Assembly (NCBI RefSeq): GCF_027947535.2 | Contig: NZ_JAAGKO020000070.1 | Coordinates: forward strand, 1 to 32,641 | Source: Streptantibioticus silvisoli | GTDB taxonomy: Bacteria; Actinomycetota; Actinomycetes; Streptomycetales; Streptomycetaceae | Reading direction: 5' to 3' | Length of the DNA stretch: 32,641 nt | In this document: positions 1 to 32,641 of the stretch, piece after piece | Numbering within the stretch: position 1 is the stretch's first letter | How the letters are laid out: each line of letters begins with the position of its first letter | Program-made: the position numbers and the translations under genes | Notes under the pieces: model-generated | Told to the model about the DNA's origin: nothing | Databases searched by the model: none | Seen by the model: only the letters and a program-made list of their open reading frames with translations

Positions 1-68
1 GAGGTTCACGGTGGGCGGCGCCGCGGCCCCCGGTGGGCGACGGGGAGTTCGACCACGGGGGGCCGGGG

Positions 69-3000
69 TCAGGCGGCGGTGGGCGCCGGCTCGCCGGTGA
101 AGGTTCGCCAGAGGGCGGCGTAGTGACCGTCCTGGGCGAGCAGTTCGTCGTGGGTGCCGTCCTCGACGACCCGGCCGTGGTCCATGACGACGACGCGGTC
201 GGCGCGGGCGGCGGTGGTGAGGCGGTGGGCGACGACGAGGGTGGTGCGGCGGACGGCGAGGCGGTCGGCGGCGGCGTTGACCAGCGCTTCGGTGGCCAGG
301 TCGAGGGCGGCGGTGGCCTCGTCGAGCAGCAGGATGTCGGGGTCGACGAGTTCGGCGCGGGCCAGGGCGATGAGCTGGCGCTGGCCGGCGGACAGGTTGC
401 GGCCGCGTTCGCCGACGCGGTGCAGGTAGCCGTCGGACAGCCCGGCGATCATGTCGTGGGCGCCGACCGCGCGGGCGGCGGCCTCCACCTCGGCGTCGGA
501 GGCGTCGGGGCGGCCGTAGGCGACGGCGTCGCGGACGGTTCCGGGGAAGAGGTACGGCTCCTGCGGTACGACGCCGAGGCGGCGGCGGTAGCCGGTGAGG
601 TCGAGGTCGCGCAGGTCGGTGCCGTCGACGCGGACCGCGCCGCCGGTGACGTCGTAGAAGCGGGCGACGAGCTTGACCAGGGTGGACTTGCCGGCGCCGG
701 TCTCGCCGACGAAGGCGACGGTCTGGCCGGGCGGGACGCGCAGGGTGACGCCGGACAGCGCGGCCTCGGCGTCCTCGGAGCGGCCGTAGGCGAAGCGGAC
801 GTCGTCGAAGACCACTTCACCGCGCAGTCCGTCGGCGGGCACCGGGCGGGGGTCGGCGGGGGCGGGTGTGGTGGTGGGCTGGCGCAGCAGTTCGTTGATG
901 CGGCCGAGGGAGACGGTGGCCTGCTGGTAGCCGTCGAAGACCTGGGAGAGCTGCTGGACGGGTGAGAAGAACAGGTCGATGTAGAGCAGGTAGGCCACCA
1001 GGGCGCCGGCGGTCAGGGTGCCCTGGTGGTAGCGGCCGGCGCCGATGATGAGCACCAGGGCGGCGGCGAGGCTGGACAGCAGCTGCACGAACGGGAAGTA
1101 GACGGAGATGTACCACTGGCCGCGGATGCGGGCCTGGCGGTACTCGTCGCTGCGGGCGGCGAACCGGGCGGCGCCGGCGGCCTCGCCGCGGAATGCCTGG
1201 ACGACGCGCAGGCCGGCGACGTGCTCCTGGAGGTCGGAGTTGACGATGCCGACCTTGTCGCGGGCGAGGTTGTAGGCGCGGACCGACTTGCGGCGGAAGA
1301 CGACGGTGGCGGCGATCAGCGGCGGCAGGGTGACGAAGACGATCAGGGCGAGCTGGACGTCGATGACGAACAGCGCGACGAGGATGCCGAAGAAGGTGAG
1401 GAGGCTGACGACGGCGGTGACCAGGCCGGTCTGGAGGAACGAGCTGAGGGCGTCGACGTCGGTGGTCATCCGGGTCATGATGCGGCCGGTGAGTTCGCGT
1501 TCGTAGAAGTCCAGGCCGAGGCGTTGCAGCTGGGCGAAGATCTTCAGGCGCAGGGCGTACAGGACGCGTTCGCCGGTGCGGCCGGTCATCTGGTTCTCGC
1601 CGACCTGGGCGGCCCACTGGGCGATGACGACGACGAGGCCGAGGAGCGAGGCGGACCAGACGGCGCCGATGGCGAACCGGTCCAGGCCCTGGTCGATGCC
1701 GTGCCGGACCAGGACGGGCAGGACGAGGCTGCCGACGGCGTCGACGGACACCAGGATCAGGCTGACCAGCAGCGGAAGGCCGAAGCCGCGCAGCAGGGCG
1801 CGCAGACCGAAGTGGGTGTCGGGGGCGTGGGCGCGGTCCTCGTCGATGTCGGGGGTGTCGGTGGCAGGCGGGAGGGCCGCGACGCGGGCGAGGAGTTCGG
1901 GGGTGGCGGGCATGCCGGTCATGGCGCCGGCCAGGCCCGGTCCGGCCGGGGCGCCGGAGGCGGCGGTCCGGTCACCGCCGGCGCCGGGGGCGTCGGAGTC
2001 GGGGCGGCGCCACAGTTCGGGGGTGATGCCGCCGGCCGCGACGGAGTCGGGCGCACCGGCGTCGGCGGCCAGGCCGGCGGCGACCAGGCGGTCAGGGCAG
2101 GCGGAGGCAGAGGTGGAGGCGGAGGCGGGGGTGGGAGCGGAGGCTGAAGCGGGGTCGGAGGTGGAGACAGAGGTGGAGGCGGCCGTGGTGTCCGCGGCGG
2201 CGGTGAGGCCGGCGGGGTCGGGGGTGTAGGCGTCGCCGGCCAGTTCGTCGGGGTCGGTGAGCAGCCGGCGGTAGAGCGGGCAGCGGGCCTCGAGCTCGTC
2301 GTGGGTGCCGATGTCGGCGAGCCGGCCGCGGTCCAGGACGGCGATGCGGTCGGCGAGGGCGAGGGAGGAGCGGCGGTGGGCGATCAGCAGCGTGGTGCGG
2401 CCGCGCATGACCTCGCGCAGGGCGTCGTGGATCTCGGCCTCGACGCGGGCGTCGACGGCGGAGGTGGCGTCGTCGAGCAGGAGCAGGCGCGGGTTGGTGA
2501 GCACCGCGCGGGCCAGGGCGACGCGCTGGCGCTGGCCGCCGGACAGGGTCAGGCCCTGTTCGCCGACGACGGTGTCGTAGCCGGCGGGCAGGGCGGAGAT
2601 GAAGCCGTGGGCCTGGGCGGCGCGGGTGGCCGCGAGCAGTTGGTCCTCGCCGGTGCCGGGGCTGCCGTAGAGGATGTTGGCGCGCACGGAGTCGGAGAAC
2701 AGGAAGCTGTCCTCGGGGACCATGCCGATGGCGCCGCGCAGGGAGGCGAAGGTGAGGTCGCGCACGTCGGTGCCGCCGACCCGGACGGCGCCGCCGGTGA
2801 CGTCGTAGAACCGCGGCAGCAGCAGCGAGACGGTGGACTTGCCGGAGCCGGAGGCGCCGACCACGGCGACGGTCTCGCCGGCCTCGACGCGCAGGCTGAA
2901 GTGGTCCAGGACCGGGCGGTCGTCGTCGTAGCCGAAGGTGACGTCGTCGAACTCGACGTCGGCGTCGGCGGTGCCGGGCAGGTCGTGGGCGGTGGCGGAC

Positions 3001-3986
3001 TCGGTGACGCGCGGTTCGGTGTCGATGAGTTCGTAGACGCGTTCGACGCCGGCCCGGGCCTGCTGGCCGACGGTGAGCATGGTGGTGAGCATGCGGACCG
3101 GGCCGGTGAGCTGGGCGAGGTAGGTGGAGAAGGCGACGAAGGTGCCCAGGCTGATCCGGCCGTTCACCGCCATCCAGCCGCCGAGGGCGAGCATGGCGAC
3201 CTGGCCGAGGGCGGGGACCGCCTGGAGGGCCGGGTTGTAACGGGAGTTGAGCCGGACGGTGCGCAGCCGGGCGGCGAACAGCAGGCGGCTGACGCGGCGC
3301 AGTTTCTGCTGCTCCTGGGCCTCCTGGCCGAAGCCCTTGACGACGCGGACGCCGGTGACCGCGCCGTCGACCACGCCGGCGACGGCGGCGGCCTGGCCCT
3401 GGGCGTACCAGGTGGCGGGGAACAGCCGGGTGCGGCTGCGGTTGGCCAGGAACCACAGGGCGGGCGCGACGGCGAGGGCGATGACCGTCAGCAGCGGGGA
3501 CAGCAGGGCCATGACGACCAGCGACAGCACGAACAGCAGGACGTTGCCGATCATCATCGGGAGCATGAAGAGCATGCCCTGGATCAGCTGGAGGTCGCTG
3601 GTGGCTCGGCCGACGACCTGACCGGTGTCGAGTTCGTCCTGCCGGGAGCCGTCCAGCCGGGTGAGGGTGTCGAACATGCCGGTCCGCAGGTCGTGCTGGA
3701 CGTGCAGCGCGAGGCGGCCGCCGTAGTAGCGGCGCAGGTAGGTCATCGCGTAGACGATGACCGCGGCCAGCACCATCAGCAGGGCCCACGGACCCATGGA
3801 ACGGGTGTGGTGGACGATGACGTCGTCGATGATCACCTTGGGCAGCAGGGGCACCAGCGCGGTGATCGCCATGCCGCCCAGGGAGGCGCCGAGTGCGATG
3901 AGCACATCGCGCCGGTACCGCCAGCAGTCGGACGATATGCGGCGCAGCCATCCCCGCTGCCCGCTTGTCCCCGTCTCCTGTGTCAC
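69..3986 (-). CDS. Single-chain (TMD-NBD)x2 ABC exporter
   Basis: Full-length ABC exporter of about 1305 aa with two membrane/ATPase halves in one chain, probably exporting a lipid or drug; the substrate is unknown. NBD1 has Walker A GASGSGKST (Lys about 383), signature LSGGQ, Walker B LLLLDDATSAVD (about 500-511) and H-loop AHRRSS. NBD2 has GETGAGKST (Lys about 1100), signature LSAGQ and Walker B ILLLDEATAALD (about 1222). The catalytic Glu after Walker B is Asp in NBD1 but Glu in NBD2, the asymmetry known from heterodimeric exporters with one degenerate ATP site. The halves are joined by an Ala/Ser/Thr/Pro-rich linker (about 595-680). I chose the GTG at 3986 because GGAAGG lies just upstream; an in-frame start at 4034 would add 16 residues. 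Actinobacterial single-chain exporters such as Mycobacterium Rv0194 have this layout. Confidence 0.9.
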   Translation of the reverse strand: MTQETGTSGQRGWLRRISSDCWRYRRDVLIALGASLGGMAITALVPLLPKVIIDDVIVHHTRSMGPWALLMVLAAVIVYAMTYLRRYYGGRLALHVQHDLRTGMFDTLTRLDGSRQDELDTGQVVGRATSDLQLIQGMLFMLPMMIGNVLLFVLSLVVMALLSPLLTVIALAVAPALWFLANRSRTRLFPATWYAQGQAAAVAGVVDGAVTGVRVVKGFGQEAQEQQKLRRVSRLLFAARLRTVRLNSRYNPALQAVPALGQVAMLALGGWMAVNGRISLGTFVAFSTYLAQLTGPVRMLTTMLTVGQQARAGVERVYELIDTEPRVTESATAHDLPGTADADVEFDDVTFGYDDDRPVLDHFSLRVEAGETVAVVGASGSGKSTVSLLLPRFYDVTGGAVRVGGTDVRDLTFASLRGAIGMVPEDSFLFSDSVRANILYGSPGTGEDQLLAATRAAQAHGFISALPAGYDTVVGEQGLTLSGGQRQRVALARAVLTNPRLLLLDDATSAVDARVEAEIHDALREVMRGRTTLLIAHRRSSLALADRIAVLDRGRLADIGTHDELEARCPLYRRLLTDPDELAGDAYTPDPAGLTAAADTTAASTSVSTSDPASASAPTPASASTSASACPDRLVAAGLAADAGAPDSVAAGGITPELWRRPDSDAPGAGGDRTAASGAPAGPGLAGAMTGMPATPELLARVAALPPATDTPDIDEDRAHAPDTHFGLRALLRGFGLPLLVSLILVSVDAVGSLVLPVLVRHGIDQGLDRFAIGAVWSASLLGLVVVIAQWAAQVGENQMTGRTGERVLYALRLKIFAQLQRLGLDFYERELTGRIMTRMTTDVDALSSFLQTGLVTAVVSLLTFFGILVALFVIDVQLALIVFVTLPPLIAATVVFRRKSVRAYNLARDKVGIVNSDLQEHVAGLRVVQAFRGEAAGAARFAARSDEYRQARIRGQWYISVYFPFVQLLSSLAAALVLIIGAGRYHQGTLTAGALVAYLLYIDLFFSPVQQLSQVFDGYQQATVSLGRINELLRQPTTTPAPADPRPVPADGLRGEVVFDDVRFAYGRSEDAEAALSGVTLRVPPGQTVAFVGETGAGKSTLVKLVARFYDVTGGAVRVDGTDLRDLDLTGYRRRLGVVPQEPYLFPGTVRDAVAYGRPDASDAEVEAAARAVGAHDMIAGLSDGYLHRVGERGRNLSAGQRQLIALARAELVDPDILLLDEATAALDLATEALVNAAADRLAVRRTTLVVAHRLTTAARADRVVVMDHGRVVEDGTHDELLAQDGHYAALWRTFTGEPAPTAA
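2103..2182. repeat. In-frame 60-bp imperfect duplication in the ABC linker
   Basis: A 20-bp word at 2103-2122 recurs at 2163-2182 with one mismatch, 60 bp apart (20 codons, so the frame is kept). The DNA between is built from GGAGGCGG/GGTGGAG-like words. It encodes the Ala/Ser/Thr-rich linker between NBD1 and the second membrane domain. Confidence 0.75.
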
Positions 3987-4080
3987 ACGTCCGCCTTCCG
4001 CTCGTCGTCGCTCGGTGCCGGACGCTTGCAACACGCCGGACCACGCATTTCATCCTGCGTTCATAATTTCTGACGCGAAA

Positions 4081-4127
4081 GACGGCCCCAGGTCCGAGTG
4101 CGCTACGGCATCGGACCTAGGACCGTC
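4081..4127 (-). terminator. 17-bp hairpin terminator behind the phytase-like gene
   Basis: Arms 4081-4097 and 4111-4127 with a 13-nt loop. On the plus strand there are two C/A mismatches, but on the minus-strand transcript both become G-U pairs, so the RNA stem is unbroken. This fits a terminator for the minus-strand gene ending at 4159, 31 nt earlier. The trailing sequence is only weakly U-rich. Confidence 0.8.
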
Positions 4128-4158
4128 GGTCGGTACGGCGGGCGCGCGGCCCGGGGGC

Positions 4159-5247
4159 TCAGCGGCGCGGGAGGCGCACGGTGAGGGAGTACAGGCGGGT
4201 GACCTGATCGGGGTTGTCGTTGTTGTCGCTGATCATCAGCAGCCGCAGTCGGCCGTCGGGGGTACGGCCGGTGACGGTCAGGCCCTCGATGTTGTCGAGC
4301 AGCGGGTTGGGCTGCGGCTGGCGGGCGGTGGCGCCGAGCGACGGGCACCGGCCGATGTCGGCGACGAGGGTGGTGCGGATCAGGCGGGCGCCGGAGGAGG
4401 CGGTCAGGTCGGTGATGCCGCTGGTGTCGCTCGCGCCGCGCAGGTCGGCGGCGTAGAGGCGGACGGTGTTGCCGAAGCCGGCGGTGAAGCCGCGTTCCAG
4501 CACGAGCAGGCGGCCGTCGCCGGTGGAGGCGATCTCGGAGATGCCGAGGCCCGGGTCGAGCCGGAAGCCGTACTGCCTGCCGAGGGTGAAGGCGTCGCTG
4601 TCACCGACGCGGTTCCAGGTCTGGAGGCGGGTGAGGTCCTGGTCGTCGCCGGCGATCGACTCCTCCATGGAGGCGACCAGGGTGTGCCCGCCGGGCAGCA
4701 GGGTCAGGCCCTCGAAGGTCAGGTTGGACTGCGCGCGGCCGGCCGGGGCGACCTGGAGGTAGGACGGGACGGGCAGCCGGCCGACGAGGTGGCCGGCCCG
4801 GTCGTAGCGGCGGATCGACGGCTCGGTCTCGGAGGTGATCAGGTACGTGCCGTCGTGGTCGACCACGACGGCCTCGGAGTCCAGCTGCCCGCCGTTCTCG
4901 TCGGCGATCGGCATACCGGCGGCGACGGTGGCGCGCGGGGCGCCGCCGCCCTGGTGGACGTCGAGGTCGAACAGGACGGAACGGTCCGATACGGCGGCGA
5001 TCCGGCCGCCCCGGTCGACGGACAGGCCGGACAGGTTGCCGACGTCGAGCCCGTCGAAGGTGGTTTCGTCCAGCGCGTCGGAGAAGCCGTCGAGGTCGGC
5101 GTAGGGCGAGCAGGCGTTCGCGGTCGGCCGGCCGGCCGCGTCCCGGGGAGCGGGCGCGGCGGACGCCGGGACGGTCACCGCGAGGGTGAGGCAGGTGACG
5201 GCGGTCAGGCCCGCGGTCGCGGTGGCCAGTACGGTACGCAGGCGCAC
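4159..5247 (-). CDS. Secreted esterase-like/phytase-like protein
   Basis: A secreted protein of 362 aa. After the GTG start comes a basic n-region (VRLR), a hydrophobic stretch and an Ala-X-Ala site (PASAAPAP) about 30 residues in, a standard Sec signal peptide. The mature part has DLDGFSDAL, NLSGLSVDRGGRIAAVSDR, a region on evaluating settings (EAVVVDHDG), NLTFEGLTLLPGG, and DNIEGLT with LLMISDNNDN near the end. This pattern is typical of the 'esterase-like activity of phytase' beta-propeller family (PF13449). The substrate is not established; a phosphomonoester or calcium-dependent role is possible. The start at 5247 is set by the GGGAGA ribosome site and the signal peptide; an upstream in-frame ATG at 5337 would bury the signal. 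A strong terminator follows, so it is probably a single-gene transcript. Confidence 0.85.
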   Translation of the reverse strand: MRLRTVLATATAGLTAVTCLTLAVTVPASAAPAPRDAAGRPTANACSPYADLDGFSDALDETTFDGLDVGNLSGLSVDRGGRIAAVSDRSVLFDLDVHQGGGAPRATVAAGMPIADENGGQLDSEAVVVDHDGTYLITSETEPSIRRYDRAGHLVGRLPVPSYLQVAPAGRAQSNLTFEGLTLLPGGHTLVASMEESIAGDDQDLTRLQTWNRVGDSDAFTLGRQYGFRLDPGLGISEIASTGDGRLLVLERGFTAGFGNTVRLYAADLRGASDTSGITDLTASSGARLIRTTLVADIGRCPSLGATARQPQPNPLLDNIEGLTVTGRTPDGRLRLLMISDNNDNPDQVTRLYSLTVRLPRR

Positions 5248-5327
5248 GTTCGGTTCTCCCTGGATCGGCGTCGGCCGGGTTCGGCCCGCAGCACATGGTG
5301 GCCGGACCCGACCGCGCGGAGGTCGGG

Positions 5328-5360
5328 ATTCGGTCAACGCCGGTTGACCTTTTGGTCAAT
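5328..5360 (-). promoter_or_regulatory. Three 11-bp TTGACC-like units, possible PhoP box
   Basis: Read on the minus strand, three contiguous 11-mers start ATTGACC, GGTCAAC and GTTGACC. PhoP in Streptomyces binds 11-bp direct repeats beginning GTTCACC. Unit 3 differs from that heptamer at one position, units 1 and 2 at two each. The block is about 80 bp upstream of the phytase-like gene. The same bases also form inverted repeats (GGTCAAC-N4-GTTGACC at 5332-5349 and TTGACC-N4-GGTCAA at 5344-5359), so a dimeric repressor site is an alternative. Confidence 0.4.
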
Positions 5361-5364
5361 TACG

Positions 5365-5467
5365 GATGACGCCGAGCGCCGATGGCGTCAACCGCCGATG
5401 ACGCCACTCACCGATGGTGTCAACCACCGATGGCGCCGCTCACCGAAGACGCCGACCACCGATGACG
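5365..5467. repeat. 16-bp tandem repeat, about 6.4 copies
   Basis: Six full 16-bp units begin at 5365, 5381, 5397, 5413, 5429 and 5445, with a partial one at 5461. The consensus is roughly GATGRCGCCRMYCACC; each unit differs at a few positions. The array lies between the agmatinase stop and the putative regulatory block of the phytase-like gene. Confidence 0.9.
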
Positions 5468-5487
5468 GAGGAGGCGCCGGCCGGCGG

Positions 5488-5500
5488 AGGGGCGTCCCCT
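5488..5500 (-). terminator. Short hairpin after the agmatinase gene
   Basis: AGGGG-CGT-CCCCT is a perfect 5-bp hairpin 16 nt behind the agmatinase stop on the minus strand, flanked by GC-rich sequence. There is no U-tract, so this is only a candidate. Confidence 0.3.
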
Positions 5501-5516
5501 GCGGCGGGGAGAACGG

Positions 5517-6476
5517 TCAGCGGGACGCGGCGATCTGCCGGGCCATGATCGTGGTCAGCTCGTACGCGGTGTGCGACGCGGCGACCGAGGTGATCTCGGC
5601 GTGGTCGTAGGCCGGGGCGACCTCGACCAGGTCGGCGGAGACCAGGTGGCAGGAGGACAGGCCGCGCAGGATCTCCAGCAGTTCGCGCGAGGTCAGGCCG
5701 CCGGCCTCCGGGGTGCCGGTGCCGGGGGCGTGCGCCGGGTCGAGGACGTCGATGTCGATGGAGATGTACAGCGGCCGGTTCCCGATGCGTTCGCGCAGCT
5801 GCTGGGCGACCTCGTCGACGCCGCGCCGCATGACGTCGGCGGAGGTGACGATGCCGAAGCCCATGCGCTCGTCGTCGTCGAGGTCCTGCTTGCCGTAGAG
5901 CGGACCGCGGGTGCCGACGTGGCTGAGGGCGGAGGTGTCGAGGATGCCTTCCTCCACGGCCCGGCGGAACGGGGTGCCGTGCGTGTACTCGGCGCCGAAG
6001 TAGGTGTCCCAGGTGTCGAGGTGGGCGTCGAAGTGCAGCAGCGCGACCGGGCCGTGCTTGCGGGCGACGGACCGCAGCAGCGGGAGCGCGATGGTGTGGT
6101 CGCCGCCGAGCGTCATCAGCCGGGCACCGGTGTCGAGCAGGTCGTCGGCCGCCGCCTGCACGGTCTCGACCGCCTCGTTGATGTCGAACGGGTTGACCGC
6201 GATGTCGCCGGCGTCCGCGACCTGGGCCAGCGCGAACGGCGACGCGTCCTGCGCCGGGTTGTACGGCCGCAGCAGCCGCGACGCCTCACGGATCGCGTTG
6301 CCGCCGAAGCGGGCGCCGGGCCGGTAGGACACGCCGCTGTCGAAGGGCACGCCGACCACGGCGACGTCCGCGGTGCCGACCTCGTCCACCCGGGGCAGCC
6401 GCGCGAAGGTCGCCGGGCCCGCGTAGCGCGGGATGCGCGAGGAGTCGACGGGGCCGCGGGGGGTGGGCTGGGTCAT
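5517..6476 (-). CDS. speB: Agmatinase-family ureohydrolase
   Basis: A cytosolic ureohydrolase of 319 aa that removes urea from a guanidino compound, giving putrescine if the substrate is agmatine. The binuclear Mn ligands are all present: H127 in [10 protein letters not shown]150, H152 and D154 in [11 protein letters not shown]241 and D243 in [14 protein letters not shown]. The segment [13 protein letters not shown] is also typical of agmatinase and guanidinobutyrase. Sequence alone does not separate agmatinase from guanidinobutyrase or related activities, so the substrate is an inference. The ATG at 6476 is preceded by GGAAGGA at proper spacing. An ORF extends about 80 codons upstream, but that part is Arg/Pro-rich and not conserved-looking. 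The gene is divergent from the gene at 6698. Confidence 0.88.
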
Positions 6477-6697
6477 GACGGTGTCCTTCCGATCCGGGGG
6501 GCGGATCCGACGGTAGGGGGCCGGACGGCGGTGCTGAAGTGTACGTTTCCGGCAGTGCGGGACCGCGGGGTCACCGGTTCGTCCATTGCGCGGCGGGTTC
6601 GTCCACCGCGGCGGGCCGGACGCGCGGGCGAAGGGGCCGGCGGCCGGCGCGGCGGGCCCGACCGTACGCCCCCTCCCCGGCAGGCGACAATGGGGGT

Positions 6698-7489
6698 ATG
6701 TCCTCAGACCGCGCACCGTCCCGGCAGATGCTGATCGACCACCTTCTGGACACCCGGATCGCCGGGGCCGTCGCCACCAGCCGTGAGAACAACCTCGACC
6801 ACTACCGCGAGCTGGCCGCCGGCAACCGGTACTACTGGCTGGGGCTGGAGCTGGATCCGCGCTGGTCGGACGAGGCCGCGGTGCTGGAGCTGATGTCGGA
6901 ACGCTGCGGGGTCATCGCCGACCCGGAGCACCGTTCGGGGCAGGACACCATCGACCCGGAGCTGACGGTCGACGCGCTGGACCGCGCCGCGGCGGCGCTG
7001 CGCAGGGCGGCGGCCGGCGGGCACCGGGTGCTGGTGGCCACCGGGCACCCGGGCGGGCTGCTGGGGGTGCACCTGGCGACGGCGGCGGCGCTGCGGGCGG
7101 CCGGGTGCGAGGTGATGTCGATAACGCCGGGGCTGTACGCGGACGACGGCCGGGCGCTGCAGATCGGTGACGTGGCAATGGTGCTGCGCGGCGCGGCGCT
7201 GGTGCACACCCACTCCCCCACCCCGATGACCGCGGTGCTCGACGCGATGGAACGCGAGGGGCGCGCGCTGCCGCAGCTGGTCGTCGCCGACCACGGCTGG
7301 GCCGGGTGCGCGGCGCAGCGCGGCGTGGAGACCGTGGGGTACGCCGACTGCAACGACCCGGCGCTGTTCTGCGGCGAGGCGGACGGAACGCTCCAGGTGG
7401 CCGTTCCGCTGGACGACCACGTCTCACCGGAGTACTACGACCCGATGACCGCCTATCTGCTGGCGGCGGCGGGACTGACCCAGCGGTAG
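6698..7489 (+). CDS. Phosphatase-like conserved actinobacterial protein
   Basis: A 263-aa cytosolic protein. It matches, from memory, a family annotated simply as 'phosphatase' in streptomycetes (PF15698); no member I know of is well characterised. A Rossmann-like strand-loop-helix is visible ([21 protein letters not shown], about residues 110-130), followed by VHTHSPTPM and [16 protein letters not shown], then [15 protein letters not shown]. No signal peptide or membrane segment. The ATG at 6698 has little ribosome-site sequence (GGGGGT directly adjacent). A GACAAT hexamer ends 6 nt upstream, so a leaderless transcript is possible. It is divergent from the agmatinase and convergent with the thioesterase. 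Confidence 0.7.
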
Positions 7490-7814
7490 GCCCGTGCGGG
7501 CGGCGGGAGGCCCGGGCGCGCGCGGGAGGGCGGGCCGACGGTGCGGGTGGGACGCCGGGCCAGTCGGACACCGTAGGCCGGACGCCGTACGAGGCGCGAT
7601 CACCGTGGACCGGACACCGTTGGTCGGCACGACCGCGTCGTGGACACCACCGTGGGCAGCGCGAACGACGTCAGCCGCGAACGCCGCCACCGCCACCGCC
7701 ACCGCCATCAGCCGCGAACGCCGGCAACACCACCGCCATCAGCCGCGACCGCCGCCAGCCGCCACCGCGGTCCACGCCACCGCCGTCAACACCACCGCGG
7801 TCCACGCCACCCGT
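7490..7814. repeat. Convergent intergenic region with direct repeats
   Basis: Between the stops of the phosphatase-like gene and the thioesterase gene. A 16-bp word (TCAGCCGCGAACGCCG or one mismatch) occurs at 7671, 7708 and 7739. A 20-bp word is perfectly repeated at 7762-7781 and 7792-7811 (30-bp period). CGGACACCGT-like words occur three times between 7566 and 7620. The first 50 bp hold GC-rich hairpins (for example GGCCCG/CGGGCC at 7509-7536) that could stop the plus transcript. No gene seen. Confidence 0.8.
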
Positions 7815-8753
7815 TCAGCGCGACCGCGGTACCCGGACCAGCCCTTCCTGGATGACCGAGACCGCGAGGCGGCCGTCCCGGGTCCAGATCTTCGCCGTGC
7901 CCAGGCCGCGTCCGCCGGAGGACGACGGGCTCTCCTGGTCGTACAGCAGCCATTCGTCGGCGCGGAACGGCCGGTGGAACCACATGGCGTGGTCCAGGCT
8001 GGCGCCGACCACGTCGCCGACCGCCCAGCCGCCGCGGCCGTGGGCGAGCAGGATCGAGTCGAGCAGGGTCATGTCGGAGACGTAGGTGGCCAGGCAGACG
8101 TGCAGCAGCGGGTCGTCGGCCAGCGGGCCCTGGGTGCGGAACCACACCTGGGAGCGCGGTTCGCGGCGCTCCCCCGCGGTGAGGTACGGCGGGTCCTGGG
8201 CGTAGCGCAGGTCGACGGCGGACCGGGCCTCCAGCAGCCGGTCCACGACGGTGGGGTCCGGGAAGCGGTCGGCGTGCCGGGGCAGCAGTTCCTCGGCGGT
8301 GGGCAGCGTCTCGGGGTCGGGGGCCTTCGGCATCTCCTGCTGGTGGTCCAGGCCCTCCTCGTGGGTCTGGAAGGACGCCGACAGGTGGAAGATCGGCCGG
8401 CCGTGCTGGATGGCGACGACCCGGCGGGTGGTGAACGAGCGGCCGTCGCGGATGCGGTCGACCTCGTAGACGATCGGCGCGCCGGGGTCGCCGGGGACCA
8501 GGAAGTACGCGTGCAGGGAGTGCGCGGGCCGGTCGTCGGGGACGGTGCGGCCGGCCGCGACCAGGGCCTGCGCCGCGACCTGCCCGCCGAAGACCCGGGG
8601 GACGACGGCGGGCCGCGAGATGCCCCGGAAGATGTCCCGCTCGATCCGTTCCAGGTCCAGCAGGGCGAGCAGGTCGCGCAACGCGCCCGGGTGGTCGGCC
8701 GCCGGCCGGCCGGCGGCCGGACCGGGGCGGTCGTTCATCGGACCGGTGTTCAT
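7815..8753 (-). CDS. tesB: Acyl-CoA thioesterase II
   Basis: A 312-aa double-hotdog thioesterase that hydrolyses acyl-CoA to free fatty acid and CoA. The N-terminal hotdog has FGGQVAAQALVAAGRTV and HSLHAYFLVPGDP; the C-terminal one has YVSDMTLLDS, SLDHAMWFHRPF and SVIQEGL. These carry the Asp and Gln of the Asp/Thr/Gln catalytic set known from E. coli TesB. Length is slightly above the usual 285-290 aa because of a Pro/Ala-rich N-terminus; ATG at 8753 or 8735 are both possible and neither has a clear ribosome site. It begins 10 nt behind the stop of the acyl-CoA dehydrogenase gene, so the two are probably co-transcribed and act on the same acyl-CoA pool. Confidence 0.93.
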   Translation of the reverse strand: MNTGPMNDRPGPAAGRPAADHPGALRDLLALLDLERIERDIFRGISRPAVVPRVFGGQVAAQALVAAGRTVPDDRPAHSLHAYFLVPGDPGAPIVYEVDRIRDGRSFTTRRVVAIQHGRPIFHLSASFQTHEEGLDHQQEMPKAPDPETLPTAEELLPRHADRFPDPTVVDRLLEARSAVDLRYAQDPPYLTAGERREPRSQVWFRTQGPLADDPLLHVCLATYVSDMTLLDSILLAHGRGGWAVGDVVGASLDHAMWFHRPFRADEWLLYDQESPSSSGGRGLGTAKIWTRDGRLAVSVIQEGLVRVPRSR

Positions 8754-8763
8754 CGGACCGGGA

Positions 8764-9930
8764 TCACAGGCCCATCGACTTGGCGATGATGGAGCGCATG
8801 ACCTCGCTGGTGCCGCCGTAGATGCGGCTGACGCGGGTGTCGGCGTACAGGCGGGCGATGGGGTACTCCATCATGTAGCCGTAACCGCCGTGCAACTGGA
8901 GGCACTTGTCGATGACGCGGGCGGCGACCTCGGTGCAGAACAGCTTGGCGGAGGCGGCGTCGGCCGCGGTCAGGTCGCCGATGTCGTGGGCCTCCAGGGC
9001 GCGGTCGACCACGGCCTGGGCGGCGTCCACCTCGGCCTTGCAGTCGGCCAGGACGAACTTGGTGTTCTGGAACTCGGCGACCGTGCGGCCGAAGACGGTG
9101 CGTTCCTTGACGTACTCGGTGGCGAACCGGATGGCGGCGGCGGCCTGGGCGTAGGCGCCGAGCGCGATGCCGAGCCGCTCCTGCGGGAGGTTGTGGGCGA
9201 GGTAGCCGAACGCCTTGCCCTCCTCGCCGAGCAGGTCCTCGACCGGGACCTTGACGTCGGTGAACGACAGCTCCGCGGTGTCGGAGGACTTCAGGCCCAG
9301 CTTCTCCAGCTTGCGGCCGACGGCGTAGCCCTCGCTGGTGGTGTCGACGACCAGGATGGAGATGCCGGCGCGGCGGTCCTCCGGAGTGGCCGGGGAGGTG
9401 CGGGCGCAGACCAGGACGCGGTCGGCGAGCACGCCGCCGGTGATGAAGGTCTTGGCGCCGTTGAGCACGTAGTGCGTGCCGTCCTCGGACAGCTTGGCGG
9501 TGGTCTTCATGCCGGCCAGGTCGGAGCCGGTGCCGGGCTCGGTCATGGCGATGGCGGTCATCATCTCGCCGGAGACGAACGCGGGCAGCCAGCGCTTCTT
9601 CTGCTCCGCGTTGGCGTACTTCATGAGGTACGGCAGGCACAGCGCGGTGTGCACGCCGCTGCCGCCGAAGCTGACGCCGGCCCGGGCGCACTCCTCGGTG
9701 ATGACCGCGTTGTACTTGAAGCTGGTCTCGCCGGCGCCGCCGTACTCCTCGGGGACCTCGATGCCGAAGATGCCGAGTTCGCCGAGCTTGTAGTAGAAGT
9801 CGCGCGGGGCATGCCCGGCGTGCTCCCAGTCCTGGTAGACGGGGGTGACCTCGTCCGCGATGAACTCACGGATCGTCGAGCGGAATGCCTCGTGGTCCTC
9901 GTTGAACACCGTGCGACGCACCGGCGCCAC
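8764..9930 (-). CDS. Acyl-CoA dehydrogenase, long-chain/isovaleryl active-site type
   Basis: A 388-aa FAD-dependent acyl-CoA dehydrogenase. FAD/substrate motifs are AMTEPGTGSDL and FITGG; the C-terminus has LHGGYGYMMEYPIARLYADTR. In MCAD-like enzymes the catalytic Glu sits in the C-terminal Y-E-G-T motif; here that reads YGGT (Gly372). A Glu is instead present in LPQER (E251), the position used by human long-chain (E261) and isovaleryl-CoA (E254) dehydrogenases. It is therefore likely active, with a long-chain or branched substrate. It heads a two-gene unit with tesB. A 16-bp imperfect palindrome lies about 46-61 bp upstream. The segment GGAAGGGGAGGTGGCGCC precedes the start. Confidence 0.93.
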   Translation of the reverse strand: MAPVRRTVFNEDHEAFRSTIREFIADEVTPVYQDWEHAGHAPRDFYYKLGELGIFGIEVPEEYGGAGETSFKYNAVITEECARAGVSFGGSGVHTALCLPYLMKYANAEQKKRWLPAFVSGEMMTAIAMTEPGTGSDLAGMKTTAKLSEDGTHYVLNGAKTFITGGVLADRVLVCARTSPATPEDRRAGISILVVDTTSEGYAVGRKLEKLGLKSSDTAELSFTDVKVPVEDLLGEEGKAFGYLAHNLPQERLGIALGAYAQAAAAIRFATEYVKERTVFGRTVAEFQNTKFVLADCKAEVDAAQAVVDRALEAHDIGDLTAADAASAKLFCTEVAARVIDKCLQLHGGYGYMMEYPIARLYADTRVSRIYGGTSEVMRSIIAKSMGL

Positions 9931-9975
9931 CTCCCCTTCCAGCTCTTCCAGCGTAGTACGGTCCCGCCCGCCAAC

Positions 9976-9991
9976 CTAAGCAAGCGCTCAG
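9976..9991. promoter_or_regulatory. Imperfect palindrome upstream of the acyl-CoA dehydrogenase
   Basis: CTAAGCAAGCGCTCAG: arms CTAAGC and GCTCAG with one mismatch around 4 nt. It resembles TetR-family operators in front of fatty-acid degradation genes, and differs from the GTTAA-type sites of the neighbouring regulator. Confidence 0.4.
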
Positions 9992-10115
9992 AAAGTTACC
10001 GGTCGGTCGCCCCGCTGTCCAGGCCGGACCCCCCGGGTGAGCGCGACATCACGTCGCACGGGACGCGGCAGCGGCACATCCCCTCCGCCCACGGGACGCG
10101 CCCCGACGCGACGCG

Positions 10116-10217
10116 CTCCGACGCCACGCACCACCCGACATCCCGCACCGCTCGACATCGCACCCCCTCCGACGCCCCGCACCACCCAACACCCCGCACC
10201 GCCCGACCTCACACCCC
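10116..10217. repeat. 51-bp tandem duplication overlapping the accR stop
   Basis: Copies 10116-10166 and 10167-10217 are directly adjacent and differ at 6 of 51 positions. The second copy runs into the last codons of the TetR gene (stop at 10209-10211). Each copy contains shorter CGCACCRC-like sub-repeats. A further repeated word, CACGGGACGCG, occurs twice just upstream. Plus strand is strongly C-rich. Confidence 0.85.
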
Positions 10218-10817
10218 CTCCCCCGCCCCTCCCCCCTCCAGCGCGGCGAACGCCGCCAGCGCGAGCCGGTTCAGCAGCATCCCGGCGGCGGCGCGGGCCG
10301 GGCGTCCCTCGCCGGCGCCGAGGCGGGGGGTGGAGTTGATCAGGCCGAAGACCGCGTGGACGGCGGCGCGGGCCTCCATCTCGGTGGCGGCCGGGTACCG
10401 GTCGCGGACCACCTGGACCCACAGCTCGACGTACCGGCGCTGGAGCTGGCGGACGAGCTTGCGGTCGGAGTCGGGCAGCCGGTCCAGCTCGCGGTCGTGC
10501 AGGACGATCAGCGGCTGGTCGTCCAGTGCGAAGTCGGTGTGCCCGCGCACCAGCGAATCCAGCGCGCCGCCCGGCCCGGACGCCTCATCGACCCGGCGGC
10601 GCCCCTCGGCCAGCAGGCTCTCGCTGATGCCGACCAGCAGTTCGGCCAGCATCGCGTCCTTGCCGGCGAAGTGCCGGTACAGGCCGGGGCCGCTGATGCC
10701 GACCGCGGCACCGATCTCGTCGACCCCCACACCGTGGAAACCGCGCTCGGCGAACAGCCGCGCGGCCTCCCTGAGGATCTGCTGACGCCGGGTCGCTCCG
10801 GCCTTGGTGGGCTGCAT
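10209..10817 (-). CDS. accR: TetR-family repressor AccR
   Basis: A 202-aa TetR regulator. The N-terminal helix-turn-helix is clear (RRQQILREAARLFAERGF, then VDEIGAAVGISGPGLYRHF), followed by an all-helical ligand domain. It is divergent from accD1, and the intervening DNA has two 16-bp palindromes of the GTTAA-N6-TTAAC type. From memory this is the motif bound by Streptomyces avermitilis AccR, which represses an accD1A1-hmgL-fadE4 operon and responds to short-chain acyl-CoAs. An in-frame TTG at 10835 exists, but I prefer the ATG at 10817: a TAGAAT -10 box ends exactly 7 nt before it, implying a leaderless transcript. The distal palindrome covers the -35/spacer region, indicating autorepression. 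Confidence 0.85.
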   Translation of the reverse strand: MQPTKAGATRRQQILREAARLFAERGFHGVGVDEIGAAVGISGPGLYRHFAGKDAMLAELLVGISESLLAEGRRRVDEASGPGGALDSLVRGHTDFALDDQPLIVLHDRELDRLPDSDRKLVRQLQRRYVELWVQVVRDRYPAATEMEARAAVHAVFGLINSTPRLGAGEGRPARAAAGMLLNRLALAAFAALEGGGAGEGV

Positions 10818-10824
10818 GGAGGAG

Positions 10825-10830
10825 ATTCTA
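10825..10830 (-). promoter_or_regulatory. -10 box for a leaderless accR transcript
   Basis: TAGAAT on the minus strand, followed by 7 nt and the ATG at 10817. No ribosome binding site lies between. The expected -35 area overlaps the palindrome at 10840-10855. Confidence 0.5.
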
Positions 10831-10839
10831 GACAATGAC

Positions 10840-10855
10840 GTTAGCGAGCGTTAAC
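10840..10855. promoter_or_regulatory. AccR-type operator 1
   Basis: GTTAGCGAGCGTTAAC, one mismatch from GTTAA-N6-TTAAC. It lies just upstream of the accR -10 box. Confidence 0.75.
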
Positions 10856-10868
10856 CTGTGGGCAGCAC

Positions 10869-10884
10869 GTTAACGATGACTAAC
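10869..10884. promoter_or_regulatory. AccR-type operator 2
   Basis: GTTAACGATGACTAAC, one mismatch from GTTAA-N6-TTAAC, centred 29 bp from operator 1. It lies about 53 bp before the accD1 start, where its promoter must be. Confidence 0.75.
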
Positions 10885-10936
10885 ACTGTCGCCAGGGCAG
10901 CCTGACGGGAACGCGTGAGCAAAGGAGCCCACCGCG

Positions 10937-12580
10937 ATGCGCGACACGGCACCACCCCCACCCGCGCTGCGCAGCGCCGCGGACCCGGCGTCCGACGCCT
11001 GGGCGGCCAACGTCAAGGCGCACGCCGAGCTGTCGGACGCGCTGCGCGAGAAGCTGGCGGCGGCCCGGCTGGGCGGCGGCGAGCGTTCGCGCGCCCGGCA
11101 CACCGCCCGCGGCAAGCTGCTGCCGCGCGACCGGGTCGACGGGCTGCTCGACCCCGGCTCGCCCTTCCTGGAGCTGGCCCCGCTGGCCGCCGAGGGGATG
11201 TACGACGGCCAGGCGCCGGCCGCCGGGGTGATCGCCGGCATCGGACGGGTGGCCGGCCGCGAGGTCGTGGTGGTCGCCAACGACGCCACCGTCAAGGGCG
11301 GCACGTACTACCCGATGACGGTCAAGAAGCACCTGCGCGCCCAGGAGGTCGCGCTGGAGAACCGGCTGCCGTGCGTGTACCTGGTGGACTCCGGCGGCGC
11401 CTTCCTGCCCAAGCAGGACGAGGTCTTCCCCGACCGCGAGCACTTCGGCCGGATCTTCTACAACCAGGCCACCATGTCCGCGCGCGGCATCCCGCAGATC
11501 GCCGCCGTCATGGGCTCGTGCACCGCCGGCGGCGCCTACGTGCCGGCCATGAGCGACGAGGCCGTCATCGTGCGCGACCAGGGCACGATCTTCCTGGGCG
11601 GGCCGCCGCTGGTGAAGGCGGCCACCGGTGAGGTCGTCACCGCCGAGGAGCTGGGCGGCGGCGAGGTGCACTCCAAGGTCTCCGGCGTCACCGACCACCT
11701 CGCCGAGGACGACGCCCACGCGCTGCGCATCGTGCGCGACATCGTGGCCACCCTGCCGTCCCGCGGGCCGCTGCCGTGGACCGTCACCCCCTCGGTCGAA
11801 CCGGCGGTCGACCCGGCGGGGCTGACCGGCGTCGTACCGGTCGACTCGCGCACCCCGTACGACGTGCGCGAGGTCATCGCCCGGCTGGTGGACGGCAGCG
11901 GGTTCGCCGAGTTCAAGAAGGAGTACGGCACCACGCTGGTCACCGGCTTCGCCCGCGTGCAGGGCCACCCGGTGGGCATCGTGGCCAACAACGGCATCCT
12001 GTTCGCCGAGTCGGCGGTCAAGGGCGCGCACTTCATCGAACTGTGCGACCAGCGCGGCATCCCGCTGCTGTTCCTGCAGAACATCTCCGGCTTCATGGTC
12101 GGCCGCAGCTACGAGGCCGGCGGCATCGCCAAGCACGGCGCCAAGATGGTCACCGCCGTCGCCTGCGCCCGGGTGCCGAAGCTCACCGTGGTCATCGGCG
12201 GTTCCTACGGCGCCGGCAACTACTCGATGTGCGGCCGGGCGTACTCGCCGAGGTTCCTGTGGATGTGGCCCAACGCGAAGATCTCGGTGATGGGCGGTGA
12301 GCAGGCCGCCTCGGTGCTCGCCACCGTCAAGCGCGACCAGTTGGAGGCGGCCGGCCAGCAGTGGCCGGCCGAGGACGAGGAACGCTTCAAGTCCCCGGTC
12401 CGCGCCCAGTACGAGGAGCAGGGCAACGCCTACTACGCGACCGCCCGGCTGTGGGACGACGGCGTGATCGACCCGCTGGACACCCGCACGGTGCTGGGCC
12501 TGGCCCTGACCGCGTGCGCCAACGCGCCCGTCCCGGAACGCGGCCCGCTCGCGCCCGGCTACGGCGTCTTCCGGATGTAG
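10937..12580 (+). CDS. accD1: Methylcrotonyl-CoA carboxylase carboxyltransferase subunit
   Basis: A 547-aa biotin-dependent acyl-CoA carboxyltransferase, most likely the beta subunit of 3-methylcrotonyl-CoA carboxylase in leucine breakdown. Diagnostic segments are [54 protein letters not shown] and [14 protein letters not shown] in the N-domain. The C-domain has [12 protein letters not shown] and [16 protein letters not shown]. These favour the methylcrotonyl-CoA type over propionyl-CoA carboxylase beta subunits. AAAGGAG precedes the ATG at good spacing. It is the first gene of a four-gene operon; 14 nt separate it from accA1. The divergent AccR operators place it under AccR. Confidence 0.93.
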
Positions 12581-12594
12581 GGGGAGGACCCATC

Positions 12595-14598
12595 ATGTTC
12601 GACACGGTGCTCGTCGCCAACCGCGGCGAGATCGCGGTGCGGGTCATCCGCACCCTGCGGCGGCTCGGGGTCCGCTCGGTCGCCGTCTTCAGCGACGCCG
12701 ACGCCGACGCGCGGCACGTCGTGGAGGCCGACACGGCCGTCCGGCTCGGGCCGGCGCCGGCCGCCGACAGCTACCTGTCGGCCGACCGGCTGCTGGCGGC
12801 GGCCCGGCGCTCCGGCGCGCAGGCGGTCCACCCCGGCTACGGATTCCTGGCGGAGAACGCCGCGTTCGCGCGGGCCTGCGCCGACGCCGGCCTGGTCTTC
12901 ATCGGCCCGCCCGCCGACGCCATCGAGCTGATGGGCGACAAGATCCGGGCCAAGGAGACGGTCGCCGCGCACCGCGTGCCGATCGTGCCGGGCAGCTCCG
13001 GCAGCGGCCTGACCGACGACCAGCTCATCGCCGCCGCGCGGCAGATCGGCACCCCGGTGCTGCTCAAGCCGTCGGCGGGCGGCGGCGGCAAGGGCATGCG
13101 GCTGGTGCGCGACGAGGCGCTGCTGGCGGAGGAGATCGCGGCGGCCCGGCGGGAGGCGCGCGGTTCGTTCGGCGACGACACCCTGCTGGTGGAGCGGTGG
13201 ATCGACCGCCCCCGGCACATCGAGATCCAGGTGCTGGCCGACGCCCACGGCCACGTGATCCACCTCGGCGAGCGCGAGTGCTCCCTGCAACGGCGGCACC
13301 AGAAGGTCGTCGAGGAGGCGCCGTCCGTCCTGCTCGACGAGGCGACGCGGGCCGCGATGGGCGAGGCGGCGGTCCAGGCGGCCCGCTCCTGCGGTTACGT
13401 GGGCGCCGGCACCGTGGAGTTCATCGTGCCGGGCGCCGACCCGGGCGCGTACTGCTTCATGGAGATGAACACCCGCCTGCAGGTCGAGCACCCGGTCACC
13501 GAGCTGGTCACCGGCCTGGACCTGGTGGAGTGGCAGCTGCGGGTGGCCTGCGGCGAGGAGCTGTCGTTCGGGCAGGCCGACGTCACGCTCACCGGCCACG
13601 CCGTGGAGGCCCGGGTCTGCGCCGAGGACCCGGCGCGCGGCTTCCTGCCGTCCGGCGGCACCGTGCTGGCGCTGCGCGAACCGCAGGGCGACGGGGTGCG
13701 CACCGACTCCGGGCTGTCGCAGGGCACCGAGGTCGGCAGCCTGTACGACCCGATGCTGTCGAAGGTCGTCGCGTACGGCCCGGACCGGCCGACCGCGCTG
13801 CGCAGGCTGCGGGCCGCGCTGGCCGACACCGTGATCCTGGGCGTCGCCACCAACACCGGTTTCCTGCGCGCGCTGCTGGCCCACCCCGACGTGGTCTCCG
13901 GCGCGCTCGACACCGGCCTGGTCGAACGCGACGTGGAGTCGCTGACGGCGGGCGGCGTGCCGGAGGAGGTCTACGTAGCGGCGGCGCTGCTGCGGCAGGC
14001 GGCGCTGGCCCCGGCCGGGGCGGACGGCGGCTGGGTCGATCCGTTCTCGGTGCCCAGCGGCTGGCGCATGGGCGGCGAGCCGGCGTGGACCACGCACCCG
14101 GTGCGCGTCGCGGGCCTGGACCCGGTCGTCCTCGCCGTGCGCGGGGACCAGGTGCGGGTCGGCGACGGGCCGCCGGTGCGGGCCCGGCTGGCGGCGGCGG
14201 ACGCGGACGGCGGCCGGGTCGTCGTGCACGTCGACGGCGTCACGCACGTCTTCCACCGGGCCGGCGAGTGGCTGGGCCGGGACGCGCGGACGTGGCAGGT
14301 GCTGGACCACGACCCGGTCGAGGCGGCGCTGCTCGGCGCGGCCGGCGGCGGGGGCACCGGCGCGCTGACCGCACCGATGCCCGGCACGGTGACCGTGGTG
14401 AAGGTGGCGGCCGGCGACGAGGTGACCGCCGGGCAGAGCCTGCTGGTGGTCGAGGCCATGAAGATGGAACACGTGATCACCGCCCCGCACGACGGCACCG
14501 TCACCACCATCGACGTGCGGCCGGGCAGTACCGTCGCGATGGACCAGGTCCTCGCGGTCGTCACGCCGCTCGCCGCACCGACCGAGGAGGAGTCGTGA
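12595..14598 (+). CDS. accA1: Methylcrotonyl-CoA carboxylase biotin subunit
   Basis: A 667-aa alpha subunit with biotin carboxylase (about 1-450) and biotinyl carrier (about 595-660) domains. Visible are [29 protein letters not shown], the ATP-grasp glycine loop [28 protein letters not shown] and [16 protein letters not shown]. The carrier domain has PMPGTV and EAMKMEH; the biotinylated Lys is residue 623. The enzyme carboxylates its own biotin, which AccD1 then uses to make 3-methylglutaconyl-CoA. GGGGAGGA overlaps the end of accD1 and sets the ATG at 12595. The stop overlaps the GTG of hmgL by 4 nt, so translation is probably coupled. Confidence 0.95.
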
Positions 14599-15548
14599 GC
14601 GATCCGTCGCCGACCGCGCCGGGACTGCCGATGGCGGTGCCGCAGGACGGCCTGCCCGCCCGGGTGCGCATCCACGAGGTCGGGGCCCGCGACGGCCTGC
14701 AGAACGAGAAGAACGTCGTGCCGACCGAGGTCAAGGCGGAGTTCATCCACCGGCTGGCCGACGCCGGGCTCCACACCGTCGAGGCGACCAGCTTCGTGCA
14801 TCCCAAGTGGGTGCCTCAGCTGGCCGACGCCGAGCAGCTGATGCCGCTGATCGGCGACGTGGCCGCCCGGCTGCCGGTGCTGGTGCCGAACGAACGCGGG
14901 CTGGAGCGGGCGCTGGCGCTCGGCGTCCGGGAGATCGCGGTGTTCGGCAGCGCCACCGAGTCGTTCGCGCAGGCCAACCTCAACCGCACGGTGGACGCGT
15001 CGCTGGCGATGTTCGAGCCGGTGGTGGCCAAGGCCCGGCAGGCCGGCGCGACCGTGCGCGGCTACCTGTCGATGTGCTTCGGCGACCCCTGGGAGGGCCC
15101 GGTCCCGCTGCCCCAGGTGGTCGGCGTGGCACGGCGGCTGTTCGACCTGGGGTGCACCGAGCTGAGCCTCGGCGACACCATCGGGGTGGCCACCCCGGGC
15201 CACGTCGGCGCGCTGCTGACCGCGCTCGGCGAGGCGGGCCTGGGCCCGCAGGTGCTCGCCGTGCACTTCCACGACACCTACGGCCAGGCGCTGGCCAACA
15301 CCCTGGCCGCGCTGCGGCACGGCGTCACCACGGTGGACGCCTCCGCCGGCGGCCTCGGCGGCTGCCCGTACGCCAGGAGCGCCACCGGCAACCTCGCCAC
15401 CGAAGACCTGGTGTGGATGCTGAACGGACTCGGCATCGACACCGGTGTCGACCTCGCCCGCCTCACCGCCACCAGCGTGTGGATGGCGGGCCACCTGGGC
15501 CGACCCAGCCCCTCCCGCACCGTCCGCGCCCTCTCCCACGAGGAGTAG
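14595..15548 (+). CDS. hmgL: Hydroxymethylglutaryl-CoA lyase
   Basis: A 317-aa TIM-barrel lyase that splits HMG-CoA into acetyl-CoA and acetoacetate, the last step of leucine breakdown. The catalytic Arg-Asp is in [11 protein letters not shown] (R32, D33). Metal-binding histidines are in HFHDTYGQ (H224, H226), and the catalytic Cys is C257 in GLGGCPYA. The loop after it reads RSATGN, where many homologues have GASGN. The GTG start at 14595 overlaps the accA1 stop and follows GGAGGAG. The operon lacks an evident methylglutaconyl-CoA hydratase gene, so that step must be encoded elsewhere. Confidence 0.94.
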
Positions 15549-15552
15549 AACC

Positions 15553-16746
15553 ATGACCAGCCCCCGCCCCGGCGGCCTCGGCAACGCCCACCGGCTGCCC
15601 GAGGAGTACGAGCAACTGCGGCGCACCGTCGAGGAGTTCGCCCACGACCTGGTCGCGCCGAAGATCGGCGAGTTCTACGAGAACCACGAGTTCCCGTACG
15701 AGATCGTGCGGGAGATGGGGCGCATGGGCCTGTTCGGCCTGCCGTTCCCGGAGGAGTACGGCGGCATGGGCGGCGACTACTTCGCGCTGTGCCTGGTACT
15801 GGAGGAGCTGGCCCGGGTCGACTCCTCGGTGGCCATCACCCTGGAGGCCGGGGTCTCGCTGGGCGCCATGCCGATCTTCCGGTTCGGCACCGAGGAGCAG
15901 AAGCGCGAGTGGCTGCCGAGGATGTGCGCCGGCGAGGTCCTCGGCGCGTTCGGGCTGACCGAGCCGGAGTGCGGTTCGGACGCCGGCGGCACCCGCACCA
16001 CCGCCCGGCTGGACGAGGCCACCGACGAGTGGGTGATCAACGGCAGCAAGTGCTTCATCACCAACTCCGGCACCGACATCACCGCGCTGGTCACCGTCAC
16101 CGCGGTCACCGGCCGCAAGCCCGACGGCCGCCCGGAGATCTCGGCGATCATCGTGCCGTCCGGCACCCCCGGCTTCACCGTCGCGGCGCCCTACTCCAAG
16201 GTCGGCTGGAACGCCTCCGACACCCGTGAGCTGTCGTTCGCCGACGTGCGGGTGCCGGCCGCCAACCTGGTGGGCGAGGCCGGCCGCGGTTACGCGCAGT
16301 TCCTGCGGATCCTCGACGAGGGCCGGATCGCCATCGCGGCGCTGGCCACCGGGCTGGCCCAGGGCTGCGTCGACCAGTCGGTGTCGTACGCCAACACCCG
16401 CAAGGCGTTCGGCAAGCCGATCGGCGCCAACCAGGCGATCCAGTTCAAGATCGCCGACATGGAGATGCGCGCCCACACCTCCCGGCTGACCTGGCGGGAC
16501 GCCGCGTCCCGGCTGGTGGCGGGCGAACCGTTCAAGAAGGAGGCGGCGCTCGCCAAGCTGTACTCGTCGGAGATCGCGGTGACCAACGCCCGGGAGGCCA
16601 CCCAGGTGCACGGCGGGTACGGGTTCATGAACGAGTACCCGGTGGCCCGGTTCTGGCGCGACTCGAAGATCCTGGAGATCGGCGAGGGCACCAGTGAGGT
16701 CCAGCGCATGCTGATCGCCCGTGAGCTGGGGGTTCCCAGCAACTGA
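15553..16746 (+). CDS. acdH: Acyl-CoA dehydrogenase AcdH (FadE4-like)
   Basis: A 397-aa short-chain-type acyl-CoA dehydrogenase. Motifs are LTEPECGSDAGGTRTTA, CFITNSGTDITAL, LDEGRIAIAALATGLAQG and VHGGYGFMNEYPVAR. The C-terminal catalytic motif is GEGTSEV with Glu378 present, the SCAD/MCAD/isobutyryl-CoA arrangement. It lacks the Glu in the ER(L) helix used by isovaleryl-CoA dehydrogenase. From memory it corresponds closely to S. coelicolor AcdH, linked to branched short-chain acyl-CoA oxidation. It starts 4 nt after the hmgL stop, with GAGGAG overlapping the hmgL end, so it belongs to the same operon. A perfect hairpin follows 30 nt after its stop. Confidence 0.93.
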   Translation: MTSPRPGGLGNAHRLPEEYEQLRRTVEEFAHDLVAPKIGEFYENHEFPYEIVREMGRMGLFGLPFPEEYGGMGGDYFALCLVLEELARVDSSVAITLEAGVSLGAMPIFRFGTEEQKREWLPRMCAGEVLGAFGLTEPECGSDAGGTRTTARLDEATDEWVINGSKCFITNSGTDITALVTVTAVTGRKPDGRPEISAIIVPSGTPGFTVAAPYSKVGWNASDTRELSFADVRVPAANLVGEAGRGYAQFLRILDEGRIAIAALATGLAQGCVDQSVSYANTRKAFGKPIGANQAIQFKIADMEMRAHTSRLTWRDAASRLVAGEPFKKEAALAKLYSSEIAVTNAREATQVHGGYGFMNEYPVARFWRDSKILEIGEGTSEVQRMLIARELGVPSN

Positions 16747-16776
16747 ACCGGCCGCCCGGGTGATTTTGGCGCCGCC

Positions 16777-16794
16777 CTGCCCGAAATCGGGCAG
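16777..16794 (+). terminator. Perfect 8-bp hairpin after acdH
   Basis: CTGCCCGA-AA-TCGGGCAG, a perfect inverted repeat (in RNA about 7 bp with a four-base AAAT loop). It sits 30 nt after the acdH stop. There is no U-tract, which is common for streptomycete terminators. Confidence 0.55.
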
Positions 16795-16835
16795 AAATGT
16801 TGCGGCACCGGTCGCTCGTCGCGCAGGATCGTCAG

Positions 16836-17123
16836 GTGCTCGAACGCCGGACGTCGCCGGAGACCTCACACGAGGAACTCATCGACCACCTGGTGCGGAC
16901 CACGCCGCTGCACCGCGGCGAGGCCGCCCGGGTGGTCCTCGACGTCCTGGCGTACTTCGACGAGCCGGCGGACGGCTACGTGCGCCGGCGGCACCGCGAG
17001 TTGCAGTCCAGGGGCCTGGCCAACGCCGAGATCTTCGAGCGGATCGCCGGGGAACTGAAGCGCCGCGCGGTGGCACCGCCCGAGCTGTCCCTGCGGCAGC
17101 TGCGCCGCATCGTCTACGGCTGA
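16836..17123 (+). CDS. Small conserved actinobacterial protein
   Basis: A 95-aa acidic/basic soluble protein of unknown function. Its core, EELIDHLVRTTPL, GEAARVVLDVLAYFDE, YVRRRHRELQSRGL and LSLRQLRRIVYG, resembles a small family I remember from many streptomycetes. It is predicted all-helical, with no signal peptide or membrane segment. I prefer the GTG at 16836, which follows AGGA at 7 nt. An in-frame ATG at 16797 directly abuts the hairpin at 16777-16794 and has no ribosome site. It lies 75 nt upstream of glmS and may share its transcript; nothing in it indicates a function. Confidence 0.7.
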   Translation: MLERRTSPETSHEELIDHLVRTTPLHRGEAARVVLDVLAYFDEPADGYVRRRHRELQSRGLANAEIFERIAGELKRRAVAPPELSLRQLRRIVYG

Positions 17124-17198
17124 GCCGCTCCGGCTCACCGGCGGCCGACGGCGCGGACGGGCGAGCGGACGTCAGGGCCACCGGAGAGGGAGAGCGCC

Positions 17199-19013
17199 AT
17201 GTGCGGGATCGTCGGATACATCGGCAAGCGGGACGCCGTGCCGCTGCTGCTGGAGGGCCTGGCCCGGCTGGAGTACCGGGGCTACGACTCGGCGGGCGTG
17301 GCGGTGACCGGCAAGTCCGGCGGCATCCGCACGGTGAAGGCCAAGGGCCGGGTCCGTGAGCTGGAGGCCCAGGTGCCCAAACGCTTCTCCGGCACCACCG
17401 GCATCGCCCACACCCGCTGGGCCACCCACGGCGCGCCCAGCGACGAGAACGCCCACCCGCACCAGGACACCTCCGGCGACGTGGCCGTGGTGCACAACGG
17501 CATCATCGACAACGCCGGCGACCTGCGGGCCCGGCTGACCGCCGAGGGCGTCGGCTTCGCCTCCGAGACCGACACCGAGGTGCTGGCCCACCTGATCGGC
17601 CTGTCCGACGCCGACACGCTGGAGGGCAAGGTCCGCGAGGCGCTGTCCCGGGTCGACGGCACGTACGGGATCGCGGTGCTGCACGCGGCGTTCCCCGACC
17701 GCATCGTGGTGGCCCGCAACGGCTCGCCGGTGGTGCTCGGGCTGGGCGACAACGAGATGTTCGTGGCCTCCGACGTCGCCGCGCTGGTCCGGCACACCCG
17801 GCAGGTCGTCACGCTGGACGACGGCGAGATGGCGACGCTCCAGGCCGGTTCGTACCGCACGTTCACCACCGAGGGCAGCCGGACCGCGAGCGCGCCGACC
17901 ACCATCGAGTGGGACGCCGAGACGTGGGACATGGGCGGCCACGACACGTACATGCACAAGGAGATCCACGAGCAGCCGGAGGCGGTGGACCGGGTACTGC
18001 GCGGCCGGATCGACGACCGGTTCGCCACCGTGCGGCTCGGCGGGCTCGGGATCGACAACCGCGAGGCCCGCGCGGTGCGCCGGGTGAAGATCATCGGCTG
18101 CGGTTCGGCATATCACGCCGGCATGATCGGTGCCCAGTTGATCGAAGAACTGGCCCGTATCCCCGCCGACGCCGAGCCGGCCAGTGAATTCCGCTACCGC
18201 AATCCGGTGGTGGACCCCGACACGCTGTACGTGGCGGTCAGCCAGTCCGGCGAGACCTACGACACGCTGGCCGCGGTGCAGGAGCTCAAGCGCAAGGGCG
18301 CCCGGGTGCTCGGCGTGGTCAACGTGGTCGGCAGCGCCATCGCCCGCGAGACGGACGGCGGCGTCTACGTGCACGCCGGTCCCGAGGTGTGCGTGGTCTC
18401 CACCAAGTGCTTCACCAACACCGCCGTCGCCTTCGCCCTGCTGGCGCTGCACCTGGGCCGGGTGCGGGACCTGTCGGTCGCCGACGGCCGCCGGATCATC
18501 GAGGGCCTGCGCCGGCTTCCGGAACAGCTGTCGGAGATCCTCAAGACGGAGGAGGACATCCGGCGGATCGCGGCGGAGTTCGGCACCGCGCGCAGCATGA
18601 TGTTCGTCGGCCGGGTGCGCGGATACCCGGTGGCCAGGGAGGCCTCGCTGAAGCTCAAGGAGATCTCCTACATCCACGCCGAGGCGTATCCGGCCTCCGA
18701 ACTCAAGCACGGCCCCCTGGCGTTGATCGAGCCGGAGGTGCCCTCGGTGGCGATCGTGCCGAACGACGAACTGCTGGAGAAGAACCGCGCCACCCTGGAG
18801 GAGATCAAGGCCCGCAGTGGCCGGATCCTTGCGGTCGGCCACCAAGATCATCCGATCGCCGACGAGACGATCATCGTCCCGCGCAACGAGCCCGAACTCG
18901 ACCCGATTCTGTTGGGTGTTCCGCTCCAACTGCTCGCGTATCACACCGCGTTGGTGATGGGCCGCGACATCGACAAGCCCCGCAACCTCGCCAAGTCCGT
19001 CACGGTGGAATAG
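17199..19013 (+). CDS. glmS: Glutamine-fructose-6-phosphate aminotransferase
   Basis: A 604-aa enzyme that makes glucosamine-6-phosphate from fructose-6-phosphate and glutamine, the entry to peptidoglycan amino sugars. The N-terminal class II glutaminase starts MCGIVGYIG, where Cys2 becomes the nucleophile, and has RLEYRGYDSAG, HTRWATHG and HNGIIDN. Two SIS isomerase domains follow (SQSGETYDT about 345; PASELKHGPLALIE about 505). The C-terminus ends KPRNLAKSVTVE as usual. GGAGAGGGAGAG precedes the ATG. Streptomycetes often carry two glmS copies; this one lies close to adpA, as I recall for S. coelicolor. No ribozyme is visible in its 75-nt leader. Confidence 0.96.
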   Translation: MCGIVGYIGKRDAVPLLLEGLARLEYRGYDSAGVAVTGKSGGIRTVKAKGRVRELEAQVPKRFSGTTGIAHTRWATHGAPSDENAHPHQDTSGDVAVVHNGIIDNAGDLRARLTAEGVGFASETDTEVLAHLIGLSDADTLEGKVREALSRVDGTYGIAVLHAAFPDRIVVARNGSPVVLGLGDNEMFVASDVAALVRHTRQVVTLDDGEMATLQAGSYRTFTTEGSRTASAPTTIEWDAETWDMGGHDTYMHKEIHEQPEAVDRVLRGRIDDRFATVRLGGLGIDNREARAVRRVKIIGCGSAYHAGMIGAQLIEELARIPADAEPASEFRYRNPVVDPDTLYVAVSQSGETYDTLAAVQELKRKGARVLGVVNVVGSAIARETDGGVYVHAGPEVCVVSTKCFTNTAVAFALLALHLGRVRDLSVADGRRIIEGLRRLPEQLSEILKTEEDIRRIAAEFGTARSMMFVGRVRGYPVAREASLKLKEISYIHAEAYPASELKHGPLALIEPEVPSVAIVPNDELLEKNRATLEEIKARSGRILAVGHQDHPIADETIIVPRNEPELDPILLGVPLQLLAYHTALVMGRDIDKPRNLAKSVTVE

Positions 19014-19031
19014 CCACCCCCAATGCACGCC

Positions 19032-19063
19032 CCCCGGCGCACGATCCCACCCGGGCGCCGGGG
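19032..19063 (+). terminator. 9-bp GC hairpin after glmS
   Basis: CCCCGGCGC and GCGCCGGGG are perfect arms around a 14-nt loop, 18 nt after the glmS stop. No U-tract. Confidence 0.45.
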
Positions 19064-19217
19064 CGCGCGAGCGGGGCTCCACCGGCCGGGCAACGACACC
19101 TCCGGAGGGTCTGACCTGCGTCAACGGCCGTCAGGGGGAGGCCGGTTCGGGGCGGGGTGCGTCTGCCGGGAGGCGGGATGTCCTCCGGAGGTGGGGGCGG
19201 GAGCCTTCAGGGGGAGC

Positions 19218-19370
19218 GGGCTTCGGGGGGACCGCCTTCCGGGGCGAGGGTGCGTCCTCCAGGGGCGGGATGCCCCCCGGGGGCGTGGGCTTCGGGGGGG
19301 AACGTCCTTCGGGGGCGGGGTGCGGGCCTTGTTGGGGCGCGGGCCTTCGGGGGGAACGTCTTCCGGGGTG
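19218..19370. repeat. Three dispersed copies of a ~30-bp G-rich word
   Basis: Copies at about 19218-19246, 19287-19317 and 19341-19370 share GGGC(C)TTCGGGGGG-AACGTCTTCCGGGG with small differences. Plus strand is G-rich. Confidence 0.75.
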
Positions 19371-19649
19371 GGGGTCTCAAGGCTCAGGGCGCGCGTCCTC
19401 AGCCCCTGGGCCGCCTGGCCTTCGACCCTCACCGCGCGCGTCCTCACCCCTGGCCCGCGCGTCCTCAAAACCTCACCCCGCGTCACACCCCGCGTCGCCC
19501 GTCTTCGGCGCCCGGCGCACGCCGCTTCCCTGACCGAATACGGGACTTGCGTGCCCGTCTTCAGGGTCGGCGTGCCCGCTTTCGGGCGTCGGCACGGCAC
19601 GTGGTCGGGCGGCGTTTGGTCGGGTGGGGTGCCGGGCCGGCGGGCCTGC

Positions 19650-20174
19650 CTACGGGATGACGATGACCGGGCGCTGGGCCCGGCGGGCGAGACGGCCGGC
19701 GACGGAGCCGAAGATCTTGCCGATGAGGCCGTGCGTACCGCCGACGACGATGGCGTCGGCGGAGTACTCGCGGCCGACCTCCTCCAGCTCGTGGCAGATG
19801 TCGCCGCCGCGTTCGACGAGGATCCAGGAGACCTCGCCCAGGTAGTCCGCGCAGGCCAACTCCAGGCCCAGGACCTCGGTACGGTGGTCGGGGACGTCGA
19901 CGAAGACCGGTGGTTCGCAGCCCGCCCAGACGGTGGCCGGCAGGCGGTTGGCCACGTGGACGATGATCAGACCGGACCTGGCGCGCCGGGCCATGCCGAT
20001 CCCGTACGCGAGCGCGCGCTCGCTGGAGACCGAGCCGTCGAATCCGACCACGACGCCGTGCTGGAAGGCCGGATCGCAGGCGTGACGTGTCTCGGTCGCC
20101 GGTGTCGGCTCGGCCGCGGTGAAGTCGGCAAGTGGCTTGCCATCGGCGGATTCTGGGTGCTCGTAACCGGCCAT
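19650..20174 (-). CDS. Universal stress protein (UspA family)
   Basis: A 174-aa single-domain UspA protein. The core reads GVVVGFDGSVSSERAL (Asp of the ATP site), then IIVHVANRLP, ADYLGEVSWILVERGGD and the closing segment GGTHGLIGKIFGSVAGRL. The nucleotide loop is present but three residues shorter than the usual G-x2-G-x9-G(S/T) spacing, so ATP binding may differ. From memory, a very similar protein lies upstream of adpA in other streptomycetes. The ATG at 20174 matches those homologues' N-terminus (MAGYEHPE); a GTG at 20240 would add 22 residues. Neither start has a strong ribosome site. It is divergent from adpA. Confidence 0.85.
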   Translation of the reverse strand: MAGYEHPESADGKPLADFTAAEPTPATETRHACDPAFQHGVVVGFDGSVSSERALAYGIGMARRARSGLIIVHVANRLPATVWAGCEPPVFVDVPDHRTEVLGLELACADYLGEVSWILVERGGDICHELEEVGREYSADAIVVGGTHGLIGKIFGSVAGRLARRAQRPVIVIP

Positions 20175-21198
20175 GAGGGGCGTTTTCGGCGAGGGCGGCG
20201 CCGGGGCGTCGCCGGTGCGGACATGGACAGCGGTGGTCACGGGCCCGACCGACAATGGCCGGTAAGGGCGTTGCCCACCCGCTACCTCCAGGGTACGGCG
20301 GCGGGGTATCCCTGCACAGGTGCGCCGGGGTAATCCGTCCGGGTGCTTGTACCCGAAGTTTCCAGGAGGATGCCGGACGAAGCCGCGAAGCGCAACGCCC
20401 CCAACACGGTGCGATGCGGGTATTCCGTACCCCTGGGCGACTCGTGGGTAACCTCCGCACGCCGACGTTTTCCGGCGGTCGGTGAGAGCGCTCTCCGCAG
20501 CACGCGGCGACCACCGGCCGTCTTCCGGCCGATCGGTCGCCCCCGACCCCCGCGCCCGGCGCGCCGGCCCGCGGGGACCACCACCGCCGCGCACCCCGCA
20601 CGCCGGCCGGCCCGCTCGGGCCGCCGGGGAAGCCGCAGCGTACGCGGTGCGTCAACGTTGGCATAGCGGACCGGCCGTCCGGTTGCCGCGGGGCGGCGGC
20701 GCGGCCGGACAGCACGGCGCCGCGGGGCCGGCCCGGACCGTCCGCCGGGAGCCGCGCCCGACCGTCCCACGAGCCGCCCGCAGGGGCGCACGAGGGGCGC
20801 GCACAAGCACCCCGAACGCCCCTACGGCGCACCCACCGGCACACCGGCAATTTCGGTATCGGTTTTCGGCCAACTTCCCACCACTGCGCCCCCCGTACCA
20901 CCACACTCCCCCAACACCCCTTCCACCTGCGGCAATCACCGTCGGTACGGGGCTGGAAGCCCGCTGCGGCGGGGAGTTGCGGCCACCGCCGGCTGAGGCG
21001 TACTTCCCAGCGACGCAGGTGAGTGCAACGCTTCGTGATCGAATGCTTCGCGCCACGTGGCCATGTCGCCTAAGTGCCGGATGGTGAACTTGGCACCTCG
21101 ACCACACCGGACGCAGTAGATTCGATCTTGGGTAACACGGCGGGGGAAACGTGCAGTACCGAAAGGACGTTGCGTCGACCGAGGGGGGCTCTTCCGCC
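20175..21198. other. Long divergent region upstream of adpA
   Basis: About 1 kb without a supported gene, containing the usp and adpA promoters. A long regulatory leader is usual for adpA. Seen here: an imperfect inverted repeat (AAGTGCC at 21072-21078, GGCACCT at 21092-21098), a TAGATT -10-like hexamer at 21117-21122 without a matching -35, and GCTTCG at 21030-21035 and 21045-21050. The AdpA-like site at 21046-21055 is listed separately. Confidence 0.5.
21046..21055 (-). promoter_or_regulatory. Candidate AdpA binding site
   Basis: On the minus strand TGGCGCGAAG matches 9 of 10 positions of the AdpA consensus TGGCSNGWWY. It lies about 145 bp upstream of adpA, whose product controls its own gene in studied species. 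A second, weaker match (TGGCCGAAAA, 8/10) lies near 20867-20876. Confidence 0.3.
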
Positions 21199-22560
21199 AT
21201 GACCCAGGACTCCAGGACCGGTACGGCGACGGAGATCGCGCCGTCCCCTCGCACTCCGGTGCAGGCCTCCGGTGCCACCACCGCCACGCTGCCGGGCCGC
21301 AAGCTGTCCGCGCGGCGGCGCAAGGAGATCGTCGCCGTGCTGCTGTTCAGCGGCGGCCCGATCTTCGAAAGCTCCATTCCGCTTTCCGTCTTCGGCGTGG
21401 ACCGGCAGGACGCCGGAGTGCCGCGCTACCGGCTGCTGGTGTGCGCCGGCGAGGACGGACCGCTGCGTACCACCGGCGGCCTCGAACTGAGCGCGCCGTA
21501 CGGGATCGAGGCGATCGGCCGTGCCGGGACCGTGGTGGTCCCCGCCTGGCGGTCCATCTCCCACCTGCCGCCGGCCTCCGCGCTCAACGCGCTGCGCCGG
21601 GCGCACGAGGAGGGCGCGCGGATCATCGGCCTGTGCACCGGCGCCTTCGTGCTGGCGGCCGCCGGGCTGCTCGACGGCCGGCCGGCCACCACGCACTGGA
21701 TGTACGCCCCGACGCTGGCCAAGCGGTACCCGTCGGTCCATGTGGACCCGCGCGAGCTGTTCGTGGACGACGGCGACATCCTCACCTCGGCCGGCACCGC
21801 CGCCGGGATCGACCTGTGCCTGCACGTGGTGCGCACCGACCACGGCGCGGACGCCGCGAACGCGCTGGCCCGCAGACTGGTCGTGCCGCCGCGGCGCACC
21901 GGCGGCCAGGAGCGGTACCTCGACCGTTCCTTACCGGAGGAGATCGGCGGGGATCCACTGGCCGAGGTCGTCGCCTGGGCGCTGGAACACCTGCACGAGC
22001 AGTTCGACGTCGAGACGCTGGCCGCCCGCGCGTACATGAGCCGCCGCACCTTCGACCGGCGGTTCCGTTCGCTGACCGGCAGCGCGCCGCTCCAGTGGCT
22101 GATCACCCAGCGGGTCCTCCAGGCGCAGCGCCTGCTGGAAACCTCCGACTACTCGGTGGACGAGGTGGCGGGCCGGTGCGGTTTCCGGTCCCCGGTCGCG
22201 CTGCGCGGGCACTTCCGCCGCCAGCTGGGCTCGTCGCCCGCCTCGTACCGCACCGCGTTCCGGCAGCGCCGGCCGCAGGACGCCGAACGGACCGAGCGCA
22301 CGGACCGGCCGGTGCGCGGTGAGGCGCTGCCGCACCAGCGCAGGTCGCCCTCCGCTTCCGGCGCCACCGCCCCGGGCGCCGGGGAGGACGGACAGGTCCG
22401 GACGGACTCCGAGCTGTACTCGGTCCGGCTGGCCGACCAGCACGGCCGGACCGAAGCGCAGCACGGCCGGGCCGACGCGCTGGACTTCACCGGCGTGGCC
22501 CGGCTGCGTACCGACCGCAGCACGCCCATGCCAGGTCAGCGGGATCGCCCCGTAGGGTGA
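21199..22560 (+). CDS. adpA: Global developmental regulator AdpA
   Basis: A 453-aa AraC/XylS regulator with an N-terminal DJ-1/PfpI (GATase1-like) dimerisation domain (about 28-220; [36 protein letters not shown]) and a C-terminal HTH domain (about 255-350; [36 protein letters not shown]). Both are nearly identical to the S. griseus and S. coelicolor proteins as I remember them. AdpA activates genes for aerial growth and secondary metabolism. Leu245 (21931-21933), between the domains, is TTA, so translation depends on the bldA tRNA. The ATG at 21199 follows GAGGGGGG; an in-frame ATG at 21151 would add 16 unconserved residues. The protein is about 48 aa longer than S. griseus AdpA (405 aa), mostly a Gln/Arg/Ala-rich tail. 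Confidence 0.97.
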
Positions 22561-22565
22561 CCCCC

Positions 22566-23174
22566 ATGAATGACCGCATGGTGTGGATCGACTGCGAGAT
22601 GACCGGGCTGTCCCTGCGCGACGACGCGCTGATCGAGGTGGCCGCCCTCGTCACCGACTCCGAGCTGAACATCCTCGGAGACGGGGTGGACATCGTTATC
22701 TCCCCGCCCGCCGAGGCGCTGGAGACGATGCCGGACGTGGTTCGGCAGATGCACACCTCGTCCGGTCTGCTGGAGGAGCTGGCCGGAGGCACCACGCTGG
22801 CCGACGCCGAGGCCCGGGTACTCGACTTCGTGCGCGAGTTCGTCAAGGAGCCCCGCAAGGCACCGCTGTGCGGGAACTCGGTCGGGACCGACCGCGGCTT
22901 CCTGGCGCGTGACATGCCCACGTTGGAGCAGCACCTGCACTACCGGATCGTGGACGTCTCCTCGGTCAAGGAGCTGTCGCGGCGCTGGTACCCGCGGGCG
23001 TACTTCAACAGCCCGCCGAAGAACGGCAACCACCGCGCGCTCGCCGACATCCGGGAGAGCATCGCGGAACTGCGGTACTACCGGGAGGCCGTCTTCGTGC
23101 CCAAGCCCGGCCCGGACACCGAGACCGCGCGGGCCATCGCCGCACGTCACACCCTGCCCGCCACCCCCCACTGA
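22566..23174 (+). CDS. ornA: Oligoribonuclease
   Basis: A 202-aa DEDDh 3'-5' exoribonuclease that degrades di- and oligonucleotides, including the linear product of c-di-GMP. The four acidic/His positions are visible: Asp and Glu in WIDCEMTG, Asp in [13 protein letters not shown], and His/Asp in [11 protein letters not shown]. Streptomycete homologues begin [14 protein letters not shown], matching ATG 22566, which follows AGGGTGA. A GTG at 22557 overlapping the adpA stop is possible too. It is 5 nt from the adpA stop, so it is co-transcribed with adpA at least in part; in S. griseus ornA also has its own promoter. Confidence 0.97.
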
Positions 23175-23282
23175 ACCGTTCCGCCCACCGCCGTCCGCCC
23201 GCCCTCCGGCCGCCGGGCGGGTCGTCGGCGACCCCCGCGGCGACGCGCGGGACGGCGGGAGCGAGCATCGCCCGAAACCCTG

Positions 23283-23288
23283 TACACT
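23283..23288 (+). promoter_or_regulatory. -10 box for tRNA-His
   Basis: TACACT (preceded by TG) about 31 nt before the mature 5' end. The expected -35 position has no clear TTGAC. Confidence 0.35.
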
Positions 23289-23318
23289 CTTTCTCGCCGG
23301 TAGAAAACAGCCGGACGC

Positions 23319-23392
23319 GGTGGATGTAGCTCAGCAGGTAGAGCACCTGGTTGTGGTCCAGGATGTCGCGGGTTCGAGCCCCGTCATTCACC
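23319..23392 (+). tRNA. tRNA-His (GTG anticodon)
   Basis: A complete cloverleaf. Acceptor arm GTGGATG pairs with CATTCAC. The anticodon arm is CCTGG-TTGTGGT-CCAGG with anticodon GTG, and the T arm contains GGTTCGAGCC. The extra G at position -1 (23319) opposite discriminator C (23392) is the tRNA-His identity pair. CCA is not encoded. Confidence 0.97.
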
Positions 23393-23400
23393 CTGCGAAG

Positions 23401-23438
23401 CAAGGCCCCTGATCTGCGGAAACGCAGCAGGGGCCTTG
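23401..23438 (+). terminator. Strong terminator behind tRNA-His
   Basis: CAAGGCCCCTG (23401-23411) pairs with CAGGGGCCTTG (23428-23438). An inner CTGCG-GAAA-CGCAG extends the stem, with only AT unpaired. TTCGTT follows. This is the best intrinsic terminator in the window. Confidence 0.92.
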
Positions 23439-23540
23439 TTCGTTCCCGGGGTCTTTGTTCTCCCCGGGGCTTTGTTCGTTTCCCGGCCCTGTTCGTTCCG
23501 GGGGCCTTGTTCGTTTCCCGGGCCCTGGTCGTTTCCCGGG
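23436..23540. repeat. 18-bp tandem repeat, six copies, starting in the tRNA terminator
   Basis: Units of about TTGTTCGTTTCCCGGGGC begin at 23436, 23454, 23472, 23489, 23507 and 23525. The first unit starts within the 3' arm of the terminator. The array lies between convergent genes. Open frames across it code for simple 6-residue repeats and are not considered real. Confidence 0.88.
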
Positions 23541-23674
23541 AGTGCCGGGGCTCCGATGTCGCGGAGTCCCGGCGTTCCAGCTTTCCAACGTGCAGACGAT
23601 CCGGCGCTACGGAGTTACGGCGCCGGCGTTACGGCGCCACCGTTGCGGCGTTCCCGGGCGGCCCGGTCGCCGAA

Positions 23675-23697
23675 GGCCCGGACCAGTGGCCCGGGCC
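23675..23697 (-). terminator. Hairpin after the LAS-type peptidase gene
   Basis: GGCCCGG and CCGGGCC, perfect 7-bp arms around 9 nt, 22 nt behind the minus-strand stop at 23720. No U-tract. Confidence 0.45.
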
Positions 23698-23719
23698 GGC
23701 GAACGGGCCGGTGAACGGA

Positions 23720-24199
23720 TCAGTAGACGGTGATGTCCCAGTGGTTGCCCTCGTCGCAGTAGAGGTTGCCGGACGCGGCCTCCCACTGCGGGTAGCCGTC
23801 GCCGCGGAGGCCGATGTACGTGAAGTCGTTGTGGACATAGCCGTCGATGCACGAGTTGTGCGCGATGTCGACCTTGTAGCCGTTGTAGTGGCTGTAGGTG
23901 CCGGAGGCGTGGCCGACCTCGGTGCCGCCGGTGATGTTGATGGCGCAGCCGCTGGCGCCCTTGAGCGTGATGATCGCGTCGACCGTGCCGGAGTTGATCT
24001 GGTCGAACGACGTACAGGTGGAGTTGGAACGGGTCGTGCAGTTGCCGCTGGAGCTCCAGGTGATGCCGGCGGCCTTGAACTTCGCAGCGGCAGCCGCCTG
24101 GGTCATCTTGGTACCGCTGGCGTGGGCGGCGGGTGCGACCAGGCCGACGGTGGCGACCGCCGCGAGCAGCGCGGGCGCGAGCAACTTGCGCATGACCAT
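23720..24199 (-). CDS. Secreted LAS-type (M15-like) metallopeptidase homologue
   Basis: A 159-aa secreted protein. A signal peptide (MRKLLAPALLAAV) ends at about AHA-S (residue 27). The mature part begins KMTQAAAAAKFKAAGITWSS. The motif SHYNGYKVD has H104 and D111 in the H-x6-D spacing of LAS peptidases (VanX, M15). EGNHWD near the end has E150 and H153, matching the catalytic Glu-x-x-His. All three zinc ligands and the general base thus appear present, so a D-Ala-D-Ala or muramyl-peptide hydrolase is plausible but unproven. Five Cys (54, 62, 85, 117, 148) suggest disulfides. The ATG at 24199 follows AGGAGG at 5 nt; a second ATG at 24193 is 11 nt away. It is divergent from the rhomboid gene. 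Confidence 0.75.
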   Translation of the reverse strand: MVMRKLLAPALLAAVATVGLVAPAAHASGTKMTQAAAAAKFKAAGITWSSSGNCTTRSNSTCTSFDQINSGTVDAIITLKGASGCAINITGGTEVGHASGTYSHYNGYKVDIAHNSCIDGYVHNDFTYIGLRGDGYPQWEAASGNLYCDEGNHWDITVY

Positions 24200-24270
24200 T
24201 TTTTCCTCCTGCTGAGCCGGTTCGTGAAGTGGTCTTGGCTCTCCCCGACACCGCCGACCTCGAAACAGAT

Positions 24271-24309
24271 CTGACAGGAACACGCCAATGCAACCGTTCC
24301 GCTTGTCAG
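24271..24309. promoter_or_regulatory. Interrupted inverted repeat between divergent genes
   Basis: CTGACAGGAAC (24271-24281) faces GTTCC-GCT-TGTCAG (24296-24309): 6 + 5 matching base pairs with a 3-nt interruption. It lies in the shared promoter region of the peptidase and rhomboid genes. A TAGAGT -10-like box for the plus strand is at 24320-24325. Confidence 0.4.
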
Positions 24310-24373
24310 AGGTGGTCCGTAGAGTTCGCGGTGGTGGGTGGCGATAGGTCCACCCTCGGGGTCGGGAGGCGTG

Positions 24374-25105
24374 GTGGACGCGGAGGAGATGATCGCGGAG
24401 GCCCGCAAGGCGTTCTTCGTGATGTTCGGATTCCTGGCGGTCGTCTGGGTGATCCAGATCGTCAACTGGGCCGACCACTACGCCCTGTCGCAGGAATACG
24501 GAGTGATCGGACACCGGCCGGGCCGGCTCGCCGACATCTTCACCTCGCCCTTCCTGCACTGGAGCTGGGCCCACATCGAGAGCAACTCCGGCCCGCTGTT
24601 CATCTTCGGCTTCCTGGCCGCCTACCGGGGCGTCACCCGCTTTCTGGGGCTGAGCGCGCTGGTGGTGGTCACCAGCGGGCTGGCGGTCTGGTTCTTCCAG
24701 GGCGGCGACGTCGACACGGTCGGCGCGAGCGGCCTGATCTTCGGCTACTTCGGCTACGTGGTGGTGCGCGGCCTGTTCGACCGGCACCTGATCGACACGC
24801 TGATCGGCGTCGTGATGGCCGCGTCCTTCGCCTACCTGCTCACCGTGGCGATACCCGGCACCCCCGGGGTGAGCTGGCTGGGCCACCTGGGCGGACTGGT
24901 CGGCGGCGTCGCGGGCGGCTGGATCTTCCGCGACCGCACCCGCAACGCCGCCCGCCCGTACGGCGGTTCGGGCTCCGCGGGCTCCGGCGGTCCCGGCGCG
25001 TCCTTCGACGACCCCTCCCCCGGCCGGCACCTCCCGGCCCGCCCCGGCGACGGCGACACCCGGGCGGACCTGCACAAGGAACTCGGCGACCTGGGCCTGC
25101 TGTAG
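24374..25105 (+). CDS. Rhomboid-family intramembrane serine protease
   Basis: About 243 aa with six predicted membrane helices: FFVMFGFLAVVWVIQIV, then GPLFIFGFLAAYRG, LSALVVVTSGLAVWFF, GLIFGYFGYVVVRGL, LIGVVMAASFAYLLTV and GGLVGGVAGGWIF. The catalytic dyad is Ser119 in GASGLIFGY and His171 in WLGHLGGLVGG; HIESNSGP in loop 1/TM2 fits the conserved H-x3-N. The C-terminal tail is Gly/Pro-rich and cytoplasmic. The start is uncertain: GGGAGG favours GTG 24374, but GTG 24371, GTG 24338 and ATG 24389 are in frame. Its substrates are unknown. The following 1 kb is repeat DNA. Confidence 0.9.
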   Translation: MDAEEMIAEARKAFFVMFGFLAVVWVIQIVNWADHYALSQEYGVIGHRPGRLADIFTSPFLHWSWAHIESNSGPLFIFGFLAAYRGVTRFLGLSALVVVTSGLAVWFFQGGDVDTVGASGLIFGYFGYVVVRGLFDRHLIDTLIGVVMAASFAYLLTVAIPGTPGVSWLGHLGGLVGGVAGGWIFRDRTRNAARPYGGSGSAGSGGPGASFDDPSPGRHLPARPGDGDTRADLHKELGDLGLL

Positions 25106-25109
25106 CCGG

Positions 25110-25286
25110 CCGGCGGGGGTGGTATCCGCCGGCGGGGGTGGCGTCCGCCGGCGGGACTCGGCGTGGGCGGTCGGGAGGACGGGGGTCGCCGGTTGCCGGC
25201 GGACGGCGGCGCTCGGGCGGGCGGGCGTTGCCGGCTGCTGGCGGCGCTCGGATCGGCGGGCGTTGCCGTGTGCCGGCGGCGCCCGG
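25110..25286. repeat. 19-bp and 35-bp tandem arrays behind the rhomboid gene
   Basis: CCGGCGGGGGTGG-like units at 25110, 25129 and 25148 (19-bp period). Then GGCGGCGCTCGG units at 25205, 25240 and 25275 (35-bp period), with the intervening GGCGGGCGTTGCCG also repeated. Confidence 0.8.
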
Positions 25287-25288
25287 GG

Positions 25289-25490
25289 GTGAGGGCTGCC
25301 CGGGGTTGGGTTGGCGCGCGCACGGAGAGGGGGCAACGGGGGCATAGGCGCCGCCTGTTGGCGGCGGACGGGAGGGTGAGGGCTGCCCGGGGCCGGGCCG
25401 GCACGCGCACGGAGAGGGGGCAACGCGGGCAGAGGCGCCGCCTGTTGGTGGCAGACGGGCGGATACGGGCTGCCCGGGGCCGGACCGGCG
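25289..25490. repeat. 87-bp tandem repeat, 2.3 copies
   Basis: The anchor GGCTGCCCGGGG recurs at 25294, 25381 and 25468, exactly 87 bp apart. Copies 1 and 2 (25289-25375, 25376-25462) are highly similar throughout; copy 3 degenerates after about 30 bp. The period is a multiple of three, so minus-strand frames show 29-residue repeats, but they are not supported as genes. Confidence 0.87.
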
Positions 25491-25589
25491 CGCGGAGGTG
25501 GCAGGGCGCCGCCCGGGGCCGGCACGCGCGAGGCGGAGCCCTGGCGGGGCGCGAGGGCGGGATGCGGCACGCCTGGGGGTCGGATGCGG

Positions 25590-25866
25590 CACGCCTGAAG
25601 ACGGACGGCACGACCGCCGGCGCACCCCCACGCCCGAAGGCCGAACCACACGACCGCCAACGCACCCGCACGCCTGAGCCGGGCATCACGGTCCGCCCAC
25701 GCCCCCGCACGCCCGAAGCCGAACCACACGACCGCCGGCGCACCCGCACGCCTGAAGGCCGGACCGCACGACCGCCAACGCACCCGCACGCCTGAAGCCA
25801 CGCACCCCGATCCGCCCGCGCACCCCCACGCCCGAAGCCGGACCCCACCTCCGCCAGCGCACCCCA
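25590..25866. repeat. 39/40-bp tandem repeat, seven copies
   Basis: Units starting CACGCCYGAAG begin at 25590, 25629, 25669, 25708, 25747, 25787 and 25827. Periods alternate between 39 and 40 bp, giving a 79-bp higher-order unit (units 2/4/6 and 3/5/7). The uneven period breaks every reading frame, so the array is non-coding. Confidence 0.9.
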
Positions 25867-26193
25867 CCCGCGAGCCCCACCCCTGAGCCCCGCCCCCGAA
25901 CCCCCCACCCCGATCCGCCGGAGGCTGCCGCGCACGGGGGCAACCGCGTTCCGCGGCTGCGGAGTTCACGACCCACGGCGGCGGAGTTCACGACCCGCGG
26001 CGGCTGCCCCGGCACCGGGCGGGTCCGGGTGGCGCGGGTCCGGGCGGCGCAGGTCCGGGGCGCTTGAGGGGGCGTTGGGCAGGTGTTGGCCATTTCGTTA
26101 CCGAACTGACTTGTCATGCTCACGTTATTTTGGCGGCGTGATGGGGAGATCAGGGCTGACGTTTCCGCTCTCTCGCCCCACAGGGAGAATTCC
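25867..26193. other. End of the repeat island and nuclease upstream region
   Basis: GCGGAGTTCACGACCC is perfectly repeated at 25959-25974 and 25981-25996 (22-bp period). GGGTCCGGGYGGCGC follows at 26021 and 26036, with a decayed third at 26051 (15-bp period). From about 26085 the DNA becomes AT-richer (TTGTCA at 26112-26117, TTATTTTGG), probably the nuclease promoter, but no clear -10/-35 pair was found. Confidence 0.65.
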
Positions 26194-26835
26194 ATGCGCC
26201 GTTCCGCGTCGGCTTGCGCAGCCGCTGCTTTTGCCATGGCGATAGCCACCGTCGGCCTGTCCTCCGGTGCGGCCTCGGCCGACCCGCCCGCCCCGCCGTC
26301 GCTGTCGACGGCCCGTACCGAACTGGCGGCACTGGTGGTCGCCACGCCGGACAGCATGACCGGCTATACGCGCGACGCCTTCGACATATGGGCGACGCAG
26401 CCGGACCACTGCACCACCCGGCAGGACGTGCTGGCCCGTGACGGGCAGGACGTGGTCGACGAGTCCGACGGCTGCCAGCCCTCCAGCGGCAGCTGGTACT
26501 CCGCGTACGACGACACCACGGTGACCGTCGTGGCGCAGGCGACCATAGACCACATGGTGCCGCTGGCCGACGCCTGGCGTTCCGGCGCCGACAAGTGGAC
26601 CGCGGACCAGCGCAAGGCGTTCGGCAACGACCTGACCGACCCGCAGCTGCTGATCGCCTCCGAGTCCACCAACTCCAGCAAGGGCGACAGCGGCCCGGAC
26701 GAGTGGAAGCCGGCGAACCAGGCCTTCTGGTGCACCTACGCCGAGGACTTCACCCGGGTCAAGTCGGTGTGGAGCCTGACCACCACCCAGGCGGAGAAGG
26801 ACGCGCTGTCGTCCATGCTGGACACCTGCTCCTGA
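26194..26835 (+). CDS. Secreted HNH nuclease (DUF1524-like)
   Basis: A 213-aa secreted protein. A signal peptide (RRSASACAAAAFAMAIATV) ends ASA-D at about residue 29. The mature domain has HCTTRQDVLARD, the metal-binding IDHMVPLADAW (D119, H120), FGNDLTDPQLLIAS, N160 with SKGD, and WCTYAEDFTRVKSVW. This is the pattern of secreted actinobacterial HNH nucleases related to GmrSD/DUF1524. Cys73, Cys94, Cys180 and Cys212 could form two disulfides. It probably degrades extracellular DNA for nutrient recovery; no immunity partner is visible nearby. AGGGAGA precedes the ATG at 26194. Confidence 0.87.
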   Translation: MRRSASACAAAAFAMAIATVGLSSGAASADPPAPPSLSTARTELAALVVATPDSMTGYTRDAFDIWATQPDHCTTRQDVLARDGQDVVDESDGCQPSSGSWYSAYDDTTVTVVAQATIDHMVPLADAWRSGADKWTADQRKAFGNDLTDPQLLIASESTNSSKGDSGPDEWKPANQAFWCTYAEDFTRVKSVWSLTTTQAEKDALSSMLDTCS

Positions 26836-27110
26836 TCAGGTGACGGCCGGCGGATCGCCGAAGGGTCCCTGGGCCCGCCGGAGTCCGCGAGCCGTCGTCC
26901 GGCGTTCACCGGCGCTGTCCGCCACGCACCGGTCGCCGTCCCCCAGCGGCGGTCGGGCCGTGGCGGTGGTCCGGGCGCCCGGCCCGAGGAGGAAACGGGC
27001 CGGGCGTCTCGGCATGCGGACATCACCCGGCTCACCAGGACGTACGGCGCGGAATCCGGATACGCTCGCGGTCCTCCCCTGACCACGACCGGGACCGGAA
27101 GGACCAGCCC

Positions 27111-27437
27111 ATGGCCGAGCAGGTGACGATGCCCGAGGACGACGAGGTACGTCGCAAACTGCTGATGCTGCGTTCCAGCATCGACAACCTCGACGCCGCC
27201 CTGGTGCACCTGCTGGCGGAGCGGTTCAAGTGCACCCAGCGGGTCGGCCGGCTCAAGGCGGCCCACCGGATGCCGCCCGCCGACCCGGACCGCGAGGCGG
27301 CGCAGATCACCCGGCTGCGCGAGCTGGCCCTCGACTCCGACCTCGATCCGGCGTTCGCGGAGAAGTTCCTGAACTTCATCATCGAAGAGGTGGTCCGCCA
27401 CCACAAGGCGATCGCCCGCGAGCCCCTGGACAACTGA
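27111..27437 (+). CDS. Chorismate mutase, AroQ class
   Basis: A 108-aa all-helical monofunctional chorismate mutase that converts chorismate to prephenate for Phe/Tyr synthesis. Helix 1 reads LRSSIDNLDAALVHLLAERF, then QRVGRLKA (active-site Lys49), a DPDREAAQI segment and a final helix FLNFIIEEVVRHHKAI. Length and motif order fit stand-alone actinobacterial AroQ enzymes. GGAAGGA precedes the ATG by 7 nt. No signal peptide, so it is cytosolic, unlike secreted AroQ-gamma types. It is convergent with the spermidine-synthase-like gene. Confidence 0.92.
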   Translation: MAEQVTMPEDDEVRRKLLMLRSSIDNLDAALVHLLAERFKCTQRVGRLKAAHRMPPADPDREAAQITRLRELALDSDLDPAFAEKFLNFIIEEVVRHHKAIAREPLDN

Positions 27438-27590
27438 CCCGGCACCGGCCGCCGCCGAACACCGTGGAGCGGGCCGCACCCTGCCCCGGTACCCGCCGTG
27501 ACGCCGGGCGGCCGTGGTCGGCGGAGCGGCTCAACCACCGTGCCGCCGGGCCGGGTTCAGCCCGACGCGCGGACTCCGGCACCGGTCGGC

Positions 27591-27643
27591 GGAAGACGGG
27601 TCGACGGCAGGAGCAGCCAGCGGGAAGACGGATCGACGGCAAG
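27591..27643. repeat. Direct 21-bp repeats between convergent genes
   Basis: GGAAGACGGRTCGACGGCARG at 27591-27611 and 27623-27643 (one or two differences, 32-bp offset). Flanking ACCGGTCGGCGG words occur at 27581 and 27644, and a GCGGAAGACC word at 27668. Confidence 0.7.
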
Positions 27644-27664
27644 ACCGGTCGGCGGGAAGGCCGC

Positions 27665-28624
27665 TCAGCGGAAGACCTCGGCGGGCGGGGCGGGGGACGC
27701 CTGGGCGGTGGCGTCGGTGACGGGGGTAGCGCCGCCGGTGAAGTCCCGCAGGGGGCGGCCGTGTTCGACGCGGCCGGGGTGCGGGTCGCAGGCGATGCGC
27801 CGGGTGAGGTCGACGACGGGCAGTTCGCGGTTGGCGGCGAGCAGCATCGCGTTGCCGAACCGGCGGCCGCGCAGCACGGCGGGGTCGGCGGCGAGCAGGG
27901 ACTCCTCGAACCGGGTGCGTACGGTGGCGACCTGGCCGCGCAGGAACGCCAGCGGGCCGCCGTCGGCGAGGTTGGCCGCGTACCAGCCGCCGGGGCGCAG
28001 CACGCGCAGGACGTCGTCGAGGAACTCGCCGCTGGTCAGGTGGGCCGGGGTGCGGGCGCCGCTGAAGACGTCGGCGACCACCAGGTCCGCCCAGCCCTCC
28101 GGCAGCCGGGCCAGGCCCTCGCGTGCGTCGCCGGTGCGGACCTTGATCCGCCAGGTGCGGTCCAGCGGCAGTTCACTGCGCACCAGGCCGACCAGGGCGG
28201 CGTCGATCTCCACGGCCTGCTGGGTGGAGCGGGGCCGGGTGGCGGCGACGTAGCGGGCCAGCGTGAGCGCGCCGCCGCCGAGGTGGACGGCGTGCAGCGG
28301 GCGGCCGGGCGGTGCGACGAGGTCGATGACGTGGCCGATCCGGCGCTGGTAGGCGAACTCCAGGCGGGCCGGGTCGTCGAGGTCGACGTGCGACTGCGGG
28401 GCGCCGTCGATCAGCAGCGAGTAGGCGTGCGGGTGGTCGGGGTCGGCGACGAGTTCGGCGGTGCCGCCGTCCACCACCGCCCGCAGGGGTTCCGCCGTGC
28501 GGGAACGGCTCCGCGCGCCGTGCTCCGAAGGGGCCGGGGCACCGGGACCGCCGTCCGGTCCGGTACGCGTTCCGCTGCTGCGCCGTCGTGCTGCCACACC
28601 CCCAGTATCGGGGGTGACCGCCAT
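27665..28624 (-). CDS. Spermidine-synthase-like (SpeE fold) protein
   Basis: A 319-aa protein with the methyltransferase/aminopropyltransferase fold. Residues about 125-260 carry AVHLGGGALTLARYVAATRP (nucleotide loop), QAVEID, VRTGDAREGLARLP and DLVVADVFSGARTPAHLT, then VLRPGGWYAANLADG. This is the pattern of actinobacterial 'spermidine synthase' family proteins. The acceptor-site acidic residues of true spermidine synthase are not all evident, so it may be an aminopropyltransferase or a SAM-dependent methyltransferase. The first 60 residues are low-complexity. The ATG at 28624 has no strong ribosome site. Confidence 0.75.
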   Translation of the reverse strand: MAVTPDTGGVAARRRSSGTRTGPDGGPGAPAPSEHGARSRSRTAEPLRAVVDGGTAELVADPDHPHAYSLLIDGAPQSHVDLDDPARLEFAYQRRIGHVIDLVAPPGRPLHAVHLGGGALTLARYVAATRPRSTQQAVEIDAALVGLVRSELPLDRTWRIKVRTGDAREGLARLPEGWADLVVADVFSGARTPAHLTSGEFLDDVLRVLRPGGWYAANLADGGPLAFLRGQVATVRTRFEESLLAADPAVLRGRRFGNAMLLAANRELPVVDLTRRIACDPHPGRVEHGRPLRDFTGGATPVTDATAQASPAPPAEVFR

Positions 28625-29108
28625 CGGGGTGACCCGGAGCCGGCCGGGTGCCGCCGTACAGCGGGTCACGGGCCGCCGCACACCGCGCCGACCAGCGCGT
28701 TCGCCGGCCAGGACGGTTTCAGCGGGCGGACCGGGCGACGGGCCGGCAACCGTGCGGCGCGGGGCCGGGGCGGGCGATGGGCGGCAATCTGCCACTTGCG
28801 CTCACCGTACGTACTTTCGAATCACCGGCACCGGACCACGTGACCCCAGTCGCGACCGCATGGCCGTCACGTCCCACGCACGGTTCGCCACCCGGCCGGC
28901 CCGCGGTGGACGAACGGCCTGGAGGGTACGCACAGTTCGCGCCGAGCGGGCCGCACCGGATGGCCGTCGCCCGGTGCGGCGGCCGGGTGGCAGGCTGCGC
29001 GTGCAGCCGGCGCCGCCGGGAGCAGGGGGCGTTCCGCGAGACCGCGGAGGTGAGCATCGGCCTGCGCAGGCCCTGCGCCCTCGGCAGTGCCGCCCGGGGT
29101 GCGGCCGA
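28625..29108. other. Intergenic region without a supported gene
   Basis: 484 bp between the SpeE-like start and the MarR stop. A plus-strand open frame runs to 29112 and includes a Cys/Arg-rich stretch (ARCGGRVAGCACSRRRR), but codon bias does not favour it and no start with a ribosome site was found. No repeats or clear hairpins noted. Confidence 0.5.
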
Positions 29109-29558
29109 TTAGGCGTCCGGCGTGGTGAGGGCGGCGGCGAGGCGGTCGAACAGGCGCGTGAAGGTGGCGCGTTCGTCGTCGCTCCAGTCGGCGGTGGCGC
29201 CGTCGATCAGGCCGAGGAGGCGCTCGCGCATGCCGCGCACGGTCTGCTCGCCGAGGTCGGTGAGGGCGAGGCTGGTGGAACGGGCGTCGGTGGGATGGGC
29301 CCGGCGGGTGAGCAGGCCGGCCTGCTCCAGGCGGGAGGCGTAGCGGGTGGTGACGGTGCGGTCGAGCCCGATCTGCTGGGCGAGTTCGCTGGCCGTCGCC
29401 GTGCCGAGCCGCGCCAGGCCCGACAGCACCGGGTAGGTCGTCTCGTCGACACCGGCGGCGTCGCCGACCAGTACCCGGTAGAGATGGGAGCGGTTGGTGC
29501 GCAGCAGCAGGCTCCCGAATGTGGCGGCGATCCGCGCGGCGTCGTCGTGTCCGGACAT
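29109..29558 (-). CDS. MarR-family regulator
   Basis: A 149-aa winged-helix regulator. The DNA-binding part reads ATASELAQQIGLDRTVTTRYASRLEQAGLLTR, followed by the wing RAHPTDARSTSLALTDLGEQ. The terminal helices for dimerisation are present (length normal for MarR). Its ligand is unknown. An ORF reaches ATG 29591, but that start lies inside the operator-like array. The ATG at 29558 is preceded by TACTCT and 7 nt, suggesting a leaderless transcript. It is divergent from the 87-aa gene, which it probably represses along with itself. Confidence 0.88.
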   Translation of the reverse strand: MSGHDDAARIAATFGSLLLRTNRSHLYRVLVGDAAGVDETTYPVLSGLARLGTATASELAQQIGLDRTVTTRYASRLEQAGLLTRRAHPTDARSTSLALTDLGEQTVRGMRERLLGLIDGATADWSDDERATFTRLFDRLAAALTTPDA

Positions 29559-29565
29559 GCGGGCC

Positions 29566-29571
29566 AGAGTA
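29566..29571 (-). promoter_or_regulatory. -10 box for a leaderless marR transcript
   Basis: TACTCT on the minus strand, then 7 nt, then the ATG at 29558. Same spacing as at accR. Confidence 0.45.
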
Positions 29572-29581
29572 CGCGAGACAT

Positions 29582-29642
29582 GCACGTTCATTCAGCACGT
29601 TCAAAAAGCGCGTTCATGAAGCACGTGCATTTTGCACGCTCT
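29582..29642. promoter_or_regulatory. Five-copy 13-bp operator-like array
   Basis: GCACGTTCA-like 9-mers begin at 29582, 29595, 29608, 29621 and 29634, exactly 13 bp apart: two identical, one with a single change, two diverging. Separators are 4 bp. The array also contains GTGCA-TTT-TGCAC (29625-29637) and the palindrome TTCATGAA (29613-29620). It sits directly between the -10 boxes of the MarR gene (29571) and the 87-aa gene (TAGCGT, 29648), so it covers both promoters. Confidence 0.8.
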
Positions 29643-29647
29643 GCTGG

Positions 29648-29677
29648 TAGCGTCCTTCTTGTGCGAACGACTCGCAC
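29648..29677 (+). promoter_or_regulatory. Extended -10 box and leader inverted repeat
   Basis: TGG-TAGCGT (-10 at 29648-29653) fits an extended -10 promoter for the 87-aa gene. GTGCGA-ACGAC-TCGCAC (29661-29677) is a perfect inverted repeat in the leader, either a further operator or an RNA hairpin in front of the ribosome site AGGAGG. Confidence 0.45.
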
Positions 29678-29695
29678 CCCCACCAGGAGGAACCC

Positions 29696-29959
29696 ATGAG
29701 CCAGCCCGTGCGCCCCGAAGACCTGCTCCCCGACGGCGCGGACACCTGCGTCATCAACGACGTCGAGGTCCGCAAGGGCAGCGTCGCCGCGTTCGTCGCC
29801 AACGCCAAGCGCCTCGACGGTCTCGAACTCGGCACCCCCGAGGACACCGAAGTGCGCGCCCAGCTCCGCAAGCTCGTCCCCGCGCTGCGCGCCGTCGGCG
29901 TCCTCGACGTCTTCACCGTCCGATCCGAAACGCTCGCGGACCTCATCGCACACGCTTGA
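29696..29959 (+). CDS. Small conserved protein, probable MarR target
   Basis: An 87-aa soluble protein of unknown function. Features: PEDLLPDGADTCVINDVEVRKGS, then VAAFVANAKRL, and VRAQLRKLVPALRAVGVLDVF. The layout (short beta hairpin with K/TGS-VAAF, then helices and a G-x-x-D-x-F end) vaguely recalls the DUF7709 type, but I am not sure. AGGAGG lies 5-6 nt before the ATG. Divergent from marR across the 13-bp array, so strongly expected to be MarR-controlled. No membrane segment or Cys pair points to a role. Confidence 0.8.
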   Translation: MSQPVRPEDLLPDGADTCVINDVEVRKGSVAAFVANAKRLDGLELGTPEDTEVRAQLRKLVPALRAVGVLDVFTVRSETLADLIAHA

Positions 29960-30016
29960 CCCCCGCGCGGGACGCCGGCACCACGCCCCGCGCATCAGCC
30001 CCGGCACCGCGGCACC

Positions 30017-30079
30017 GCCGCCCGCACCCGCCACCGCGCCGCACCCGCACCCGCCGCCCGCCACCACGCCGCAGCCGCA
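30017..30079. repeat. Degenerate C-rich repeats between convergent genes
   Basis: CCGCCGCCCGC..CCACCRCGCCGCA-like units of about 31-34 bp occur twice within the 162-bp gap between 29959 and 30122. The strand is C-rich throughout (CCGCACCC words). Confidence 0.6.
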
Positions 30080-30121
30080 ACCACACCCCGGCAACACCCC
30101 GCACCCCGAAGCGACGCCCCC

Positions 30122-30556
30122 TCAGCGCCCGGCGGCCTCGATCGTGCCGGCGGCTTCCGTGAGGGCCTCGCGGAGCAGGGCCGGGTCGGTGACGGCGGCG
30201 GCGTGGGCCGGGGGGACCAGCCAGCGGGCGCCGGCCTGCGGGGGGCCGGCGGCGAAGCGGCGGCCGTGGTCGCGGCCCGGCGCCGGACAGCAGGCGCTGC
30301 CCGGCAGGTCCCAGCCGGCGGCGGTGCCGGCCGGGACCAGGAAGCCGAGGGTCCGCCCGCCCCGGTCGTGCAGCACGGGTCCGACACCGGTGCGCAGCCG
30401 GAGGATGTCGACCGCCTCCAGGCCCTGCCGGCACGGCACGGTCACCAGGTCCCGGGCGGGACGGCCGGGCGGCGCCGGGTCGCCGCCGTCCGCGGCGGGC
30501 GCGTGACGTCCGCGGAGCACGGACGCGGACGAACCGAGTGCCTCAACGGTGTCCAC
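30122..30556 (-). CDS. Uncharacterised protein divergent from the XRE regulator
   Basis: A 144-aa soluble protein I do not recognise. Conserved-looking segments are DLVTVPCRQGLEAVDILR, GPVLHDRGGRTLGFLVPAGT, AAGWDLPGSACCPAPG and ARWLVPPAHAAA. The FLVPPGTA...WLVPP pattern recalls a streptomycete family sometimes compared with primase-polymerase N-domains, but no catalytic residues can be assigned. The GTG at 30556 follows GAGGAG; an in-frame TTG at 30613 is less likely. It is divergent from the XRE/TPR gene, a pairing common for streptomycete XRE regulators, so it may be its partner or target. Confidence 0.65.
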   Translation of the reverse strand: MDTVEALGSSASVLRGRHAPAADGGDPAPPGRPARDLVTVPCRQGLEAVDILRLRTGVGPVLHDRGGRTLGFLVPAGTAAGWDLPGSACCPAPGRDHGRRFAAGPPQAGARWLVPPAHAAAVTDPALLREALTEAAGTIEAAGR

Positions 30557-30836
30557 CGGGGAATCTCCTCGTCTCACTGCCGGGCGCGACACTGCCCGCT
30601 CATTGATGGACAACGCGGGAACGCGTCAACCGACACGCGGCGGTTCCCCGTCAGGAATGGCAGTTCATGGCACATGGTCGGCGGGATATCCGCTTTACCG
30701 CCACTTTGCGATGCTTTTCTCCGGGAACTCCCTGTGCCGGGTCGGTCACAGCGGGTACCGTCGTTCCGCCGTCGAGGCTCGTCGACCCGCTCGACTCGCC
30801 ACCATCCAGCGCGGACTCACAGCGGAGGACACTGCC

Positions 30837-32492
30837 GTGGCGCCCTCACCGTCCACCCGGCCCCCCGGCCCGGCCACGCCCAACCCCGCCTTCCGGCGGC
30901 TGCGCGGCGACCTGTCGCCGGGCGAGTTCTCCGCGGCGGTACGCCGGGCCGCCCGCGAGATCGGCGAACGGGTCAGCTGCGACGCCCGGTACGTGGGCCG
31001 CGTGGAGTCCGGCGAGATCCGCTGCCCCAACTACGCCTACGAGCGGGTCTTCAAGCACATGTTCCCCGGCCGGTCACTGGCCGACCTGGGCTTCGCACCG
31101 CGCGAGTCGGTACGCGGCCGACCACCCGGCGGCCCGTTCCGGAACCCGGCGGACGCCGGCGGACACCCCCGCCCCGACAGCTTCCCCGACCCTGTTGCCG
31201 ACAACTTCCCCGGCCCTTTCCCCGGCCCCCGCCCCGGCCCACTTCCCAGCAATGGTCCCGGCACCCCTCCCGGCTCCCTTCCCGAGACCCTTCCCGACAA
31301 CGGTCCCAACACCGTTCCCAACGACGGTCCCGACAACGGCGGTCCGGAGCGCGGTTCCGACAACGGTCCCGGTCCTTTTCCCCGCAACGAGGAGAGCGAC
31401 GTGTTGCGTCGCGCGTTCATCACACGGGCGCCGGCCGCCGCACTGGCGGCCGCACTGCCGATCGGGCCGGTCAGCACGGTCCCGCGGCAGGCGGGCGGCC
31501 GGGTCGGCGGCTGCGAGGCCCGTTCGGTCGAGGAGTCGGTGCGCCGCATCCGGCTGCTGGACGACCGGCACGGCGCCGACGGGCTGTACGCGCGGGCCGG
31601 CCAGTGCCTGCGGGAGGCGTACGCGCTGCTGGAGCGCAGTTCCTACAGCCGCCCGGTGGCCGACCGGCTCTACTCCGGCTCCGGCGAACTGGCGATCTCG
31701 GTCGGCTGGCTGGCGCACGACTCCGGGCGGCACGGCGAGGCCCGGTCGTACTACGCGGAGGCGCTGGCCACCGCCCGGGCGGCCGGCGATCCGGCGCTGG
31801 AGGCGCACGCCTTCTGCAACGCCTCCTTCCTGGCCCGCGACGACGACCGGCCGCGCGAGGCGGTCCGGGCCGCGCAGGCCGGACAGCAGGCGGCGAAACG
31901 GCTCGGCTCGCAGCGACTGCTGTCGCTGCTGGCGTTGCGCGAGGCCGGCGGCTGGGCCGGGCTGGGCGACCGCACGGCGTGCGAGCGGGCGCTGCTGCGG
32001 GCCCAGCGGTTGCTGACGTCCGGCGGCGGACCGGGCGACGGGGGGCCGGAGTGGATGACGTTCTACGGCGAGGCGGAACTGGAGGGGCTGGAGGCGCAGG
32101 CCTGGGCGGCGCTGGGCGACCACCGGCGGGCCGCCGCGCACGCCCGGCGCGGGGTACTGCTCCAGGACCCGCACTTCACCCGCAACATCACGTTGTACAG
32201 CGCCGAGTTGTCCGGCGCCCTGGCCAGCGGCGGCGAACCGGACGAGGCCGCCGAGACCGGCAACCGGGTGCTGGACCTGCTGGGCGACCGGGTCCGTTCC
32301 TCCCGCATCCAGGCCATACTCGCCGGTACCGCCCGCGCCCTCGCCCCGCACCGGCACCGCCCGGCGGTGGCCGCGTTCCTGGCCCGCAACGAGGCCGCCG
32401 AGACACTGAGCACCCCCGAGACCCCACCGGGACCGGCGGCCGGACCCGCGACCGGACCACCACCGGGCGCCCCCGGAACGCAGGCGGACTGA
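30837..32492 (+). CDS. XRE-type regulator with TPR domain (NsdA-like)
   Basis: A 551-aa regulator. The N-terminal HTH (about 15-75) contains LSPGEFSAAVRRAAREIG and ARYVGRVESGEIRCPNYAYE, then PGRSLADLGFAPRESVRGR. Residues about 100-185 form a Pro/Gly/Asn/Asp-rich linker encoded by repeat DNA. The C-terminal half is TPR-like helices (AYALLERSSYSRPVADRLY, GRHGEARSYYAEALATARAAG). This matches the NsdA/NsdB type, which represses sporulation and antibiotic genes in S. coelicolor; the role here is an inference. AVLRRAFITRAPAAALAAAL resembles a membrane or Tat-like segment between linker and TPRs. The GTG at 30837 follows GGAGG at 8 nt; the region upstream in frame is not conserved-looking. Confidence 0.83.
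   Translation: MAPSPSTRPPGPATPNPAFRRLRGDLSPGEFSAAVRRAAREIGERVSCDARYVGRVESGEIRCPNYAYERVFKHMFPGRSLADLGFAPRESVRGRPPGGPFRNPADAGGHPRPDSFPDPVADNFPGPFPGPRPGPLPSNGPGTPPGSLPETLPDNGPNTVPNDGPDNGGPERGSDNGPGPFPRNEESDVLRRAFITRAPAAALAAALPIGPVSTVPRQAGGRVGGCEARSVEESVRRIRLLDDRHGADGLYARAGQCLREAYALLERSSYSRPVADRLYSGSGELAISVGWLAHDSGRHGEARSYYAEALATARAAGDPALEAHAFCNASFLARDDDRPREAVRAAQAGQQAAKRLGSQRLLSLLALREAGGWAGLGDRTACERALLRAQRLLTSGGGPGDGGPEWMTFYGEAELEGLEAQAWAALGDHRRAAAHARRGVLLQDPHFTRNITLYSAELSGALASGGEPDEAAETGNRVLDLLGDRVRSSRIQAILAGTARALAPHRHRPAVAAFLARNEAAETLSTPETPPGPAAGPATGPPPGAPGTQAD
31165..31386 (+). repeat. Minisatellite coding for the regulator's linker
   Basis: TTCCC-RAC-RACGGTCCC words repeat with a 24-bp period near 31291-31340 (8 codons) and more loosely across 31165-31386. 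The products are LPDNGPNT/VPNDGPDN-like octapeptides and PGPFPGPRPG segments. The frame is preserved. Confidence 0.75.
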
Positions 32493-32502
32493 CAGCCGCG
32501 AT

Positions 32503-32524
32503 CCGGCGGGAGCCGATCCGCCGG
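32503..32524 (+). terminator. Hairpin after the XRE/TPR gene
   Basis: CCGGCGG and CCGCCGG, perfect 7-bp arms around 8 nt, 10 nt after the stop. No U-tract. Confidence 0.5.
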
Positions 32525-32624
32525 CGCGATCCTTGCGGCCCCGACCCCGCCGGCCCCGACCTCGACGGCACCGATCCACCGGACCCGACCCGCCGGAGGC
32601 AACCCGCCCGGCGCCAGCCCGGGG

Positions 32625-32639
32625 CCCCCCCCCCCCCCC
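32625..32639. other. Run of 15 C at the window edge
   Basis: A homopolymer of C directly before the last two bases. Such a run is unlikely in this sequence and suggests a contig edge or assembly artefact. Confidence 0.6.
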
Positions 32640-32641
32640 GC

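Follow-up and report, generated by a model that had tools for sequence, protein, structure and literature searches.

A probable MarR operator enlarged into a row of overlapping palindromes at exact 13-bp steps in Streptantibioticus silvisoli

The window analyzed here, a 32,641-nt stretch of Streptantibioticus silvisoli DNA, carries toward its right-hand end a marR gene and a divergently oriented 87-aa gene (p87), with an array of short phased repeats between them (Table 1). The start of marR is probably Met12 of the listed open reading frame, at 29558 as in Umezawaea (L054), so that the whole array would lie upstream of both genes. In the presumed recognition helix of the MarR protein, LDRTVTTRYASRL, residues R67, T71, R72, Y73 and L77 are invariant across 12 aligned MarRs. 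A plain consensus scan found no sigma-70 promoter in the array region, and the −10 boxes were assigned by alignment with relatives; because the putative marR −10 lies so close to the ATG, the marR mRNA is probably leaderless. A terminator-like hairpin (29636-29653, 0.2 expected by chance) covers the p87 −10 and is possibly just a chance find.

Table 1. Features in and around the marR/p87 intergenic region (positions in the window).
Feature	Position	Strand	Evidence
marR, probable start 29558 (ORF extendable to 29591)	29109..29558	-	Pfam MarR PF01047, 48.3 bits (cut-off 24.6); Umezawaea ATG at the matching Met
Putative marR −10, TACTCT, 7 nt before the ATG	29566..29571	-	Aligned by eye with Umezawaea TACCCT, same place
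P0, weak palindrome CGCGAGACATGCACG, adjoins marR −10	29572..29586	.	Matrix score 5.9, rank 8; chance level singly
P1, palindrome CGTTCATTCAGCACG	29585..29599	.	Matrix score 13.5, rank 2
P2, palindrome CGTTCAAAAAGCGCG	29598..29612	.	Matrix score 8.0, rank 5; chance level singly
P3, palindrome CGTTCATGAAGCACG	29611..29625	.	Matrix score 11.7, rank 3
P4, full palindrome CGTGCATTTTGCACG, corresponds to O1 of orthologues, overlaps p87 −35	29624..29638	.	Matrix score 23.4, rank 1
Putative p87 −10, TAGCGT, 17 bp after GTGCAT (29625-29630) in P4	29648..29653	+	Spacing as in Streptomyces GTGCAA-17-TATCGT, by eye
Probable O2 remnant TGTGCGAACGACTCG, 36 bp from P4	29660..29674	.	Matrix score 4.72; 12 window positions score at least that
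p87, 87-aa gene, small conserved protein, probable regulated target	29696..29959	+	At least 40 homologous loci; model pLDDT 94.9

The array consists of five 9-mers at a step of exactly 13 bp: GCACGTTCA at 29582 and again at 29595, GCGCGTTCA at 29608, GCACGTGCA at 29621 and GCACGCTCT at 29634. An earlier note on this DNA had described one 9-mer recurring five times in this phase between the −10 boxes of the two genes. The phase is borne out, with 34 of 50 positions matching at lag 13 in the 140-bp intergenic stretch, a score that none of 5000 dinucleotide-preserving shuffles attained over lags of 6–30 (shuffle maximum 29), and the placement between the boxes is supported as far as boxes inferred by alignment allow. 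The recurrence holds for five units in phase and not for five identical ones: two copies are identical, two others are one base off and the last is two bases off. Scored with the consensus GCRCGTKCA, itself derived from the array, the five units reach 43, vs. 29 for the best place elsewhere in the window. Across the 8.7-Mb genome, a two-unit pattern occurs only at the array (where it matches in three registers) when at most one mismatch is allowed, at two further places with two mismatches, and at 51 places on both strands with up to three (vs. 13 for a reversed control pattern). Mismatches between units affect 4 of 45 positions in the 9-mers and 10 of 20 in the spacers (P = 0.005 after allowing for register choice). 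On ideal B-DNA the 13-bp step corresponds to a rotation of ~86 degrees, close to the quarter turn previously proposed. The 61-bp extent first given to the array is too short, as a weak leftmost palindrome (29572-29586) falls outside it.

In the collection of named genomes, at least 40 loci carry a p87 homolog (40 of the 80 candidate stretches listed were confirmed), and, among the matches listed, 19 of the 40 also encode a homolog of the window's MarR upstream of p87, in the opposite orientation. The 19 come from Umezawaea, Gordonia, Actinomadura, Pseudonocardia, Mycolicibacterium (two) and Streptomyces (13, from 11 species, two of which give two loci each); the Streptomyces loci are kin, so their agreement does not amount to 13 independent events. 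The closest relative among the matches listed is Umezawaea (73% identity for p87, 67% for MarR). All 19 carry a pair of palindromes that follow CGTGC-N5-GCACG exactly or closely: O1 sits over the p87 −35, and O2 36–40 bp further, past the −10. Second copies of the gene pair were seen in S. lydicus (L071, marR shortened) and S. chattanoogensis (L062, MarR match a fragment), both with their operators kept.

A symmetric matrix was built from 25 distinct O1/O2 sites at 34 loci of other genomes, the window being excluded; these loci include extra copies of some named species, and identical sites were counted once. We removed by hand the matches in the initial 85 bases of every upstream stretch, those starting CGTCCATTC (Kutzneria) and, at L048, those not starting CGTGC, and loci that yielded no site (L040, L052, L056, L065, L075, L079-L081) were left out. 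In the window, P4, P1, P3, P2 and P0 took ranks 1, 2, 3, 5 and 8 of 32,627 positions, and the five share a common 13-bp register; rank 4 (score 8.4) is at 29157, within marR. Because a matrix from other genomes picks out palindromes in a single register, the 9-mer GCACGTTCA is best read as the right half of one palindrome meeting the left half of the next, neighboring 15-bp sites overlapping by 2 bp (the CG common to each junction). The centers of P1–P4 have 10% G+C, vs. 73% in the window. P4 scores within the range of the relatives' O1 and O2 sites (15.0–24.8), and P0–P3 all score below 15.0. Away from p87, the highest score per locus lies between 2.3 and 13.0 across the 40 loci among the matches listed, i.e., chance level; since single scores of 5–13 thus arise by chance, P0 and P2 are credible by phase alone. 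Past the p87 −10, the inverted repeat GTGCGA-N5-TCGCAC (29661-29677) was considered as O2, but its half-site spacing is wrong, and the site at 29660-29674 is preferred as the remnant.

These palindromes bear on the binding mode. The earlier note had set the array apart from the palindromes usually bound by MarR proteins, which is not supported, since the repeats are themselves overlapping palindromes, the orthologs have inverted repeats at O1 and O2, and the exact GTGCA-N3-TGCAC, the motif the note had named in its refuting case, lies within P4. The locus combines traits of the MarR family (a winged-helix domain, PF01047, a conserved divergent gene and an inverted-repeat operator kept in orthologs). 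Because the matrix from marR/p87 operators of other genomes selects these sites, the array is very probably a MarR operator. Binding by a different regulator, with the neighboring marR incidental, appears extremely unlikely: among the matches listed, two sites scoring at least 15 are present in all 19 loci with marR (sites that helped train the matrix), and no site above 6.5 was found upstream of p87 in 18 of the 21 loci without a match to the window's MarR. What such a regulator would explain is the remaining three, all from Kutzneria (L074, L076, L078), where a palindrome pair at 33–37 bp occurs with no MarR match within ~2.5 kb on either side, although a MarR encoded elsewhere in the genome may act on these sites. 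Some MarR relatives unlinked to p87 also adjoin palindromes with, by eye, the same CGTGC-N5-GCACG core, which again argues against a different regulator. These are twin palindromes, GCGTGCGC-N-GCGCACGC or close variants, at L018, L020, L021, L024 and L026. A DUF4436 gene lies upstream in Kutzneria L074.

Overlap at 13 bp is not confined to the window. Among the matches listed, a third palindrome (O3) lies 13 bp from O2 in all 13 Streptomyces loci (scores 6.6–18.5), where the mean score is below −8 at every other offset from 5 to 21. The 9-mer at the O2/O3 junction is GCACGTTCA in three of the 13 and GCACGTACA or GCACGTGCA in six more, and in S. piniterrae both palindrome halves have changed together (CGTGT...ACACG), as expected of a palindrome. 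P1–P3 fall inside the range of these overlapping sites, and P0 lies below the weakest of them. The 13-bp phasing for which the earlier note proposed searching orthologous loci is found throughout the Streptomyces loci, and the six others among the matches listed, Umezawaea included, all lack a site at this distance from either O1 or O2. Overlap at 13 bp has thus arisen or been kept at two different places in the operator family, and the array is dispensable for basic function, all six non-Streptomyces orthologs being without overlap.

The Streptomyces sites also bear on whether MarR or a partner might read the 13-bp units as head-to-tail direct repeats and form a directional filament. Such a mode exists in Streptomyces: BldC subunits assemble head to tail on 9-bp direct repeats whose number varies among Streptomyces promoters (PMC5859096), a variation in repeat number that the present locus shares. 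The window's units do have a polarity, as at three of four junctions a right half meets one and the same altered left half, CGTTC, and GCACG forms three of the four right halves. This polarity is however not general, since among 11 distinct Streptomyces O3 sites the left half is altered and the right-hand GCACG intact in four, and in three it is the other way round. Moreover, dyad symmetry, lacking in a BldC-like unit, is present in P4 (with its perfect GTGCA-N3-TGCAC) and in the orthologous O1 and O2, MarR proteins possess a dimerization domain according to PMC6905112, and the BldC repeats as described (PMC5859096) have another length and another sequence. We consider this directional reading very unlikely, and retain that of overlapping dimer sites.

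We also searched for other arrays, intermediates and targets. An exact three-unit array (three registers) was found only in the window's genome among 394 actinomycete genomes; with one mismatch, four other genomes gave one match each, which is chance level, as a reversed control gave five matches in four genomes. We looked for intermediates, in which O1 would consist of two or three units, in 341 genomes from another family; four of these carry p87, three of the loci with two sites and one with one clear site (L117 is identical to Actinomadura L069 across the intergenic region, L109 had been found previously, and L119 is without a match to the window's MarR). A MarR-only search of 61 genomes, covering the window's genome and those of 60 relatives, gave a best identity of 53% outside the window, and of the resulting loci L009-L034 were examined for p87, which was present only in the window's own. 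The exact pattern CGTGC-N5-GCACG occurs at 24 places in the genome, with an all-A/T five-base center only at the window's site; with up to one mismatch it is not enriched (1119 vs. 1406 for the control per strand), and no further regulon targets are therefore proposed.

The restriction of the exact array to a single genome would be expected if the extra units were slippage-derived tandem duplications of O1, now drifting, with only P4 (perhaps one more) used by one dimer. Duplication would likewise leave exact 13-bp steps, each of P0–P3 is weaker than any relative's O1 or O2, and close orthologs function without extra units. Yet the palindrome halves are better kept than the spacers (P = 0.005), three of the window's sites apart from P4 retain ranks 2, 3 and 5, and Streptomyces keeps a 13-bp overlap at a different place, so that drifting duplicates seem an unlikely, if conceivable, account. 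The sequence comparisons make it likely that the array is the operator of the neighboring MarR, in which a single palindrome has multiplied into several overlapping dimer sites, an expansion that probably serves graded or cooperative repression.

Aligned by eye, the Umezawaea region runs marR start, 7 bp, −10, O1, 10 bp, p87 −10, and that of the window marR start, 7 bp, −10, 67 bp of overlapping palindromes, 9 bp, p87 −10, i.e., a single O1 vs. 67 bp (15 + 4 × 13), an excess of 52 bp. In the ancestral plan, a divergent marR/p87 pair would have had one 15-bp O1 serving both promoters and O2 past the p87 −10; O1 would then have grown into P0–P4, with P4 retaining the p87 −35 and P0 touching the marR −10. 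The sequences establish that the sites are present, in phase, conserved and rare; MarR binding at the array, its filling order and its cooperativity we infer. A MarR dimer would bind P4 first, turning p87 off, and rising MarR would bring more dimers to P3–P0, each displaced ~44 Å and 86 degrees from the last. The marR promoter would be closed last, making autoregulation later and more gradual than p87 shut-off, and a ligand would release the dimers. Judged by site score, P4 would fill first, P1 and P3 next and P0 at the end, and p87 would therefore be shut before marR.

How many dimers could bind at once was considered in an idealized geometry, with lobes assumed to lie at 18–22 Å radius and 4.5 bp on either side of the dyad. 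Facing lobes of neighboring dimers then come 28–33 Å apart, which is about one domain width, so that they approximately touch. Side-by-side occupancy is possible; alternatively, dimers on overlapping sites might be mutually exclusive, in which case every second site, 26 bp from the next and on nearly the opposite face, would be filled. The filament or wrapping raised by the earlier note is a geometric possibility. It is tempting to speculate that MarR dimers sit on all five palindromes at once, touching, ~four dimers per turn, in a helical nucleoprotein array whose site strengths set the order of p87 and marR shut-off, but we hold this full picture to be doubtful. In TetR-family dimer pairs, the dyads are closer together than 13 bp.

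Among described MarR repressors, CtcS of Streptomyces aureofaciens has a divergent target and one inverted repeat over promoter boxes, and ZitR of Lactococcus has two palindromes over promoter boxes (PMC6905112, PMC6372160). The present locus resembles both in its winged-helix MarR repressor and palindromes over promoter boxes, and CtcS in its divergent target, but has four to five overlapping palindromes at 13-bp steps where these accounts describe one or two. In the open-licence full texts retrieved, no MarR operator was found in which more than two palindromes overlap. Overlap of adjacent palindromes is a QacR-like trait: QacR and other TetR-family pairs (SlmA, CprB, CgmR) are described as two dimers binding overlapping palindromes cooperatively on opposite DNA sides (PMC6018408), unlike here in protein family and in the number of dimers, only two. 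IdeR/DtxR, again of another family, places two dimers on one 19-bp target, the authors favoring cooperativity carried by the DNA (PMC8464063). Unlike the BldC repeats, the array sites are palindromic. The loci form a natural series for one regulator, with two separate sites (Umezawaea and others), two plus one overlapping (Streptomyces) and five overlapping (the window's genome), which makes testable both the effect of operator multiplicity and helical phasing on a simple autoregulated repressor and the side-by-side packing of MarR dimers.

The p87 protein itself resembles DUF7709 (E = 1.2e-4), but at 22.5 bits it is under the Pfam cut-off of 33.3 and is not assigned to that family, on which nothing was found in the open-licence literature. 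Its structural model was built from 35 sequences (the window's plus those from 34 of the 40 loci; the other six, which were close duplicates or had uncertain starts, were omitted); no PDB match was found at E ≤ 0.001, and a further comparison gave a best Z of 5.3, which has low meaning for a helical protein. Homologs are rare but widespread: within the family, 10 of 394 genomes have one, the window's own included, and the matches listed range from actinobacteria to Legionella and Chitinophaga, with six more in Burkholderia/Paraburkholderia in a plasmid collection. In a tested subset, a simple open reading frame script showed mixed neighbors in other phyla, and several of the tested loci adjoin regulators, of AraC type in L083, L086 and L089 and of ABATE/CGNR type in L075. 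Downstream of p87, the window encodes an NsdA-family TPR regulator (30549-32492, 351 bits, cut-off 75).
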